DNA from: Emticicia agri
Lineage (GTDB): Bacteria > Bacteroidota > Bacteroidia > Cytophagales > Spirosomataceae
Length of the DNA: 64,000 nt
Assembly: GCF_004168285.1 (NCBI RefSeq)
Contig: NZ_SEWF01000025.1
Span: 1 to 64,000, forward strand
Direction: 5' to 3'
Part shown: positions 1-64,000 of the stretch, in pieces
How positions within the stretch are numbered: the first letter of the stretch is position 1
How the letters are laid out: each line of letters starts with the position of its first letter
The notes under the pieces: generated by a model
Database searches by the model: none
The model's input: the letters and a program-made list of their open reading frames with translations, nothing else
What the model was told of the DNA's origin: nothing
Position numbers and translations under genes: made by a program

Positions 1-330
1 CTTGAAAACAGCAGGTATTTTTTCATAGAAAACTTGTGCATCTTTGCTTGAACGACTGCCTATATGAAAGGCAATAATTTGTCTATTAATAGGGTTTAGT
101 GCTAACCATAACCATTGTTTATTGGCTCTCTTACCTACAAAAGTCCACATCTCATCTAATTGAATACCATAATACTCAACCCTTACCCCTCTCTGTTTAC
201 TATATAATTCATTGACTAATAAATCGTTATTTTCTATGTCAGATAAGTAATAATTAGTAACTACATCTTCTATAACTACCTCATTATCTGATACTTGAAT
301 GTACTCTTGTAATGCAATCGAATTTTTTTT
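1..330 (-). CDS. IS1-family transposase, downstream InsB-like frame (partial)
   Basis: Reading the minus strand from the A8 run at 323-330 in the -1 frame gives an open frame to the window edge with no ATG near its beginning. It contains LDEMWTFVGKRANKQWLW and then INRQIIAFHIGSRSSKDA, matching the IS1 InsB catalytic core with the first DDE aspartate in LDEMW. The frame is translated only by frameshift from the InsA-like gene. The remaining catalytic residues are off the left edge, so whether the element is intact cannot be judged. Confidence 0.75.
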
Positions 331-677
331 ATAACCTCTATCCTTCCGATTTCTTCATCCATTCTATCTCCTAAATAAGATTCAATATCCGGCAAAGTCA
401 AATCAGCGTTTAAATCATCGGGTAGGGATTTATATAAGTCTTTGATGTAAGATAATAGCCACTGCTGACTCAAATCACATACTCGACAAATACCGGATAA
501 AGATATTCTCTCCAAGAGTAGTTTGTTAATAAGAATTTTATCGGATTCATTCACAAACCAATCCTGACCACCCTCCACAAATTGACGATTACAATTATGG
601 CATAAATAGTTTTGCTTACCGTAATGAGTATGACCATTCTTCTTCGTATTTTCGCTATTACAATGACTACAGTTCAT
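276..677 (-). CDS. IS1-family transposase, upstream InsA-like frame
   Basis: 133 residues. The N-terminus has a zinc-ribbon (CSHC at 3-6, CHNC at 26-29) followed by a helix-turn-helix-like segment (LSGICRVCDLSQQWL), the layout of IS1 InsA, which binds the terminal repeats. The frame ends 15 codons after a run of eight A residues (minus strand, 323-330). A -1 slip there enters the DDE frame, so this protein is expected both alone (as a repressor in IS1) and as the N-terminal part of the fused transposase. The slip follows the IS1 model and is inferred from the sequence. Confidence 0.8.
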   Translation of the reverse strand: MNCSHCNSENTKKNGHTHYGKQNYLCHNCNRQFVEGGQDWFVNESDKILINKLLLERISLSGICRVCDLSQQWLLSYIKDLYKSLPDDLNADLTLPDIESYLGDRMDEEIGRIEVIKKIRLHYKSTFKYQIMR

Positions 678-983
678 CTTTGCCTTTTTTTACAAAGATA
701 GCTACAGCATTACATTTATACGACTACCCAAATCTTAATTTCTCCGCAAAATAAAAGCATAGATAGTAACGTTCTCTTTAATGAATAACCTTAATGATAT
801 TCAGGCTTATTGATAATCAGATTGTTAAAGTCAGCTATATTCAAGGGGACATTTTTCGCAAAATGCTCTATAAATGGAGTAAGTTGAGTTAGTAATAGAC
901 CAAAGCCGACAATTGCCCGACAAAATAAGCCTTATTTCTTTGTTTATTTGCAGGCATTTACAGTTATTTGTGAACGGAAAGTA

Positions 984-1039
984 TGGTAAACCCTTGACTG
1001 CCAGTCAAGAGGTCATGGGTTCGAGTCCCATCTTATCCA
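984..1039 (+). pseudogene. 3' fragment of a tRNA-Gly(GCC) gene
   Basis: From 984 the sequence folds as the 3' two thirds of a tRNA: end of a D-loop (TGGTAAA), anticodon stem CTTGA/TCAAG with loop CTGCCAG (anticodon GCC at 1000-1002), variable loop AGGTC, T-arm ATGGG-TTCGAGT-CCCAT, acceptor strand CTTATCC and discriminator A. The matching 5' acceptor strand (GGATAAG) and the 5' half of the D-arm are absent upstream. It is therefore a fragment, as left at an attachment site when an element integrates into or excises from a tRNA 3' end. No encoded CCA is seen. Confidence 0.65.
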
Positions 1040-1196
1040 CAAGATAAATTTTTTCTGCTATTTGATTAGAAAAATTTTCTACCAAAACTTCTTGCGCTGT
1101 CCCATAGGTGTTTTGCACAAATGTATTTTGTACAAATGTGCGTCTTGACTAAAAAAGTAAAGTTAATATTTTTTGTCAACCAACTTTTTTATCACC

Positions 1197-1502
1197 ATGA
1201 GTACAGAGGAAGAAAAGGCCAAAAAAAGTCGCGAGTATCAAAAAGAATACCATAAAAAGTATCGTGAAAAACACCGCGACATCCTGAATCAAAGATCGAG
1301 AGACTATGCGATTAACCATCGTGAAGAATTAAGAGAGAAATCCAAAGAGTATCGTCAACTGAACAAAGAAAAGTTAGCTGCCTATGAAGCTGCCCGTTGG
1401 CCCAAAAGAAAGGAGCAACGCAGATTGAAAAGAGAAATGCTGAAACAACAGAAGCTAAATGCTTTAGCTGCACAGGATACCCCAGATACTTCAACCAAGT
1501 AA
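1197..1502 (+). CDS. Small, highly basic, repetitive hypothetical protein
   Basis: The ATG at 1197 (MSTEEEKAKK) is preferred over a TTG eight codons upstream. The product is about 101 residues, rich in Lys, Arg and Glu, with a loose tandem pattern (SREYQKEYHKKYREKH, QRSRDYAINHREE, REKSKEYRQLNKEK) predicting one long charged helix. It has no signal peptide or membrane segment. Similar Lys/Tyr/Asn helical repeats occur in phage and mobile-element proteins, but the family is not recognised. It follows the tRNA fragment and is 4 nt ahead of a small membrane-protein gene, so it may belong to a remnant of transferred DNA. Confidence 0.55.
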   Translation: MSTEEEKAKKSREYQKEYHKKYREKHRDILNQRSRDYAINHREELREKSKEYRQLNKEKLAAYEAARWPKRKEQRRLKREMLKQQKLNALAAQDTPDTSTK

Positions 1503-1506
1503 AAGC

Positions 1507-1686
1507 ATGATAACAAAATTACTCTCATTGCCGGATGAATTTACGGGCAAACGCCTATCTTTTTATCATAAAAATAAGGGTGAAGAAGTTGTTTTATTTT
1601 TGCTAAAACCATTGAAAAATCGGAAGGTACTTGCTGTAATACTTATATTATTGACGCTGTTATCAGTTTGGTATTATTTTCATTAA
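1507..1686 (+). CDS. Small single-pass membrane protein (59 aa), hypothetical
   Basis: An ATG 4 nt after the preceding stop opens a 59-codon frame: a soluble, mildly charged N-terminal part (MITKLLSLPDEFTGKRLSFY) and a C-terminal membrane segment (VLAVILILLTLLSVWYYF), ending FH. Close spacing suggests co-transcription with the basic protein upstream. A strong terminator follows at 1728, which supports this being the last gene of a short transcript. Function unknown; the frame could be fortuitous. Confidence 0.45.
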   Translation: MITKLLSLPDEFTGKRLSFYHKNKGEEVVLFLLKPLKNRKVLAVILILLTLLSVWYYFH

Positions 1687-1727
1687 ACCATTTGGATTGA
1701 TACGATCTTAAGACTTTGGAGTCATGA

Positions 1728-1767
1728 GCGTGGGCAACTATTAAGAATAGTTACCCACGCTTTTTTT
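1728..1767 (+). terminator. Rho-independent terminator
   Basis: A 15-bp stem (1728-1742 with 1746-1760, one C-A mismatch) with a 3-nt AAG loop is followed by seven Ts at 1761-1767. It lies just past the two small plus-strand genes and before the end of the convergent gene at 1784. Confidence 0.85.
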
Positions 1768-1783
1768 GTTACAGATAGGCCGA

Positions 1784-2437
1784 TTAAATGCCTCGTCTAT
1801 ACGCTACAAAAACAATAGACAGAAAGCCTATATAGATAATCAGAGTTTTGTTAAAGCTCTTGGCAACGGGTGTAATGTAGTTGTTGAAAGTTTCAGTAAG
1901 TTTCTGCGAAAAGGTACTTTCGGGTTCTTCTATTATTATGCAATTTCCTAGTAGTAAAAGGCCTTCTTGTAAAATTTTATCCTCTTTGGGCATATTGAAA
2001 ATATCAAAAATATACATCTCATTGTATCTAAGGTCGATGGGATATCTAGATAGTTTATATTTCTTACAAGCATTGAGAAGTTTTACGAGAGTTTCATAAG
2101 TAGTTTTGTGGTTTAGCTTTATTCTAAGACCATACTGGTAATTAACAAGTATTTTCTCTAAAAAAGCCTGATTACTATCCAACTTAGAAAATTCGTAGAT
2201 AGTCTCTTCAAGATTAGGATTATTGGACTCAAAGTCTTTTAAAACCGTTTCTTTTCTGATTTTGTCGAGCATCGAATAATCATAAGACCATCCACCTCTA
2301 TAAACAGGCTCAGGCATATTCAGCTTTAGTAGTCTGAAATCTCTTTTTTTGTACTCAACCTTTAAATAGGGAATACAGATGGCAGGAATGAAAAGCAGGC
2401 TTATCATTCCAACTTTGTAGAATTTTGAAAGGAACAT
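1784..2437 (-). CDS. Hypothetical protein with terminal membrane segments
   Basis: 217 residues. There is a hydrophobic N-terminal segment (about 10-25, ISLLFIPAICIPYL) and a second near the C-terminus (about 195-212, TLIIYIGFLSIVFVAY), followed by a short basic tail (RRGI). The 170 residues between are hydrophilic and probably periplasmic. It is the last gene of a minus-strand series below the sigma factor region, but 50 nt or more separate the genes. No family recognised. Confidence 0.6.
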   Translation of the reverse strand: MFLSKFYKVGMISLLFIPAICIPYLKVEYKKRDFRLLKLNMPEPVYRGGWSYDYSMLDKIRKETVLKDFESNNPNLEETIYEFSKLDSNQAFLEKILVNYQYGLRIKLNHKTTYETLVKLLNACKKYKLSRYPIDLRYNEMYIFDIFNMPKEDKILQEGLLLLGNCIIIEEPESTFSQKLTETFNNYITPVAKSFNKTLIIYIGFLSIVFVAYRRGI

Positions 2438-2491
2438 TTTTTTAAGTTTAATTGAACAGGGGTAAATATAGTAAATAGCTTCTTAGTATTT

Positions 2492-2878
2492 CTATACTTC
2501 ATAAGTAATCATAAAATCAATTTTTAGTGAATACCCTTTTCTGACTAAAATTTTCCGGGTGGTAAGTTCGTGAATACCTATACTACTAATTTTTATGGTA
2601 TAATGTCCTTCGTTAAGCATAATCGAAAAATCACCATATTCATTGGTTTTCAGTTCCTGCTCAAAGTTTATTCCTTTAATGCTGATTCTGGCGCTTGTAA
2701 AAGGTGAATTATCAGCAAAATCGAACAATCTTCCTTTTATTTCACCTTTTTCATTTAATGCGGGCTTAGCGTAATTCTTTACTATCTGATAGCAATTAGT
2801 CCGGCAATCGGAATTTACTAAGCTCTGCCTGCTACAGCTTATTAACAAAAAAATGGTTATAAAATAGAGTGATTTCAT
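2492..2878 (-). CDS. Lipoprotein with carboxypeptidase-regulatory-like (CarboxypepD_reg) domain
   Basis: 128 residues. A lipobox (LLISCS) ends the signal peptide, making Cys15 the likely lipidated residue. The rest fits a beta-sandwich of the CarboxypepD_reg-like type: KGRLFDFADNSPFTSARISIKG, then TNEYGDFSIML and GHYTIKISSIG, the usual order of 'new meaning, next generation, shaped loop'. Such domains occur alone or at the front of TonB-dependent receptors in Bacteroidota; here there is no receptor. Role unknown, probably envelope surface or periplasm. Confidence 0.7.
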   Translation of the reverse strand: MKSLYFITIFLLISCSRQSLVNSDCRTNCYQIVKNYAKPALNEKGEIKGRLFDFADNSPFTSARISIKGINFEQELKTNEYGDFSIMLNEGHYTIKISSIGIHELTTRKILVRKGYSLKIDFMITYEV

Positions 2879-2939
2879 CAGTCAGAATTTTATACCTAAA
2901 GTTGATAAAATTACTCTGTATATTCATTACAATAAAACT

Positions 2940-3605
2940 CTATTTCCTTTTATACTCCTCTATCTGTTCCAGTATTTCCATTGATTTCATGAGGGGTGTC
3001 CATTCTTTGCCCCTGAAAATTAATCCAAACCACTTTTTATTTCTGTTTTCATACCTGATATTGACAAATAGCCAGATGGCTAAATAAGTAAAAGCTGCTG
3101 TAAGCGGAATTTGTATCACATACCACCAGATACCGCCATTTTCCCAGACAGCCTGAGTCCAGTAAAAAGTATTCCATACCGGAAACTGCAAGAAAAGGAG
3201 TTTGGTAACCCAGATAGTTGACGATTTTAATCTGGCTATTTTTTCCTGTGTTGCCAGTATAGAATCGCTTATGTCAACCCGGTTAATCAGAATAAGCTGA
3301 TACACATACACGCCAATAGCTAATTTAGTGAGCAGTACCTGAATAATAGCTGAAATTAAAAAAAATGAAACACCAAATTTAAAAGCAATCACAATTAATA
3401 TATCCACAAAAACCACCCAGAGAATACCTACGATAATCGTAAAGATTTTCATGGGTTTCATTGACAGTAAATGTGAGTGAAGTTTTATTTTGGTAATATC
3501 TTCGGCGTTCTTTTTGTTGAGTGAGAGATTCTCTTCGAGTTTCTTATCGTAGACTTTCCACAGATTAAGTATTTCTGTATCTTCCATTGTTCTATTGATT
3601 GACAT
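2940..3605 (-). CDS. Multi-pass membrane protein coupled to an ECF sigma factor, possible anti-sigma
   Basis: 221 residues with about 50 cytoplasmic N-terminal residues (rich in Lys/Glu), then four hydrophobic helices (about 54-75, 80-102, 130-150 and 158-182) and a charged C-terminal tail. Its start (ATG at 3605) overlaps the end of the sigma factor gene by 14 nt, so the pair is probably translationally coupled. Position and topology fit a membrane anti-sigma factor, but no RskA, FecR or zinc anti-sigma motif is visible. The role is inferred from context only. A second ATG at 3587, after the sigma stop, is possible. Confidence 0.6.
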   Translation of the reverse strand: MSINRTMEDTEILNLWKVYDKKLEENLSLNKKNAEDITKIKLHSHLLSMKPMKIFTIIVGILWVVFVDILIVIAFKFGVSFFLISAIIQVLLTKLAIGVYVYQLILINRVDISDSILATQEKIARLKSSTIWVTKLLFLQFPVWNTFYWTQAVWENGGIWWYVIQIPLTAAFTYLAIWLFVNIRYENRNKKWFGLIFRGKEWTPLMKSMEILEQIEEYKRK

Positions 3606-4101
3606 TTGAGAATTTTTGTTTGAGTATAAGTTTGATGCGTCCGATTTTAGTTGCTACGTTTGTTTCGGATATCCCGATGATTTCGGCAATTTCCTTATAG
3701 CTTTTTTCTTCCAGATAAAGCAGCATCAAGGCTTTATCAAGTTCTTTCAGTTCTGCTATAAACCTGTGCAGAATGCTGATATGCTCTTCTGTTTCATCGG
3801 CATGGCCGCTATCTGCATAATTCAGAATACCCTCATGGATAGGACTGGCTATATGTTGCCGACGGCTTTCGTTACGGTAAAACGAGATAGCTACATTGAG
3901 GGCAATCTGATAAATCCATGTCGAATATTTAAACTGTTCATTATACTTATCAAAAGACTTCCAGAGTTGCACCATAATTTCCTGCACAAGGTCGTTGCGG
4001 TCTTCTGCGTCTTTACAATAGGCATTAGCTACCTTATAGATAATGCCCTTGTGTGCTTGTAACACATCCAGAAACTTCTCCGATTTAGGGTCTGGTGTCA
4101 T
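3592..4101 (-). CDS. RNA polymerase sigma-70 factor, ECF subfamily
   Basis: 169 residues, a usual ECF length. Region 2 (about 20-85) contains the core-binding and -10 recognition helices (DLVQEIMVQLWKSFDKY, YSTWIYQIALNVAISFYR). Region 4 (about 110-165) holds the -35 helix-turn-helix (LYLEEKSYKEIAEIIGISETNVATKIGRI). The linker is acidic. It is the first gene of a two-gene unit with the overlapping membrane protein. The stimulus is unknown; the target promoters are not identifiable here. Confidence 0.92.
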   Translation of the reverse strand: MTPDPKSEKFLDVLQAHKGIIYKVANAYCKDAEDRNDLVQEIMVQLWKSFDKYNEQFKYSTWIYQIALNVAISFYRNESRRQHIASPIHEGILNYADSGHADETEEHISILHRFIAELKELDKALMLLYLEEKSYKEIAEIIGISETNVATKIGRIKLILKQKFSNVNQ

Positions 4102-4556
4102 GGTTCGCTATCTGTTTTAGCATCTTGCACACAAATACTTGTTTCTGTCCGAATCAGTTTTTGTTGTGAAGTACTATAATAGTAATTTTTAGTGATAGTA
4201 ATATGACACCTGAGCGTCAGTATCGTAATAAAGAGCAATGTCCATGCAATTAATCGTAATTTTTTGTAGGTCATCTGAGTAAATAATCATTGTTTACTCA
4301 ATTATTCGTAGAGAAGAGGGAAAAATCACAGGGGAGGAAAAATATTTTTAAGGAAGCGTTTTCCGATGCTGCTGCCTTCGACCTGGCGTCGGCCGCTGCG
4401 TTCAAGCACCGGCTTGGCGCAATAGAGTCTAAGTTTCTTATAATCAGCAACCATTTGAATCGTCAAATCGGCGAGTGAGCGGAGCGGAGGTCACAAGGCA
4501 AAGGCCCGACTGTAAAGCGGACATTCCTATCTGATTGAAAATATAAAGCAAACCCA
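4102..4556. other. 455-bp gap with a GC-rich patch, no gene supported
   Basis: The right-hand part (about 4360-4510) is clearly richer in G and C than its surroundings and carries a short plus-strand open frame (4290-4478) with no recognisable family. The part next to the sigma gene should contain that gene's promoter, but no clear TAnnTTTG box stands out. No tRNA or stable hairpin was seen. Confidence 0.4.
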
Positions 4557-6251
4557 TCAAAACAAATCATACTCTGGCCAGTCTTTGATGGCAGAAATGA
4601 TATTCCAGCCTAAATTATCTAAATCAGTAACATACTGGTCATTACTATTCAGTTCTCCATAGTTGGCAATAATTGCCCACGAAAAACCACTGGGCGACCT
4701 CACTAATTCAGAAGAAGTTCCGATAAGCAAGCCTGTATGCCACCAGTAATTAGCCTGATTAACCGACCAACCGAGCGCATAACCATTGGCTGCATTGTAT
4801 TTAGTCATGGTAGCAATGGTTTCGGGCTTCAATATATCAGGCTTGGTATTAAAACCATCTACATGGCTTATCAGCTTTAATAAATCAATACTTGATGCTA
4901 TCAAACCTCCGTGCGAATCCATACGGGCTACATTGTAGGCATAAGGGCTATTGGTCTGGCTATAATATACTACTTCATTTTCTTTCCGGTTAGCTATGGT
5001 ATTACCTGTGAGTTGAATGTTATCGGTGCCTGTTGGCTCAAAAATCGCTTTTTGCAGGTATTGCTCGTAAGTCATACCTGATACTTTTTCAATAATTCGA
5101 CCCAACATACAATACCCCAGATTAGAATAATAGTACTTCGTGCCGGGCGTGGCGTATAGATTCCGGTTCTTTACTGCATTCTCTATAATCTGGTCTTGTG
5201 TCAGATTAAAAGCTGAAAACATAGGGTCATTACCATCGTTGGTAGCTACTCCGGCTGTATGTTCTAACAGATGCTTCACCGTAATATTCTCATAGCCGTT
5301 TCTATAAGGCTTTCCGCCATATTTATTTCCCAAAATTCCATTATCGCCGAATACTTTATCATCAAGCGATAATTTTCCGTCCTCAATCAGTTTCATAACG
5401 GCAATGGCAGTAATAGGTTTTGAGACACTGGCTATCCGGAAAAGAGAATAGGGAGTAACAGGCGTATTATTAGCCTTGTCAGCATAGCCATAACCTTTGG
5501 CATACATCAGTTTTTCCTGATTACTGATGGCAAAGGTCAAGCCGGTTATATCATATTTCTTCACAAAAGCATTCACCAGATTATCTACTTCCTGATCGAC
5601 AGACTTGGGTGTAATCGTATAATTTTGCGTGCTTTTGTCTTCGGCTATTACTGTAAGTGTAATAGGAGCGCTTAAATCAATGCTGTCATTACTTACCAAT
5701 GGTTTATTGTTCAGGCTTACGCTCGTTTTTAAGGAAGTAGTAAAGATTACTTTTACAGACTTAGGATTAATGTGTGGTGGCATAAAAATCGTATAATTAT
5801 TACCCGAAGCTTTTGCCTTTGAAATGGTTGGTGCCCCTGAAAAAGTCTTAAAATTGACAAAGAAGCCTGTGAGTTGCTTTTCTGCTGAAGGTACCTTACT
5901 CACAGTAACAGTATATTCACTCATGCTACCATCTTCGGCCTTTACTTTGTATGTAACCGGATTGGTAAAATCGTTAGCTGTAGTACCACTTATCTGATTT
6001 TTACCATTTACTGTTACAGTAGCTAACGGCGAACTGGTAAAGGTAGCCTTCAGGTTATTGAGCGCAACAGACGAAGGCAAGGAGATTTTTATTTCTTTAC
6101 CTATAATTACTCCTTCGGCATCAGTATCTATTGCATTATTGGCTTGCTTGAAAGAAAAAGTAAGGAGGTCTTTGGCGGCTGATTTAGGTTCTTCTTTCTG
6201 ACAAGAGGAAACAATAATGTATAGCACAACAATAGCAAAGATGTGTTTCAT
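4557..6251 (-). CDS. Lipoprotein serine beta-lactamase/D-alanyl-D-alanine carboxypeptidase-family hydrolase
   Basis: The ATG at 6251 (MKHIFAIVV) starts a lipoprotein signal with lipobox VSSCQ; the frame extends further upstream without signal features. After it come two Ig-like repeats of the DUF5018 type (each ending in VTYKVKAEDGSMSEYTVTVS or TLTVIAEDKSTQNYTIT), then a class C beta-lactamase-like domain. Catalytic motifs are SVSK (nucleophile Ser275, Lys278), YSN (Tyr375) and HTG (505-507, the KTG equivalent). The family includes esterases, peptidases and low-activity lactamases, so antibiotic hydrolysis should not be assumed. It is monocistronic and divergent from the sugar dehydrogenase gene. 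Confidence 0.85.
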   Translation of the reverse strand: MKHIFAIVVLYIIVSSCQKEEPKSAAKDLLTFSFKQANNAIDTDAEGVIIGKEIKISLPSSVALNNLKATFTSSPLATVTVNGKNQISGTTANDFTNPVTYKVKAEDGSMSEYTVTVSKVPSAEKQLTGFFVNFKTFSGAPTISKAKASGNNYTIFMPPHINPKSVKVIFTTSLKTSVSLNNKPLVSNDSIDLSAPITLTVIAEDKSTQNYTITPKSVDQEVDNLVNAFVKKYDITGLTFAISNQEKLMYAKGYGYADKANNTPVTPYSLFRIASVSKPITAIAVMKLIEDGKLSLDDKVFGDNGILGNKYGGKPYRNGYENITVKHLLEHTAGVATNDGNDPMFSAFNLTQDQIIENAVKNRNLYATPGTKYYYSNLGYCMLGRIIEKVSGMTYEQYLQKAIFEPTGTDNIQLTGNTIANRKENEVVYYSQTNSPYAYNVARMDSHGGLIASSIDLLKLISHVDGFNTKPDILKPETIATMTKYNAANGYALGWSVNQANYWWHTGLLIGTSSELVRSPSGFSWAIIANYGELNSNDQYVTDLDNLGWNIISAIKDWPEYDLF

Positions 6252-6619
6252 GGCTTGTAATGAGTATGTAGATTTTATAACGAATATAAAGAAATTAAGT
6301 AACATATCAACTCCGTTGCTGTACAATTTTTACGGTTTGTCGTTACAGAAATTGTGATTCGGGCAATAAGGTATTTTTCATTCTATTGAATTTGCAGCGC
6401 ATTAAGCAAACGATTTGAAAAATTGTGCCGCAATGAAGTAGATACCTAAGCACCCTCTGATAAAAAACAGGCTTTTGTACTAAAAATTCTTTGGATAATT
6501 AATAACTTTGACAAACGGCGTATGTTTAAAGTTTTAAAGTTTTTTTTCTTCATCATGTTTTACAGATTTTAGGCATTACTCCGGGCTATCATTTTAACCA
6601 AAGCTATCTATCATTTCTA
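6252..6619 (+). promoter_or_regulatory. Divergent intergenic region with candidate TAnnTTTG promoter
   Basis: This 368-bp gap separates divergent genes. TAACTTTG at 6503-6510 is an exact match to the Bacteroidota -7 consensus, with a possible -33 TTG at 6475-6477 at rather wide spacing (25 nt). It would give a leader of about 105 nt for the gene at 6620. No promoter for the leftward gene could be picked out. Confidence 0.4.
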
Positions 6620-7717
6620 ATGAACAAAAAAACGCTTTTACTTTTCACTTTTTTTCTGAGCATTACAACCCTCGTATTCGGGCAGACGAGTACCGCATTT
6701 ACCTCAGAAAAACTCTATGAAGGTTTTAACAATCCGTGGGGTATGACCTGGTTACCAGATGGCCGACTATTAGTAACCGAAAGAGCAGGAGATATATTGG
6801 TGTTTAAAAATGATAAGTTTACAGGTGAGAAACTATCCGGCGTACCTGAAGTAGTAAATCGTGGGCAAGGGGGTTTATTAGATATTCAGTTAGACCCTGA
6901 TTTCAAGACTAACGGCTGGATTTACATTGCTTATTCTAAGCCGATGGAAGATGGTTCTTCTACGGCAGTAACTCGCTTCAAACTAAAAGGGAATCAGGTA
7001 GTTGAGAAAAAAGATGTATTTGTTGCGAAACCTGCTTTAAAAGCTGATTATCATTTTGGCAGTAGAATTATATTTGATAAAGTCGGATATATGTTTGTAA
7101 GCGTAGGCGAGAGAGGTACTCAACCTAAAGTGCAGCAATTAGATAACGACCACGGCAAAATTCACCGGATTTATCCGGATGGCCGTATCCCGACAGATAA
7201 TCCCTTTGCCAATCAGGCAGGTGCCAGCCCTTCTATCTGGACTTACGGACACCGCAACCCACAAGGAATGGTTTATGATGCTGCTAATGACAGAATCTGG
7301 GCCGTAGAGCATGGTCCCAAAGGTGGCGATGAACTAAACCTGATTCAGAAAGGCAAAAACTACGGCTGGCCTAAGACTTCGTACGGTATTAATTATGATG
7401 GCTCTATTCTGACAGAATATAAAGAAATGGAAGGGGTAGAAAACCCAACACGTTACTGGGTGCCATCAATCGGCCCGTGCGGCATGGCCATTGTTACCAG
7501 CACTAAGTACCCTGACTGGAAAGGCAATCTATTGGTAGGTGCATTGGCTTTCCGCCATGTGGCACGTGTACAATTAGAGGGTACCAAGTATGTAACAGAA
7601 GAAAAAATATTACAGGATGTAGGCCGTGTACGCCACGTAGCCCAAAGCCCTGATGGAATTATCTATGTAATTACCGAAGGTCCGGGTTTATTATTGAAAT
7701 TGGTGCCTAAGAAATAA
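6620..7717 (+). CDS. PQQ-dependent soluble aldose sugar dehydrogenase-like protein (GSDH family)
   Basis: 365 residues. A Sec signal peptide ends near VFGQ (residue 22). The rest is a six-bladed beta-propeller of the glucose/sorbosone dehydrogenase family. It contains the characteristic stretches NPWGMTWLPDGRLLVTER, GQGGLLDIQLDPDF, YHFGSRIIFD, YGHRNPQGMVYD, EHGPKGGDELNLI and YGWP, which build the PQQ and calcium site in the Asd/YliI group. The expected reaction is oxidation of aldoses in the periplasm. No pqq biosynthesis genes are in the window. It is followed by DUF1080 and cupredoxin-PmdH genes, consistent with a secreted sugar oxidation cluster. Confidence 0.88.
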   Translation: MNKKTLLLFTFFLSITTLVFGQTSTAFTSEKLYEGFNNPWGMTWLPDGRLLVTERAGDILVFKNDKFTGEKLSGVPEVVNRGQGGLLDIQLDPDFKTNGWIYIAYSKPMEDGSSTAVTRFKLKGNQVVEKKDVFVAKPALKADYHFGSRIIFDKVGYMFVSVGERGTQPKVQQLDNDHGKIHRIYPDGRIPTDNPFANQAGASPSIWTYGHRNPQGMVYDAANDRIWAVEHGPKGGDELNLIQKGKNYGWPKTSYGINYDGSILTEYKEMEGVENPTRYWVPSIGPCGMAIVTSTKYPDWKGNLLVGALAFRHVARVQLEGTKYVTEEKILQDVGRVRHVAQSPDGIIYVITEGPGLLLKLVPKK

Positions 7718-7719
7718 CT

Positions 7720-7831
7720 CCTCACCCCAAACCCCTCTCCTTCGGGAGAGGGGCTTAAAAAACTTTCATCTGATTTTTTGAAAGGCTTTTAAAGCCCCTC
7801 TCCTCCTTCAAGGAGAGGGGTTGGGGTGAGG
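7720..7831. repeat. Palindromic intergenic repeat, family B copy 1 (CCTCACCCC type)
   Basis: Arms CCTCACCCCAAACCCCTCTCC (7720-7740) and GGAGAGGGGTTGGGGTGAGG (7812-7831) are inverted, and each arm with its inner flank forms its own hairpin. The right end reaches the start region of the next gene and supplies a spurious GTG at 7826. A related element lies at 33532-33619. Confidence 0.75.
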
Positions 7832-7852
7832 AAAATTCAACCCCTAACTGAT

Positions 7853-8494
7853 ATGAAAGTTTTATTATTCTATTCAATCATCATCAGCATTTGTCTGATG
7901 AGTTTTATCCCTCAGACTACCGTAAAACCTGTCAGGCTTTTTGATGGCAAAACTTTCAAAGGCTGGGAAGGCGATACGGTTAAGACCTGGCGTATCGAAA
8001 ACGGTATGCTGATAGGTGGCTCCACTGAAAAAACAGTACCCCATAACGATTTTATTGTTACTACCCGTACCTACGCCAATTTTATCTTGAAACTGAAAAT
8101 TAAGCTAACGGGAAATCAGGGTTTTATCAATTCCGGCATACAGTTCCGCAGCAAGCGTTTAACGAACCCACCCTATGAAATGGAAGGCTACCAGGCAGAC
8201 TTTGGAGAAGGTTACTGGGCGAGTTTATATGATGAATCACGTCGGAACAAAACGCTGATAAAACCGGATTCTGCTCAGGTGCTGAAATGGGTAAAAATCA
8301 ACGACTGGAACGATTATGAGATTCGGGCAGAAGATCGCCATATCCGCTTATGGATTAATGGCAAACAAACCGTTGATTATACCGAACCTGATACAAGCAT
8401 CCCTCAGTCTGGCTTGATTGGTTTCCAGATTCATGGCGGAGGAGCCGCACAGGTAGCCATTAAGGAGGTATTTCTGGAAGAACTGCCGGATTAG
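7853..8494 (+). CDS. DUF1080 protein, 3-keto-disaccharide hydrolase-like
   Basis: The ATG at 7853 (MKVLLFYSI) is chosen because the frame upstream lies within a repeat. The product is about 213 residues, with a Sec signal peptide and one concanavalin-like jelly-roll of the DUF1080 family: VRLFDGKTFKGWEGD, NFILKLKIKLTGNQGFINSGIQFRS, YEMEGYQADFG, ASLYDESRR, WNDYEIRAEDRHIRLWINGKQ and GLIGFQIHGGG. Some members act on 3-keto-glycosides made by sugar dehydrogenases. This one sits between a PQQ-type dehydrogenase and a PmdH protein, which supports a role in processing oxidised sugars. Substrate is not known. Confidence 0.88.
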   Translation: MKVLLFYSIIISICLMSFIPQTTVKPVRLFDGKTFKGWEGDTVKTWRIENGMLIGGSTEKTVPHNDFIVTTRTYANFILKLKIKLTGNQGFINSGIQFRSKRLTNPPYEMEGYQADFGEGYWASLYDESRRNKTLIKPDSAQVLKWVKINDWNDYEIRAEDRHIRLWINGKQTVDYTEPDTSIPQSGLIGFQIHGGGAAQVAIKEVFLEELPD

Positions 8495-8503
8495 GAGAAT
8501 TTA

Positions 8504-8722
8504 GTGATTGTGGGATTTAGTGAATGAGTGATTAGTCTTGAACTGTGCCGCGACGGCGGACCGTTTTAACTGATTATTATGATTTCGCTGATAATATACT
8601 GGTAGATTAAAAAGAATAGTCCGTTTCTGTTAATCAATTATAAAATCATAATAATCAAATAAATCAGGTAAATCAAAGTTCAGACAATTATTATTCACTA
8701 ATTCGCTAATTCACACAATCAC
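8504..8722. repeat. Nested inverted repeat in the gap before the PmdH gene
   Basis: The outer arms 8504-8534 and 8692-8722 are imperfect inverted copies (GTGATTGTG...). Inside them a perfect 14-bp pair (TGATTATTATGATT at 8571-8584, its complement at 8644-8657) forms a second stem. Another short pair (CTTGAACTGT and CAAAGTTCAG) lies near the edges. The nesting resembles a MITE or other palindromic intergenic element. No second copy is in the window. Confidence 0.6.
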
Positions 8723-8757
8723 TCAATAGATTTATTCAAACAATTTCACCTTTAACT

Positions 8758-11640
8758 ATGAAAAAATCCCATTTGCTCTTACCATTACTGGTGTTACTCA
8801 TAGCTATACTAAGTGTATATGCACAGGAGGACACCGAAAAAGTTGATTTTGAGTACCGATTAGACGCAAGTATGCTGGGCTACTTTGCCAAAAACGGTGC
8901 TCGTAATCCCACGCTAAAAGCTTCAAAAGGCAGCTCGGTGCGCATTACGATTGTGAATACAGAGTTGATGACACACGACATTGCCTTAGAAAAACTGGGT
9001 TTGAAAAGTAAAACGGTCAATGAAAAAGGGCAAAGTACCAGCATTACTTTTAAAGCCGAAAAAAGTGATACTTATTATTGTACTGTACCGGGTCACCGTG
9101 CCGCCGGAATGGTGGGCAAATTTGAGGTAGTTGACGGACCGGTTACAGAAGCCGTAGTAGCAGGCAAACTACCGACCAAAGACGGTCAGCCGCTGAACCT
9201 GAATTTTGAAACCGGTACGCTAAAAGACTGGACAGCTACAGGAACTGCCTTTACGAATCCACTTTACAGCACAGACCCATCGCCTGTACATGAAAAAGAA
9301 ATGAGCATTGGCTTTGAAGGAAAGCAATTTTTAAGTAGTGGTGGTACAACCAATTTTCAACAAACAGGTACCTTAACTTCTGTACCGTTTAAGGTAACAC
9401 AACCTTATGCGGCTTTCAGTGTATCGGGTGGAGCTTTGCAGGATACCCGTGTAGAAATTGTACAGGCTGATACCAAAAAAGTAATTTTCCATTCGACAGG
9501 GCAAGGAAGAGCCACACTACAACCTGTGGTAGTTGATTTGAGACCTTACCTGAACAAGAATATTTTTATTCGCATTATTGATAACGAAACAGGTATTTCG
9601 CAGATACCTTATATTCCGAACGACAAATGGGCGCATATTAATTTTGATAATTTCCTTTTTTATCCATCCCGCCCGAATTTTCCGAACGAATTAAAACAAA
9701 AAGATATTATTATTCTTCCTCCGCTTGACCCTGTAATCAATGCAGGCCTTTCGGGCACAGAAGCGGCCAAGGCCATGACTTTGCCTAAAGGATTCAAGAT
9801 TAATCTGGCAGCATCAGAGCCGGAAATTGTCCGCCCTATATGCTTTACTATTGACTGGAAAGGCAGATTATGGGTAGTAGAAGGACATACCTATCCGGTA
9901 CCTGCACCAGAAGGACAAGGCAGAGACCGAATTCTGATTTTTGAAGATACGAACGGCGACGGAACGCTTGACAGCAGAAAGGTTTTCATGGAAAACCTAA
10001 ACCTGGTAAGTGGGATAGAGTTAGGTATGGGTGGGGTATGGTTAGGCGCAGCCCCTTACCTGCTGTATGTGCCACTTGATGAGGCCAACGATAAACCTGC
10101 CGGCCCTCCACAGATACTCTTGGATGGCTGGGGAACTCAGGATACACACGAGGTTTTAAACAGCTTCCGATGGGGTCCTGATGGTTGGTTGTATGGTACG
10201 CATGGCGTATTTACGCACTCCAAAGTGGGTAAACCAGGCACACCTGACGACCAGAGAGCTAAAATCAATGGCGGAGTCTGGAGATTACATCCAACCACAC
10301 ATGAGTTTGAGGTATTTGCTGAAGGCTCAAGTAATCCGTGGGGATTGGATTTTAATGATTACGGACACCCTTTTATTACGGCTTGCGTGATTCCGCACAT
10401 GTACCACACGGTTCAGGGCGGACGCTTCTTCCGTCAGGCAGGCAAACACTTCAATCCTTATATTTATGACGATATCAGCACCATTGCTGACCACCGCCAT
10501 TGGTTAGGCGAAAGAGGGCCACACGCAGGTAATTTCAGGTCGGGTGCGGCAGGTGGTGGACATGCCCATGCCGGAGCGATGTTGTATTTGGGTGGTAGCT
10601 GGCCGCAGGAATACCGCAATAAAATCTTTATGAATAATATCAATGGCGCAAGAATGAATGTTGACCAGTTGACACGTTCGGGTTCCGGCTATTCGGCATC
10701 GCACAATAAAGATTTTGTGATTATGAACGACTCATGGTCGCAATGGCTGAATTTTAAATATGACCCAAGCGGTTCAGTATTTGTTATCGACTGGTATGAT
10801 AAAAACCAGTGCCATAGTGCAAATCCTGACGTGCATAACAAAACGATGGGCCGCATCTTCAAAATCACCCATGATAACGATAAATGGGTGCAGGTAGATT
10901 TGTCGAAAGCTACTGATATGGAACTGGTAAACTATCAGTTACATAAAAATGAATGGTATGTGCGTCAGGCCAGAGCCATTCTGCAGGAACGTGGCGCCAG
11001 TGCACAAGCACATGAAGCATTAAGGGAAATGTTGGCTAAAAATCCTGATGTAACCCGTAAACTGAGAGCCTTGTGGACATTGCACGTAACGAAAGGGTTG
11101 ACCGAGAGAGACTTGGTAGCTTTATTATCAAACCCAAGCGAGTACCTCAGAAGTTGGGCGATTCAGCTATTGGCAGAAAACAAAAGTGTATCGGCTGAAA
11201 CTCTGAAACGCTTCGGGACAATGGCAAAAACTGATGTTTCGCCTTTAGTAAGATTATACCTGGCATCGGCCATGCAACGCATTGACCCAAGCCAGAGATG
11301 GGAAGTAGTAGAAGCCTTGTCGCAGAAAGTAGCCGACAAAGCCGACCATAACTTACCTGTAATGGTTTGGATAGCCGCAGAACCTTTGGCTACTTTAGAT
11401 GCCAAACGTTTTGTACAGATGGGCGAAAAAGCCAAATTGCCTAAATTCCTGAATTATACCATTCAACGCACAGGCTCATTAAATACCACAGAAGCCAAAG
11501 GCATATTGAAAGATTTAGATGCACGTTTGGGCAAAGTTTCTACTAAAGAAAATCAGGACAATCAGGCACTCATTGCCAAGATACTATCCCCTACCCCTGC
11601 AAAAGAGGCAGATGCGCATGCAGGGCATGGAAGCCATTAA
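8758..11640 (+). CDS. Cupredoxin-PmdH (membrane-bound dehydrogenase) beta-propeller-HEAT fusion
   Basis: 960 residues with a signal peptide ending at YAQ. Residues about 30-125 form a cupredoxin with complete type 1 copper ligands: His73, Cys108, His113 and Met118 (THD, YYCTVPGH, AAGM). A beta-sandwich region follows (about 145-300). Then comes a PmdH-type propeller (TIGR02604-like: LPKGFKINLAASEPEIVRPICFTIDWKGRLWVVE, FRWGPDGWLYGTHGV, GSSNPWGLDFNDYG, AGGGHAHAGAMLY, FVIDWYDKNQCH). HEAT-like repeats fill about 720-930 and the tail is His-rich. Relatives often end in a CxxCH cytochrome; here none exists, and the copper domain may be the electron carrier. Confidence 0.85.
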   Translation: MKKSHLLLPLLVLLIAILSVYAQEDTEKVDFEYRLDASMLGYFAKNGARNPTLKASKGSSVRITIVNTELMTHDIALEKLGLKSKTVNEKGQSTSITFKAEKSDTYYCTVPGHRAAGMVGKFEVVDGPVTEAVVAGKLPTKDGQPLNLNFETGTLKDWTATGTAFTNPLYSTDPSPVHEKEMSIGFEGKQFLSSGGTTNFQQTGTLTSVPFKVTQPYAAFSVSGGALQDTRVEIVQADTKKVIFHSTGQGRATLQPVVVDLRPYLNKNIFIRIIDNETGISQIPYIPNDKWAHINFDNFLFYPSRPNFPNELKQKDIIILPPLDPVINAGLSGTEAAKAMTLPKGFKINLAASEPEIVRPICFTIDWKGRLWVVEGHTYPVPAPEGQGRDRILIFEDTNGDGTLDSRKVFMENLNLVSGIELGMGGVWLGAAPYLLYVPLDEANDKPAGPPQILLDGWGTQDTHEVLNSFRWGPDGWLYGTHGVFTHSKVGKPGTPDDQRAKINGGVWRLHPTTHEFEVFAEGSSNPWGLDFNDYGHPFITACVIPHMYHTVQGGRFFRQAGKHFNPYIYDDISTIADHRHWLGERGPHAGNFRSGAAGGGHAHAGAMLYLGGSWPQEYRNKIFMNNINGARMNVDQLTRSGSGYSASHNKDFVIMNDSWSQWLNFKYDPSGSVFVIDWYDKNQCHSANPDVHNKTMGRIFKITHDNDKWVQVDLSKATDMELVNYQLHKNEWYVRQARAILQERGASAQAHEALREMLAKNPDVTRKLRALWTLHVTKGLTERDLVALLSNPSEYLRSWAIQLLAENKSVSAETLKRFGTMAKTDVSPLVRLYLASAMQRIDPSQRWEVVEALSQKVADKADHNLPVMVWIAAEPLATLDAKRFVQMGEKAKLPKFLNYTIQRTGSLNTTEAKGILKDLDARLGKVSTKENQDNQALIAKILSPTPAKEADAHAGHGSH

Positions 11641-11661
11641 AAAAACTGAGTAAATGTATTG

Positions 11662-11702
11662 AAAAAAGGTACTGTCCTGAAGTTTCAGGACAGTACCTTT
11701 TT
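11662..11702. terminator. Bidirectional Rho-independent terminator
   Basis: A long stem of AAAAAGGTACTGTCCTGA and its complement around a 3-nt loop, with A-tracts and T-tracts on both sides, lies between the convergent PmdH and DUF3037 genes. It can serve both. Confidence 0.85.
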
Positions 11703-11746
11703 ATCAGGTGTCAGGCTGGCACCAATAAATGAGTCAAAGAATTGTA

Positions 11747-12130
11747 TCACAACACCAACTGCTCAAACAATCGTCCAAGCGTCTCTTCCGGGTCGATACA
11801 AAAGCCCGGATGGATTTTTGAGGTCTGGATAATGGTGCTACGGGTAGCAGTAAGCCAACGGAAACGGGAAGCAATGGGTAAAACCCCGATAGGCCCACCA
11901 TTTTTACCACCGATACAGATGCGTTCTAAGGTATGCAGGTATTCTTCCAGTTCTGCTACCTCCAGCTTGCAGGAAAAAGCTTTCAGGCGTGCTGCATCTA
12001 ATTGGTACCTGACTTTCAGAAAGCCTTTTTTAGGGCAATAGAGAATCACCCCTACATTCAGAAATTCTTCTCTTTCTACCCGTGGTACAATACGGACTAC
12101 GGCATACTCATATAAGTGATTTTCTTGCAT
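11747..12130 (-). CDS. DUF3037 family protein
   Basis: About 127 residues from the ATG at 12130 (MQENHLYEY), or from 12148 if the longer start is used. Family signatures are YEYAVVRIVPRVEREEFLNVGVILYC near the start and a FRWLTATRSTIIQTSKIHPG stretch near the end. DUF3037 genes are typically found next to a HipA-like kinase gene, as here: the two genes overlap (23 or 41 nt), so they are translationally coupled and probably work together. Biochemical role unknown. Cytoplasmic. Confidence 0.88.
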   Translation of the reverse strand: MQENHLYEYAVVRIVPRVEREEFLNVGVILYCPKKGFLKVRYQLDAARLKAFSCKLEVAELEEYLHTLERICIGGKNGGPIGVLPIASRFRWLTATRSTIIQTSKIHPGFCIDPEETLGRLFEQLVL

Positions 12131-12905
12131 GCTGTGCTTCGTTAACAAAGTTTTCGGAGTGAGATACTCGTGATTCTAAAAATTGGGCATAAACGGCTCG
12201 TCTTTCCGCTGGTGATTCTGCCAATGAAGGGTCTTCTAACCACGCTTCAGGTATTAAGTCCACAATAGCCTGTATCAATTGAGGTGTAATTTTTTGTCTG
12301 TACTCTTTATCTACCTCTTCTATCTCGGTAGCAAAGGGGAGTAATACATGGTCTTTTACCTGTACAAAAGGTCTGAGCGATTGCTCTTTCCAGTTGTCCC
12401 ATGAATGATGAAAATAGAGTGATGCCCCGTGGTCTATCAGCCAGAGTTCTTTGTGCCACATAAGCATATTGGTATTGCGGGCTGTACGGTCCACATTGGT
12501 AAGCAGGCAATCTAACCAGACAATCTGTGAAGCGAGTCTGGGATTAACCACATTCAACACAGGGTCAAAAGTAATAGCACCTGACAGGTAATGTACACCC
12601 AGATTCAAACCCACGCTTGCCTGTAATAAATCCTGTATTTCTTCGTCGGGTTCGGTTCTGCCAAAGGCTTCATCAAGGTTGGCAAAGACCATTTCCGGCA
12701 TACGTAAGCCCAAGGCACGGGCGAGTTCTCCGCCTATCAGTTCGGCAATCAGGGCTTTTACGCCTTGTCCGGCCCCACGAAACTTGATTACATAGAGAAA
12801 ATCGTCGTCAGCTTCAGCAATAGCCGGCAACGAGCCCCCCTCACGCAGAGGGGTAACATAGCGGGTGATATTGACAGTTCTTAGTTGCGTTTCGGCTGTA
12901 TTCAT
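12108..12905 (-). CDS. HipA-like protein kinase-fold protein
   Basis: The ATG at 12905 (MNTAETQLRT) is preferred; upstream codons lie toward a repeat element. About 265 residues with kinase-like landmarks: Lys41 (LYVIKFRGAGQG, ATP binding), LDCLLTNVDRTARNTNML (Asp132, Asn137, Asp139: the HipA-type catalytic loop) and LIDHG (158-160, DFG-equivalent). It is smaller than classical HipA (about 440 aa) and lacks the N-terminal HipA_N domain. No HipB-like repressor is adjacent; its partner is DUF3037. Whether it is a toxin, a housekeeping kinase or part of a defence or stress module is not known. Confidence 0.82.
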   Translation of the reverse strand: MNTAETQLRTVNITRYVTPLREGGSLPAIAEADDDFLYVIKFRGAGQGVKALIAELIGGELARALGLRMPEMVFANLDEAFGRTEPDEEIQDLLQASVGLNLGVHYLSGAITFDPVLNVVNPRLASQIVWLDCLLTNVDRTARNTNMLMWHKELWLIDHGASLYFHHSWDNWKEQSLRPFVQVKDHVLLPFATEIEEVDKEYRQKITPQLIQAIVDLIPEAWLEDPSLAESPAERRAVYAQFLESRVSHSENFVNEAQHARKSLI

Positions 12906-12943
12906 TGGCTTTCTTTTAACTCGTGGCGCAAAAGTAGTAAAAA

Positions 12944-13053
12944 TGTATGACGATTTTTTAAATCGTCCTGTTTGCGAAATGAGATATTCAATTGATAGAG
13001 GAATACTACTATTTGCCATATCCGGAGGAGACGATTTGAAAAATCGTCATACA
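12944..13053. repeat. Palindromic repeat, family A copy 1 (GTATGACGATTT type)
   Basis: Terminal arms TGTATGACGATTTTTTAAAT... (12944-12967) and its inverted copy (13030-13053) are each themselves short palindromes (GACGATTT-n-AAATCGTC). The right arm contains the stop codon of the TatD gene. Related elements lie at 51514-51608 and 60634-60696. Confidence 0.8.
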
Positions 13054-13724
13054 TTGCCAACCAAACCTAAATAATTATCAAAAATTATCTTCTCCAATTC
13101 CTCCATTGATAAACCCCTTACTTCTGCTGCTTTCTGATAAATAGCTATAATCGAAATATCCTTATCATCTGTTTCAAGAAAAAGCCTTTCCAGAGGGATT
13201 TCCTTTAAAACTTTCAGCGCATTCGATTCTTCATGTAACAATGCACCGCCTAATGATAAATAGAAGCCTTTATCAATCAATTGTCGGGCTATTTCTATTT
13301 TGGTATTAAAGCCATGTACTATCATGGGTACCCGGGGCCTGACTATTTTTTTGATAGAAAGTAATTCATTGTAGCATTTTACACAATGAATAATCACAGG
13401 CTTTTTCAGGTCTTCGGCTATTCTGATTTGTTTGATAAAGATTTCTTCCTGCAAAGGTAAAGGGGCGCCTTTGAGTCGGTCAAGCCCACATTCTCCTATG
13501 AATTTAATAGCCGGGTCTTGTGCTATTCCTGCCAGTTTTTTTAATTGAAGATTATAGAGTTGCTCGTTGATATACCACGGATGTATTCCTGCTGATAACC
13601 AGTTATCAGTACCTTGTAAGCTGAAATTCTCTAAACCTTCTTCCGAATCAGGGATTATCTCGTTGAAAATAATCTGTTCGTTGGCTTGTTTTTTCAAAAG
13701 ATGTGTATGTAAATTGAGCAGCAT
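13047..13724 (-). CDS. TatD family metal-dependent hydrolase
   Basis: About 225 residues from the ATG at 13724 (MLLNLHTHLL); the upstream in-frame ATG at 13751 lies in a repeat. A TIM-barrel amidohydrolase: NLHTH (metal HxH), SAGIHPWYI, FIGECGLDRL (bridging Glu), VIIHCVKCYNELL, MIVHGFN and LFLETDD. Family members are 3' exonucleases or DNases, or deacylases. It is slightly shorter than typical TatD (about 260). The stop codon falls inside a palindromic repeat, so the C-terminus may have been altered by the element's insertion. Confidence 0.85.
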   Translation of the reverse strand: MLLNLHTHLLKKQANEQIIFNEIIPDSEEGLENFSLQGTDNWLSAGIHPWYINEQLYNLQLKKLAGIAQDPAIKFIGECGLDRLKGAPLPLQEEIFIKQIRIAEDLKKPVIIHCVKCYNELLSIKKIVRPRVPMIVHGFNTKIEIARQLIDKGFYLSLGGALLHEESNALKVLKEIPLERLFLETDDKDISIIAIYQKAAEVRGLSMEELEKIIFDNYLGLVGNV

Positions 13725-13742
13725 TTTTATACTTTTTAAGAA

Positions 13743-13834
13743 TTGCCACAATGTACACGAGAAGTCACAATGTTACACTATTTGATAATTGCTAATTATG
13801 TAACATTGTGTTTAGGTTGTGTACATTGTGGCAA
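13743..13834. repeat. Palindromic repeat, family C copy 1 (CCACAATGTACAC type)
   Basis: Outer arms TTGCCACAATGTACAC (13743-13758) and GTGTACATTGTGGCAA (13819-13834) are perfectly inverted. An inner pair, CACAATGTTACA (13767-13778) and TGTAACATTGTG (13799-13810), nests within. The right end lies 43 bp upstream of the acetyltransferase start. A second copy is at 59738-59834. Confidence 0.85.
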
Positions 13835-13877
13835 AATAAATGAATTAACTTTCTGTTTATAATAGCTACAAATATAT

Positions 13878-14345
13878 ATGCCCGATTTATCAATTACTAC
13901 CAAATGTATACCTTTCTACGAACTCAGTCTTGACGAATTATATGCGGTTCTGGCTTTAAGACAAGAAGTATTTATTGTAGAGCAGAACTGCCCTTTTCTG
14001 GATGCTGATGGCAAAGACCAGCTTGCACAACATCTGATGGTATTTGATGAAAATCAGCAACTTGTGGCCTATACAAGGCTTTTTGATAAAGATGTATATT
14101 ATCAGGGTTATACCTCAATCGGTAGAGTTGTTACTGTTCCGAAAGCGAGAGGTGGAGGTTTAGGAAGAGTATTGATGGAAAAATCTATAAAAAAAGTGCT
14201 TGACCTTTTCGGACAAGCACCTATTAAAATCGGAGCACAGAAATACCTTGAAAAATTTTACCGGTCGTTAGGCTTTGAACTGACAGGTAATGACTATATC
14301 GAAGACGGAATTCCGCACACTTATATGATTTATCCTGCTGAATGA
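13878..14345 (+). CDS. GNAT family N-acetyltransferase (ElaA type)
   Basis: 155 residues. ElaA-like N-terminus (LSLDELYAVLALRQEVFIVEQNCPFLDADGKDQ) followed by the GNAT core: RLF, SIGRVVTVPKARGGGLGRVLMEKSI (acetyl-CoA pyrophosphate loop, RGGGLG) and IGAQKYLEKFYRSLGFELTG. Predicted cytoplasmic acetyltransferase with unknown substrate. Its promoter region abuts a family C repeat. Confidence 0.9.
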   Translation: MPDLSITTKCIPFYELSLDELYAVLALRQEVFIVEQNCPFLDADGKDQLAQHLMVFDENQQLVAYTRLFDKDVYYQGYTSIGRVVTVPKARGGGLGRVLMEKSIKKVLDLFGQAPIKIGAQKYLEKFYRSLGFELTGNDYIEDGIPHTYMIYPAE

Positions 14346-14348
14346 TAC

Positions 14349-15989
14349 TTATTTCTGCACCATTCTCTTCACCAGCTTATGCCCGTTTGCCTCTAATTGT
14401 AGCAGATTAATACTGCTCAGATGCAACTCAGAGGGTATCTGTATCATTACCTCATTTTTGCCTATCTGCAAGGTTTCCTGAATCTGTGTCAGTATTTTGC
14501 CATTGGCATCATAGAGTACCAGATTTGCTTTTTCTGATTTGGGTGAATGAATGGTGATATAAATTCTGTCTAAAAACGGATTCGGATAGGCATTCATAGC
14601 CAATAGATTGGCAGAATTTTCTTCATTGCTTGTAATCCTTAAGTCTGCAGGTTGTTTAATGTTGGCATCAAGCCATTGTAACCGGTTAGCTATAAATGTT
14701 TTCAGTTCGTCAACTTCACCAAACCAGCTACCGGAAATCGGATTAGGTTGTGGCCATACATATACCCCTAAAATAGGCCATTTCTGGAAGTTACGGAAGG
14801 CTGGTGCTTGTAGCTCTGTGGTCAGGCTATCAATATACCTGTTGATTTTATCTAACTGAAAGGCTCCACGCTTGCGCTGAAAAGCATATTCTTCGCCTAA
14901 TTCACGTACAAAAGCTGAATCTTCCATCATACGCTCCCACCAGAAAGGTACCTGAAAGCCATCGTTCGGACAAACATTGTTGAATTTATACGAGAAACCC
15001 TGGTAGTATTGCCCGTCGCAATAATTACCGTTTCCATAGGCAATGTCATAATCCCAGGGTGGGCCTGCTTTTATTTTGCCTCCTTTACTGTCTTTGTCTT
15101 TATAAAAAAATGTACTGATACGATACCCATCTACATTTTTGGAAATCTCATTTGCAAGAAATAAACCGATAAACGAGTGCGTATCAAAATACTTGCGGTA
15201 GCCATTTTCTTTATCTCTGAAATTATTACCCCTTAATGCCGTTTCGGCAGTAGAAACATAAGTACTGATATACTTCTTTTGCTCAGGTGTGATTGTTTTA
15301 GGAGCTTCATACTGATAATAAGTACGGTTAGTAACCGGAGGATAATTCTGATATTGAGATGTCCAGCCGCCTGTGGCTTCTCCGGTAGTTTTATCTACTT
15401 TAAAAATATAGCCCCCTGTAATAGCATCGCCTGTCAAATCATCTTCTTTCAATTTGGCAATATCAACCCTACCCGGTGCACGCTTGATTTTTTCCATAAA
15501 CACATATACACCCATATACTGGTTATTAATAAATACCTCTACATATTGTGTACGGCTGGCATACATGCCCATCTCACGAGCCAGCTTCATGGTCAGCACG
15601 TTGTGCATCAGGCTCTTTTCGTTATAAGATGCATACAGAATCCAGTCTGACTCTTCAGGCATACCAAATAAACTGGCATCTTTCGAGTTGTTTTTATCGT
15701 CCCATAGCTCAATGCCAAGGCTTTTTTTAGGAAACATCTGCGACGAAGAACCACGGTACTCAACACCTATAAAACCACTGTAATGATTAGGTTGGTCGGT
15801 CAGGTTATTGACTTTACCCGGGCCGTTATAAATGATGTCCATTTTTGCCTTAATTTTCGGGTCGTCTGCAATAGTTAATCCCTGGGTATTGATGATGACG
15901 ATAGGTAAATTAGAGGAGGTGAAATTCTGCGCCATTCCAAACGCAGAAAGTAAACAAAGTAATAGTAAGTTAAAGTAGAATTTTCTCAT
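14349..15989 (-). CDS. Secreted CotH kinase-family protein with T9SS type A sorting domain
   Basis: 546 residues with a signal peptide (FGMAQ). A CotH domain (about 50-400) shows SGFIGVEYRGSSSQMFPKKSLGIELWD, the ATP-lysine region, YVEVFINNQYMGVYVFMEKIKR, GGYIFKVDK and PWDYDIAYGN (metal-binding DxD-like region). CotH proteins are atypical kinases that phosphorylate secreted proteins. The C-terminal ~80 residues (MNAYPNPFLDRIYITI to GHKLVKRMVQK) form a type A sorting domain, so it should be exported by the type IX system. It ends 4 nt from the convergent acetyltransferase gene. Confidence 0.88.
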   Translation of the reverse strand: MRKFYFNLLLLCLLSAFGMAQNFTSSNLPIVIINTQGLTIADDPKIKAKMDIIYNGPGKVNNLTDQPNHYSGFIGVEYRGSSSQMFPKKSLGIELWDDKNNSKDASLFGMPEESDWILYASYNEKSLMHNVLTMKLAREMGMYASRTQYVEVFINNQYMGVYVFMEKIKRAPGRVDIAKLKEDDLTGDAITGGYIFKVDKTTGEATGGWTSQYQNYPPVTNRTYYQYEAPKTITPEQKKYISTYVSTAETALRGNNFRDKENGYRKYFDTHSFIGLFLANEISKNVDGYRISTFFYKDKDSKGGKIKAGPPWDYDIAYGNGNYCDGQYYQGFSYKFNNVCPNDGFQVPFWWERMMEDSAFVRELGEEYAFQRKRGAFQLDKINRYIDSLTTELQAPAFRNFQKWPILGVYVWPQPNPISGSWFGEVDELKTFIANRLQWLDANIKQPADLRITSNEENSANLLAMNAYPNPFLDRIYITIHSPKSEKANLVLYDANGKILTQIQETLQIGKNEVMIQIPSELHLSSINLLQLEANGHKLVKRMVQK

Positions 15990-16024
15990 AGGTTGAATCT
16001 TTTCATCTGGTGTTAATCATAGCC

Positions 16025-17404
16025 TTATGGTCGGGTAGCCGATACCTTAAGCGTAGGGCCGTCGTCCATTCTACTTTCTAACGTTTTCTGAATGGCCGTT
16101 GGTACATTCGACAAGAAATCGTAGCCTGTAATTTTCTCCAGATCATCTACACTCAATCGGTATTCGCCCCATTTGGTATCTTTCATGGTTTGCTTGTTAG
16201 GCATATTCACAGCTATAATGCGTGTCTGTTCATTGATTCTGTTGACATCATCTGTACCATTTGGCAAAATAACAATTACCTTCCAGATAGATTCAGGCAC
16301 TACCATTTTCCCGTTATCTAAAGTAAAACTCTTTCCTCCGTTTGTTCCTATTCCGGCCTTGCCATATACCCCTGCTACAATGTATAACTCATTACCTGCC
16401 TCGGCCACTTTACGGCAATAGGCTTCTAACTCTGCCCATGCCCCACGGTTATTATTAGGTGCCTGCGGAATAATATTCGTTAATAAGAATGTAGCCTCAT
16501 TGTCGGCAATGGTTCTGTCTCTGTCGTCTGACGGACACAAATGCCCTCTATCAAACCCTGAACCCACATAGTCGCTGTTTTGTACTTTGTACCAACCCGA
16601 GGGCAGAGCATCGTCTGCTTTGAAATTGTCTGTTCTTTCTATATCTCCTTTCCATGCGGTACTTAAATGCCAGCTTACCCAATTGGCCGAACTGCGAGCT
16701 CTGCTATAAGATACCACATATTGCGGCTTCATCATCAGGTAATTGTTTTCGTCCTTAAATGTAGCATTGCTCGGATTCCCCATGGCCAGATTATCCTCAC
16801 GGGTAGCTTTGGCAGTACTTGTAGTGGGCATAGTGGCTGAAGTAATAATAGAAATATCGTCAATATTCAGGCGACTGCTACCACCCGATACTTTTCTGAT
16901 TTCAAACCTGGCTTTATTAGGCTCATTGACCGTTATGTGCATAAAACTCAGTTTGCTGCCATCGGTCTGAAACCGATTACCTAATTTTGTCCAGTTGGCA
17001 CCACTGTCTCTTGATATGTATAGCTCCCATTCGCTGTCTCCGTCAGCTTTATAAGCACCATAGGCCATTTTTATTTCCCTCACGCCCGTAAGGTCGTAAT
17101 TCATCCGCACAAAACCTTTTTCTCTGATTCTGATAGCCTTTTCACCGTTTCGGGTATCGCTGGTAGTTCCGCCTATCATGGCATCTTCAAAATACCATTC
17201 CCCACCCGATAATTTTACGTTGCCTGATGAATAATTGCCTTTTGAAATATCTTCCAGTCCCTCCGGAAAACCTTTGGCAAAGTTTACTTTGTTAGAAGTA
17301 GTATTGGTGTTGGTTGTGGTAGTTGGTGTTTTAACGGGCAAACAAGCACTGACCATAACCGTAATGATTACAAATAGTATGGATTTTCGGGAGAATGCAG
17401 ACAT
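16025..17404 (-). CDS. Lipoprotein DNA/RNA non-specific endonuclease
   Basis: The start at 17404 (MSAFSRKSILF) gives a lipobox VSACLP; about 459 residues. After a Thr/Asn-rich linker comes a beta-sandwich (about 60-190, ending in a segment like choice-of-anchor modules) and then the beta-beta-alpha-metal nuclease (about 215-450). Its catalytic motif is FDRGHLCPSDDRD (DRGH), with TNIIPQAPNNNRGAWAELE providing the metal-binding Asn region. Expected role: extracellular or surface degradation of nucleic acid. It lies 35 nt upstream of the CotH gene on the same strand, so the two may be co-transcribed. Confidence 0.9.
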   Translation of the reverse strand: MSAFSRKSILFVIITVMVSACLPVKTPTTTTNTNTTSNKVNFAKGFPEGLEDISKGNYSSGNVKLSGGEWYFEDAMIGGTTSDTRNGEKAIRIREKGFVRMNYDLTGVREIKMAYGAYKADGDSEWELYISRDSGANWTKLGNRFQTDGSKLSFMHITVNEPNKARFEIRKVSGGSSRLNIDDISIITSATMPTTSTAKATREDNLAMGNPSNATFKDENNYLMMKPQYVVSYSRARSSANWVSWHLSTAWKGDIERTDNFKADDALPSGWYKVQNSDYVGSGFDRGHLCPSDDRDRTIADNEATFLLTNIIPQAPNNNRGAWAELEAYCRKVAEAGNELYIVAGVYGKAGIGTNGGKSFTLDNGKMVVPESIWKVIVILPNGTDDVNRINEQTRIIAVNMPNKQTMKDTKWGEYRLSVDDLEKITGYDFLSNVPTAIQKTLESRMDDGPTLKVSATRP

Positions 17405-17527
17405 AAGGAAATAACAATTTTTTCTCAAAAATAACGAAAATATCAGTAGGGTTTGTGTGAATGTTAAGAAGATGTTATGTAAATGTTTTTGGGAATTAGC
17501 AATGGTATACCTGTAAAGCTATGTATT

Positions 17528-20500
17528 TTATCGCTTCCGAATAATCACTACAGGCCCAATCAGCCCCGATTCTTTGGCTTTAGGTGTACCTCCCAAGCCA
17601 CCGCCTCCTGATGCCAGAATTTTTGATTCTTTAGGGAGTCTGGCATCTGCGGCTATGCGGTTGCTCCATTGATTAGTTATACTGATTGCTAAGGTATTCT
17701 TACCCGGTTTAGCCGCTTTTGTGATGTCAATCTGATAAGGCGCTTTCCATAGGGTATCAAGTACAATACCATTAAGCGAGACGACTGCTATATCTTTTAC
17801 TGTTCCTAAATCGAGTATCAACGAACTATTAGGGGCAGGTTTCTTAATTTCGATGGTTTTGGTGTATTTAGCTGTACCACTGAAAGATTGCACCCCTGCG
17901 TCGACATGGTCTGTCCATGAAATGAGTTGAGGTAAGACTACCTGTTTAGGTGCTCCCCATTTTTCGGGAAAATTCAATGTCCAGTTGGCAGACAGGTTAT
18001 TCACAATATCCACAGACTTATCCACAACGGCCTTTTGGTTTTGTGTGGTGGTTTGCTGGAAAACCACAAAAACCGACTCCTGTGGATTCAGGTGAAGTTT
18101 CACAGTAGTAATGCCATTATCAATAGTATAAGCCAATGGCTCAGTAGTACCTTTATCGGCACGCCATAATTCCGGCACTTTGCCTGTAATTCTGAAATTT
18201 ATACTGATGTCTTCGGTTTGTTTACGCATATTCAGCAGAAAATAATAATCAGCATCAGCCGTTTGTCTGTGAATCCAGTTGATGCGGGTATTGGTATGCG
18301 GCAACGTATATTCTACATCTTTTTTAATACCCATTTGTCCAAAAATACCCATAAGTGGTGCATTCCAGAATACTCTTCCTTTGCCGTATCTGTTCTGATA
18401 AATAAATTTCCCATCGGCAACACCCCATATTTCGTTGGCTTTCATGGCAATTGTATTATCCACAGCAGGATACCCCACAAGGCCTGGAGATTTTTCAGGT
18501 TTAGGGCCCACAATCGTAGCACCTTCTTTAACCAAAGCTTCAATTTTCTCTAAAACAGGCAAAGTCATTGTCATTTTTTCAGGCAATACCAATACTTTAT
18601 AGCGCATACCGCTCGGCAATACTAAATCGCCATTTTCTACCGTAAATCGGTTCAGAATTTCGGTGTTTACAAAGTCATAATCATAGCCATTCGGTATTTC
18701 GTAGCGCAGTTTTTCCCAGTAAGGCACAGCCGCAGGAATATCTTCGCCTAAATAATAGGCAATGTCAGCCACAAAACGACCTTCCTGCAAGAGGTATTGA
18801 TTACGGGTAATGTAATCGACAAAAGGCTTGGCCTGCTCTGCCCAGGTTATATTTCTATGGAAGTGTGTACCCACCATTGTATTACCGGGCTTGGTATCTA
18901 AAGGCTGATGGGCTGATGTATGGAAAATAAACTGGTTGATACCCTGTGTGCTCCAGTAATCACCAATGAATTTCAAATCTGCCGGAGCTTCATAGCCACC
19001 ACCCGTCCATGATTCGGCCGCTACTACTTTTTTGCCATATATATGTCCGGCAGAAGCCACTTCCCGCACATCGGCCTGATGGGCATTCAGGCGGTCGTTT
19101 GCCCCACCATAGGCTTTCTGGTTTTCGAGGTCAGCGGGAGACGTCCAGTCTTTTTCTGCGCCACTACCTAAACCTTGGGTCATTCCAAACTCACCCATCG
19201 GAATATCCACCGCACCTTTGTTCCGCAGGGCATCTTGTATAATCGGCATCGAAATTCCTCCTACTTCTCCGTAGGTTTTAATGCCTTGTTTATGGGCAAA
19301 TTCTGTCAGGGCAGCATAATGGTTATCTACCAGCAAATCAGCAATGGTTAGTCGGTAATCCCAAAGAAAACGGTCGCTTACTTCGGCATTGTCAACAATA
19401 TAGCCCGATAGTGTGGGTAAGTATCTGATAGGGTCATACCCCCGACGATTCTTAAACTCGGTTACAATGTTTTCACTCCAGTTCTGGGCATCGGCTTCGT
19501 AACTATCTACCAGAAAATACTTCAAGCTTTTGCCATATAAATTGCCTAAAGCCGTAGCCAACGGATTCGACCATTGACTCATATAAGACAAAAGGTGTTC
19601 TTTATTGAGTTTATCTACCTCTAATCCGGTTGCGTCGCCAATGGCAGGACCGTTTTTTGCGCCTGTCAACGAATAGCCCAAACGTAGGATAGTCCAGTTA
19701 CCAGCCGGAACCTGCCATTCTAAGGTGCCATCTATTTTCAGTTTTGAAGTGAGGTCAATCATTTCATTAGGATTAATAGCAGATGAAGCTCCTGTTTCAG
19801 GTGTTTGAAAAGTGTCAAAAGCAAACATCGGGGCAAAATTGGCTTTGTCTTCCCATCGGTTCACTCTGGCAACACTTCTGAAAATAACTTCTGCTATATC
19901 GAATGATTTAGGTGGAGTAGCTGGCCCCATGAATCCGCCAGTATCATCAGGCCCACCAACAGTAGTAACGGTAACACCCGGACCACTTAAAAATACTACC
20001 CGAAAGAATTTGCCTGTAACCTCGGGGAAAGAAAAAGTACGGATAGGCAAAGCCCGTATATCATGCTGTGCCCCTGAAATAATATGAAAGGTTTTGAAGT
20101 TTTTGCCATCATCGCTCACCTGTAACATTCCCGGACGCATGCTCGTGCTTGGGAAAAACCCGGCACTACCTAAAGCCAATGAAAATGAACGGGCAGTGAA
20201 AGGTTGCGCATACTCGTATTGTAAATAAATAGGTTGGTCAGGTTTAGGGGTTTCTATTTTGATTTTAGATGTCAGATCGTCATCTAATAGGGCTTCCGGT
20301 GCAATGGTTTCGCCTTTATGATTTGTAATGGTAGGTTTAGCTGATACCAATGCGGCCTCTGGTGTTTTGAATGCCAGTATAAACTGGTCGGCATATAATG
20401 TTTTATCTTTGGCTGTTCCACCGCCAAAACCTCCCCCCTTAGGCAGATTGCGTATGGGTCCATTTACAGTAGGCGGCAAGGGCAAAGCAGCATTGAAACT

Positions 20501-20938
20501 GGTACCGCCTTTTACTTGTAGTTCGCTCCAGACTACTTTTTTCATGGCTTCCTGTGGTTTTACCCATACTCCCCCTGTTTCGCTCCAGCCTGCTGCGGTT
20601 ACTACGGTCATGTCCAGTCCTAAACGGTCGGCTTCTGCGGCAGTATGTCTGAATAGTTCGAGCCATTCGGGCGTCATGTATTTTACTTTTTTCTCTACCG
20701 TCTGCCCACTTCCCAACGATACATCAAATGCCTGAAAACCACCTATACCTGTGCGTTTCATCCATTCAAGGTCTTTGGTAATACCCTCTCGGGTAATATT
20801 GCTGCCAGTCCAATGCCACCAGACCACAGGTTTAGCCGAGTGGGGCGGATTAACAAATCCTTTGCGGAGGTCCTGGGCAAAAAGTTGAGAAAGCGTAAGA
20901 GAAAGCAGAAAAATAATGCGTAAACGTTTCATCATCAA
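17528..20938 (-). CDS. GH106 family alpha-L-rhamnosidase-like glycoside hydrolase
   Basis: 1136 residues with a signal peptide (LSQLFAQ). The GH106 catalytic barrel begins at about residue 25: KPVVWWHWTGSNITREGITKDL, GIGGFQAFDVSLG, DMTVVTAAGWSETGGVWVKP (WSETGG at 118-123), SYEADAQNW and GEVGGISMP. The C-terminal region has a carbohydrate-binding-type beta-sandwich (about 990-1090, SFSGTAKYTKTIEIK, LDLGTVKDIAVVSLNG, NTLAISITNQW). It would release rhamnose from plant polysaccharides such as rhamnogalacturonan. No SusC/D pair or other rhamnose genes are adjacent, which is unusual for a polysaccharide locus. Confidence 0.88.
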   Translation of the reverse strand: MMMKRLRIIFLLSLTLSQLFAQDLRKGFVNPPHSAKPVVWWHWTGSNITREGITKDLEWMKRTGIGGFQAFDVSLGSGQTVEKKVKYMTPEWLELFRHTAAEADRLGLDMTVVTAAGWSETGGVWVKPQEAMKKVVWSELQVKGGTSFNAALPLPPTVNGPIRNLPKGGGFGGGTAKDKTLYADQFILAFKTPEAALVSAKPTITNHKGETIAPEALLDDDLTSKIKIETPKPDQPIYLQYEYAQPFTARSFSLALGSAGFFPSTSMRPGMLQVSDDGKNFKTFHIISGAQHDIRALPIRTFSFPEVTGKFFRVVFLSGPGVTVTTVGGPDDTGGFMGPATPPKSFDIAEVIFRSVARVNRWEDKANFAPMFAFDTFQTPETGASSAINPNEMIDLTSKLKIDGTLEWQVPAGNWTILRLGYSLTGAKNGPAIGDATGLEVDKLNKEHLLSYMSQWSNPLATALGNLYGKSLKYFLVDSYEADAQNWSENIVTEFKNRRGYDPIRYLPTLSGYIVDNAEVSDRFLWDYRLTIADLLVDNHYAALTEFAHKQGIKTYGEVGGISMPIIQDALRNKGAVDIPMGEFGMTQGLGSGAEKDWTSPADLENQKAYGGANDRLNAHQADVREVASAGHIYGKKVVAAESWTGGGYEAPADLKFIGDYWSTQGINQFIFHTSAHQPLDTKPGNTMVGTHFHRNITWAEQAKPFVDYITRNQYLLQEGRFVADIAYYLGEDIPAAVPYWEKLRYEIPNGYDYDFVNTEILNRFTVENGDLVLPSGMRYKVLVLPEKMTMTLPVLEKIEALVKEGATIVGPKPEKSPGLVGYPAVDNTIAMKANEIWGVADGKFIYQNRYGKGRVFWNAPLMGIFGQMGIKKDVEYTLPHTNTRINWIHRQTADADYYFLLNMRKQTEDISINFRITGKVPELWRADKGTTEPLAYTIDNGITTVKLHLNPQESVFVVFQQTTTQNQKAVVDKSVDIVNNLSANWTLNFPEKWGAPKQVVLPQLISWTDHVDAGVQSFSGTAKYTKTIEIKKPAPNSSLILDLGTVKDIAVVSLNGIVLDTLWKAPYQIDITKAAKPGKNTLAISITNQWSNRIAADARLPKESKILASGGGGLGGTPKAKESGLIGPVVIIRKR

Positions 20939-21210
20939 GTCAGGTTAAATCTATTGTTTAGGGTTATTATAGAACCCAACAAATATAAACCTAAAAAGAA
21001 TAAATCAGACTATTCTTAGATTTTTATAGTGGAATATGTTTATGTTAACCCGAAAAGCTATAATCAAGATGAGACATTATGAAATCAATCAGAACCAATG
21101 CCTAAATATTGGGGGTATAATTAGCTATGCTTTTCTCTAATTTTTTAAAATTGTATTAGATTTACTATTCAATATGATACAACTTTAGTAACTAATAAAT
21201 ACACGCTTTC

Positions 21211-21624
21211 ATGAAAACACATACAACAAACTATTACGATACATTTATAGAAATTGCTACCGATTGTCCGGTTACTAACGGAGAAGTGCCACCTGTAAAA
21301 GGAGATGCTAAAACCGCTGCCAACATACAGTTTGACATGCTTATAAAAAATCCCTATAAATATACCTCAGACGATGTGCTGTTTCAGGTCTTTGCTGATA
21401 AGCATGATTTAACAGAGGCTGAGTATGAAGAAGCCAGAAAACAGTTTTTTTCGAAAGGGCAAGCCTGTTTAAGGGCCTCACCTTTAACCAAAAGATACGG
21501 TTGGGGTGTGCATAGCAATCATGAGGGCAAAGTTGCCTTATATGCCAGCAATTCGCCGGAGTATGAAAAATTTGTAAATGATAAGGGTTTGAAAGTGGTA
21601 AAGGCGATGAAATCAAGTAAATAA
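21211..21624 (+). CDS. DUF6157 family protein
   Basis: 137 residues without signal or membrane segment. Recognisable stretches are YYDTFIEIATDCPVTNGEVPP, AANIQFDMLIKNPYKYTSDDVLFQVFA, FFSKGQACLRASPLTKRYGWGVHSN and KVALYASNSPEYEKF, as in the small conserved DUF6157 family found across bacteria. Function unknown. It appears monocistronic. Confidence 0.8.
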   Translation: MKTHTTNYYDTFIEIATDCPVTNGEVPPVKGDAKTAANIQFDMLIKNPYKYTSDDVLFQVFADKHDLTEAEYEEARKQFFSKGQACLRASPLTKRYGWGVHSNHEGKVALYASNSPEYEKFVNDKGLKVVKAMKSSK

Positions 21625-22034
21625 CACTAAATATGTCAGGTTTTTATGTAATGCCAAGAGCCTATTTAAAACTTCCATTTTATAGCTGCTTACAGGCTTG
21701 TTCAGTGTATTTGTTAGCAATGAAAACTTTTCATTGAGTTATATCCCTTTTAGGTAGAAATCCTGAAAGGGAGCATATCACCCAAATAACAATCGACAAC
21801 TATATTCTCCCTGACAGTATAACAGTGTTATTAAGTTTACTTATTGTTGGGTTATCTATATACAAATTGATAAGGACAATCAGGTTACTTTTATTCAGAT
21901 AGTAAGGTATAGATGTTTTATTATCAAATTATAACAAACCCCGACTGACCGTAGAATAAATTTGAAGACAATCTTACTGATGAATTCATGAATAATATCG
22001 AAATTACCTGTAACTAATCATCATGATGCATTAA
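21625..22034 (+). other. 410-bp gap with a possible degenerate small ORF
   Basis: An ATG at 21633 opens a plus-strand frame that runs 89 codons to a stop at 21900 but is broken by one TGA at 21735. The distal part would encode a short membrane-like segment (TVLLSLLIVGLSIYKLI). It may be a decayed small gene or chance. No tRNA or terminator was recognised here. Confidence 0.25.
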
Positions 22035-24179
22035 ATGACCCGATTCTTCAAGTATTTCAGTAGTATTCCTTTGTTTCTTATCTTACTGATACCTCTTATT
22101 TATGACAATACCGGATTTTATGGGTATATAGTACCCAAAGCACTGCTATTTCAGTGCTGTGTCATTGTAGGAAGTATCAGCGTGCTGATTATCAAAAAAG
22201 AGCCGCCAACTATCAGCTATAATCCGCTTTCCATAGCTATCACTGCTTTTTTACTCATAAGTCTGATAGCCAATATACTATCTTATGACAACCTGCTGAG
22301 TATAGGAGCTACCTTTGAGCGTATGGAAGGTGCAATCAATACAATTATGCTCTGTATATTTTTCTTCTGGCTGGTAGCTTTGATAAATGAAGATAAACAG
22401 CAAAAAAACATTTTTCTGTTCATGCTCATTATCAGCAGTCTGGTAGCAATGTGGGCGGTCTTATCGGGGAAAGAAATAGGTTTAAGGCTTATTTCTACCA
22501 TAGGTAATCCGGCTTTTTTATGCTTTTATCTGGCTAATCACCTTTTTTTGATTGTAATATATTACATAAAATATCAGCCAAAATATAAATGGTTGCTGTT
22601 GCTAAGTAGCCTGCTGATGGTCTGGGTAATCGTGCAGACTTTAACCAGAACTTTTTACATAGCCCTGATGATTGCAGGTCTGGTTATGAGTATGCTCTAC
22701 CTGCTGAACAGGGTTAAAGAACAACAGCGACGAAAAGTATTTCTGAAAGGGTTTCTGATTTCGGTGGGCGTCGTATTTATTTTATATGGCCTGAGTACCG
22801 TGCCGTGGATTATCAGGAATATTCCTATGGCTCGTTTAAAAGATACCAGTTCTTTGAGCGCACGTTTTTTAGTTTGGGGCATTGCTGCAAAAGGATTTAT
22901 GGAGCATTGGGTATTAGGCTGGGGACAAGAAAACTTCAACTATGTATATGCCCGGTTCTTTAATCCTAATCTGGCTGCCGAGGGTATATGGTATGACAGG
23001 TCGCATAATGTTTTTCTTGACTGGTTTGTGTCAGCAGGATTATTAGGCGGATTAGCTTACATTTTTATCTGGATAAGTGCTATTTATACTATACAAAAGA
23101 TTAGCCTGCCTTTTTTGGTCAGATTACTACTGACAGGTTGGGTCGTATTTTATTGTTGTTTCACTTTTTTTAATCCTGATAGTCTGGTAAACAGTATTTT
23201 TGCTATGCTGATGTTAGCCTATATCTATAAGCATAGCAATACTAAAAGCATTACTTTGTCTTTTATTTCTCAAAACTACTCAGTCATTAAAATCTTTGCT
23301 ATTGGTATCTTAGCCACTATTTTTTATCAGTTTACCTATACCAATATTCGCTCGTATCGTACTTTCTCCAAAGCAATTACCGAACCTACCATTGAAAATC
23401 TGATAGCTTTGTCGAACAAGGCTTATACGATTCGCTCGGCTGTAAATCTGAATATGGTGGAGCAGTTGACTTTTATGCACAAAACAGTAATTGCCAGTGG
23501 TTTGTCGCTTGAGCAAAAGCAACTATATACGGCAAGTATAAAACGCCTTCTTGAAAAAGAGATACAGAGGCATCCGCCATCGGTAAAATTATTAGAATTA
23601 AAATCTTTGGTTGAAATTAACAATAATGCGATTGCTACGGGCGAAGAGACACTGGACAAAATATTGCTATTATCGCCCGATTATGTCAACGCCCTTATGC
23701 AAAAAGGAAAAATTGCCCTTGTACAAGGTCGCTATGATGATGCTATCGGTGATTTTGATAAGGTGATAGCAAAAGCACCGGAAAACGTGTCGGCTAAATT
23801 GTTCAGGGTATATGCCCATGCGTTGAAAAGTCCTGACTACAACCTTGCCAAAGGGTTAAAACAAGTATCTGTAAAAGATCTGGATGTGAATATAGTATTT
23901 GTAAAAGAGATTTTTTTCAGATTAGGTAAACCACAAGCCTTTGTTGACTGGGTTCGGAACGGAGGTCTCGATGGTGCTTTTTTATCAAAGCAGGTATATT
24001 TTGAATGGATTACAACAGCCTATCAAAATAAAGATTTGAAGAGTGTGAATGAAATACTTAGGGTATATAAAGCAAACCATATATGCGATAGCCCTCTGTT
24101 AGAAAGAATAGCAATAGATGCCCAAAATGGTAATCCTATCGAAGACTCTCTCAAAGAATTATTTGTAGTTTGTCGATAA
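22035..24179 (+). CDS. O-antigen ligase/polymerase-like membrane protein with TPR tail
   Basis: 714 residues. The N-terminal ~440 have about 10-12 membrane helices with the Wzy_C signature: SARFLVWGIAAKGFMEHWVLGWGQENFNYVYARFFNP and RSHNVFLDWFVSAGLLGGLAY, the periplasmic loop of WaaL/Wzy enzymes that join lipid-linked glycans. The C-terminal ~260 residues are soluble with a TPR pair (DYVNALMQKGKIALVQGRYDDAIGDFDKV). Whether it is a ligase (lipid A core or protein O-glycosylation) or a polymerase cannot be told; no other glycan genes are adjacent. A terminator follows directly. Confidence 0.85.
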   Translation: MTRFFKYFSSIPLFLILLIPLIYDNTGFYGYIVPKALLFQCCVIVGSISVLIIKKEPPTISYNPLSIAITAFLLISLIANILSYDNLLSIGATFERMEGAINTIMLCIFFFWLVALINEDKQQKNIFLFMLIISSLVAMWAVLSGKEIGLRLISTIGNPAFLCFYLANHLFLIVIYYIKYQPKYKWLLLLSSLLMVWVIVQTLTRTFYIALMIAGLVMSMLYLLNRVKEQQRRKVFLKGFLISVGVVFILYGLSTVPWIIRNIPMARLKDTSSLSARFLVWGIAAKGFMEHWVLGWGQENFNYVYARFFNPNLAAEGIWYDRSHNVFLDWFVSAGLLGGLAYIFIWISAIYTIQKISLPFLVRLLLTGWVVFYCCFTFFNPDSLVNSIFAMLMLAYIYKHSNTKSITLSFISQNYSVIKIFAIGILATIFYQFTYTNIRSYRTFSKAITEPTIENLIALSNKAYTIRSAVNLNMVEQLTFMHKTVIASGLSLEQKQLYTASIKRLLEKEIQRHPPSVKLLELKSLVEINNNAIATGEETLDKILLLSPDYVNALMQKGKIALVQGRYDDAIGDFDKVIAKAPENVSAKLFRVYAHALKSPDYNLAKGLKQVSVKDLDVNIVFVKEIFFRLGKPQAFVDWVRNGGLDGAFLSKQVYFEWITTAYQNKDLKSVNEILRVYKANHICDSPLLERIAIDAQNGNPIEDSLKELFVVCR

Positions 24180-24180
24180 A

Positions 24181-24211
24181 ACAAAGGGTTCAGATTGTCT
24201 GAACCCTTTGT
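24181..24211. terminator. Bidirectional Rho-independent terminator
   Basis: Perfect 14-bp stem (24181-24194 with 24198-24211) around TTG, with A- and T-rich ends on either side, between convergent genes. Confidence 0.85.
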
Positions 24212-24222
24212 TGCTTATCCGG

Positions 24223-26337
24223 CTAATTACATCCTCCTGTATTTGCCGTAAATATTGTTCCGGTATCTGCTATAAAACCCGGCGATAGTGTAACACTCTT
24301 TGCTGCATAAGTTGCCTTAGTGCCATTGCCGGTTACCCAGTTAGTAGCGGTAATAGAACCGTTAGAGGCTGAAGCCTGCCTTAAATTACCATTCGCATTG
24401 GGGTTACTGGTTATATCGTTGGCCGGGTGCGAGAGCGTAAGCGAACTACTACATGCGGCCACTATTACCTGAATAGTATTCCCGTTAGGGCTTGTACAAA
24501 GTGTATTGGTACATTTAGCAGTATAAGTGCCACTGGCAGACACTACTATACTGGTTGCCGAAGCACCTGTTGACCACACAACAGTACCATTACAATTGCT
24601 TACCTGAAGAGTAACCGGTGAACCGGAATACGTATTGATTGGTGATACCAATGGGGTACAGGTACCTGGATTGGCTCCGGCACAGGCAGTAATCACAGGT
24701 GTTGCAGCGGCTTGAGTACTTGTAGTATTCATCGAGCTTGACGTCGGGTTACATGTGCCGTTATTAAACAGGTTAGTAAAAGATGCCGCTACCTGATAAT
24801 AACCTTCTTCGTGCGTGCTATACTGGTTAGCTGTTGCTCCGTTGATAAGATTAGAGTCTTTATACCATTGGAAAGTCACATTGGTACCCGGTGTGCTACT
24901 GGCAGTTAATATAGTAGGGTTACATGCTGTCGCACCCAGTGTTTTTGTAACTTCAACCCTTGCTACGGCTACTAAAACTGTATCGCTTGCTACACCGTCA
25001 CAAGTTTCGCCTGTGGAGCAACGTGCATAGTATTTGCTACCGTATGTAGTGGCAAATGCTCCGACTGATGAGCCTGTACCTTGAACATACTCTGAACCCT
25101 TCACATACCATCTCAATGTCTGGCCATTTGCACAACCATTGCCATATAGCGTAGTATATCCACAAGTGTAAACAGTACTGGTTACGGCTACACCATTCAT
25201 ATCTCTGATAACTGGTTTTTGTGTAGGGGCAGTGCCGGAGTTGGTAACATTAATAGGGGCAGAAGTAGAAGAACACCCGTTTTTTGTAACGGTTAAGGTA
25301 TAAGCCCCCGGCCCTTGTGTAGCAATAAAATTAGTACTTGTTGCACCAGTAATATCTATACCCCCTTTTTTCCATTGAAAGGTTAGTGTTCCTCCGCCCT
25401 GATTAAATTCATAATCGTAATTCCATTGCATTTTTACATTATTACCAGGACAGACAGTGGTGGGCGTAGTAGCGGAAATGGTAGCTGTTGGTAAAACATT
25501 TACCCGGGAGTTGGCATACGCATTAGTTGTACAGGTATTTTTAAATGGCAAAGGAATATTGATAAAAACCGAATAGTAGCCACTAACTTTAGCTTTATAC
25601 GTAGAATTAGTAGCACCTGAAACAGGATAACCATCTTTCCGCCATTGATAAGATGGTGCTAACGGGAAATTGGTAGAACTTGCTGTATAGAATTCTACGG
25701 CAAGTTCTAAACTATCACCAGTACAAACAGTTGGCGGAATATTTGTCGGAATAACTCTCGCATTCCATACAGGCACATGCAGTGAGTTACTCTTGGTACT
25801 GGTGCAAGAAGCCCCATCTGAACACTCGGCATAATAATTAGCATTAGTACTCGGATATCCGGTAAAAGTCGTACCTGTACCTTCATAAAGGCCATTCCGG
25901 TACCATCTTACCTGATTACCACCGCAACCTGCCGCAGTTAAAGAAATACCACTACACCCTGCAAATGATGAAGATACATTGGCATCTGTAAACGATATAG
26001 TAGGTACAGGCAATACAGGGCAGGCATCGCCTATATTGGCACTAAAGATTTCATCTGAACCAAGTGGCTTCATTTCATCTACCTCATTTGATGAAAAATC
26101 AAATAAGTGGTCTGTAACAAAAGCTGATACCTCTTTATATAAAGACTTTATCTGAGCCATACTTGTTTTCTCTTCAACTTGTTTTGGCTGAGTTTTTGCT
26201 TGTATATTATCAGCATTGCTGATGACTGATTCATAGCTTTTGCTATCGGGCTGAGCGTTTTCTTTCCAGTAGTCAATGCCTTGATTCAGGGCAAAAAGAG
26301 TGCTGATTACGAAGGTTAGGGGTACAATTTTTCTCAT
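24223..26337 (-). CDS. Exported surface protein with Ig-like repeats and GCX-type T9SS C-terminus
   Basis: 704 residues. There is a signal peptide (LTFVISTLFALNQG) and a charged linker to about 100. About five or six Ig-like modules follow, each with a QWRKDG or QWKKGG, QWYKDS or RWYRNG element and a paired-Cys pattern (GCGGNQVRWYRNG, CGYTTLYGNGCANG). The last ~75 residues (TSNPNANGNLRQASASNG, KSVTLSPGFIADTGTIF, ending GGCN) match the 3-coathanger/GCX_COOH class, in which the C-terminus is Gly-Cys-Xaa. It is thus a probable type IX cargo displayed on the cell surface. It follows the LytTR gene on the same strand by 52 nt. Confidence 0.85.
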   Translation of the reverse strand: MRKIVPLTFVISTLFALNQGIDYWKENAQPDSKSYESVISNADNIQAKTQPKQVEEKTSMAQIKSLYKEVSAFVTDHLFDFSSNEVDEMKPLGSDEIFSANIGDACPVLPVPTISFTDANVSSSFAGCSGISLTAAGCGGNQVRWYRNGLYEGTGTTFTGYPSTNANYYAECSDGASCTSTKSNSLHVPVWNARVIPTNIPPTVCTGDSLELAVEFYTASSTNFPLAPSYQWRKDGYPVSGATNSTYKAKVSGYYSVFINIPLPFKNTCTTNAYANSRVNVLPTATISATTPTTVCPGNNVKMQWNYDYEFNQGGGTLTFQWKKGGIDITGATSTNFIATQGPGAYTLTVTKNGCSSTSAPINVTNSGTAPTQKPVIRDMNGVAVTSTVYTCGYTTLYGNGCANGQTLRWYVKGSEYVQGTGSSVGAFATTYGSKYYARCSTGETCDGVASDTVLVAVARVEVTKTLGATACNPTILTASSTPGTNVTFQWYKDSNLINGATANQYSTHEEGYYQVAASFTNLFNNGTCNPTSSSMNTTSTQAAATPVITACAGANPGTCTPLVSPINTYSGSPVTLQVSNCNGTVVWSTGASATSIVVSASGTYTAKCTNTLCTSPNGNTIQVIVAACSSSLTLSHPANDITSNPNANGNLRQASASNGSITATNWVTGNGTKATYAAKSVTLSPGFIADTGTIFTANTGGCN

Positions 26338-26389
26338 ATTCTAATTGTATTTGATAATCGTTAAAAATGAATAATAATTTATGGAGGGT

Positions 26390-26791
26390 TTAATGAATTT
26401 CAAGTATATCCCGGAGAGCACGGTTTTTACGGCGTGAAAGGCTGAATATTTCACCGTTGTCAAGAATAATTTTGTTATTATCGAAGCTGTAATTCCTGAT
26501 AAATACGCGATTGATGATGATTTTTTTGTTGATTCTGATAAAATTATCGGAGTCAAGTTTATCATTTAACCTTTTGATGGTTGTAGTAGAAATGATATTT
26601 TCTTTCTGGCAGGTAAAAATGGTAGTATAGTTAATATCAGCTTGTAGGTATCGGATATTATCTATCAAAACCTGTACTTTTTTAGTTACGTATAGGGTTT
26701 TCATCGTATAAAAGATATGGTTTGCATCATACAAATTTTTACTTTTATACAAGGTTTTCAAATAAGCAAGTTGTGTAATTTTCCTACTCAT
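26390..26791 (-). CDS. Stand-alone LytTR family DNA-binding protein
   Basis: 133 residues from the ATG at 26791, or 104 from 26704 (MKTLYVTKK), which begins right at the domain. The LytTR fold covers most of the protein: DNIRYLQADINYTTIF, the DNA-contacting region FIRINKKIIINRVFIRNY and the end LDNGEIFSLSRRKNRALRDIL. It has no receiver domain. Located between a LuxR-type response regulator and the GCX surface protein on the same strand, it may regulate the latter. LytTR proteins usually bind direct repeats, so it is not an obvious match for the palindromic sites at 35-48 kb. Confidence 0.85.
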   Translation of the reverse strand: MSRKITQLAYLKTLYKSKNLYDANHIFYTMKTLYVTKKVQVLIDNIRYLQADINYTTIFTCQKENIISTTTIKRLNDKLDSDNFIRINKKIIINRVFIRNYSFDNNKIILDNGEIFSLSRRKNRALRDILEIH

Positions 26792-26833
26792 TCTGAGTAG
26801 TTTTTATGGAACAGCAGCACATAGAAAAAGAAA

Positions 26834-26866
26834 ATCGGTCTTACATAAAGCTTATGCAAGACCGAT
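26834..26866 (-). terminator. Rho-independent terminator of the response regulator gene
   Basis: The stem (26834-26849 with 26851-26866, one mismatch) reads on the minus strand into a T-rich tract (ATTTTCTTTTTC). It lies 16 bp beyond the stop of the LuxR-type gene. Confidence 0.75.
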
Positions 26867-26881
26867 AGCAAGGCAAACATA

Positions 26882-27496
26882 TTATTTATTCCCTTTCCAG
26901 AACCAGCGCATCATTTCTTCGGTTCTGTGGAATCCTAATTTTTTTCGGGCATTGTCAATGTGTTTCCGCACCGTTTTTTCAGAAATAGATATCTGGTCTG
27001 AAATGAGCTTATTAGAAATACCGCTGATACGATAGCTCAGAATTTTGTTTTCCTGTTTCGATAAAGAGTTATTGAAATAAATATCTGTATCGATACTGTC
27101 TCTGATATCTTCGCTGATGGCTTTCTTATTTTGCAGCACTCGCTGAATAGCTTTCATAAGAACACCTTCTGGTTCAATTTTCAGAACATATCCATTGATA
27201 CTGGGCAGTATATCTTTCACAAAAAAGAATCTTTCTTCCTGCGTATAAATTATAATTTTCAATAGCGGGTATTTAAGCCTCAGATTCTTGATAAAAGTCT
27301 CATAGCTGACACTCCTGAACCAGCAGTCGGTAATCAGAATATCTATCTTGTACTGAATTATTTTAGCTTCAATTTCATTGACATTTTGCGTAACTGCTAC
27401 AACTTTTAAGTTTTGTTCAGTCTTAAACTCTACTATTACACCATTAATGATAGCAGGATAGTCGTCAGCTACTAAAACATTTAGTTGATTGCTCAT
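26882..27496 (-). CDS. NarL/FixJ-family response regulator
   Basis: 204 residues. The receiver domain (1-125) has the acidic pair DD (10-11... in VLVADDYPAII), phosphoacceptor Asp in ILITDCWF and a switch Thr in IIIYTQEE. The LuxR-type helix-turn-helix follows at about 140-200 (LSKQENKILSYRISGISNKLISDQISISEKTVRKHIDNARKKLGF). It has no adjacent histidine kinase. Its own terminator separates it from the LytTR gene, so the two are probably regulated separately. Confidence 0.9.
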   Translation of the reverse strand: MSNQLNVLVADDYPAIINGVIVEFKTEQNLKVVAVTQNVNEIEAKIIQYKIDILITDCWFRSVSYETFIKNLRLKYPLLKIIIYTQEERFFFVKDILPSINGYVLKIEPEGVLMKAIQRVLQNKKAISEDIRDSIDTDIYFNNSLSKQENKILSYRISGISNKLISDQISISEKTVRKHIDNARKKLGFHRTEEMMRWFWKGNK

Positions 27497-27845
27497 TGTT
27501 TCTTCTTTGAGTGGCCTCTTTTGGGTGCAAAAATTTAGGTAGAATTTAAAAGCAATACAAGATAATTTTATTCATCGGCTTGTAGAAGGGGCATTATTTA
27601 TTTAAATGCCTTATTTAGCTCACCATAATTGAATAATTATCTTTTTTTTCTGACAGTATTTCCTGATAGTATATTAGAATTAGACATAGGGAAATATACG
27701 AAAGGTTTCTATCAGTCAATGTTAGAAGTGAGTTGCTCATTGAAGACAATTCTTATCTTCTTGTGTGCATGATTAACGCAATTCCATCATTTGTACTTAC
27801 CTTTGAAGTTTATTAAATCTTTTACAATACTACGCTTTATAAATT
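27497..27845 (+). promoter_or_regulatory. Divergent intergenic region with a TACCTTTG box
   Basis: This 349-bp AT-rich gap lies between divergent genes. TACCTTTG at 27798-27805 fits the TAnnTTTG -7 consensus 40 bp before the tcdA start; no clear -33 TTG is found at the proper distance. The rest contains no evident gene. Confidence 0.35.
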
Positions 27846-28637
27846 ATGCCTGCTTGGTTGTCTCGTTCCGAGTTGTTGGTCGGAAAAGAAGGAATTGATG
27901 CTTTACAAAATGCACACGTACTGGTTGTTGGCTTAGGTGGTGTAGGCTCTTTTGCAGCCGAGTTTATCTGCCGTGCCGGTGTAGGCGAAATGACTATTGT
28001 AGATGGCGATGTAGTTGACCCCAGCAACCGAAACCGACAACTACCTGCGCTGGCGACCAATCACGGCGTATCGAAAGCCGATATTATGGCCGAACGCCTG
28101 TTGGCTATTAATCCTGAACTAAAACTCAATGTAGTAAAGGAATTTTTGACACCTGAAAAATGTCGGGAAATTCTGACAGTAAAGTATGATTATGTAATGG
28201 ACTGCATTGATAGCATTACGCCTAAACTCACACTGTTATCGACAGCCTATGAGCAGAAGCAAAGAATTGTGAGTTCGATGGGCGCAGGAGGGAAATTAGA
28301 CCCAACCAAATTGTTTGTGGCTGATTTGTATGATACTTATGAATGTTTGTTTGCACAATATGTACGCAAGCGCATCAAGAAATTAGGCGTTAATTATGGA
28401 ATAAAAGCAGTCTTTTCGACCGAGGCTGTGAAGCGGGATTCGTTGATACTGACTGATGGGAGCAATTTTAAACGCTCGGCTTATGGCACTATTTCGTATA
28501 TACCCGCAGCCTTTGGGGGCGTTTGTGCGTCTGTGGTGATAAGAGAATTATTGGGTTATCCGATTGACATAGTGAAACGCCCGAAAAAAATTCGGAAGAA
28601 GTCAAAAAAAGAGGGGGTTAAAAAAACAGAAGAATAG
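27846..28637 (+). CDS. tcdA: tRNA threonylcarbamoyladenosine dehydratase (E1-like ThiF fold)
   Basis: 263 residues. Rossmann ATP-binding motif VLVVGLGGVGSFAAEFICRAGVGEMTIVDGDVVDPSNRNRQ, then DCIDSITPKL and SSMGAGGKLDPTKLFVADLYDT, as in TcdA/CsdL. The enzyme uses ATP to cyclise t6A37 of tRNA to ct6A in the cytoplasm. It has a Lys-rich C-terminal tail. Two nt separate it from coaX, so it leads an operon with coaX, an outer membrane protein and lptC. Confidence 0.92.
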   Translation: MPAWLSRSELLVGKEGIDALQNAHVLVVGLGGVGSFAAEFICRAGVGEMTIVDGDVVDPSNRNRQLPALATNHGVSKADIMAERLLAINPELKLNVVKEFLTPEKCREILTVKYDYVMDCIDSITPKLTLLSTAYEQKQRIVSSMGAGGKLDPTKLFVADLYDTYECLFAQYVRKRIKKLGVNYGIKAVFSTEAVKRDSLILTDGSNFKRSAYGTISYIPAAFGGVCASVVIRELLGYPIDIVKRPKKIRKKSKKEGVKKTEE

Positions 28638-28639
28638 CC

Positions 28640-29470
28640 ATGTTCGGAGTTGTTGACATCGGCAATACTTTTGCCAAAGTAGGTCTGTTTGAGGATGATG
28701 AACTGGTAGAAGTCAGTACAGGATTAGAGATTGAGGCTTTAGACGATTTCCTTTCGTTAAAAAAAGTTAAAAAGGCACTCATTTCTTCGGTAACTAAAAA
28801 TCAGCAGGAATTAGAAGCTATATTTGAGCAGGTAAGTTTCGGTAAAATCATTCTGAACTCATCAACAGCCTTACCGATTGAGAAAGATTATGAAACACCC
28901 CAGACTTTAGGATCTGACCGTCTGGCGGCAGCAGTGGGAGCCAATTTTTTATATCCCGCTACCAATTGTCTGATTATAGACATGGGCACAGCTATCAAGT
29001 ACGACTATGTGTCGATTGATGACAGTTATGTGTCTACAGATGAAAAAAAGCCGAAAGGAATATTCAGAGGAGGCATAATTTCTCCTGGTATGAGAATACG
29101 ATTCGAGGCGCTCCATACGTTTACAAAAAGGCTCCCCTTAGTAGAAGCCGAGGGAGCTATTCCACCGCTGATTGGTAAGAATACCAAAGCCTGTATTCAG
29201 AGTGGTGTAGTGAATGGAATCATTGCCGAAGTAAACGGAATGATAGAAAATTACAGCCAATTGGGCAAATGTCAGGTAATCTTATGTGGTGGCGATGCTT
29301 CTTTCTTTGAAAGTCAAATAAAAAAGCCGAACTTTGCGGGCTCATTTGAAATTGGCTCAACACAAAACTGGCCGATTGACAATATAAAAATTGAATTGAT
29401 ACCAAATTTAGTCCTGATTGGGCTAAACCGAATTTTAAGATACAATGTTGAAAAACTTACTACTCCTTAA
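28640..29470 (+). CDS. coaX: Type III pantothenate kinase
   Basis: 276 residues of ASKHA fold: VVDIGNTFAKVGLFE (phosphate 1), TLGSDRLAAAVGANFLYP, CLIIDMGTAIKYDYV, FRGGIISPGMRIRFEALH and VILCGGDASFF. It phosphorylates pantothenate in the first step of coenzyme A synthesis. The catalytic Asp in LGSDRLAA and the DMGTA segment are present. Its 3' end overlaps the next gene by 26 nt, a coupling often seen in Bacteroidota. Confidence 0.93.
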   Translation: MFGVVDIGNTFAKVGLFEDDELVEVSTGLEIEALDDFLSLKKVKKALISSVTKNQQELEAIFEQVSFGKIILNSSTALPIEKDYETPQTLGSDRLAAAVGANFLYPATNCLIIDMGTAIKYDYVSIDDSYVSTDEKKPKGIFRGGIISPGMRIRFEALHTFTKRLPLVEAEGAIPPLIGKNTKACIQSGVVNGIIAEVNGMIENYSQLGKCQVILCGGDASFFESQIKKPNFAGSFEIGSTQNWPIDNIKIELIPNLVLIGLNRILRYNVEKLTTP

Positions 29471-30746
29471 TTTTTTTCTCGTTTGCACTCTTGTACTTAC
29501 TGATACCTACGCTCAAAGAAAAGAATCCAGACTCACAGGTAATTCGCCTTATTCTGCTTTAGGCATTGGTGATATTACACCTGCCAATGCGATTCCCGGA
29601 GATGCGATGGGAGGCACAGGCTTAACTTTCGGTAACGGTATTTATGTCAATACGTTGAATCCTGCCATGTTAGTGAAAACCCGTTTTGTTGCCTTCAGTA
29701 CAGGTATCCGCGGGCAATACAGAACCATTTCAGACGGTACAAACTCACAAACCGATTTTGGTGCAAACCTGAGCCATGTCATGATGGCGTTTGGCATGAA
29801 ACCCAAATGGACTATGTCGGTAGGGTTGAGACCTCATTCAAGTGTAGAATACGAATCACGTTATACGTCTACTATTCAGGGAACAACCAACTCGGTACAA
29901 TATATTTATAAAGGACAGGGTGGTTTTTCTAAAGCTACTGTAGGTAGTGGCCACATGATAGGCAAATCGCTTTATGTGGGTCTTGAAGGTGCGTATTATT
30001 TTGGCAGTATAAGCCGCGACACGACTTCAAGATTGTTGCTGAACGATGGTGAAGACTATTACCTGCGCTATTCAGACCGTATCAATGCCAATGGAGTAGG
30101 ATTAAAAGCCGGATTTATGTGGCAACAAAAACTGAGTAGCAAATGGTTTCTGAATGTGGGAGGCACTTATGAATTGCAGAGCAAATTGAAAGGAAGCCAG
30201 CTACGAAGTTTAACGACCCTGATAGAAGGACAAAACGGTCCGCAGATTCTTAAAAAACCTGATACTTTAGGTATTGCGTCAGGTAGCTTGGTGCTTCCGT
30301 CACAATATGCTTTGGGAATCAGCATTGAAAGCCCATTGAAATGGATTTTTGCAGCAGAATATAGCAGACAGGACTGGACAAATTACCGCAATTTTCAGGG
30401 CAGAGCTGAAAGCAACCTGACTGCCGGAGACCGGATTTCGTTAGGCGTAGAATTTCTGCCAAAAGTAACCTCTACGGCTTATTTCGATCAGGTATTCTAT
30501 CGTGTCGGTTTTCAGCAAACCAAGACACCTTATTTAGTAAATACTACACAGGTAACGGATAGAAGTTTCACCTTTGGTTTGTCTACCCCATTAGGTTTCA
30601 GAAACCTGAGTTATATTGATTTAGGTTTATCGGTGGGAACAAGAGGGCTAACCGGTAATGGTCTGGTAAAAGAAAATTACTTCAAGATTTCATTAGGTTT
30701 CTCATTGATTGATACCCGCTGGTTTCTTAAAACTAAAACTGATTAA
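29445..30746 (+). CDS. Outer membrane beta-barrel protein (FadL-like), lptC-linked
   Basis: 433 residues with a signal peptide (TDTYAQ). The mature start, SPYSALGIGDITPANAIPGDAMGGTGLTFGNGIYVNTLNPAML, resembles the N-terminus of FadL/OMP transport family proteins. Alternating aromatic and glycine strands throughout suggest about 14 beta-strands, with a terminal strand YFKISLGFSLI. It lies between coaX and lptC with overlap or very short spacing, so a housekeeping envelope role is likely, but the ligand is not known. Confidence 0.75.
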   Translation: MLKNLLLLNFFLVCTLVLTDTYAQRKESRLTGNSPYSALGIGDITPANAIPGDAMGGTGLTFGNGIYVNTLNPAMLVKTRFVAFSTGIRGQYRTISDGTNSQTDFGANLSHVMMAFGMKPKWTMSVGLRPHSSVEYESRYTSTIQGTTNSVQYIYKGQGGFSKATVGSGHMIGKSLYVGLEGAYYFGSISRDTTSRLLLNDGEDYYLRYSDRINANGVGLKAGFMWQQKLSSKWFLNVGGTYELQSKLKGSQLRSLTTLIEGQNGPQILKKPDTLGIASGSLVLPSQYALGISIESPLKWIFAAEYSRQDWTNYRNFQGRAESNLTAGDRISLGVEFLPKVTSTAYFDQVFYRVGFQQTKTPYLVNTTQVTDRSFTFGLSTPLGFRNLSYIDLGLSVGTRGLTGNGLVKENYFKISLGFSLIDTRWFLKTKTD

Positions 30747-30757
30747 TAGCTTTGGCT

Positions 30758-31354
30758 ATGAAAAATATGTTTGCCATTAGTAGCAGAAACCTGATGCTCA
30801 GTTTACTTGTCTTTGGTAATATCTTGCTTATCTCTTGCGAGGACAAAAAGAAAACAGGGCCACCTCAGAAGTATAATGGTCCTATGATGGTAACTGATAA
30901 TCTGGCTATTATGATGAGTGATTCAGGCAAAACTACCATAAAGGTTACCACTGCGCAACAAATAAAACTACAAAGTGAAGACGAGATTTATCCGAAAACT
31001 GTATATGTTACTTTTTTTGATAAGAACGGAGTTGAATACTCTTCTCTCAGAGGAGATTCGGGGCGTTATTTCAAAAATGAGGGGCTTTACAGAGTAATGG
31101 GTAATGTTTTTTTCTTTAATCGTCTGCAACAACAAAGTCTTTCTACTGATCTGCTTAACTGGAGCTCTACTAAAAAAAAGATATATACCGATTTACCTTT
31201 TATTATCAAAACCAGATTTGATGAGATACATGGCGTAGGTATGGAGGCCGACCAGGACTTTACTCACTATACCATGAGAAAAACCAAGGGTGTATTTGCC
31301 ATAGATTCTTTAGAAACCAGTGGAGAGGTTGAGGTAGATACAACGAGTAATTAA
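30758..31354 (+). CDS. lptC: LPS export protein LptC, lipoprotein form
   Basis: The ATG at 30758 (MKNMFAISS) is used; the frame upstream offers only a TTG. About 198 residues with a lipobox (LLISCE), unlike the membrane-anchored LptC of Proteobacteria but usual in Bacteroidota. The OstA-like beta-jellyroll contains MMSDSGKTTIKVTTAQQIKL, VTFFDKNGVEYSSLRGDSGRYFKNEGLYRVMGNVFFFN and TDLLNWSSTKKKIYTD. It bridges LptB2FG and LptA for LPS transport. Last gene of the tcdA-coaX-OMP-lptC unit. Confidence 0.85.
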   Translation: MKNMFAISSRNLMLSLLVFGNILLISCEDKKKTGPPQKYNGPMMVTDNLAIMMSDSGKTTIKVTTAQQIKLQSEDEIYPKTVYVTFFDKNGVEYSSLRGDSGRYFKNEGLYRVMGNVFFFNRLQQQSLSTDLLNWSSTKKKIYTDLPFIIKTRFDEIHGVGMEADQDFTHYTMRKTKGVFAIDSLETSGEVEVDTTSN

Positions 31355-31548
31355 TTGGCGTAGTTATTCTGGCTTGTATGGTTTAAGTATTGTTAAAAAT
31401 TATACATCGCCAAAAGCAGTACTGAACAGTTCCTATCAGACATTTGTGCAAGACTCAACATCCGTTCTTCGATTAAGTTTTTGTGTTAAAAATCCTCCAA
31501 TGCTACAATACTTAAACCGTTAAAGACAAGTGTAAATAACAACCCCCA

Positions 31549-32061
31549 ATGACAATAGACCAAAAGAATAAAGTATCAGGACTGGCTTTTCTATTGACAG
31601 CTTTGCCAACAATGGTTTTTGCGAATGCTGGTTCACCGATGATGTGGTTTGGAGTTTTTCATTTATTGATTTTAAATGCTGTTATTGGTTGGAAAGAAAG
31701 TGCAATCATTAGCAAGTTCAAAATACCAAACAGGACTTGGTTAATCATCATTGGCAATTATGTTTCAATGTTTATCGGACTTGATTATATCGCACCTCAC
31801 TTTTCGACACTTATAGGTAATCACGATTTCTGGGGCGGAAAGACAAGATACGGAGACTACAAGCTACAAGGTTTTACACTCGGAATGGTTACTTCATTTA
31901 TTGCGACCCTAATCATTGAATTGCCATTTTTTTATTTAGCAGTTAAGGACAAATTTCAACGCAGACAAATTTTTATTCCGTTCTTAGTTGCCAATACCTT
32001 GACAAATATTATAATGACAATAATTTACTTCTGGATTGTAAAAGGAGGAGCACATTGGTGA
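31549..32061 (+). CDS. Multi-pass membrane protein, hypothetical
   Basis: 170 residues with about four membrane helices (about 10-35, 60-80, 105-128 and 140-162). The N-terminus could be a signal or a first helix (LAFLLTALPTMVFANAG). Codon and word use looks plainer than its neighbours. Flanks are long and no operon partner is evident. No family recognised; it may be a transferred gene. Confidence 0.65.
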   Translation: MTIDQKNKVSGLAFLLTALPTMVFANAGSPMMWFGVFHLLILNAVIGWKESAIISKFKIPNRTWLIIIGNYVSMFIGLDYIAPHFSTLIGNHDFWGGKTRYGDYKLQGFTLGMVTSFIATLIIELPFFYLAVKDKFQRRQIFIPFLVANTLTNIIMTIIYFWIVKGGAHW

Positions 32062-32157
32062 AAAATAATGCCTGACAAGTATTGCATTTACTTGCATTAA
32101 ACCCAATCTACCGCTAAATTTATACCCTCACGTATTTAACCCCAACAATCGTCCATT

Positions 32158-33531
32158 ATGACACCTTCACGCAGGAAGTTTATCAAAGGAATTGGTGCGG
32201 CCTCAGTACTCATGGCTACCGAATCTTTTGCCAAACCATTCAATATTATTAAAAGCCTCAAAATAAGTCCGAACGACAAAATCCGCATTGCTACCATTGG
32301 TTTAGGTATTCAGGGCAATTCTGATACCAAAGCAGCTTTACGTAACCCCGAAGCAGAGTTTGTTGCTGCTGCCGATTTGTATGACGGACGTCTGGTAAGA
32401 GGCAAAGAAGTCTATAACAAAGACCTTTTTACGACCAGAGATTTCAGAGAAATCTTGAACCGAAAAGACATTGATGCGGTAATTATAGCCACTCCAGACC
32501 ATTGGCACGACCATATTTCAATTGCGGCACTGAATGCAGGCAAAGCCGTATATTGCGAAAAACCAATGGTACAACACATAGACGAAGGCAGAAAAGTAAT
32601 AGAAACCTGGCAAAAAACAGGCAAAACTATGCAGGTAGGTAGCCAGCCTATCAGTGGAGCGGCTTATGGTGAAGCCCAGCGGCTATTACAGTCAGGTGAA
32701 ATAGGTGAGTTGAATTTCATTGAAGCTACCTATGACCGTTTTAGTGCTTTGGGTGCCTGGACCTACTCTATTCCGCCTGATGCCTCAGCACAAACTATTG
32801 ATTGGGACAGATTTTTAGGTGATGCGCCCAAACGTCCTTTTGATGCGACACGTTTCTTCCGTTGGAGAAATTACAGAGACTATGGCACAGGTGTAGCCGG
32901 AGACTTGTTTGTACACTTAATTACAGGTATGCACTATGCCACAGGTGCTATCGGCCCAAACAGGATTTTCTCGTCCGGCGAATTAAGTTACTGGAAAGAT
33001 GGCCGTGATGTACCCGATGTAATGGTAACTGTATTAGATTACCCTGAAACCGAAAAACACAAGAAATTCCAGGCCGTATTACGGGTAAACTTTGCCAATG
33101 CCGGAGCTATTAAAAACGTAACTCGGGTTGTAGGTACCGAAGGTGAAATTCAATGGAGTGCACAAGGATTGACCCTTACTAAACGTAAACTGCCTAAAGC
33201 ACCGGGTTATGGCAATGGCGAGAGTTTCCCGACCTTTGCAGAAGCTACGCAGAAAGAGTTTTTGAAAGAGTATGATGCCAAATATGCAGAAAGCGACAGA
33301 AAAGCAGAGCCAGTAAAAGAAGTGAAGTTTGATACCCCACAGGGCGACGATGCACACGCCAAGCACTTCAAAAACTTTTTTGATAATATGCGTGCCAACA
33401 GTCAGAAAACCATAGAAGACCCAATTTTCGGTTTCCGTGCGGCGGCTCCGGCATTGGCCTGTAACATGAGCTATTTTGATAATAAAATCGTGTACTGGGA
33501 CCCGATTGAGATGAAATTGAAGAAGAAGTAA
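32158..33531 (+). CDS. Gfo/Idh/MocA family oxidoreductase with Tat signal
   Basis: 457 residues. A twin-arginine signal (SRRKFIKGIGAASVLM) is followed by a NAD(P)-binding Rossmann domain (IRIATIGLGIQGNSD, AADLYDGR, AVIIATPDHWHDHIS, YCEKPMVQ with the catalytic-type EKP Lys) and the alpha/beta C-terminal domain (FRWRNYRDYGTGVAGDLFVHLI). Exported Gfo/Idh/MocA proteins typically carry their cofactor and act on sugar derivatives or glycosides. This may relate functionally to the DUF1080/PmdH cluster at 6-12 kb, though it is 20 kb away. Confidence 0.9.
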   Translation: MTPSRRKFIKGIGAASVLMATESFAKPFNIIKSLKISPNDKIRIATIGLGIQGNSDTKAALRNPEAEFVAAADLYDGRLVRGKEVYNKDLFTTRDFREILNRKDIDAVIIATPDHWHDHISIAALNAGKAVYCEKPMVQHIDEGRKVIETWQKTGKTMQVGSQPISGAAYGEAQRLLQSGEIGELNFIEATYDRFSALGAWTYSIPPDASAQTIDWDRFLGDAPKRPFDATRFFRWRNYRDYGTGVAGDLFVHLITGMHYATGAIGPNRIFSSGELSYWKDGRDVPDVMVTVLDYPETEKHKKFQAVLRVNFANAGAIKNVTRVVGTEGEIQWSAQGLTLTKRKLPKAPGYGNGESFPTFAEATQKEFLKEYDAKYAESDRKAEPVKEVKFDTPQGDDAHAKHFKNFFDNMRANSQKTIEDPIFGFRAAAPALACNMSYFDNKIVYWDPIEMKLKKK

Positions 33532-33619
33532 ACCCCACACCCCTGCCCCTCTCCCCAACAATGGGGAGAGGGGTTTTCGCTCCCTTCCTCATTGTTGGGG
33601 AAGGGCTGGGGATGGGGTC
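33532..33619. repeat. Palindromic intergenic repeat, family B copy 2
   Basis: ACCCCACACCCCTGCCCCTC... and its imperfect inverted end GGGGAAGGGCTGGGGATGGGGT flank inner hairpins with CTCCCCAACAATGGGGAG. It begins directly after the oxidoreductase stop and runs into the 5' side of the DUF3820 gene. Related to 7720-7831. Confidence 0.7.
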
Positions 33620-33633
33620 TAATCCACCAACAA

Positions 33634-33861
33634 ATGAACGAAGCAAACTCCGCCATTATCAAAGAATTGGTTACCTTCAGAATGCCATTTGGCAAGTACA
33701 AAGACAGGCTTATCTGCGACTTACCAGAACATTATTTATTATGGTTTCAGAGAGAGGGCTTTCCTGAAGGGAAACTGGGTGTTTTACTGGCAACCATGTA
33801 CGAAATTAAACTCAACGGGCTGGAATATCTGCTTAAGCCTTTGAAAGAACGAAAAATCTGA
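33634..33861 (+). CDS. DUF3820 family protein
   Basis: 75 residues from the ATG at 33634 (MNEANSAIIKELV). The frame extends further upstream, but that part is a palindromic repeat. The family signature is present: MPFGKYKDRLICDLPEHYLLWFQREGFPEGKLG. The fold resembles nucleotide- or nucleic-acid-related small domains often found fused to exonucleases. Cytoplasmic, unknown function. Confidence 0.85.
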   Translation: MNEANSAIIKELVTFRMPFGKYKDRLICDLPEHYLLWFQREGFPEGKLGVLLATMYEIKLNGLEYLLKPLKERKI

Positions 33862-33923
33862 ACTCCCGCTTAAACTATCTCTTATTGGCCATTGTTATAG
33901 GCTAATAAACTTATTATTCTCTT

Positions 33924-34649
33924 ATGTCTGACAACACAACAATTATCCGAACAGCCCTTGTTACCGGAGGCTCAAAAGGTATTGGCTATGGTGTAGCCGA
34001 AGTATTAATTAAAGAAGGAATCAAAGTAGCTATTACCAGCCGCACACAGGAAGCCGCTGACGAAGCAGCCGCAGCATTAAATAAAATCAAAGAGGGATAT
34101 GCGCTTCCATTGGTTTCTGATGTAAGAGATTTTGACTCTCAACAAAAATCCGTAGATGCCATTATAGAAAAATGGGGCCGACTCGATTATGTGATTGCCA
34201 ATGCAGGTGTAGGGCATTTAGTAACATTCGCTGATATTTCATTGGAACAATGGCATGAAACCATTGATATTAATCTGACGGGCGTATTCTATAGTGCCAA
34301 AGCCGCTTTAGAAGCGCTTAAAACCTCAAAAGGTTATTTCATTACCATAGCCAGTCTGGCAGGAGCTAATTTCTTCGATAAAGGTACTGCTTACAATGCC
34401 AGTAAATTTGGTCTGGTAGGTTTTACACAGGCCCTGATGTTGGATTTACGTCAGGAAGGTATTAAAGTATCTACCATTATGCCCGGCTCGGTGGCCACTT
34501 ATTTCAACAACCATACCCCAAGCGAAAAAGATGCGTGGAAGATTCAGCCGGAAGACATTGGTCAGATTGTTTCAGACTTAATAAAAATGCCAGCCCGTAC
34601 CCTACCAAGCAAAGTTGAGGTAAGGCCCTCTATGCCACCGGGGAAATAG
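33924..34649 (+). CDS. Short-chain dehydrogenase/reductase
   Basis: 241 residues. The cofactor loop TGGSKGIG (14-21), NAG motif (YVIANAGVG), catalytic Ser region ITIASLAG and YNASK (Tyr/Lys) are all present, so it should be active. SRT after the second beta-strand (AITSRTQEAADEA) suggests NADP preference. Substrate not predictable. Probably a single-gene transcript. Confidence 0.9.
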   Translation: MSDNTTIIRTALVTGGSKGIGYGVAEVLIKEGIKVAITSRTQEAADEAAAALNKIKEGYALPLVSDVRDFDSQQKSVDAIIEKWGRLDYVIANAGVGHLVTFADISLEQWHETIDINLTGVFYSAKAALEALKTSKGYFITIASLAGANFFDKGTAYNASKFGLVGFTQALMLDLRQEGIKVSTIMPGSVATYFNNHTPSEKDAWKIQPEDIGQIVSDLIKMPARTLPSKVEVRPSMPPGK

Positions 34650-34663
34650 TATTATTTAGTTTT

Positions 34664-34793
34664 GTAGAGACGCAATGCGTTGCGTCTTCAAGGGGCTATG
34701 CAATCCAATAAATGTAATTTAGAGAGATAGATTGCTATTAGATGATTGTCTATATTCACAGGCCAATGAAGACGCAATGCATTGCGTCTCTAC
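34664..34793. repeat. Palindromic intergenic repeat (GTAGAGACGCAATGC type)
   Basis: 25-bp arms (34664-34688 and 34769-34793) are inverted with one mismatch, and each is internally palindromic (GACGCAATGC-n-TTGCGTC). The region lies between an SDR and a DoxX-like gene. Single copy in this window. Confidence 0.75.
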
Positions 34794-34903
34794 GAAAATT
34801 ATTGGTTCTTCATTTGAACGGCTTTTGCCACATTTTGACTGACTTTTGGCTGTAAAATATCTCCTCCTCCCTCCTACCTTTATCGGAAAATAATCTAAAA
34901 ACG

Positions 34904-35722
34904 ATGAAGACACTCCCCAGAATAGGTCATTGGTTTTATGCAATAACCATAGTAGTTTATGGCGTTCAACAATTATGGTATGGCAATTTCCGTTCAGTAC
35001 AATTGCCTGCCTGGCAATTGCATCTGCCACTACTCCCTGTATGGGCTTATCTTACCGGAATTGGACTAATTCTGACAGGTGTGGCTATTGTAGCTGGTAT
35101 AAAAGCCAAAGAAACCTTTTTACTATTGGGTTGTATCTTCCTGTTGTTGTTCTTATTTGTGCAGATTCCTTATGAAATTTTTGGTAACCCTAACAGCAGC
35201 CTGCATCTGGGTGTTTGGACCAACGCTTTAAAAGGACTTGCTTTGGCCGGAGGTGCGTTTGTTATGGCAGGTTCATTTACTGAAAATGATTCACAACAAT
35301 CGTCTTTAATCAAGTTTGCAGAAAAGCTCATTCCTTTTGGACCTCTATTTTTTTCTATAACAATGATTAGTTTCGGGATTGCGCATTTTTTGTATGCAGA
35401 GGGGGTGTCGACTCTTGTCCCACCCTCTTTTCCCGACCCTGTTTTCTGGACATATCTGAGTGGCGTGGTATTAATCAGTTCCGGTATGGCCATTACTTTA
35501 AAAATAAGACGTGGTGCTATTGCAATGTTATTCAGTATTGCTTTATTACTCTGGGTAATTGTATTGCATATTCCAAGAGCTATTCAGGAACCATCTGCTT
35601 TACGGGGGAATGAGGTATCAAGTTGTTTTGATGCATTGGCATTTTGTGGAATTGCCTTAGTAATTTCATTACCAACATTGAAAGCCGATTTGGCTGAGAT
35701 TTTTGAGACTCGCTCACGCTGA
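34904..35722 (+). CDS. DoxX-like multi-pass membrane protein, internally duplicated
   Basis: 272 residues, seven or eight helices. The two halves look related: WFYAITIVVYGVQQLWYGNF...LPVWAYLTGIGLILTGVAIVAGIKA and LFFSITMISFGIAHFLYAEG...DPVFWTYLSGVVLISSGMAITLKIRR, consistent with a duplicated four-helix DoxX/DoxD-type unit. Function unknown. It precedes the fibre-gene cluster, but these have their own promoters. Confidence 0.7.
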   Translation: MKTLPRIGHWFYAITIVVYGVQQLWYGNFRSVQLPAWQLHLPLLPVWAYLTGIGLILTGVAIVAGIKAKETFLLLGCIFLLLFLFVQIPYEIFGNPNSSLHLGVWTNALKGLALAGGAFVMAGSFTENDSQQSSLIKFAEKLIPFGPLFFSITMISFGIAHFLYAEGVSTLVPPSFPDPVFWTYLSGVVLISSGMAITLKIRRGAIAMLFSIALLLWVIVLHIPRAIQEPSALRGNEVSSCFDALAFCGIALVISLPTLKADLAEIFETRSR

Positions 35723-35746
35723 TTAAATTTAATTAGCAAAGGGATA

Positions 35747-35797
35747 AATATCACGGCAAACCGTGATTGATTCTTGTTTCTTTTCATGGCACATTTG
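35747..35797 (+). promoter_or_regulatory. Palindromic operator and promoter P1 of the fibre regulon
   Basis: A 24-bp block (35747-35770), identical in all four sites, contains ATCACGG-N4-CCGTGAT (35750-35767). The last T begins a TTG (35767-35769), and exactly 20 nt later comes a CACATTTG box (35790-35797), fitting a Bacteroidota -33/-7 promoter with variation at the first T of TAnnTTTG. A regulator bound here would touch the -33 element. Confidence 0.8.
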
Positions 35798-35810
35798 CAT
35801 AAAAATGTCC

Positions 35811-36671
35811 ATGAAGAAATTTGTCCTATTACTTATCATCTTCATTCCGCTTATTAGTCTTGCGCAATCGGGTATAATACTCCCTAATAGTATCGACTTA
35901 CCAAAAGTAACTGCTTTAGCTACTTGCGGTATTACCGAAAAAGGAAAAATGGTTTATCGTATCACTGACAACAAAGCTTATTATTGCAATGGTACAGCCT
36001 GGCAGGAAATGACAGGTGGTGGTTTTAATTTGCCTTATTCAGGTACAGGTACTAATACTGATGTACCGCTATTCAGAATAATTAATAATACAGGTACAGC
36101 CATCTGGGCCGAAGGTGATAACGGGTATGGAATATATGCCCAAAGCAATAATACGGGTTTAAGAGGTGTAAGTATAGATAGATATGCTGTACATGGTACC
36201 AGTACATATGACATTGCAATACTGGGAGTATCTTCATTATCTCATGGAGTATTCGGGACCTCCAATGGTGTTAACGGTTATGGCATCTATGGCACAGGAA
36301 TTAATGGTCGGGCAGGTTATTTTGATGGAAATCTGAAAGTTGCAAATGATTTAATAGTTAATGAAGACAAAGGGATTATTCAAAATTCAAGTAGTACTCA
36401 ACTAAAACATTATAGCCGTAAAGTAACTTTTAACCATACCATTGCTCCTTTTTCTACACTTATTTCGGATGACATCCCGATAGCTACTTTTTCGGCAAAA
36501 CCTGTGGTATATATTGGTGATATTGAAAATCAATTGAATGATTATTATAAGATTATACTCTCTATCGTATCGGTAGATGAAAACTCTATTAGAATCAGGC
36601 TATACAATTCAAGCAATACAGAAAGTACTTTTACAGCTACATGGAATATAATAGCTGTTGGCCCTAAATAG
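35811..36671 (+). CDS. Exported fibre-like protein with GVxGxS repeats and lectin-like C-terminus (1)
   Basis: The start MKKFVLLL at 35811 is chosen by alignment to the 47973 gene; an ATG two codons upstream (35805) is equally in frame. About 286 residues: signal peptide (ISLAQ), an N-terminal module with two conserved Cys (ATC..EKGKMV...NKAYYCNGTAWQEMTGGGF), then five 10-residue GVxGxS-type repeats (about 115-170), a junction with GYFDGN and DKGIIQNSS, and a C-terminal beta-domain (PVVYIGDIEN..YYKIILSIVSV..IRIRLYN..TWNIIAVGPK) resembling H-type lectins. The lectin match is inferred from pattern, not from a search. Confidence 0.75.
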   Translation: MKKFVLLLIIFIPLISLAQSGIILPNSIDLPKVTALATCGITEKGKMVYRITDNKAYYCNGTAWQEMTGGGFNLPYSGTGTNTDVPLFRIINNTGTAIWAEGDNGYGIYAQSNNTGLRGVSIDRYAVHGTSTYDIAILGVSSLSHGVFGTSNGVNGYGIYGTGINGRAGYFDGNLKVANDLIVNEDKGIIQNSSSTQLKHYSRKVTFNHTIAPFSTLISDDIPIATFSAKPVVYIGDIENQLNDYYKIILSIVSVDENSIRIRLYNSSNTESTFTATWNIIAVGPK

Positions 36672-36696
36672 GCCGAAAATTGTATCCTGAACTCAA

Positions 36697-36747
36697 AATA
36701 TCACGGCAAACCGTGATTGATTTCGGTTGCTTTTCATGAGACATTTG
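36697..36747 (+). promoter_or_regulatory. Palindromic operator and promoter P2 of the fibre regulon
   Basis: Same 24-bp block (36697-36720), TTG at 36717-36719 and, after exactly 20 nt, GACATTTG at 36740-36747. About 60 bp around it are nearly identical to P1, including the start codons, as expected from tandem duplication. Confidence 0.8.
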
Positions 36748-36760
36748 TAAAAAAATGTCC

Positions 36761-37960
36761 ATGAAGAAATTTATCCTACTATATATCACAGCTCTTCCTT
36801 TGATAAGTCTGGCACAATCGGGTGTAATGCTTCCTAATAGTATCGACTTACCAAAAGTAACTTCCTTAGCCACTTGTACTAATCCCGAAAAGGGCAGAAT
36901 GGTGTTTAATACAACCGACAACAAAGCCTACTACTGTAATGGTACCACCTGGCAGGAAATGACTGGCGGAGGTTTTTCAATCCCCTACTCAGCTACACAA
37001 AATTCTAACTCAAGCCTTTTGCGAATCGTTAATGAGGGTAATGGAAGGGCTATTTCAGGCGAGTCGATGGGCACTTCTTTGGCTATTGGTGTGCAGGCAA
37101 TTACGGGTAATACCAATCCTGACTTCCCTACGTATGCATTATTTGCCCAGAATTACAGTACTAACGAAAAAGGAGCAGGCGTATATGCCCGACACGATGG
37201 TACAGGTATAGGAGTCTGGGGTGCATCGGTAGGAGGTGCTGGTGTAAAAGGTGAGGCATTTCCGGTAGGTTTGGGTGGTACAGGTAATGGGGTAGGGGTA
37301 TGGGCTGAAAGCACTTCAGGTTCAGCCTTATATGCCAAAAGTACCAGTGGAACGGGTGCCAATGCTATCAGTACAAGCGGGTACGGCGTAAGAGGCCGAA
37401 GCGAAAGTAATGTAGGTGTCAGAGGAGAATCACTTGAGAACTATGGCGTACATGGTCTCTCAACATCAGGTTATGGGGTGCTTGGTTCTTCACAACAACA
37501 GGTAGGAGTATTGGGTCAAAGTAATGGTAGTCATGGTGTATATGGAAATGCTAACAATACTACAGGATACGGCGTTTTTGGAATCGGTACCAATGGCAGG
37601 GCTGGTTATTTTGCAGGCAATGTGATTGTTTCTAACGAATTATTGGTAAGTACCAATAAAGGCCTCCTTCAGAATACAAGTAGCACCCAACTAAAATATG
37701 ATGATGGTAAGGTAGTCTTTGGGGATACGCTGGATGCCTTTTCTACTTCAATTTCACCAGTAATTTATCTTTCCACTTATCCTTCAAACCCTGTAGTATA
37801 TATTGCTAATGTCGAAAATACTACAGGCGCTTATTATAAAGTTATTGTTTCTGTTGTAGGGGTAACTACCAATTCTTTCCGGCTCAGATTTTACAATGCC
37901 AGTAACGCAACAATTGAATTTACCGGCACCTGGAATTTCGTAGTTATCGGCCCTAAGTAG
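36761..37960 (+). CDS. Exported fibre-like protein with expanded repeats and lectin-like C-terminus (2)
   Basis: About 399 residues (start MKKFILLY; alternative ATG 36755). Same plan as its upstream paralog: signal peptide, two-Cys module (CTNPEKGRMVF..NKAYYCNGTTWQEMT), then a longer repeat zone (about 140-283) in nearly perfect 10-residue register: GVRGRSESNV, GVRGESLENY, GVHGLSTSGY, GVLGSSQQQV, GVLGQSNGSH, GVYGNANNTT. The junction NKGLLQNTSSTQLK follows and the end is a lectin-like domain (NPVVYIANVENTTGAYYKV..FRLRFYN..WNFVVIGPK). The repeat number exceeds the paralogs, suggesting expansion by recombination. Probably a trimeric beta-helical stalk. Confidence 0.75.
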   Translation: MKKFILLYITALPLISLAQSGVMLPNSIDLPKVTSLATCTNPEKGRMVFNTTDNKAYYCNGTTWQEMTGGGFSIPYSATQNSNSSLLRIVNEGNGRAISGESMGTSLAIGVQAITGNTNPDFPTYALFAQNYSTNEKGAGVYARHDGTGIGVWGASVGGAGVKGEAFPVGLGGTGNGVGVWAESTSGSALYAKSTSGTGANAISTSGYGVRGRSESNVGVRGESLENYGVHGLSTSGYGVLGSSQQQVGVLGQSNGSHGVYGNANNTTGYGVFGIGTNGRAGYFAGNVIVSNELLVSTNKGLLQNTSSTQLKYDDGKVVFGDTLDAFSTSISPVIYLSTYPSNPVVYIANVENTTGAYYKVIVSVVGVTTNSFRLRFYNASNATIEFTGTWNFVVIGPK

Positions 37961-37983
37961 CCTATAAATTTACAATAACCCCA

Positions 37984-38034
37984 AATATCACGGCAAACCG
38001 TGATTGATTCTGGTTTATTTTCATTGGAGATTTG
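37984..38034 (+). promoter_or_regulatory. Palindromic operator and promoter P3 of the fibre regulon
   Basis: Identical 24-bp block (37984-38007) with TTG at 38004-38006 and GAGATTTG at 38027-38034, again 20 nt apart. It drives the 38049 gene and probably the 39191 gene, 2 nt downstream of it. Confidence 0.8.
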
Positions 38035-38048
38035 CAATAAAAATGTCC

Positions 38049-39188
38049 ATGAAACAACTATTCACTCTACTTTGCTACAGTTTCTGTAGCTTGCCCCTCA
38101 TTGGGCAAAGTGTCACTATCTCGCCAACATCAACATCAGCCATTATTCAGTCAAGCAGTACGACCAGTGGCTTTCTACCTCCCCGTATGTCAAAATCCCA
38201 ACGAGAGGCCATTGTCAATCCCGTAAATGGTTTGCTGGTTTTTCAGAATACAAGCAATGTTGATAGCCCACCTGGTTACTATTGGTACAATGGTGCTTAC
38301 TGGCGCCGCCTGGTTGAAGCCAATGAGTTGAGTTGGAATGTCAACAACAATAATCAATCAAGTGCAGTTTCGGGCAATGTGGGTATTGGTACAGCCGCCC
38401 CCGGCGATAAGCTACATATACGCACTTCCACTTCATCAGCAGGCATTACTTTTGAGGGTGTCAACCCTACTTTCCAATTCAGACAACAAGGGGCAGCGAC
38501 AGCGGCTTATACCGATAAAGGGTTTATCCAATTGGCTGATAACGACCTGAGAATCGGTGTCAATAGCAGCAATACAACCGGAAAGTTCATTATCCGTACA
38601 CATGGAGCCGACCAGATAGAGGTTGATGGAAGTGGCGGTGGAGGTAGAATGTTTTTTAATTATAATGGTACTAATGTAGGGTCTATTTCTCCTTCCTCCT
38701 CAGGCAATCTTCATATATCTACCCCTGGTACCTCTTCTGATTTTGTTGGTTTGAATGGTGCTTTATTTGCCACTTATGGTGGACGAGTAGGTATTGGCAT
38801 CTCAGACCCTCAGGAAAGATTAGATGTACAAGGCAATCTGAAACTATTGGGTAGCATTGCTATGGCAGGCGAAATCACCAAGACTAATGTGGCAGAAGGA
38901 AGTTTTCTGCCGCTCTGTTATGGCAGAGTGGGTTTTAGTGGCGATCGTCAATCGGGGTCAAGCAACTTTACTTCTGATAATCCATCAACAGGCAGATACA
39001 AAATCTATAATGTCAGCATTAATTATAACTCTACCATTATCGTAACCCTTAATAGTAGCAATGCACAGATAATAGCCTCAGCAGGTTGTGGCGATGGCGA
39101 CTGTACCGTTTACCTGAAAGATGGTTTTAGTAACGAAAATCGATTTGACCCCATTAATCAGGCTTTTTACTTTGTCATTTACAGATAA
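38049..39188 (+). CDS. Exported fibre-like protein with NVGIG motifs, different C-terminal domain
   Basis: About 379 residues (MKQLFTLL; alternative ATG 38043). Signal peptide (PLIGQ), then the common Bacteroidota head FLPPRMSKSQREAIVNPVNGLLVFQNTSN..GYYWYNGAYWRRL. Tail-fibre-type motifs follow: GNVGIGTAAPGDKLHIRT and GRVGIGISDPQERLDVQGNL. The C-terminal ~100 residues (NPSTGRYKIYNVSINYNSTIIVTLN..CGDGDCTVYLKDGF..FVIYR) differ from the lectin-like ends of its neighbours. It is the first gene of a two-gene unit with the 39191 paralog under P3, so the two products may form one appendage. Confidence 0.7.
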   Translation: MKQLFTLLCYSFCSLPLIGQSVTISPTSTSAIIQSSSTTSGFLPPRMSKSQREAIVNPVNGLLVFQNTSNVDSPPGYYWYNGAYWRRLVEANELSWNVNNNNQSSAVSGNVGIGTAAPGDKLHIRTSTSSAGITFEGVNPTFQFRQQGAATAAYTDKGFIQLADNDLRIGVNSSNTTGKFIIRTHGADQIEVDGSGGGGRMFFNYNGTNVGSISPSSSGNLHISTPGTSSDFVGLNGALFATYGGRVGIGISDPQERLDVQGNLKLLGSIAMAGEITKTNVAEGSFLPLCYGRVGFSGDRQSGSSNFTSDNPSTGRYKIYNVSINYNSTIIVTLNSSNAQIIASAGCGDGDCTVYLKDGFSNENRFDPINQAFYFVIYR

Positions 39189-39190
39189 CC

Positions 39191-40087
39191 ATGAAAAAAC
39201 TAATCCTTCTACTCTGTTTTACTGCTCCATTGTGGAGTATAGCGCAATCGGCTACAATTTTGCCTAATAGCCTTAGCGTGCCAAAGGTTTCTTCAATGCC
39301 TACCTGCAATACCACCGAAAAAGGCACACAGGTATTAAATACTACCGACAATAAAATGTACTACTGCAATGGCACAAACTGGCAGGAAATGACAGGCGGA
39401 GGCTTTACCTTGCCTTATAGTGGCACAGTAAATGGTAATTCGACACTCTTATATTTGGAAAATACAGGTATTGGAAGAGTCATTCATGCTAAAAGCACAG
39501 ATTTTGGTGCGTTAAGAGGTGAAAGTGAGACAAATATTGGCGTTCATGGATCAAGTACATCGTATTATGGAGTCAATGGTACGAGCATCTCAAGCGTTGG
39601 AGTTCGTGGTTCAAGCGCTTCAGGAACTGGAGTCTATGGCATAAGTACAACAGGCTATGGAGGCTATTTTTCTGCTTCCGGCAATCAACCTACACTTTAT
39701 GTTTATACTTCTCAAGGTGAAGCAGCCGATTTCAGAGGAAATGTCAAAATAAGAGATGAGCTGATTGTTGATGATAATAAAGGGATTGTAAGAAGTAGTA
39801 ATAGTGAACAACAAAAAATAGTAAAAGGAACCATTCATTTTCTTGCAAGTAATTTAGCAGTGGGAGCCTACGTAGAGGGCACCTATAATTACGAGAATTT
39901 TGGTGACACACCAATAGTAACAGTTGGACAAATCCAGAATGTCAATTCTACAGGCGAATGGTATAAAGTTATGGTCATTCCTATGAATGTCACTTCAGCA
40001 CTCTGTACTTTCAGATTAGTGAATGTAGGCAACAATGCTATTACCTTCAATGCTTACTGGAGCATTTTAATTGTGGGACCTGAATGA
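39191..40087 (+). CDS. Exported fibre-like protein with GVxGxS repeats and lectin-like C-terminus (3)
   Basis: 298 residues; the start MKKLILLL lies 2 nt after the previous stop, so it is co-transcribed. Signal peptide (WSIAQ), two-Cys module (PTCNTTEKGTQV..NKMYYCNGTNWQEMTGGGF), five GVxGxS repeats (GVHGSSTSYY, GVNGTSISSV, GVRGSSASGT, GVYGISTTGY), junction DNKGIVRSSNSEQQK and a lectin-like end (TPIVTVGQIQNVN..WYKVMVIPMNVTS..FRLVNVG..YWSILIVGPE). It has no palindrome of its own. Confidence 0.75.
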   Translation: MKKLILLLCFTAPLWSIAQSATILPNSLSVPKVSSMPTCNTTEKGTQVLNTTDNKMYYCNGTNWQEMTGGGFTLPYSGTVNGNSTLLYLENTGIGRVIHAKSTDFGALRGESETNIGVHGSSTSYYGVNGTSISSVGVRGSSASGTGVYGISTTGYGGYFSASGNQPTLYVYTSQGEAADFRGNVKIRDELIVDDNKGIVRSSNSEQQKIVKGTIHFLASNLAVGAYVEGTYNYENFGDTPIVTVGQIQNVNSTGEWYKVMVIPMNVTSALCTFRLVNVGNNAITFNAYWSILIVGPE

Positions 40088-40105
40088 AACTCTAATCGCA
40101 TCATA

Positions 40106-40492
40106 TTACTCAATCCCTTCAACCAACAGTGCGTGTCCCTGCTTGTCATAGTAGCTAATGGTCATTTTGTTGGTATCAAACGCCCATTTTTCGATACCAC
40201 TGTCGGCTAAGCCTTGCGACATTTCAAAATAGTCGGTTTTACCCTGCTCATGCAGACTCAGATGTTTTAGCATGCTCTTGCGACTGCTTTTGTCAGCAAT
40301 CGTGAATATCTTATGCGTCGGAGGAGAAACTATTTTCTGATTATGCTTTCCAAAATATTCTGAATGTCCGTCAGCGATGAACGAGTAGTAGTTCTCTACA
40401 CCAATGGCATTCAATGCCTTTAAATATTCAGGCAACGATGCCTGTTTACCAAGGCGTTTATGTATATCGTTTATCTGGTCAAGTGTGAACAT
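40106..40492 (-). CDS. DUF1398 family protein
   Basis: 128 residues, cytoplasmic. DUF1398 (YbcV-like) features: LPEYLKALNAIGVENYYSFIADGHSEYFG, then HKIFTIADKSSRKSMLKHLSLHEQGKTDYFEMSQGLADSGIEKWAFDTNKMTISYYDKQGHALLVE. Function unknown. It starts 3 nt after the beta-propeller lipoprotein gene, so it is probably co-transcribed with it. Confidence 0.85.
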   Translation of the reverse strand: MFTLDQINDIHKRLGKQASLPEYLKALNAIGVENYYSFIADGHSEYFGKHNQKIVSPPTHKIFTIADKSSRKSMLKHLSLHEQGKTDYFEMSQGLADSGIEKWAFDTNKMTISYYDKQGHALLVEGIE

Positions 40493-40495
40493 GGT

Positions 40496-41419
40496 TTAAT
40501 CAATCTTATACTTCAATAAAACAAGCGATTCCAATTTATTTTTATCTATTATCGCATTGGTACTATCATTAAAATTATCCAATTGTACATTTTTAATAAA
40601 GTAGATAGAATCTCCTGCAATATCAAAAGTAGTCGGCGATTTATAGGTTTTATCAAATAAGATAATTGCCTTTTTACTGGTAATTTCAGTACCATCTTCA
40701 TTCAGATAATATCTGAACACTCCTTCTTCCACTATCCCTATTAAACTATTTTGATAAAACTTCATGGCATCAATTCCGGAATAATCTTTATCAGGCTGAT
40801 TGAGGATTTTTTTCGTCAATAAATCCACCACTCTGATTCCTTTTGCGGAAGCTAAATAAAGCTTCGTATGATCATCCGAAATAGCTATTCCGTTAGAATT
40901 TGCTACTTCTTCTGTATCCAGATAAACTTCCAGTTTACTATTTGGTCTCTGTATCTTATAAATCCGATTACTTTCTGAATCTGTGATAAAAATTTCATTA
41001 CGCTTGCTCACAGCCAAATCATTCAGATAAGCATAAGGCGGAATACTGATTTTGTATTGCGCAATTAATTGTTGGGTTTTTATATTTAATAATAATAAAA
41101 CAGAGGTATTATTCTGTTTTGGCAAGCCATTACTCAAGGCATATAAAGTATCGCCTTTGATAGTCATTCCGAATCCGGCTTGATATTCATACTGATTACT
41201 TGCAATAAAATCCTTGGCATTATTGCCATCAACTCTGGCTCTTACAATCTTGTTTTTTCTAAGGCTACTTAAATAGAATCTTCCTGATTTTGCATCAACG
41301 GCAATGCCCTCGGGTATTAAGTCTTTTTCAAAGGTTAGATTTACTGTTTCAGATATTGGATTATTGCAGCTTGTTAAGGCCAAGGTTGTAAGCAATAGTA
41401 GGGTTAGTTTTGGTAACAT
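40496..41419 (-). CDS. Lipoprotein SMP-30/gluconolactonase-like beta-propeller
   Basis: 307 residues with lipobox LALTSCN. A six-bladed propeller is suggested by repeated strands: IPEGIAVDAKSGRFYLSSLRKNKIVR, YLNDLAVSKRNEIFITDSESNRIYKI and NSNGIAISDDHTKLYLASAKGIRVVDL. It fits SMP-30/strictosidine synthase-like lactonases, but a full set of metal ligands was not confirmed. Periplasmic or outer-membrane bound. First gene of a two-gene unit with DUF1398. Confidence 0.75.
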   Translation of the reverse strand: MLPKLTLLLLTTLALTSCNNPISETVNLTFEKDLIPEGIAVDAKSGRFYLSSLRKNKIVRARVDGNNAKDFIASNQYEYQAGFGMTIKGDTLYALSNGLPKQNNTSVLLLLNIKTQQLIAQYKISIPPYAYLNDLAVSKRNEIFITDSESNRIYKIQRPNSKLEVYLDTEEVANSNGIAISDDHTKLYLASAKGIRVVDLLTKKILNQPDKDYSGIDAMKFYQNSLIGIVEEGVFRYYLNEDGTEITSKKAIILFDKTYKSPTTFDIAGDSIYFIKNVQLDNFNDSTNAIIDKNKLESLVLLKYKID

Positions 41420-41561
41420 TTGATGGTAAAGGTTATAACTACAGTTTATAGAATATATAGCAGTGAGATGTTTAGCTTATCATGATGGCTACAGTTTTCC
41501 GGCTTCGAGAGAGATTGTCTATATATATTTTTGCAAATACTTTTATTGGCTGAATGTGCTT

Positions 41562-42932
41562 TTATTTGTCTCTTAAATATTTATCAATTAGCAATATAGC
41601 ATCTTTGTCATTTGGATGTGGGGCAGAACTTGTTATTAGGACTCCATTTTTGTCAAGCAGGGCATAACGTGGAAACCCCTGGTCAATGCCAAATTTTTCA
41701 TCAAAGTATTTTTCATCTTCTTTTTCGGCTTTTACGTGCATGCCCGTTAATTTTTTATCCTTAATGGCTTTTAACCATTTTTCTTTTGTGTCATAAAAGT
41801 CAATAAAAAGAAACGTCACATCTTTACCTTTATATTTTTGTTGCAGCTTTGAGGAGTTAGGCATCTGAGTTAAACAAGCTTTACACCAACTACCCCAAAA
41901 ATCAATATAAACTACCTTGCCTCTGGTAGATTTAATGTTAAATTGCTTTCCTGATGCGTCTTTCAAAACAAAGTCGGGAACTGAAAAAGCGTTTTTATTT
42001 TTCTTGTCCCACTTCTTTTGTATTACATCAATGTATTTAGATTTGGGGAACTCTTTTTTATAGTTTTTAAATTGCAATTCCACGAATTGCGGCAAATTAA
42101 AATAGTTAATCAGGAAAATTAAATTTTCACCCTTTATCCTTTCTTTTGTTGAAGGGTGGTTAATTAATAATGAGTCTATAATTTCGTACTCTGTTCGGCT
42201 ATATTTTTCTCTATCCGGATAATCATTGAATAGATTAAGCCGTTTTGTTGCGGTATAGCCAATATAATCTACCAGAGAATTTCTATAAAAATCGCTTAAA
42301 CAGTTATCGTCTAAAAGCTCAAATTTATTCCAGAAATCATAGTAATCTGATGGAATTTCTTCCTTTTTAATCTTTCTTTGTCCAAAGATATTCTGTAATA
42401 TATATTGGTTTTTATTAAAGTTTGAAAAATGTGTTATTTCTCCTTTGCAGTAAGAAGAAAACATTTTTGAAATCTGGTTAGCATTAAAACTGATTTTGTA
42501 TAAATCCCATCTTTTTTGTTCTATGCTGTCAAGGTGGGCTATTTGTTGCAGGGGAGCAAATTTGTCAACAGTTACGGTTGGCGAAACAGCCCTTGGTGTC
42601 ATCATTCCAGCTTGGAATAAAAAATTATTCTGCTTAGCCGCTTGTCCCGAAAAAAGAAATTCATTTCTATTTGTTTCCTCTATTTTTAAAGTTGTATTAG
42701 GTATTACCCAAAGCCTGAGAAATTGATTTGAAATAAAAAGTATGACAGGTTGTTCGGTATCTAATTGAAATGAGGAAGAGAAATCCCCGCTTACATCTGT
42801 CTTACCTGTCCCTAAAATTTCTCCTTGAAAATCATTTAAGGAAGACTGATTAAAAACTATTCTAAAGTCCGTTGATGGCCATGACTTAAAACTACCTTTT
42901 ATGATTGTCTGCCCGGAAGCATTTATGAACAA
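41562..42932 (-). CDS. TlpA-like thioredoxin-fold protein with DUF4369 domain, 5' frame disrupted
   Basis: From the first possible start in frame (TTG at 42932) the product is 456 residues: a DUF4369-like beta region (about 8-110), a helical middle and a C-terminal thioredoxin domain (about 315-455) with VYIDFWGSWCKACLTQMPNSSKL (CKAC, 350-353). No signal peptide is in this frame. However, an ATG at 42972 in another frame encodes MSKFILLFLTSSL, and one base away it would join LLFINASGQ in this frame to make a complete signal peptide. So either the gene carries a one-base frameshift or the sequence has an error. Family members work in periplasmic thiol redox. Confidence 0.75.
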   Translation of the reverse strand: MFINASGQTIIKGSFKSWPSTDFRIVFNQSSLNDFQGEILGTGKTDVSGDFSSSFQLDTEQPVILFISNQFLRLWVIPNTTLKIEETNRNEFLFSGQAAKQNNFLFQAGMMTPRAVSPTVTVDKFAPLQQIAHLDSIEQKRWDLYKISFNANQISKMFSSYCKGEITHFSNFNKNQYILQNIFGQRKIKKEEIPSDYYDFWNKFELLDDNCLSDFYRNSLVDYIGYTATKRLNLFNDYPDREKYSRTEYEIIDSLLINHPSTKERIKGENLIFLINYFNLPQFVELQFKNYKKEFPKSKYIDVIQKKWDKKNKNAFSVPDFVLKDASGKQFNIKSTRGKVVYIDFWGSWCKACLTQMPNSSKLQQKYKGKDVTFLFIDFYDTKEKWLKAIKDKKLTGMHVKAEKEDEKYFDEKFGIDQGFPRYALLDKNGVLITSSAPHPNDKDAILLIDKYLRDK

Positions 42933-43190
42933 TAAGGCTGCTTGTCAGAAATAATAAAATGAATTTAGACATTTTGTAGAAGTTTGAAGATGTAACATTG
43001 CTGCCAATTCTTTAATAGCTGTAAACTTGTGGATATATTGCAAAAATAAAAAATCGAATCAGTTAAAAAATGTTAATCACATATAGAAACACTATTGCAG
43101 ATTTCTAACTGTGGCACAGCTAATGCACTTTTAACTTGCCTCTTTCCTATTATTTTGCTTATTTAGGGCTTCTTAAACCTCAACAAACTT

Positions 43191-45128
43191 ATGCGAGCCC
43201 TATCAGGCGTTTTACTACTCATTGCTTCGGCTGTTTTTGCCCAACAAAATGTACCTCAACGAACAGCCATCGAGACCAACACTCGTACCATCCGGCAGGG
43301 TGTACCCATGACCAATTCAATCCGTAAAGCTTTTGCCGCAGGTACCCGTGATTTTTCGGGCAAACCTGGCCAGAATTACTGGCAGCTGGAAGCTGATTAT
43401 ACTATTCAGGCCAGTATTGACCCCACAACACAAACTATTACTGGTACTGAAAAGATTCTGGTGCATAACAACAGCAAAGAGGACTTAAAAAATCTGGTGC
43501 TACGCCTCGACCACAACATTTTCCGTCCTGAAGTACCCCGTGGTTTTTCAACCCCTGCCGAAGCCACCGAAGGTATGGTGGTTACAAGTATCAAAGTAGC
43601 CGGAGCAGAGATTGAACAAAAAACTATCAGAGGCTTGAACCGCACTATTGCCACTGTTCCATTAAAAGACTTTATCAAGGCCGGAACAAAAGCTGAGGTA
43701 GAAATAGCCTGGCATACCAAACTCCCGGGCGGCCCGAATGGTGTAGGGCATCGGATGACACAACGTTTTGATGATAAATTGTTTCAGCCTACGCAATGGT
43801 TTCCACGACTGGCTAAATATGACGACCTGAGAGGTTGGGAAACCAGCCCCTATTTAGGGCCATCGGAATTTTATAATAATTTCGGCAGGTTTGATGTGCG
43901 TATCACTGTGCCAGGTGGGTGGCTGGTAAGCGGAACAGGTGTATTGCAGAACCCTGAGCAGGTACTGAATGAAACTACCAGAAAACGATTAACCACTGTA
44001 CTGAACAGTAATGATGAAGTAACGATTGTAAGTGCAGAAGAAGCCGGAAATGCCACAGTTGCCGGAGACAAACTTACGTATCATTTTGTAGCCGACAAAG
44101 TAAACGATTTTGCCTGGGCTACCGCCGGAAAATTTATCTGGAAAGCCACAAGAGCCACTATTCCGGGCAAAGGGGCAATACCTATTTATATGTTCTATCT
44201 GCCCGAAAGAGCCAGATTTTTTGAGAAAGCAGGGGCTATTACCCGCCATGCCTTAGAATTTTATTCTGCCTTGTGGACTCCCTACCCTTTTCCGCAGCTA
44301 ACCTTGCAAGATGGCCCCAGTGCCGGAATGGAGTATCCGATGGTGATTAACTCTAATCAGGGAGCAGCCGACCATGAGACGGGGCACCAGTGGTGGCCGA
44401 TGGTGGTGGGTAATAACGAAACCCGCTATGGCTGGATGGATGAAGGCTTTAACCAGTATATGAATATTCTTTCGGCGGCTGATAGCAAAGGCATACCTTA
44501 TAAATTGGATGGTCTTGGACAAAGCTATGGCAAACAAAGTGGCGATGAGGACGAAGCCCCGATGATGTGGAGTGCTAACGATGCCGCAAGTGGCTATCGT
44601 TTCCAGACATACGGTAAAACGCCTCTGATGCTGTCTATGTTAGGGGGTATAGTTGGCGATGAAGCTGTTATGAAAGCCATGAAAGAATATGCTAAGGTAT
44701 GGAGTTTTAAACACCCTTCGCCCTGGGATTATATGTATTTCATGAATAATGCCCTCGGACAAAATCTTGACTGGTTCTGGTACTACTGGTTATTTACCAC
44801 CGAATCGGTTAATGGTTCTATCAAAGAGGTAAAAACCAATAAAGATAAAACCATTGTAACGGTACACCAGGCAGGCGAAATGCCTTCTCCGGTAGTACTG
44901 AAAGTAGAGTTTGAAGCTGAAGGCCCAGCTATTAAAACCTTACCAAACACCAAAATGCTTGATGCTAATACGGCTGTGGTAACCTGGCCTGTTTCAGTAT
45001 GGTTTGGTGGTAGCCGCACATTTGAGGCTGAAATGAATTTCGGCAAACGTAAAATCAAACAAATTACTTTAGACCCGAACGGCCGCTTCCCGGATAACGA
45101 TACAAAAGATAATGTATGGCCGAGGTAA
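43191..45128 (+). CDS. M1 family zinc metallopeptidase (aminopeptidase)
   Basis: 645 residues with signal peptide (AVFAQ). N-terminal beta-saddle domain (about 60-260), then the gluzincin catalytic domain: SAGMEYPMV (379-385, GxMEN equivalent) and HETGHQWWP (His395, Glu396, His399) with zinc ligand Glu418 (WMDEGFNQY). Thus the HExxH-18x-E signature is complete. It would cleave N-terminal residues from peptides in the periplasm or outside. It appears to be transcribed alone; a hairpin follows the gene. Confidence 0.92.
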   Translation: MRALSGVLLLIASAVFAQQNVPQRTAIETNTRTIRQGVPMTNSIRKAFAAGTRDFSGKPGQNYWQLEADYTIQASIDPTTQTITGTEKILVHNNSKEDLKNLVLRLDHNIFRPEVPRGFSTPAEATEGMVVTSIKVAGAEIEQKTIRGLNRTIATVPLKDFIKAGTKAEVEIAWHTKLPGGPNGVGHRMTQRFDDKLFQPTQWFPRLAKYDDLRGWETSPYLGPSEFYNNFGRFDVRITVPGGWLVSGTGVLQNPEQVLNETTRKRLTTVLNSNDEVTIVSAEEAGNATVAGDKLTYHFVADKVNDFAWATAGKFIWKATRATIPGKGAIPIYMFYLPERARFFEKAGAITRHALEFYSALWTPYPFPQLTLQDGPSAGMEYPMVINSNQGAADHETGHQWWPMVVGNNETRYGWMDEGFNQYMNILSAADSKGIPYKLDGLGQSYGKQSGDEDEAPMMWSANDAASGYRFQTYGKTPLMLSMLGGIVGDEAVMKAMKEYAKVWSFKHPSPWDYMYFMNNALGQNLDWFWYYWLFTTESVNGSIKEVKTNKDKTIVTVHQAGEMPSPVVLKVEFEAEGPAIKTLPNTKMLDANTAVVTWPVSVWFGGSRTFEAEMNFGKRKIKQITLDPNGRFPDNDTKDNVWPR

Positions 45129-45141
45129 AACTCAATGCGCC

Positions 45142-45185
45142 ACCGTGCCACCCCCTTTTGCGAACGAGTATAGGGGTGGCACGGT
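45142..45185. repeat. Intergenic hairpin after the M1 peptidase gene
   Basis: Perfect 13-bp inverted repeat (ACCGTGCCACCCC at 45142-45154, complement at 45173-45185) with an 18-nt loop and no T-tract. It may be a weak terminator or a palindromic repeat element between convergent genes. Confidence 0.6.
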
Positions 45186-45239
45186 TAATGCACTAAGTGG
45201 CTCATATAATCCACATAACACCTGCGAAACATAATACTA

Positions 45240-46007
45240 TCACCCCTTCCCCTTCCTCCTCTTAAAGTCCCAAAAACCTCCCATCAGAAACAAACACATC
45301 AAAACAAGTGCATTCCTTAATAAAATCAGATGAAGATGCTCGAAATTGGGGAAAGCAATCATCATCAGGTAAGAATACGGATACCACTCTTTTGGAATTG
45401 TTTTATATTCAAAAGTCATCATAATTCCGGCAAACCATAAGACAAAACCTAAAGCGAGCGGAAGAATAAAATTCCTGAACCGAAGACTCATCCAGAATTG
45501 TATCGAACTGATAGCCAGACTGCAGACAAATGTTTTTGATAGTAGTGCCACAAGATGCTGCCAGTCAAGGTATTTATGGAACAAGTCAAGTTTTGCATCG
45601 ATCGCATTGAGCAACAATGCTGCTAAAAATAAAAACGTTACATTTAATAAGAGGAATAAAAGAATCAGGAATTGCAGGTTCAGAAATTTGCTGATAAAAA
45701 CAGTTAATTCAGATTGAGGAGAACTGAATACCTGCTTCCATGTATGGTTACGATACTCTATCTGCGCTGTTAAGGTAGCAATCAGTATCATATAAAGTGG
45801 TAATATCATACCAATCATCATCTGCAGGCTGATTTTGAAATAAATCTGCCACGGGTCGGCATATAATCTTGCTACAGAATCGCTTGTCGTAAGCATCTCT
45901 AACAACTCCATGAATGGAACAAAAAAAGCACCAAAAAAAGTCAGGTAAAAAGCTGAAGTTCGTTTGGTTTTCAATAATTCAGATCGTAAGGTAATAGCTA
46001 AATTCAT
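45240..46007 (-). CDS. ABC transporter permease, ABC-2 type (second of a tandem pair)
   Basis: 255 residues with six membrane helices. It aligns over its full length with its neighbour at 46067: both start M-LTITLRSELLKTKRTSA-YLT-FGA and contain IEYRNHTWKQVFSSPQSE, ISSIQFWMSLRFRNFILPL and FDFKRRKGKG. These belong to the bacteriocin or lantibiotic protection (BcrB/NatB-like) permease group. Tandem duplication gives a heterodimeric exporter with the ATPase at 46837. Substrate unknown. Confidence 0.85.
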   Translation of the reverse strand: MNLAITLRSELLKTKRTSAFYLTFFGAFFVPFMELLEMLTTSDSVARLYADPWQIYFKISLQMMIGMILPLYMILIATLTAQIEYRNHTWKQVFSSPQSELTVFISKFLNLQFLILLFLLLNVTFLFLAALLLNAIDAKLDLFHKYLDWQHLVALLSKTFVCSLAISSIQFWMSLRFRNFILPLALGFVLWFAGIMMTFEYKTIPKEWYPYSYLMMIAFPNFEHLHLILLRNALVLMCLFLMGGFWDFKRRKGKG

Positions 46008-46066
46008 AATAGTTTTTTATCAGGTTAATAAATAATTTTGGAAGATGGCTTATTGGGGTTCAACAG

Positions 46067-46840
46067 TTAATCGTTACCCTTTCCCTTTCTACGTTTGAAA
46101 TCAAAAAAGCCTATTAGCAAAAACACACCTGTGAAAAGAAGCGCATTGCGTAATAGCGTAACGTGCAAATGTGCATAGTCTGGAAAAACAAGCATCATCA
46201 GGTAAGAATACGGGAACCATTCTTTTGATAGGGTTTTATATTCAAATACAAACATGAGTCCTACAAACCATAAGGTAATACCTATGGCCAATGGCAGAAT
46301 AAAATTCCTGAATCTCAGACTCATCCAGAATTGTATCGAACTGATGGTCGTGCTTAAAAGAAGTGTTTTTCCCAGCGTTTCAATCAACTGTTGCCAGTCG
46401 AAAGATTGCTGTAATAAACCAAGCTGTGGATCAACCACATTAACCAATAATATTACCACAAATAACAATGCGGCATTTAGTAGCAGGAATGAAACGATCA
46501 GCAATTGCAGGCTCAGGAATTTACCGAGAAATACGTTAAATTCAGATTGAGGAGAACTGAATACCTGTTTCCAGGTATTGTTACGGTATTCAATCTGAGT
46601 CAGCAAGGTAGTCATGAGTATCATATAAAATGGTAATAGCAAGCCCATCACTATATGCAGACCATTTTTATAGTAAAACTCCCAGGGATAAGTATACATC
46701 TTTTCCAGGGGTTGGCTTATGGTGAGCAGTTCATCTAATTTTATTGACGGAACTATCAATGCCCCAAAAATAGTCAGATAAAGTGCTGAAGTACGTTTGG
46801 TTTTAAGCAGTTCAGATCTTAGGGTAATAGTTAAGCTCAT
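46067..46840 (-). CDS. ABC transporter permease, ABC-2 type (first of a tandem pair)
   Basis: 257 residues, six helices and the same conserved blocks as the 45240 paralog, with changes mostly in extracellular loops. Its start overlaps the end of the ATPase gene by 4 nt (ATGA type), so ATPase and both permeases form one operon. Such three-gene sets often protect against cationic peptides or cyclic antibiotics or export a small molecule; nothing here fixes the substrate. Confidence 0.85.
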   Translation of the reverse strand: MSLTITLRSELLKTKRTSALYLTIFGALIVPSIKLDELLTISQPLEKMYTYPWEFYYKNGLHIVMGLLLPFYMILMTTLLTQIEYRNNTWKQVFSSPQSEFNVFLGKFLSLQLLIVSFLLLNAALLFVVILLVNVVDPQLGLLQQSFDWQQLIETLGKTLLLSTTISSIQFWMSLRFRNFILPLAIGITLWFVGLMFVFEYKTLSKEWFPYSYLMMLVFPDYAHLHVTLLRNALLFTGVFLLIGFFDFKRRKGKGND

Positions 46841-47751
46841 GAGAGGTTGGTTGTCATATCAATAAATAATTCTTCAAGATTATTTCCTTTGGGTTGCAAA
46901 AGATATACATCAATATTATTTTTCATCAGCTTCCTGTTAATTTCAGCTATCTGTTGAAGACTATTATAAGATAAAGAAAAAATCTCGTCGCTTAATTCAG
47001 GGCTGTATTCATGCAAAATCTTTATGGCTTCCGGATTATCTGATGTATGCAGGTTAAGTTTCGCTTTTTTCTGTTGAAAACCATGTAGCTCCTGCAAAGT
47101 ACCCTGAAATAGCATTTTACCTTTAAAAATGATACCGATATGCGTTACCATCTTTTCAACTTCTGCCAGAATATGGCTTGAGATAATAATGGTAATGCCC
47201 AATTCCTGATTCAGTTTTTTAATCAGTCCACGTAGCTCAATAATTCCATTGGGGTCAAGACCATTGGTAGGTTCATCTAAAATCAGTAATTCGGGGTTTG
47301 GCAGAAGTGCCAGAGCAATAGCTAATCTTTGTTTCATACCTAAAGAAAAGTGCCTGGCTTTCTTTCTCCCGGTATCACTTAAATCAACCAAGGTTAATAC
47401 TTCTTCAACCCTGTTTTTATCTACTCCATACACATCCCGGTACACATTAAGGTTCTCACGGGCGGTCAGATGCCCGTAAAAAGAGGGACTTTCAATTAAG
47501 GTTCCTACCTTTTTCAGAATATTAATCCTATCGTCTTTTAATTCTTTGCCAAATAAGGCAATGCTTCCTTTTTGCAGATTCCGCAACCCTAAAAGCAAAC
47601 TTAATGTAGTGGTTTTACCGGAGCCATTCGGGCCGATAAATCCATAAATACTGCCTTTTTCCACCTGCAAATTAATGTCAAACAATGTCTGAACATTTTT
47701 TGAATAATTGTAGCTTAGGTCAGTGGTCTGTAGAATGTAATTGTTTCTCAT
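46837..47751 (-). CDS. ABC transporter ATP-binding protein (BcrA-like)
   Basis: The ATG at 47751 (MRNNYILQT) is chosen; the longer frame contains no conserved residues. About 304 residues: Walker A GPNGSGKTT, Q-loop, signature FSLGMKQRLAIALALL, Walker B ELLILDEPTNGLDP and the H-loop IIISSHILAE. The C-terminal ~90 residues match the BcrA/NatA-type accessory region. It is the energy-coupling subunit for the two downstream permeases. It is divergent from the fibre gene at 47973; the palindromic operator P4 lies in between, so it could affect both. Confidence 0.92.
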   Translation of the reverse strand: MRNNYILQTTDLSYNYSKNVQTLFDINLQVEKGSIYGFIGPNGSGKTTTLSLLLGLRNLQKGSIALFGKELKDDRINILKKVGTLIESPSFYGHLTARENLNVYRDVYGVDKNRVEEVLTLVDLSDTGRKKARHFSLGMKQRLAIALALLPNPELLILDEPTNGLDPNGIIELRGLIKKLNQELGITIIISSHILAEVEKMVTHIGIIFKGKMLFQGTLQELHGFQQKKAKLNLHTSDNPEAIKILHEYSPELSDEIFSLSYNSLQQIAEINRKLMKNNIDVYLLQPKGNNLEELFIDMTTNLS

Positions 47752-47906
47752 AATTTTTGTTTTGGTTGGTGTTATTAAATTCGAAGAATCCGAATGTAGT
47801 ACATAATACTTTGCAAAGCAAGGTATTATGCAGACTATTTGATAAATGGTTGAAATAAAGGGAAGAAAGGAACCGAAATTAGAATGGCAATACATTTAAT
47901 TACCTC

Positions 47907-47957
47907 AATATCACGGCAAACCGTGATTGACATGAATAGAGTATGAGAAGACATTTG
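47907..47957 (+). promoter_or_regulatory. Palindromic operator and promoter P4 of the fibre regulon
   Basis: The same 24-bp block (47907-47930) with TTG at 47927-47929 and GACATTTG at 47950-47957, again 20 nt apart. Beyond the block the sequence differs from P1-P3, so conservation is confined to the functional elements. Confidence 0.8.
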
Positions 47958-47972
47958 TAGAAAAAAACATTC

Positions 47973-49181
47973 ATGAAAATATCTACAAAACTTTACCTGA
48001 GCCTTGCTCTTAGTCTGTCATATACCACAATTTTTGCTCAAAATGCAAAAGTTGTCGACACACCTAATGGTACTGTCATTAGCAATATGGGAGGCACCGA
48101 CACACCATATTCAGCTTCAATTCTGGATATCCGTAGTGCTAATAAAGGTATTTTACTACCTCGCATGAGTACTGCCAACCGCAATGCTATCAGTTCTCCA
48201 CAAGCAGGTTTACTCATCTATAACAATTCTACTAATCAGTTCAATTACCACAATGGTTCCTCATGGCAAGTAGCCTCAATTGGCAATCAATGGGGAGTAA
48301 ATGGGAGCATCCTGCACCATAGTGGACAGGTAGGGATTGGAACAGCGAACATGATAAATGCTAATACCTTTCTGAATGTACGGGGAAATCTGGGTGGTAC
48401 TGGTTTTGAAGGCATGTATATTACTTCCAGTGGTAGCAGAGGCAAACCTTTTTACGGATATTCTGCCAATGATAGCACAACAGCGTATCATTATTATGAT
48501 GGCAGCAATTCAAGATGGAATCTGAATGTAGGAAGTGGTGATAGAATAACCGTTACAAGCACGGGTAATGTAGGTATAGGTATAACTAACCCTATATATA
48601 AATTGCATGTCAATGGCTCTAGCTATCTTAATGGTTATACCGAAGTAAATGGCGATCTGTATGTAAACGGTATTTTTGATGTAGATACAGACGGATATAT
48701 TAACAGAGACGCTATTGTAGGCAGAAATTTAAGCGTAGCAGGAACAAGTTCTTTAATCGGAAATGTAACAACCACCAATAATATTACGGTAGGTAATAAT
48801 GCAACTGTTAATGGGAATGGAGTAGTGGATGGTAATCTTACAGTTAATAATGGCAAAGGAGTAGCTTATAATGCCAGTAATAGCACAAATCTGAGAATAT
48901 ATAAATTTACGACAGCTAACTTTCATGCTGTATTACCAGCTCATGGTTCTGCTGTAACAGCCATTGCATTTAATGGCGGATTTACTTCAACTCCTCATGT
49001 GATGGTAGCTGATATAGCCTCATCGGGAGGAACTGTAGGAGAAATAGACAGAGTAATATTGGTATTAAGCGGTTGCAGTATTTCGGGTGGAACAACTTCT
49101 TGTACTGCCAAAATTGTGAATACTGATAATGCTGCTGTAGATTATAACATTACCTGGAATTGCATCGCTATCGGCTATTAA
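47973..49181 (+). CDS. Exported fibre-like protein with NVGIG motifs and lectin-like C-terminus (4)
   Basis: 402 residues, start MKISTKLYL, signal peptide (TIFAQ). A head module (GILLPRMSTANRNAISSPQAGLLIYNNSTNQFNYHNGSSWQ) is followed by tail-fibre-type motifs (GQVGIGTANM, GNVGIGITNPIYKLHVNGSS) and a run of GN and NGN-rich hexapeptide-like strands (SLIGNVTTTNNITVGNNATVNGNGVVDGNLTVNN). Junction GKGVAYNASNSTNL and end (PHVMVADIAS..DRVILVLSGCS..AKIVNTDNAAVDYNITWNCIAIGY) resemble those of the 35.8-40 kb family. It sits 8 kb away but shares the operator. Confidence 0.72.
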   Translation: MKISTKLYLSLALSLSYTTIFAQNAKVVDTPNGTVISNMGGTDTPYSASILDIRSANKGILLPRMSTANRNAISSPQAGLLIYNNSTNQFNYHNGSSWQVASIGNQWGVNGSILHHSGQVGIGTANMINANTFLNVRGNLGGTGFEGMYITSSGSRGKPFYGYSANDSTTAYHYYDGSNSRWNLNVGSGDRITVTSTGNVGIGITNPIYKLHVNGSSYLNGYTEVNGDLYVNGIFDVDTDGYINRDAIVGRNLSVAGTSSLIGNVTTTNNITVGNNATVNGNGVVDGNLTVNNGKGVAYNASNSTNLRIYKFTTANFHAVLPAHGSAVTAIAFNGGFTSTPHVMVADIASSGGTVGEIDRVILVLSGCSISGGTTSCTAKIVNTDNAAVDYNITWNCIAIGY

Positions 49182-51399
49182 CCAACATTTCATTCTGAAC
49201 CAAAGGCACTAAAATGGTAAACTTGGTGCCTTTGTCTTTTTCAGAATTAATAAATAACTCTCCCCCTATGGTTTCCAGTCGGCCTTGAATATTTTTCAGT
49301 CCTATGCCTTTCTGTTGGTTTTCCTGTATGCCTCTGCCATTGTCGGTTACTTCCAATACCAGGTCTTTCCCTTTTTGTGACAGATAAATAGTGGCCTCGG
49401 TAGCCTTTGAATGTTTGATAATATTCTGCATCAATTCCAGACAGATGGCATAGATATTCAGATCAATATTTTTATTGAAATAGGCTAATTCATTAATAGT
49501 TAAGCTGAAACAGATTCGTTGATTATGATTGATTTTCTGAATCATACGTTTCAGGGCATTTTTTAATCCTTCTTTCTCCAATTCTTCAGGCATCAGGTTA
49601 TGTGAGAGAATCCTGACTTCGGAATACGCATTTTCGGTCATTGATAAGATATTGGCATAAATCTGTTGTTCCCGTTCTGACAGATGTTCGGGGCTGATAT
49701 TATCTAAAGAGATATTGATGGCCGTGAGCAAACTACCTAAATTATCATGCAAATCGGCCGCCATACGCTTGCGCTCAATGGTCTGCCCACGTTGCATGGC
49801 TTCCTTGATTTCATCGTACGATTTTTGTAATTCTGCTGTGCGTTCTTTTACTTTTTGTTCCAGTTGCTCATTCAGCAATTCAGTTTCCTTTTTCCGTTTT
49901 TGAATATTTCTGAAGTTCCATGCCAACGACAATAACAGTAATCCGAGCAAACCAAGCCCAATCCATAAAAATTGCTGGGTTTGCTGTTTTCTTTCGGCTT
50001 CGGCAGATAAATTATTAATGCGATTCTGTTGTAAAAGCCTTGTTTTTTCTGAGGAGGTTTTCAGTTGTTCTATCTGCAATTTCCTTGCTAATTGGTCTCT
50101 TTCATTTTTCTCAAAAAGAGCCAGCCTTTCTGCTTCGGCGTTGCGGCTTTTGAGTAGTAGTATTTCGTTGGCACGCAACGATGAATCAATAATGGCTTTC
50201 TGCAGGAGTTCCTGCCGCTCAAATTCTGCTTTGGCTCTTTCGGTCTCTAATTTTTTCTGCAAACCCAATACCTGTGTCAGTTTTCGCCTGTTACTTACCG
50301 AATCGTTCATGATATTATACCTTTCATAGGCATTGAGCGCTAAATCATATTTTTGTAGTTTTTTAGCAGACAAATACTGCACTTCATAATTATCGGCTTC
50401 GTGTTTAATTGCCATTGCCGCCTGCGCCAGCGACTCTGATTTGGTGGTATATTGAAGCGCCAATGGATAATCTCCCGACAGGTAAGCAGCTTTTGCCAGA
50501 TAGGTAAAAGAAGCAAAAAGATAGAAACGGTTATTGGTTTCTTCAAAGTATTTTACTGCTTTTTTTACATTTGCTACACCTTCCTCTATCCTATTCAGGT
50601 GAATCTGGCAACGTCCGATTTCCATAAGGGTAACCATCTCTATAGAAGTAGATAATTTCCCCTCGTGTATATAATCAAGTGCCTTCTGGTAATTTTTCAG
50701 GGCTTCTGCATATTGTTTCTGCTCGGCATAAACCACGCCAATGTCATCATACTTATAGGCATAGTTCAAAGCCCATTTACTGATTTTTTCCTTAGTAGTA
50801 CCTGTTTTAAAGTCATTTGCCTGACAGATACCGATTATATCAAGGGCTTTTTTATGATAAATAAGTGAGTTTTCATAATCACGCAATAACTGATAGCTAC
50901 TGGCAATGCGGGTTAATGAATAAGTAGCCAATATTAAATCAGTGCCTTTTAGGTGTTCTGCTTTTTTGTTGGCTTCCAGACTAATATCCAGTGCTTTCTG
51001 ATAATCGGTTTTGATGGTATAGGCAATACCCATGTAATCGTAAGCCTTGAAAATATGAGCATTATACTGCATGTTCGTGGCGTATTTCAGCAGTCTTTCA
51101 GCATAGTGTATCATTGAATCGGCATTTTTACGATCAACCCGATTATTATAATACATATAGGCCAATCGCTCGGCAGCTAAAACGAGCAAGGTATCTTCTC
51201 TTTTGTTTCTGTTTTTATATTCGAGTGAATAAAACAAGCCTTTGGTAGCGGCAAAAATACTATCGGCATTGATGGGTTTACGGGCAAGGTCGGCCGCTTT
51301 AAAAGTATCATTCAGGTTAGGTAAACGAACTGATTGCGCATAACTATTGGAACACAGGAGCGTGAGAATGATTGAAAAATATAAAGCTGTATTTTTCAT
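49168..51399 (-). CDS. TPR sensor histidine kinase, NarX/LuxR-partner type
   Basis: The ATG at 51399 (MKNTALYFS) is chosen because it begins a signal peptide; about 743 residues. Periplasmic TPR repeats (about 60-390), a coiled coil (KLETERAKAEFERQELLQK), one membrane helix (FLWIGLGLLGLLLLSLAW), a second coiled coil, then HisKA_3 (IERKRMAADLHDNLGSLLTAINISLD, phospho-His in DLHDN) and a HATPase domain with DNGRGIQ and KGIGLKNIQGRL. This kind usually pairs with NarL-type regulators such as the one at 26882, but no partner is adjacent. It converges on the fibre gene with a 14-nt overlap. Confidence 0.88.
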   Translation of the reverse strand: MKNTALYFSIILTLLCSNSYAQSVRLPNLNDTFKAADLARKPINADSIFAATKGLFYSLEYKNRNKREDTLLVLAAERLAYMYYNNRVDRKNADSMIHYAERLLKYATNMQYNAHIFKAYDYMGIAYTIKTDYQKALDISLEANKKAEHLKGTDLILATYSLTRIASSYQLLRDYENSLIYHKKALDIIGICQANDFKTGTTKEKISKWALNYAYKYDDIGVVYAEQKQYAEALKNYQKALDYIHEGKLSTSIEMVTLMEIGRCQIHLNRIEEGVANVKKAVKYFEETNNRFYLFASFTYLAKAAYLSGDYPLALQYTTKSESLAQAAMAIKHEADNYEVQYLSAKKLQKYDLALNAYERYNIMNDSVSNRRKLTQVLGLQKKLETERAKAEFERQELLQKAIIDSSLRANEILLLKSRNAEAERLALFEKNERDQLARKLQIEQLKTSSEKTRLLQQNRINNLSAEAERKQQTQQFLWIGLGLLGLLLLSLAWNFRNIQKRKKETELLNEQLEQKVKERTAELQKSYDEIKEAMQRGQTIERKRMAADLHDNLGSLLTAINISLDNISPEHLSEREQQIYANILSMTENAYSEVRILSHNLMPEELEKEGLKNALKRMIQKINHNQRICFSLTINELAYFNKNIDLNIYAICLELMQNIIKHSKATEATIYLSQKGKDLVLEVTDNGRGIQENQQKGIGLKNIQGRLETIGGELFINSEKDKGTKFTILVPLVQNEMLVNSR

Positions 51400-51513
51400 A
51401 TAGTATGCCGTTACTCTTAGAAACAGTATAACCAAACAGTAAATGTAACTGTTGTAAACCTGATTTGTTCTTTTCCCGGCAAGTTTTTTGTAAAAAGTTA
51501 TTAAGCGTTTTCA

Positions 51514-51608
51514 TGTATCACGATTTATAAAATCGTGTAATCAGCGAATATGACAGGCTAAAATTTGGCAGAATTTCACGACAGGACGATTTGAAAAATC
51601 GTGATACA
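51514..51608. repeat. Palindromic repeat, family A copy 2
   Basis: Arms TGTATCACGATTTATAAAAT... (51514-51537) and ACGATTTGAAAAATCGTGAT... (51586-51608) are inverted and each internally palindromic. Same plan as 12944-13053, with GTATCACG in place of GTATGACG. Confidence 0.8.
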
Positions 51609-51613
51609 AACAA

Positions 51614-51638
51614 AAAACTCGGCTTATGGCCGAGTTTT
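51614..51638 (-). terminator. Rho-independent terminator
   Basis: 10-bp stem AAAACTCGGC/GCCGAGTTTT with a 5-nt loop and flanking A-tract; serves the leftward amidohydrolase gene. Confidence 0.75.
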
Positions 51639-51661
51639 CGCATTTATTCTAATTTCCTTTC

Positions 51662-52942
51662 TTATTTCTCCTTATAAATCTTCCCATCTTTCATCACAAG
51701 TGCCACATTCATCATAGCTTTGGCATCTTTCAGAGGGTCACCCTCTACAGCTACTATATCAGCTAACTTACCTTTTTCTACTGAACCCAATTCTGATTTC
51801 ATGCCTAAAATTTCAGCATTCACAATGGTAGCAGATTTAATGGCTTCCATCATGGGCATACCTCCTTCTACCATATACTGAAACTCTTTGGCATTGTATC
51901 CATGCGGAAATACGCCTGCATCGGTTCCGAATGCTACTTTTACACCTGCTTTATAGGCTTTGGCAAAGGTTTCGGCTATTTGTTTAGCGGTTTCAATCGC
52001 TTTTGGCACAACCAACGGATGATAGTATCCCGGTACTTTTACCGAATCACCTACGGTTTTTCCGGCTATGATAGTTGGCACATAATAAGCTCCATGTTTT
52101 TTAAAGAGGGCAATAGCCTCGTCGTCCATAAAAGTACCGTGTTCAATAGTGGTTACTCCGGCTTTAATGGCACGCTTCATACCCTCGGCACCATGCGCAT
52201 GGGCAGCCACATGAAAACCATAATCTTTGGCTGTTGCTACTATTGCCGAGATTTCGTCTTCTGTAAATTGTGGACCTTTACCATTTTTCGCAATACTCAA
52301 TACCCCTCCGGTTGCCGTAATCTTGATACAGTCTGAGCCATCTTTATATCGCTGACGTACGGCCTGACGGCCTTCTTCCGGGCTATCAACTACGCCATTG
52401 GTTACATAATCCGGTACTGTGTAGGTATTACTGATGCCATTGGTTGGGTCGCCGTGACCTCCGGTAGTAGCAATGGTACGACCAGCCGTAAAAATTCTTG
52501 GCCCTACTACCAAGCCCTTGTTAATGGCATTGCGGATAGAAATATTTACCCCACTACCACCTAAATCTCTTACGGTTGTAAAACCTGCCATGAGCGTAGT
52601 AGCGGCATACTTCTGCGATTCAAACGCCACATCAGCCATGTTGCTGCTCATGCGTTTCAAATATTGGTCTTTGCTGGTTTCGCTTTCAATATGTACGTGC
52701 ATATCAATCCAGCCCGGCATTACGGTTCTGGTTTTCATATCCACCACTTTATCGCTTGTCTGCGCAGGAGTATAGCCATTCTGTACTTCTGTGATACGAT
52801 TTTTTTCTACAATAATCGTTACCTGCGACTTAGGCGCATTGCTGATACCATCTATCAGGGTACCACAATGAATAAGGGTGCGTTGGGAAAATGTTGACGA
52901 AGATACCCCCAACAAGAGGGCTAACAGGTAGTTTTTCTTCAT
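51662..52942 (-). CDS. Exported amidohydrolase (imidazolonepropionase/prolidase-like)
   Basis: 426 residues with signal peptide (SSSTFSQ). Metal-dependent amidohydrolase barrel: PGWIDMHVHIESETS (His82, His84), DCIKITATGGVLS (carboxylated Lys type), HAHGAEGMKRAIKAGVTTIEHGTFMDDEA (His ligands) and FGTDAGVFPHG (catalytic Asp). Close to the family that includes Xaa-Pro or Xaa-Arg dipeptidases with secreted members. Substrate unknown. Terminators bound it on its downstream side. Confidence 0.9.
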   Translation of the reverse strand: MKKNYLLALLLGVSSSTFSQRTLIHCGTLIDGISNAPKSQVTIIVEKNRITEVQNGYTPAQTSDKVVDMKTRTVMPGWIDMHVHIESETSKDQYLKRMSSNMADVAFESQKYAATTLMAGFTTVRDLGGSGVNISIRNAINKGLVVGPRIFTAGRTIATTGGHGDPTNGISNTYTVPDYVTNGVVDSPEEGRQAVRQRYKDGSDCIKITATGGVLSIAKNGKGPQFTEDEISAIVATAKDYGFHVAAHAHGAEGMKRAIKAGVTTIEHGTFMDDEAIALFKKHGAYYVPTIIAGKTVGDSVKVPGYYHPLVVPKAIETAKQIAETFAKAYKAGVKVAFGTDAGVFPHGYNAKEFQYMVEGGMPMMEAIKSATIVNAEILGMKSELGSVEKGKLADIVAVEGDPLKDAKAMMNVALVMKDGKIYKEK

Positions 52943-52984
52943 TGATGAGTTTAGTTTAGGTATGGTGTAAATATAAATAAAAAA

Positions 52985-53007
52985 GCCTCTCTGTTACGCA
53001 GAGAGGC
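52985..53007 (-). terminator. Rho-independent terminator
   Basis: 9-bp perfect stem GCCTCTCTG/CAGAGAGGC with TTACG loop, next to an A-run on the plus strand (U-tract for leftward transcription). It follows the DUF4920 gene. Confidence 0.75.
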
Positions 53008-53026
53008 CTAAATTTTTATCATATCG

Positions 53027-53482
53027 TTAGTTCTTCGGCACTAATACGCCGTTAGCTACGAAAGTAAGTTCTGTTTTAGGCTCTGTAATTTTGGCAATTT
53101 CTTCTTTGCTTTTACCACCATCTTCGGCATAGTGGCGAAGTTCGTCAACCGAGGTAGTTTTGGTTTTGGCATTGCCTTCAAATACGACTGTTTTGCCTGC
53201 TATATCTTTTGGTACAAAAAAACCATAGTCTTTAAAAGTAACACGCATGGTCTGGCCATCTGCCAATTTTACTTTCATCCAGCAGCCTTTTACCTGGCAT
53301 ACTGATTCAACTACGCCTGATACTTTGCTTTCAAAGGCAGGTGTTTCTTTGGCTTTCTGATTTAGTTCTGTGGCGGCAATAGCACCATTAGCTTCAATTT
53401 TTTCGCCGAAACTGTCAAATTTTTGTCCAAACGAAATGTTTGCAATTAATACAATAACAAGAATTGAAATGAGTTTTTTCAT
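53027..53482 (-). CDS. DUF4920 domain-containing exported protein
   Basis: The ATG at 53482 (MKKLISILV) begins a signal peptide ending SFGQ; about 151 residues. The DUF4920 OB-like domain holds FESKVSGVVESVCQVKGCWMKVKLADGQTMRVTFKDYGFFVPKDIAGKTVVFEG, with CQxKGCW cysteines suited to metal binding. Small periplasmic protein of unknown role, common in Bacteroidota. Single-gene transcript. Confidence 0.88.
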   Translation of the reverse strand: MKKLISILVIVLIANISFGQKFDSFGEKIEANGAIAATELNQKAKETPAFESKVSGVVESVCQVKGCWMKVKLADGQTMRVTFKDYGFFVPKDIAGKTVVFEGNAKTKTTSVDELRHYAEDGGKSKEEIAKITEPKTELTFVANGVLVPKN

Positions 53483-53631
53483 TGTTGAGAATTTTAAGTG
53501 ATGATAAAATTGATTAAACTTTTTTAAATACATAACTGTCAATCGTAAGATTTTATCAACGTAACATTTTTAAAAACAGCAAATATGAATATTTATTATA
53601 TTTTAACTACAAAGTTAAATCAAAAAACTGA

Positions 53632-56600
53632 TTAATCAATAACTGTTACCCAACCTTTGCAATTAGAACCTGACGGTGTGCTGAAGATGTAATAATAGGT
53701 ACCTGATGGAATATCTTTCCCCCAGTCGTTCTGATAATCCTTCGACGCATAAATCAGTTTACCATAACGGTTATAAATATCTATGGTTACATCTTTAAAG
53801 CCCGTTACGAAGTTATCGTTTTTTCCGTCATTATTGGGGGTTATCACATTCGGCACTTTCCCTTCATTTTCCGGAATATCAATATTTTTTGTTACAGACA
53901 ATTCACAGCCAATCTTATTATAGGCTTTAAGTGTAACCTGAAAAGTACCGCCTTTGCTATATCGGTAGCTTTGCGGTATCAATCCACTCAAGGTATCAGC
54001 ATTGCCCATACCCCACTTAAATTCAGCAGCATTCTGGGTTTTGTTTGTGAAAGTCAACTCATAAGGCTTTGTACAATCTTGCGTAATAGAATAATCAAAA
54101 TCAGGTTTGAATGAATCATCAATTTTCACGGTTACGGTTCGGGTTGGTTTACAACCATCAGGGTATTCACAGGTTACCGTATAAATACTGGTTTGCTTAG
54201 GTGTAACTGTAATACTGGTACCCGACGAATTCTGTATACCCGGCCCTGACCATGTAAATTTGGTACCATATCCGGTAGCCTTTAATTCCACACTCTCCCC
54301 TGCGCATATTTCTTTACCACCATTGGCCAGAAAATCGGGCTTATTGTCTTCTACTTTAACGGTTACTTCCTTATTAACAGTACACCCTTCTTTTTCAATC
54401 ACTACATTATATTCAGTCGTACTCTGAGGGGTAGCCACCGGATTGGCAATACCTGCATTATTTAAACTGGCCGACGGAGACCATGTATATTTTTCGCCAC
54501 CCTCTGCCATTAACTGAACGGGCGAATTAGGGCACACAAGCGTATCACCACTTGCTTTGGCTACAAAGCCTTTTACCAAAAAAGTTTTTACCGTAGAATC
54601 GGTTACGCGGCAGGTGATTTTATTAAAAATGCGTAATTTAATGGTATAAGTACCCGGTGTAGTAAAGTTATACAATAACATATCTTTTGTTCGGGTTATT
54701 ACCTTTTCATTAATCACCCATTCGTAGGTTTTTGCGCCTTTACTCAGGTCATAAAAGTTAATTTTGGCAGGCGCACATACTTCGGTTATCAGGCGGTTGG
54801 CTTCATTCTTGATTTCGAAATCGGCTTTCAAAGCATCAATTTCAAATTTAAAAGCAGCCATGTTACAGTTGGTACTCTGGTGTTTAGGTTGCCAGGCGTT
54901 TTTTATAGGAAAAGTAGCAATCTGGTCTTCTCCTCTCGATAAACAAGCACAGGCACTATGGTAAATGTAGCCATGCTTATCAAATCGGCAGGTACCTCCG
55001 TCCACATGGTCGCCTACTTCTCCTGATGCGTCTTTAGGCGCAGCAGAACCAAAAAAAGTAGCATAGAGTAATGACTTAGCGTTTTTCTCTAAAATCATCA
55101 GATAAAAATTACTGCCTGTTGTAGTAGCCTGATAGGCATCTTGCGTAACAGGCAACCCGGTAGTAGTACTAAAGCGGTTAAGATTTTTGGTAGCCGACGA
55201 ATTTACCTTACCTCCCCAACCTGCCAGATAAATATTACCACAATCGTTTACCAGAAAAGCGGTAGGTACAATATCAATACGACCTCTGCCTCGGCTTGCA
55301 CCTACAACCGTAGAAAAAATAGTTTTTGACAGGTTCTTATCCAAACAATGAACAAATTGGCCGCTATTGGCATTACTATACACATCGCCCGATACCGGAT
55401 AATCGCCCTGGGTAAGGCCAAAGACATACACATTATCTTCAGTGTCTATTTCTAAAAAGAAGTTGGCGTCTGCCTCCTCTGTACCCATATAAGTCAATTG
55501 CTCCTTCACACCCGAAGCACTGAATTTAGCAATGAATCCATCACCACTCCCCGAATAGGTTTTACCGTGCACGCCTGAAGTAGTAGAGAGGTTTGCACTA
55601 AAGGTTTGTCCGCATACATATACTTTCCCGGCATCATCAACTTTTATTCCGTATGCTCCCTCAAAATTATTCCCTCCCAGATAAGTACTCCATAAAAGTT
55701 GTGAACAGGTAGGGTTTAGTTTACAGATTACCGCATCATACCCTGCACCTTTGGTTGGCTGACTTGCTTTTACCACCGGAAAATCGGTTGAGGCAGTGAT
55801 AGAGGCAAAGTAAATATTATCGTCTTTGTCAACCACTACTTCACCGCGAAACTCATCGCCATAATTTTTGATAATCAGCGCACGGGTATCGTTAAAACCA
55901 TCGTTAGCCCTACCGCCTATATAAGTACTGCCTACCAATTTTTTGCCATCGGTGCTTAGTACTGCCACAAAAATATCACTGCCCCGTTCAAAACCTATCC
56001 CTGTAAAATTGGGGTCTTCGTCAGCTGTCGATACCGAACCATACACGCCAAAAAGGCTTCCGCCTGCGTGCCTGTTCTGGTAAGAAGCATTCGTAGTCGG
56101 AAAATTGCTTGAAGCCGTGGTTCCAAAAATAACCAGTTCACCTTTAGAGTTGGCAATCAGGCTATGAGGCACGTCAGAAGCGTCGCCTCCTAAATAAGTA
56201 GCATAGATTAACTGCGAACCAGTTCCCGCAAATTTCATAATCACTACATCTGTAATGCCATAGCCCTTCACATTGTTCATGCCGTTAGGCATACTGCCCG
56301 GGTCGGCATTTACCTGAAAAGCTCCATTGGTAACCGGAAATTCGCCACCAAAAACAGACCCCCCTGCAAACAGATTTCCATCGGCATCGTAGGTAGCTGT
56401 TTGTGCCCAGTTGTCTGACTTTGAGCCTGAGTAGGTCGAAAAAACCAATTCGGGGTCTATGGTAAGCGGTTGAGATGATTCATAATTTTCGGGGAACTCA
56501 AATTGTACTTCATTATTTTTTAGTCTGAATCCCGACTGGACGTCTCGGGTTTTACCTCCTATTACCTGAAATGAATAAGGCTCAAACTCGGTTACAGTAT

Positions 56601-57186
56601 TGACCGAGGTACGATAGCTTAATTTTTTATGCTGTATGCTCAGTTCGTCTAAACCCACATATTTCATTCTGATTTTAGATACATCAGCCTTTGGTTTGAC
56701 AATGTATTCATATTTGAGCGATTGGTCGAAGCTGTAGAGTTTAAAATCAATGTCGGGGTAAATATCTTTCAGATAAATTTCGTCGTAGGCCGATACATTT
56801 CCCCGCCATTTGCTTTGGTCGTTGCCAATAAAGAAGTTATAAACTGTCTCACTTTTACCTGCTGTTTCAATTTTAGGAGAAGCGTTGGCTTCCTGAAAAG
56901 TCATTTCAAAAGCGTGTCCTTTAATAGGTCCAGGGGCTACTCTTGCGCCTTTATCGTCTTTTATTCCACCACCATGTAAAGCTGCCAGTGCTTTGGTATC
57001 AAAAAAAACGTATTGTAAGCCTGTACGTTTTACCAATAAATATCCGCCCGGAATCTCTGCCTTAAAAAGTACTGATGCCTCCCATTGTCCTTCATTACGA
57101 ATAAACTTGACTGATTTATCAGGGGCGGCATTTGACTCAGCAACTGCTACAATGAAGAAACAAAAAAAGTAAAAATATTTCATCAC
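53632..57186 (-). CDS. Large T9SS cargo with SBBP-repeat propeller, PKD-like domains and type B sorting domain
   Basis: 1184 residues with signal peptide (AVAESNAA). DUF7948-type N-terminal region (about 20-240, FIRNEGQWEASVLFKA), then SBBP beta-propeller repeats (about 250-790, YDADGNLFAGGSVFGGEFPVT, GSTYIGGRANDGFN, STYLGGNNFEGAYGIKVDDAGKVYVCGQT). Four Ig/PKD-like domains span about 800-1110. The C-terminal CHU_C/type B sorting domain (NVITPNNDGKNDNFVTGF to GTYYYIFSTPSGSNCKGWVTVID) ends the protein. It should be secreted by the type IX system and anchored at the surface; adhesive or structural function likely. Confidence 0.92.
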   Translation of the reverse strand: MMKYFYFFCFFIVAVAESNAAPDKSVKFIRNEGQWEASVLFKAEIPGGYLLVKRTGLQYVFFDTKALAALHGGGIKDDKGARVAPGPIKGHAFEMTFQEANASPKIETAGKSETVYNFFIGNDQSKWRGNVSAYDEIYLKDIYPDIDFKLYSFDQSLKYEYIVKPKADVSKIRMKYVGLDELSIQHKKLSYRTSVNTVTEFEPYSFQVIGGKTRDVQSGFRLKNNEVQFEFPENYESSQPLTIDPELVFSTYSGSKSDNWAQTATYDADGNLFAGGSVFGGEFPVTNGAFQVNADPGSMPNGMNNVKGYGITDVVIMKFAGTGSQLIYATYLGGDASDVPHSLIANSKGELVIFGTTASSNFPTTNASYQNRHAGGSLFGVYGSVSTADEDPNFTGIGFERGSDIFVAVLSTDGKKLVGSTYIGGRANDGFNDTRALIIKNYGDEFRGEVVVDKDDNIYFASITASTDFPVVKASQPTKGAGYDAVICKLNPTCSQLLWSTYLGGNNFEGAYGIKVDDAGKVYVCGQTFSANLSTTSGVHGKTYSGSGDGFIAKFSASGVKEQLTYMGTEEADANFFLEIDTEDNVYVFGLTQGDYPVSGDVYSNANSGQFVHCLDKNLSKTIFSTVVGASRGRGRIDIVPTAFLVNDCGNIYLAGWGGKVNSSATKNLNRFSTTTGLPVTQDAYQATTTGSNFYLMILEKNAKSLLYATFFGSAAPKDASGEVGDHVDGGTCRFDKHGYIYHSACACLSRGEDQIATFPIKNAWQPKHQSTNCNMAAFKFEIDALKADFEIKNEANRLITEVCAPAKINFYDLSKGAKTYEWVINEKVITRTKDMLLYNFTTPGTYTIKLRIFNKITCRVTDSTVKTFLVKGFVAKASGDTLVCPNSPVQLMAEGGEKYTWSPSASLNNAGIANPVATPQSTTEYNVVIEKEGCTVNKEVTVKVEDNKPDFLANGGKEICAGESVELKATGYGTKFTWSGPGIQNSSGTSITVTPKQTSIYTVTCEYPDGCKPTRTVTVKIDDSFKPDFDYSITQDCTKPYELTFTNKTQNAAEFKWGMGNADTLSGLIPQSYRYSKGGTFQVTLKAYNKIGCELSVTKNIDIPENEGKVPNVITPNNDGKNDNFVTGFKDVTIDIYNRYGKLIYASKDYQNDWGKDIPSGTYYYIFSTPSGSNCKGWVTVID

Positions 57187-57410
57187 AATCCGTTTTGATA
57201 GCGAGGTTAAAAGTAGGTCAAAATTTGTTTAATGAAGAAGTGGACTTTTTAAGTACAGCAGATTTTTTCAGCTAAATTACATTATATTTTTCAGATAACA
57301 GCAATATTCACCATTAAAAAATATAACGTAATTCTGAAAGGCAATGCTGTTTTAAAAATCGTTTTCTACAAAGCTCCAACTGTTAAATCTCCATTCACCT
57401 GAATAAAAAC

Positions 57411-58787
57411 CTATAAATGAGGCACTGTAACTTCAAATACGCTTCCTTTTCCTATCTGACTCTGCACCTCAATTTTCCCCTGATGAATATCAATTATCCG
57501 GCGACACACCGACAAGCCTATTCCGTGTCCACGATACCCTGAGGCATTATGCGTACGATAGAACGGCTCAAAAATTTTACTTAGTTCACTCTCCGGAATC
57601 CCTATGCCATTATCTTTTACGGCCACAATACATTGTTTTTCGTTAAATCGTATTTTTACCTCTGCCTCGTGATCCATAGAGTATTTACAGGCATTATCTA
57701 ATAAATTGGTAAAAACCGTCAGTAAAAGTGCTTCATTACCATTTACGGTTACCCATTCGTCATCATCAGGTATCTCGTCAAAGTCAACAGTAATTTTATA
57801 ATCAGCATTCAGGCTCATGATTTCTTCCTGCGCCTTAAACAATATCTCGTCAATACGGGTAGGCTTCAGAGCCATACTATTCTCACGGTTCTCTGATTTT
57901 GCCAGTTGCAACAAGCCATTGGTCAATTGTATCAGGCGTTGCGTATCAGTCAATAATGATTTAAGTACATTTTTATATTCGTCGGTTGTCCGTTCATTCT
58001 CTAAAGCAATCTGAATCTCTGATTTAAGGGCAGCTAAAGGTGTACGCAATTCGTGCGAGGCATTGGAAACAAAACTTTTCTGGAGTTCAAAAGAAGTTTC
58101 CAACCGCTCTAACATTCGATTAAAGTTATTGGCCAGTTGCGCTATCTCATCTTTATTATTACCCACATTGAGTTTTTGTTTCAGATTATAAGCGGTTATA
58201 TTGGTAATCTCCTCATTGATTTCAGCAATAGGCTTGAGTGATTGTCCGGCAAAAATAATCCCTAAGATAATTGTAAGCGTGATACCTATCACAAAGCTCG
58301 TTATCAATGTATCTCTGATATTCTGTAGTTTTTCTTTTCCATAAATATCAGTGGCCTGGGCTATTACCACATAAGATTTATTGTTTTCATCAGTATATAA
58401 TGCTCCTGTAGCCTGATTGTCCCAATCACTGGTTTCAACGTATTCCTGTTGCCTTACCCGTTTCAGGAAAGACGGGTTATAATAAATAGAATCAGCTTCA
58501 TAGCTGGCGTACACCAATTCATCTTTATCATTAAACATTAACACCTTTTCTACATTCAGCTTTCCTAAAATAGACTTATTGGCATCACGTAGCTTTCGCT
58601 TATCTTTCTCAGTGATTTTTAATTCTTTAAGCAGTTGAGCAGTCAGAAGTCCTCTATCGTGCAGACGATTATAAAACTCCTTTTTTCTGAAATTTTCGGA
58701 AGTATAATAGACAGCTAAAGAGAAAATAATCAGAATACAAGCGATTATTATCGTAAATTGTATGGCTATCTTGGTACGTATTTGCAT
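57411..58787 (-). CDS. Sensor histidine kinase (HAMP-HisKA-HATPase)
   Basis: 458 residues. Two membrane helices (about 8-30 and 160-182) flank a periplasmic sensor; HAMP (about 185-240), HisKA (FVSNASHELRTPLAALKSEIQ, phospho-His) and HATPase (VFTNLLDNACKYS, VKDNGIGIPESELSKIFEPFYR, GHGIGLSVCRRI) follow. It is an OmpR-type partner kinase, but no response regulator is next to it within the window. It is divergent from the MBL gene, whose ATG is 81 bp away. Confidence 0.92.
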   Translation of the reverse strand: MQIRTKIAIQFTIIIACILIIFSLAVYYTSENFRKKEFYNRLHDRGLLTAQLLKELKITEKDKRKLRDANKSILGKLNVEKVLMFNDKDELVYASYEADSIYYNPSFLKRVRQQEYVETSDWDNQATGALYTDENNKSYVVIAQATDIYGKEKLQNIRDTLITSFVIGITLTIILGIIFAGQSLKPIAEINEEITNITAYNLKQKLNVGNNKDEIAQLANNFNRMLERLETSFELQKSFVSNASHELRTPLAALKSEIQIALENERTTDEYKNVLKSLLTDTQRLIQLTNGLLQLAKSENRENSMALKPTRIDEILFKAQEEIMSLNADYKITVDFDEIPDDDEWVTVNGNEALLLTVFTNLLDNACKYSMDHEAEVKIRFNEKQCIVAVKDNGIGIPESELSKIFEPFYRTHNASGYRGHGIGLSVCRRIIDIHQGKIEVQSQIGKGSVFEVTVPHL

Positions 58788-58867
58788 ATTTGGGTTTGTA
58801 TTCGGGTATTTATCACATACCTGACATTCTTACAACGAAGGTTTTCATCTCAAATTTAGTAAAGAAT

Positions 58868-59701
58868 ATGCAAATTCATGTTATTGACGCAGGACATTTC
58901 AGATTAGATGGGGGAGCTATGTTTGGCGTAGTGCCCAAGACCATCTGGCAAAAGCAGATACCTGCTGACGAAAACAATTTGTGTAGCTGGAAAATGCGTT
59001 GTCTGTTGGTAAATACCGGACAACAACTTATTTTAATTGACAGCGGCATGGGAGATAAACAGGATGCCAAATGGATGGGCTATTATTACAGACATGGCGA
59101 CGGAGACCTGATTCAATCGATAAAAAAAGCCGGATACTCTCCCGATGAAATTACTGATGTGCTTTGTACGCATCTGCATTTCGACCATTGTGGTGGAAGT
59201 GTGAAATGGAATACGGCAAAAGATAGACTGGAATTAACATTCCCGAATGCCAAGTACTGGACACACTCGGCACATTGGGAGTCGGCCATGCACCCTAACC
59301 CACGAGAGAAAGCTACGTTTTTGAAAGAAAACATCTTGCCCATGCAAGAAACAGGTGCTTTACATTTTACAGACAAAGAAGAAAAAACCTTTGGCAATGC
59401 CATAGAGTTATTATATGCTGACGGCCATACCGAAAAGATGATTATGCCCAAAATAAAACAAGGAGAAAATACGTATTTATTCATTGCTGACACTATTCCG
59501 TCGCACGCGCATGTGCCGATTCCCTATGTGATGGGCTATGACATACGCCCCTTGCAGACCATGAGCGAAAAAGAACAACTCTTAAAGCAAGTGGCCGATA
59601 ATAACTGGACAATCATCTTCGACCATGACCCTGTGCATGATGCGGCGCATATACACCTGACTGAAAAAGGATATAGGGTAGCAGATTTGTTTAATTTGTA
59701 G
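58868..59701 (+). CDS. MBL-fold metallo-hydrolase
   Basis: The ATG at 58868 (MQIHVIDAGHF) is chosen over an in-frame start at 58790 that would overlap the divergent promoter. About 277 residues. Metallo-beta-lactamase motif THLHFDHCGG, then LLYADGHTEKM (histidine ligand), IADTIPSHAH and FDHDP near the end. It belongs to a cytoplasmic lactonase-like group with two-metal sites. A role in acyl-homoserine-lactone breakdown is possible for this group but not shown. Confidence 0.88.
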   Translation: MQIHVIDAGHFRLDGGAMFGVVPKTIWQKQIPADENNLCSWKMRCLLVNTGQQLILIDSGMGDKQDAKWMGYYYRHGDGDLIQSIKKAGYSPDEITDVLCTHLHFDHCGGSVKWNTAKDRLELTFPNAKYWTHSAHWESAMHPNPREKATFLKENILPMQETGALHFTDKEEKTFGNAIELLYADGHTEKMIMPKIKQGENTYLFIADTIPSHAHVPIPYVMGYDIRPLQTMSEKEQLLKQVADNNWTIIFDHDPVHDAAHIHLTEKGYRVADLFNL

Positions 59702-59737
59702 GTATTTTAAAAGGTATAAGCGTTCTATAGAAAAAAT

Positions 59738-59834
59738 TTACCACAATGTACACAAAGAACACGGGGACACCCAGTCGATGTTACACAATTGATTACTTAG
59801 TGTAACATTGTAATTTCTCTACACATGGTGGCAA
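59738..59834. repeat. Palindromic repeat, family C copy 2
   Basis: TTACCACAATGTACA (59738) and its inverted end (CACATGGTGGCAA at the right), with an inner pair GATGTTACAC/GTGTAACATTG. Its right end GTGGCAAAATAAA lies 41 bp upstream of the patatin start, the same arrangement as copy 1. Confidence 0.8.
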
Positions 59835-59874
59835 AATAAAAGTAGCACATTTTATTTTATAAATTCTGAACTGC

Positions 59875-60633
59875 ATGAAAATAGGATTAGCACTTTCGGG
59901 TGGAGGTAGCCGGGGTTTTGCGCATTTAGGGGTTATCAAAGCATTAGATGAATTAGGTTTAAAACCGAGCATGATTACAGGTACAAGTGCAGGCTCAATT
60001 GTAGGGGCTATGATAGCCGCCGGATATTCTCCTGACTACGCTTTTGAAGCCATTGCTTCTGCGGGTATTTTCAGTCACTTAAAGTTTGCTTTCAATCGCT
60101 TTGGCTTATTTAAGCTCGAAAAGGCCGAAGAATTATTCTTGAAATTTATTCCACATAATTCATTTGAAGAACTTAAAATGCCTCTGACAATCTGTGCGAC
60201 TGACCTTGAAGCCGGAGAACCCGTTTATTTTAATGAGGGCGAATTAGCCAAACCTATTTTAGCCTCTTGTTGCCTGCCTGGGATATTTGAGCCTATCCGT
60301 TATCAAGGCAGAACGCTTATTGATGGAGGTGTAACCGATAATCTGCCAATTGGGCCATTGGAACAATGCTGTGATTTTATTATCGGGGTAAATGTGATGC
60401 CTGTCAATAACAATGCGGCCATTAACTCTGTAAAAGATGTGTTAATGAAAAGCCTTTTTATAGCCATCCGAAACAATTCAGGCGACAAATTGAAACGTTG
60501 CGATATTGGTATTGAACCTCATGAGATTTACCGTTATAATGGCTTGAATATGTCGAAAGCCAAAGAAATGTTTCAATTAGGCTATGAAAGCGCCCTGCGT
60601 GAGTGTGAAGAGAAACTGTCGAAGATACTATAA
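59875..60633 (+). CDS. Patatin-like phospholipase
   Basis: 252 residues without signal peptide. Oxyanion loop GGGSRGF (9-15), nucleophile elbow GTSAGS (Ser38) and catalytic Asp150 in LIDGGVTDN complete the Ser-Asp dyad. Similar to bacterial RssA/YchK-type hydrolases. Expected to act as a cytoplasmic or membrane-associated lipid acyl hydrolase. A family A repeat begins directly after the stop. Confidence 0.9.
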   Translation: MKIGLALSGGGSRGFAHLGVIKALDELGLKPSMITGTSAGSIVGAMIAAGYSPDYAFEAIASAGIFSHLKFAFNRFGLFKLEKAEELFLKFIPHNSFEELKMPLTICATDLEAGEPVYFNEGELAKPILASCCLPGIFEPIRYQGRTLIDGGVTDNLPIGPLEQCCDFIIGVNVMPVNNNAAINSVKDVLMKSLFIAIRNNSGDKLKRCDIGIEPHEIYRYNGLNMSKAKEMFQLGYESALRECEEKLSKIL

Positions 60634-60696
60634 TGTATCACGTTTTTTTAAATCGTACTCATATCCAATATTGAGCAATGATTTAAAAAAATCACC
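60634..60696. repeat. Palindromic repeat, family A copy 3 (shortened)
   Basis: Left end TGTATCACG...AAATCGT (60634-60656) matches copy 2; the right arm (TGATTTAAAAAAATCA, 60679-60694) has diverged. It starts at the first base after the patatin stop. Confidence 0.65.
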
Positions 60697-60864
60697 TGGA
60701 GGCAGTATATATTATACCACCAAATAATAAAATAAACACCATCACATCAAATCATTTACTATTTTTGGCATTAAATTAGATAATTTTTTAAGCGGACAAT
60801 CGTTTAAAATGGGGATATTGACTTTAGTCGATTCAGACGTATTACCGCAAAAATCTATTCAGAA

Positions 60865-63042
60865 GTGCAGAAACTATCCGTAATTATACTCTTTTTAATC
60901 ATCACGGCAGGGTGTTCACAGTTTACCAATTCGCCTACCAGTAAGGCGTGGCATAATACGAACGCCTATTTTAACTCCCTGATTATTGCCCGCGAAAACA
61001 TGAAAGAGGCAGACAAGCAATTGTTTGCAACCCGTGAAGAAAATTACAGTGCCTTAATGCCGATTCTGTTGCCTATGGACTCTGTGAAAGCCCAGGCGGT
61101 AGCTACCAATCTGAAAGAAGTTATTGAGAAAACCTCTCTTATTGCCGAAAGACATTCAAACTCAAGATATTTATCAGAAGCCTATATTCTTTTAGGTAAA
61201 GCCCGTCTGATGAAAGGCGACCAGATTAATGCTATTGAGGTATTCAAATATGTAAATACTACTACCAAAGACGAAACAGGCCGACACATGGCTCTCATCT
61301 GGCTGATGCGTTCTTATACCGAGCAGAAAGACTTTGAAACAGCATTGAAAGTATCAGAAGTAATCAGAACGCTTGATTTAAACAAAGCCAATACCCGAGA
61401 TTTTTATCTGACCAAAGCCTATTTACACCAGAGAAGAGGAGAGTTTGCCACCTCAGCAGCCATTGCAGAAGAGGCACTGAAACTGATGTCTAAAAGTGAG
61501 CAGACCGCACGGGTACACTATGCAGTAGCACAGATGTATGATTTGATAGACCAATCAGGAAAAGCATTACCACATTATTTAGCCGTTGCCAAAAACCGAC
61601 CTAACTACGACATGGAGTTTTATTCTCGTATGAATGCCCTGCTTGGTGAAGCAGTGGTGCGTAGAGGGAGTACGGCAGGTGTGCAGGAGAATTTCAGAAA
61701 AATGTTGCTTGACCGCAAAAATGCAGATTTAAAGGACAAGATTTACTATACAATGGGTAATCTGGAAGCTAAAAAAGAGAATTACCCAAAAGCGATTGAA
61801 TACTATAATGCTTCGCTAAGAAATTCGACAGGTAATGCCGCACAGAATGCCTATACCTATCTGGAATTAGCCGAATTGCATTATAACAAACTGGTAAGAT
61901 ATGATTTAGCAAGTCTGTATTATGATAGCACACTTACAGCCTTGCCCAAGAATTCGCCTGATTATGAGCGAATCTCAAGAAGAGCTTTATCTTTAAGTGA
62001 TTTTGTAAAATACCAGCGTGTATTAACGTTAGAAGACAGTTTGCAACGGCTGGCGGCTATGAATCCGGCGGCTTTAGATAAGGCTCTGGAAAAATCTATT
62101 CAGCAAAAAGAAGAGGAAGCTAAAAAAGCACAGGAATTAGCCGAACAGATAGCCCGAAAAAACAACAATGTAGCCGTAGAAAGACTATCAGATAAAGACG
62201 AAACTTTTAAAAGATGGGAACTGTATGATCCTGTGGTAATAGCTAAAAATAAAAGCGATTTTCAACAGATATGGGGTAGCAGACCGTTAGAAGACGACTG
62301 GCGCAGAAAAGACAAAGAGGCAGGTTCAATCAGTTTCAGAGTAGAGCGGGGCGTGGCAGGTAATGAAACTGCGCCAACCAATGGTGCCAGCCGCCAGGAA
62401 GTTGCCCAACAGAAAGCAGATGCAGCAGCCAAAGAATTAGAAGCCAAGAAAAAAGAGCTATATGCCAGGATTCCGACAAGCCCTGAAAAACTGGTTGCTT
62501 CTCAGCGCAAACAGGAAGAAGCCTATTATCAGTTAGGTAAAATATACAAATTCCAGTTTAACGAAACGGCTAATGCCATTGCCACTTTTAAAACCCTGTT
62601 ATCAAAATTCCCGAAAACGGTGCATGAAGCTGAGGTATTGTATTTACTGGCACTGAGCTCTGATAATCAGGAAACCAGTCCTTACCGTGCGACTTTGCTC
62701 AGCAAATTTCCGGCATCCACTTACGCAAGGCAATTAATCAGAGGCAATGTAAGTATCACAAGCGATACCGAATCAAAAGCACAGGTGGTATATTCGCAGG
62801 CATTTAATTTATATAGTAACGACAGTTACCAGTCGGCACTTAAAATGGCAGAAGATGGGTTGATAACCTATACAGGTACCAGTATTGAAGACAAATTTGC
62901 CATGTTGCGCATTATATTACTGGCTAAGACGGGGCAAAGAGAGGTCTATCAGCAGGCATTGAACGAATTTATTCAGGGGTATCCCTCAAGTAATCTTATG
63001 CCAAAAGCTAAAGAATTGATGGCTGTTTTAGAGAAGAAATAA
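60865..63042 (+). CDS. T9SS-associated TPR lipoprotein PorW/SprE-like
   Basis: 725 residues from a GTG start at 60865, the only start that keeps the lipoprotein signal (lipobox ITAGCSQ); an in-frame stop lies 60 nt upstream. TPR repeats fill about 90-380 and 520-720, separated by a charged helical segment (KSIQQKEEEAKKAQELAEQIARK). SprE/PorW proteins are outer-membrane-linked parts of the type IX secretion system, needed for export of cargo such as the sorting-domain proteins in this window. It lies upstream of a symporter gene set. Confidence 0.82.
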   Translation: MQKLSVIILFLIITAGCSQFTNSPTSKAWHNTNAYFNSLIIARENMKEADKQLFATREENYSALMPILLPMDSVKAQAVATNLKEVIEKTSLIAERHSNSRYLSEAYILLGKARLMKGDQINAIEVFKYVNTTTKDETGRHMALIWLMRSYTEQKDFETALKVSEVIRTLDLNKANTRDFYLTKAYLHQRRGEFATSAAIAEEALKLMSKSEQTARVHYAVAQMYDLIDQSGKALPHYLAVAKNRPNYDMEFYSRMNALLGEAVVRRGSTAGVQENFRKMLLDRKNADLKDKIYYTMGNLEAKKENYPKAIEYYNASLRNSTGNAAQNAYTYLELAELHYNKLVRYDLASLYYDSTLTALPKNSPDYERISRRALSLSDFVKYQRVLTLEDSLQRLAAMNPAALDKALEKSIQQKEEEAKKAQELAEQIARKNNNVAVERLSDKDETFKRWELYDPVVIAKNKSDFQQIWGSRPLEDDWRRKDKEAGSISFRVERGVAGNETAPTNGASRQEVAQQKADAAAKELEAKKKELYARIPTSPEKLVASQRKQEEAYYQLGKIYKFQFNETANAIATFKTLLSKFPKTVHEAEVLYLLALSSDNQETSPYRATLLSKFPASTYARQLIRGNVSITSDTESKAQVVYSQAFNLYSNDSYQSALKMAEDGLITYTGTSIEDKFAMLRIILLAKTGQREVYQQALNEFIQGYPSSNLMPKAKELMAVLEKK

Positions 63043-63282
63043 AGGTTACTGAATTATTTTCTTACTTTTAAAACGACCTGCATGGTATCTGAAAGGGTCT
63101 ACTAAAATAAAAGTTTCGTCTATTGACAGTACAAATATCTTCCTATATAACTGATATTAGTAAGATGTTCCCTCGAAACCTAATGATAAATAAAATATGG
63201 TTTTGGGCATAAATGATTATTGAAGCCTGAAAAATTGCTATTAGGCAATTAAATAAAACATCTATATCACCTTTAATAAATT

Positions 63283-63432
63283 ATGACTAAGCCTAAAAAA
63301 ACTACCCCTGTTGAAGAGGATAGTGAGCAAGCTCCTATTCTTGGTACCTGGCGAAACGTATATGCCTTAGTTGCCGGAGCCTTGCTTATTACAATTATCC
63401 TTTTCTACCTTTTCACCCTCTATTTTGCATGA
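63283..63432 (+). CDS. Small single-pass membrane protein upstream of SSS transporter
   Basis: 49 residues: a short polar N-terminus (MTKPKKTTPVEEDSEQAP) and one membrane helix (VYALVAGALLITIILFYLFTLYF). Its stop overlaps the start of the symporter gene (ATGA), so the two are translationally coupled. Such small proteins are often found in front of sodium:solute symporters and may act as accessory subunits. Inferred from context. Confidence 0.7.
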   Translation: MTKPKKTTPVEEDSEQAPILGTWRNVYALVAGALLITIILFYLFTLYFA

Positions 63433-64000
63433 GCAACCTCGACTGGATTCTTCTTACGGTTACCCTTCTGATTATCATTGTATATGGTGTCTATAAAAGC
63501 CATCGGGATAAGGATATTGACGGCTATCTTTTAGGCAACCAATCATTGCCCTGGTATCATGTGGGGCTTTCTGTAATGGCTACTCAGGCAAGTGCCATTA
63601 CATTTTTATCAACCACAGGACAGGGCTTCGACGATGGTATGCGCTTTGTGCAGTTCTATTTCGGCTTACCTTTAGCCATGATAGTGCTTTGCATTACATT
63701 CATTCCGATTTTTCACCGATTAAAAGTATATACGGCCTACGAATATCTCGAACACCGTTTTGATGGTAAAGTACGTATTTTCACGGCTTTCCTGTTTTTA
63801 CTACAACGTAGCCTTTCTACCGGAATTTCTATCTATGCCCCTTCTATTATTCTATCCACTATTTTTGGATGGGATATTTTCTGGACAAATATCATTATGG
63901 GTGGGCTGGTACTTACCTATACCGTAATAGGTGGTACTAAAGCTATCTCCTATACTCACGTGCAGCAGATGCTGGTTATTACAGTAGCCATGTTTTTAGC
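63429..64000 (+). CDS. Sodium:solute symporter family protein (partial)
   Basis: The frame starts at the overlapping ATG and continues beyond the window edge; about 190 residues visible with five or more helices. SSS family features: KDIDGYLLGNQSLPWYHVGLSVMATQASAITFLSTTGQGFDDG and RLKVYTAYEYLEHRFDGKVR. Predicted to import a sugar or similar solute with sodium. Substrate not determinable from this part. Confidence 0.9.
   Translation, partial: MSNLDWILLTVTLLIIIVYGVYKSHRDKDIDGYLLGNQSLPWYHVGLSVMATQASAITFLSTTGQGFDDGMRFVQFYFGLPLAMIVLCITFIPIFHRLKVYTAYEYLEHRFDGKVRIFTAFLFLLQRSLSTGISIYAPSIILSTIFGWDIFWTNIIMGGLVLTYTVIGGTKAISYTHVQQMLVITVAMFL

What the first reader, a model, noticed from the sequence alone, without database searches (positions are those of the whole stretch)
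35747..47957. Four promoters with one identical palindrome-plus-core arrangement define a hidden regulon of surface fibre genes
A 24-bp block containing ATCACGG-N4-CCGTGAT occurs at 35747, 36697, 37984 and 47907, always on the same strand, identical in all four. Its last T starts a TTG, and exactly 20 nt later comes an A-n-A-TTTG box (35790, 36740, 38027, 47950), with the ATG 14-16 nt further. This is the geometry of a Bacteroidota -33/-7 promoter with a dimeric-regulator site fused to the -33 element. Every site precedes a secreted fibre-like protein and no other gene here has it. The fourth site is 10 kb from the others and its surroundings differ, so shared ancestry of the region alone does not explain the conservation. 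The regulator is unknown. Being so close to -33, the site could act in activation or repression.
Basis: partly seen in the sequence, partly recalled or inferred. Interest (0 to 1): 0.88.

Follow-up and report, generated by a model that had tools for sequence, protein, structure and literature searches.

The report
Shared operator of surface-fibre gene promoters
The same mirror-symmetric DNA switch sits at one fixed place in a dozen promoters of this bacterium, mostly in front of genes for exported fibre-like proteins, and comparison with relatives points to a sensor-kinase and response-regulator pair as its reader.

Summary
Observation confirmed. ATCACGG-N4-CCGTGAT lies without mismatch at 35750, 36700, 37987 and 47910; its last T starts TTG, and nAnnTTTG follows after exactly 20 nt. 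The genome has 12 such promoters (reversed-pattern control 0): 9 precede secreted fibre-like or C1q-like proteins, 1 a large secreted protein, 2 in tandem a DUF4595-LytTR operon. Between orthologous promoters of three congeners the palindrome arms agree at 280 of 280 positions, the 40 bp upstream at 313 of 800: a selected site, not shared ancestry.

Sites occur in 14 of 222 family genomes. In 11 of these a NarL/FixJ-type response regulator of one of three types (A, B, C; decayed in one genome) is encoded beside a site; two more, including this genome, carry type B elsewhere. In two genomes of another genus a homologue of window gene 3 (50% identical) stands, with the palindrome, between regulator B and its kinase. 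Best candidate for the window: the type B regulator at contig C3:78357-78980, acting near -43.5 like a LuxR-type class II activator. Rival: a stand-alone LytTR protein, present in 6 of 6 site-bearing congeners and 0 of 5 others. Regulon: well supported. Regulator and activation: inference. Closest described system: FimS/FimR of Porphyromonas gingivalis.

The parts
35750..35767 (+). operator palindrome 1
35767..35797 (+). promoter 1: TTG 35767-35769 (-33), 20 nt, CACATTTG 35790-35797 (-7)
   Evidence: promoter function inferred
35805..36671 (+). gene 1, 288 aa secreted fibre-like protein (signal peptide by eye)
   Evidence: related to genes 2 and 4; no family match
36700..36717 (+). operator palindrome 2
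36717..36747 (+). promoter 2: TTG 36717-36719, GACATTTG 36740-36747
   Evidence: promoter function inferred
36755..37960 (+). gene 2, 401 aa secreted fibre-like protein
37987..38004 (+). operator palindrome 3
38004..38034 (+). promoter 3: TTG 38004-38006, GAGATTTG 38027-38034
   Evidence: promoter function inferred
38043..39188 (+). gene 3, 381 aa secreted protein; 50% identical over 379 aa to a protein encoded between a clade-B response regulator and its kinase in two genomes of another genus
39191..40087 (+). gene 4, 298 aa relative of genes 1 and 2; no site of its own, probably in the operon of gene 3
47910..47927 (+). operator palindrome 4
47927..47957 (+). promoter 4: TTG 47927-47929, GACATTTG 47950-47957
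   Evidence: promoter function inferred
47973..49181 (+). gene 5, 402 aa secreted tail-fibre-like protein
   Evidence: PHROG tail fibre match E 1e-7, Bactofilin below cut-off

Best explanation
The 18-bp palindrome is the operator of a dimeric transcription factor, fused to the -33 element of Bacteroidota-type promoters. It defines a regulon of 12 promoters in this genome, 10 in front of secreted (mostly fibre-like) proteins and 2 in tandem in front of a DUF4595-LytTR operon. The factor is most likely a NarL/FixJ-type response regulator (receiver plus GerE/LuxR-type HTH) driven by a TPR sensor histidine kinase; for the window the best candidate is the type B pair on contig C3 (kinase 76341-78350, regulator 78351-79010 on the minus strand). 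The phosphorylated dimer would sit on the palindrome, centred near -43.5, contact RNA polymerase at the -33 region and switch on the fibre genes; the LytTR protein would be a further regulator within the regulon. Shown: sites, fixed spacing, conservation over flanks, gene content, adjacency and co-occurrence. Inferred: binding, identity of the regulator, phosphorylation, activation, surface location.
For: 12 sites against 0 reversed-pattern controls, each with TTG at the palindrome's end and TTTG (10) or TTTA (2) exactly 27 nt on. Arms 280 of 280 identical between orthologous promoters, upstream 40 bp 313 of 800. Sites in 14 of 222 family genomes, reversed control 0 in all 222. Response-regulator types A/B in 12 of 222; 11 genomes in both sets; Fisher p 3e-15 by genome, 2e-5 by genus (genomes are not independent, see against). 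The only A/B genome without a site, G083, has its contig cut off 155 bp before the kinase start. A search without ORF filtering finds a receiver-HTH regulator beside a site in 11 of the 14 genomes: type A in G003, G006, G008, G072, G093, G112; type B in G037, G058, G137; type C in G112 (second locus), G105 and, decayed, G002; G000 and G007 carry type B elsewhere. Type A, B and C proteins have receiver and GerE domains. In G058 and G137 the order is regulator B, site, homologue of window gene 3, kinase; the G000 C3 regulator is 63% and its kinase 39% identical to the G058 pair. Position: with TAnnTTTG at -12 to -5 (PMC9723704, passages) the palindrome covers -52 to -35; LuxR-type activators bind 42.5 nt upstream of the start (PMC7585371, passages).
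Against: No binding or expression data. Profile A3 was built from 11 regulators, 9 chosen because they lie beside a site, so part of the co-occurrence is built in; what was not built in is its absence from 210 other genomes and its presence in G007 and G083. Only the best 13-15 candidates per genome were scored. In this genome and in G007 the type B pair is not next to any site, and no palindrome lies near it. G002 has a site but only a decayed type C regulator. G018 has a 1-mismatch site before a TonB_C protein and no such regulator beside it; it may be chance. Types A, B and C are only 28-41% identical, so one shared operator is not self-evident. In the tree (no support values) one G000 gene not near a site, C11:99615, also falls within A+B. 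LytTR co-occurs better within the genus.
Confidence: 0.6

Rival explanations
1. The reader of the palindrome is the stand-alone LytTR protein (C8:137164-137556 in this genome), which controls its own operon and the fibre genes; the response regulators are neighbours for another reason or act above it.
For: Within the genus an orthologue (55% identity or more, a cut chosen after seeing the list) is in 6 of 6 genomes with sites at up to 1 mismatch and 0 of 5 without (Fisher p 0.002; the response-regulator A/B set gives 5 of 6 and 0 of 5, p 0.015). It lies downstream of a site on the same strand in all 6, 71 nt behind the promoter in G006 and 107 nt in G008. A LytTR gene is also beside the site in G072 and G093, and another 97-aa LytTR gene lies 1-2 kb from the C2:169k-type site in G000, G006 and G007. 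G002 has the LytTR gene but no intact A/B/C regulator beside its site.
Against: LytTR beside a site in 8 of 14 genomes, against 11 of 14 for response regulators; absent from the fetched site loci of G037, G058, G105, G112 and G137. The G072/G093 proteins are only about 30% identical to the genus type, whereas their response regulators are 76-77% identical to that of G006. G035 has a 58% identical LytTR protein (nearer in sequence to the C28 paralogue) and no site. LytTR domains are known (recalled, not from a call) to read direct repeats rather than palindromes. There are 46 LytTR matches in this genome, so nearness by chance is not rare.
Confidence: 0.22
2. Another, unseen dimeric repressor or activator reads the site; both candidates are only regulon members.
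For: Regulator and kinase promoters themselves carry the site in some genomes (G037, G003, G008), which regulon members would too.
Against: No other DNA-binding gene recurs beside the sites in the loci examined; not an exhaustive test.
Confidence: 0.13
3. Not a regulatory site: a mobile or REP-like repeat, a terminator of the upstream gene, or a block copied along with duplicated fibre genes.
For: Sites 1-3 lie 26-28 nt behind a stop codon, and genes 1, 2 and 4 are related.
Against: Site 4 follows no gene end on its strand; no T run follows the window sites; arms identical while upstream flanks are unrelated; unrelated proteins carry it; at up to 1 mismatch no copy lies away from such a promoter in this genome.
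Confidence: 0.05

Closest known systems
FimS/FimR two-component system of Porphyromonas gingivalis (PMC1974823, PMC11053733, PMC5706477; passages)
   Same: Bacteroidota; TPR sensor kinase plus response regulator; the regulator activates surface fibre (fimbria) genes directly (mfa1) and through a cascade whose first gene is a regulator (fimA).
   Different: Targets are fimbriae, not tail-fibre-like proteins; in the passages seen (PMC1974823: no occurrence of 'palindrom' or 'consensus') no palindromic operator is given; sequence kinship of FimR to types A-C was not tested.
LuxR-type class II activator promoters (lux box at 42.5; PMC7585371, passages)
   Same: GerE-type HTH, about 20-bp dyad, centre about 43 nt upstream of the start, next to the upstream promoter element.
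   Different: Receiver domain instead of acyl-homoserine-lactone domain; Bacteroidota -33/-7 promoter; different operator sequence.
NarL/FixJ response regulators of solved structure (VraR, NarL, RcsB, DevR)
   Same: Full-length profile match, best VraR E 9e-42.
   Different: Different operators and signals.
Bacteroidota sigma-A-type promoter TTTG (-33) / TAnnTTTG (-7) (PMC7366714, PMC9723704; passages)
   Same: Box sequences and distance.
   Different: TTG and a 20-nt spacing are invariant here; [quoted passage not shown] johnsoniae.
LytTR-domain regulators (PF04397)
   Same: The rival candidate has the domain (E 7e-16).
   Different: Stand-alone, without receiver; known sites are direct repeats (recalled).

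Membership tests
NarL/FixJ response regulator acting on this site | receiver plus GerE/LuxR-type HTH domains | tested here: met
   types A, B, C: PF00072 and PF00196 above cut-off
NarL/FixJ response regulator acting on this site | partner histidine kinase of HisKA_3 type | tested here: met
   G006, G000, G058 and G112 kinases, with TPR (below the TPR cut-off in G000 at 30.9 of 30.1 bits with no separate stretch, and in G058)
NarL/FixJ response regulator acting on this site | presence tracks presence of the site | tested here: met
   types A/B in 11 of 14 site genomes and 1 of 208 others; type C accounts for G105 and, decayed, G002; partly built in by the choice of profile
NarL/FixJ response regulator acting on this site | binds the palindrome | not testable with these tools
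   needs gel shift or footprint
LytTR regulator acting on this site | presence tracks presence of the site | tested here: inconclusive
   6 of 6 and 0 of 5 within the genus; beside a site in only 2 of 8 site genomes outside it
LytTR regulator acting on this site | direct-repeat binding site (recalled) | tested here: not met
   the site is an inverted repeat; the family's site type is recalled, not from a call
Class II (LuxR-like) activator promoter | dyad centred at about -42 next to the upstream element, fixed spacing | tested here: met
   centre -43.5 if the box is at -12 to -5; spacing identical in 12 of 12; starts themselves not mapped
Class II (LuxR-like) activator promoter | transcription is activated | not testable with these tools
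   needs reporter or RNA-seq
FimS/FimR family | sequence kinship to FimR | not tested
   FimR sequence not compared
Mobile/REP repeat | copies irrespective of promoters | tested here: not met

The most novel reading that the evidence does not exclude
The operator outlives its regulator: one palindrome-plus-promoter module, with some of the same fibre genes, is kept across genera while the regulator encoded beside it is exchanged among three response-regulator types (A, B, C; C decayed in G002) and two LytTR types, so that one fibre regulon is re-wired to different sensors in different lineages.
Probability: 0.35. Interest if true: 0.68.

Novelty: new member of a known kind. Interest (0 to 1): 0.52.

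Why it matters
Bacteroidota carry many kinase/NarL-type pairs and LytTR proteins whose operators and targets are unknown. Here an operator, its exact promoter position, a 12-promoter regulon and two ranked regulator candidates come from sequence alone, and each can be tested in one gel shift. It would tie the little-understood tail-fibre-like secreted proteins of these bacteria to one signalling system, in parallel with fimbria control by FimS/FimR.

Tried and rejected
Rejected: mobile repeat, terminator, duplication hitch-hiking (see rivals). LytTR as sole candidate was my first reading; the family search changed it.

This raised the response-regulator reading slightly (0.58 to 0.60) and the novel case (0.30 to 0.35). 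Distances in G240 and G295 were corrected to 50 and 54 nt.

Led nowhere: upstream dyads of 30 LytTR paralogues - that script did not turn minus-strand loci, so nothing is drawn from it; the same slip was corrected. Order sample: 7 of 390 genomes have a site at up to 1 mismatch, 3 of them outside the family (G378, G295, G240), and 1 genome has a reversed-control hit. In G295 and G240 a perfect palindrome lies 54 and 50 nt before a kinase/NarL-type pair, but the TTG side points away from the kinase, both kinases are of 7TMR-DISM type without TPR, and G378 and G295 share the same stretch; suggestive only. Literature: 9 completed searches; no paper on this motif seen in the listings. Of 173 papers holding both half-strings only 10 were listed, and I opened none of them; absence from print is not claimed.

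Dropped rows: of 32 hits I count the 12 with 0-1 mismatch; 2 with 2 mismatches and 18 with 3 are dropped (reversed control 29 in all, not split by mismatch). Of 22 places, 10 with 2 mismatches are dropped; one search recovers none of these within 2 mismatches. The 2-mismatch sites of G010 and G003 lie within ORFs and are dropped.
Full report
OBSERVATION. The palindrome ATCACGGCAAACCGTGAT is at 35750, 36700, 37987 and 47910, four of four without mismatch and nothing else up to 3 mismatches in the window.

GENOME. The window is contig C25:1-64000 of a 6.65 Mb assembly in 174 contigs. The palindrome alone and palindrome plus promoter give 12 sites with 0-1 mismatch in the promoter pattern; a stricter pattern at up to 2 mismatches gives 12 against 0 for the reversed control. 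Consensus: AT(C/T/A)ACGG-N4-CCGT(G/A)AT, whose last T begins TTG, then A in 11 of 12, with TTTG (10) or TTTA (2) starting 27 nt after that T. Targets: window genes 1, 2, 3 (+4) and 5; a gene-2 relative at C2:169k; a 990-aa secreted protein 284 nt behind the box at C2:205k, with only short ORFs between; a C1q-like protein (below Pfam's cut-off) at C4:75k; a tail-fibre-like protein followed by an M43 protease at C8:133.5k; two tandem sites before a DUF4595 protein and the LytTR protein at C8:136.2-136.3k; an S74 tail-fibre protein at C41; and at C16 a protein 70% identical over 254 aa to the C8 fibre. Thus 9 of 12 sites precede fibre-like or C1q-like proteins, 1 another secreted protein, 2 the DUF4595-LytTR operon. 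Signal peptides were judged by eye. The fibre label rests on family matches for window gene 5, C8 and C41 and on relatedness for the others.

FOOTPRINT. For 8 promoters with counterparts in G006 and/or G007 (20 pairs) identity is: arms 280/280, last two bases of TTG 40/40, -7 box 145/160, loop 62/80, 20-nt spacer 264/400, next 20 nt 278/400, upstream 40 nt 313/800. The site is kept by selection.

WHICH REGULATOR. Within the genus (11 genomes) sites at up to 1 mismatch occur in G000 (12), G007 (9), G006 (7), G002, G003 and G008 (1 each), and a LytTR orthologue in exactly these six, downstream of a site each time. Over the whole held family, 222 genomes, 14 have sites. Looking at the site loci without ORF filtering, a receiver-HTH response regulator is beside a site in 11 of the 14: type A (G003, G006, G008, G072, G093, G112), type B (G037, G058, G137), type C (a second G112 locus; G105; decayed in G002, where kinase fragments remain too). 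G000 and G007 carry type B elsewhere, next to a TPR kinase and without a palindrome nearby. Only G018 has none, and its site is doubtful. A LytTR gene is beside a site in 8 of 14. Types A and B group together in a tree that also takes in one G000 gene not near a site (no support values). Their profile finds 12 of 222 genomes, 11 with sites; the twelfth, G083, is cut off before the kinase. In G058 and G137 the order is regulator B, site, fibre gene, kinase; that fibre protein is 50% identical to window gene 3 over 379 aa, and the G000 C3 regulator is 63% identical to that of G058. This links window gene family, operator and regulator directly.

MECHANISM (inferred). With TAnnTTTG at -12 to -5 (PMC9723704, passages), the palindrome covers -52 to -35, centre -43.5; LuxR-type activators sit at 42.5 (PMC7585371, passages). 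Invariant spacing in 12 of 12 suggests contact with RNA polymerase rather than simple blocking. Implied leaders are 3-11 nt. Sites before regulator or kinase genes (G037, G003, G008) and before the LytTR gene suggest feedback.

COMPARISON. FimS/FimR is the nearest described parallel: TPR sensor kinase, response regulator, activation of surface fibres directly or through a cascade (PMC1974823, PMC11053733, PMC5706477, passages). Kinship to FimR was not tested.

VERDICT. Observation confirmed; a real operator regulon about 0.95; reader: response regulators 0.60, LytTR 0.22, another protein 0.13. A new member of a known kind, of good but not exceptional interest; the exchange of regulators around a kept operator is the boldest reading left open.

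Noticed in passing
L114:4577-4594; variants at the same place in L019 and L113: A second 18-bp palindrome of the same layout, CTACAGG-N4-CCTGTAG, lies just upstream of the operator of the LytTR operon (exact only in G007; 3 overlapping loci of 282; none in the window). A second regulator may read it.
   Followed up: partly
L115:1553-2984 (G002): Decayed kinase and response-regulator (58% identical to the G112 C39 regulator over 134 aa) directly before the only site of G002.
   Followed up: partly
L139:6248-11542 (G112 C39): Two sites bracket an operon with a TPR kinase and a type C regulator; the second site leads into a 559-aa protein and a 2048-aa protein with a weak TANFOR match.
   Followed up: partly
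window:26390-27496 (-): A stand-alone LytTR gene (26390-26791) next to a 204-aa receiver-type regulator (26882-27496, 24% identical to the C3 regulator), 8 kb from the first site; no site beside them.
   Followed up: no
L017:5710-5995: 284 nt with only short ORFs between the promoter box and the 990-aa secreted protein (HZS_alpha match, C-terminal GCX_COOH domain); a gap of similar length is seen in G006 and G007.
   Followed up: no
L280 (G378) and L281 (G295): Genomes placed in different families share the same stretch with an identical palindrome; one may hold a misplaced contig.
   Followed up: no
L018:4383-6904 (-): Three tandem C1q-like paralogues at C4:75k, of which only the last in the direction of transcription has the operator.
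   Followed up: no
whole genome G000: 46 matches to the LytTR query at E<=0.001, an unusually large set of unknown function.
   Followed up: no
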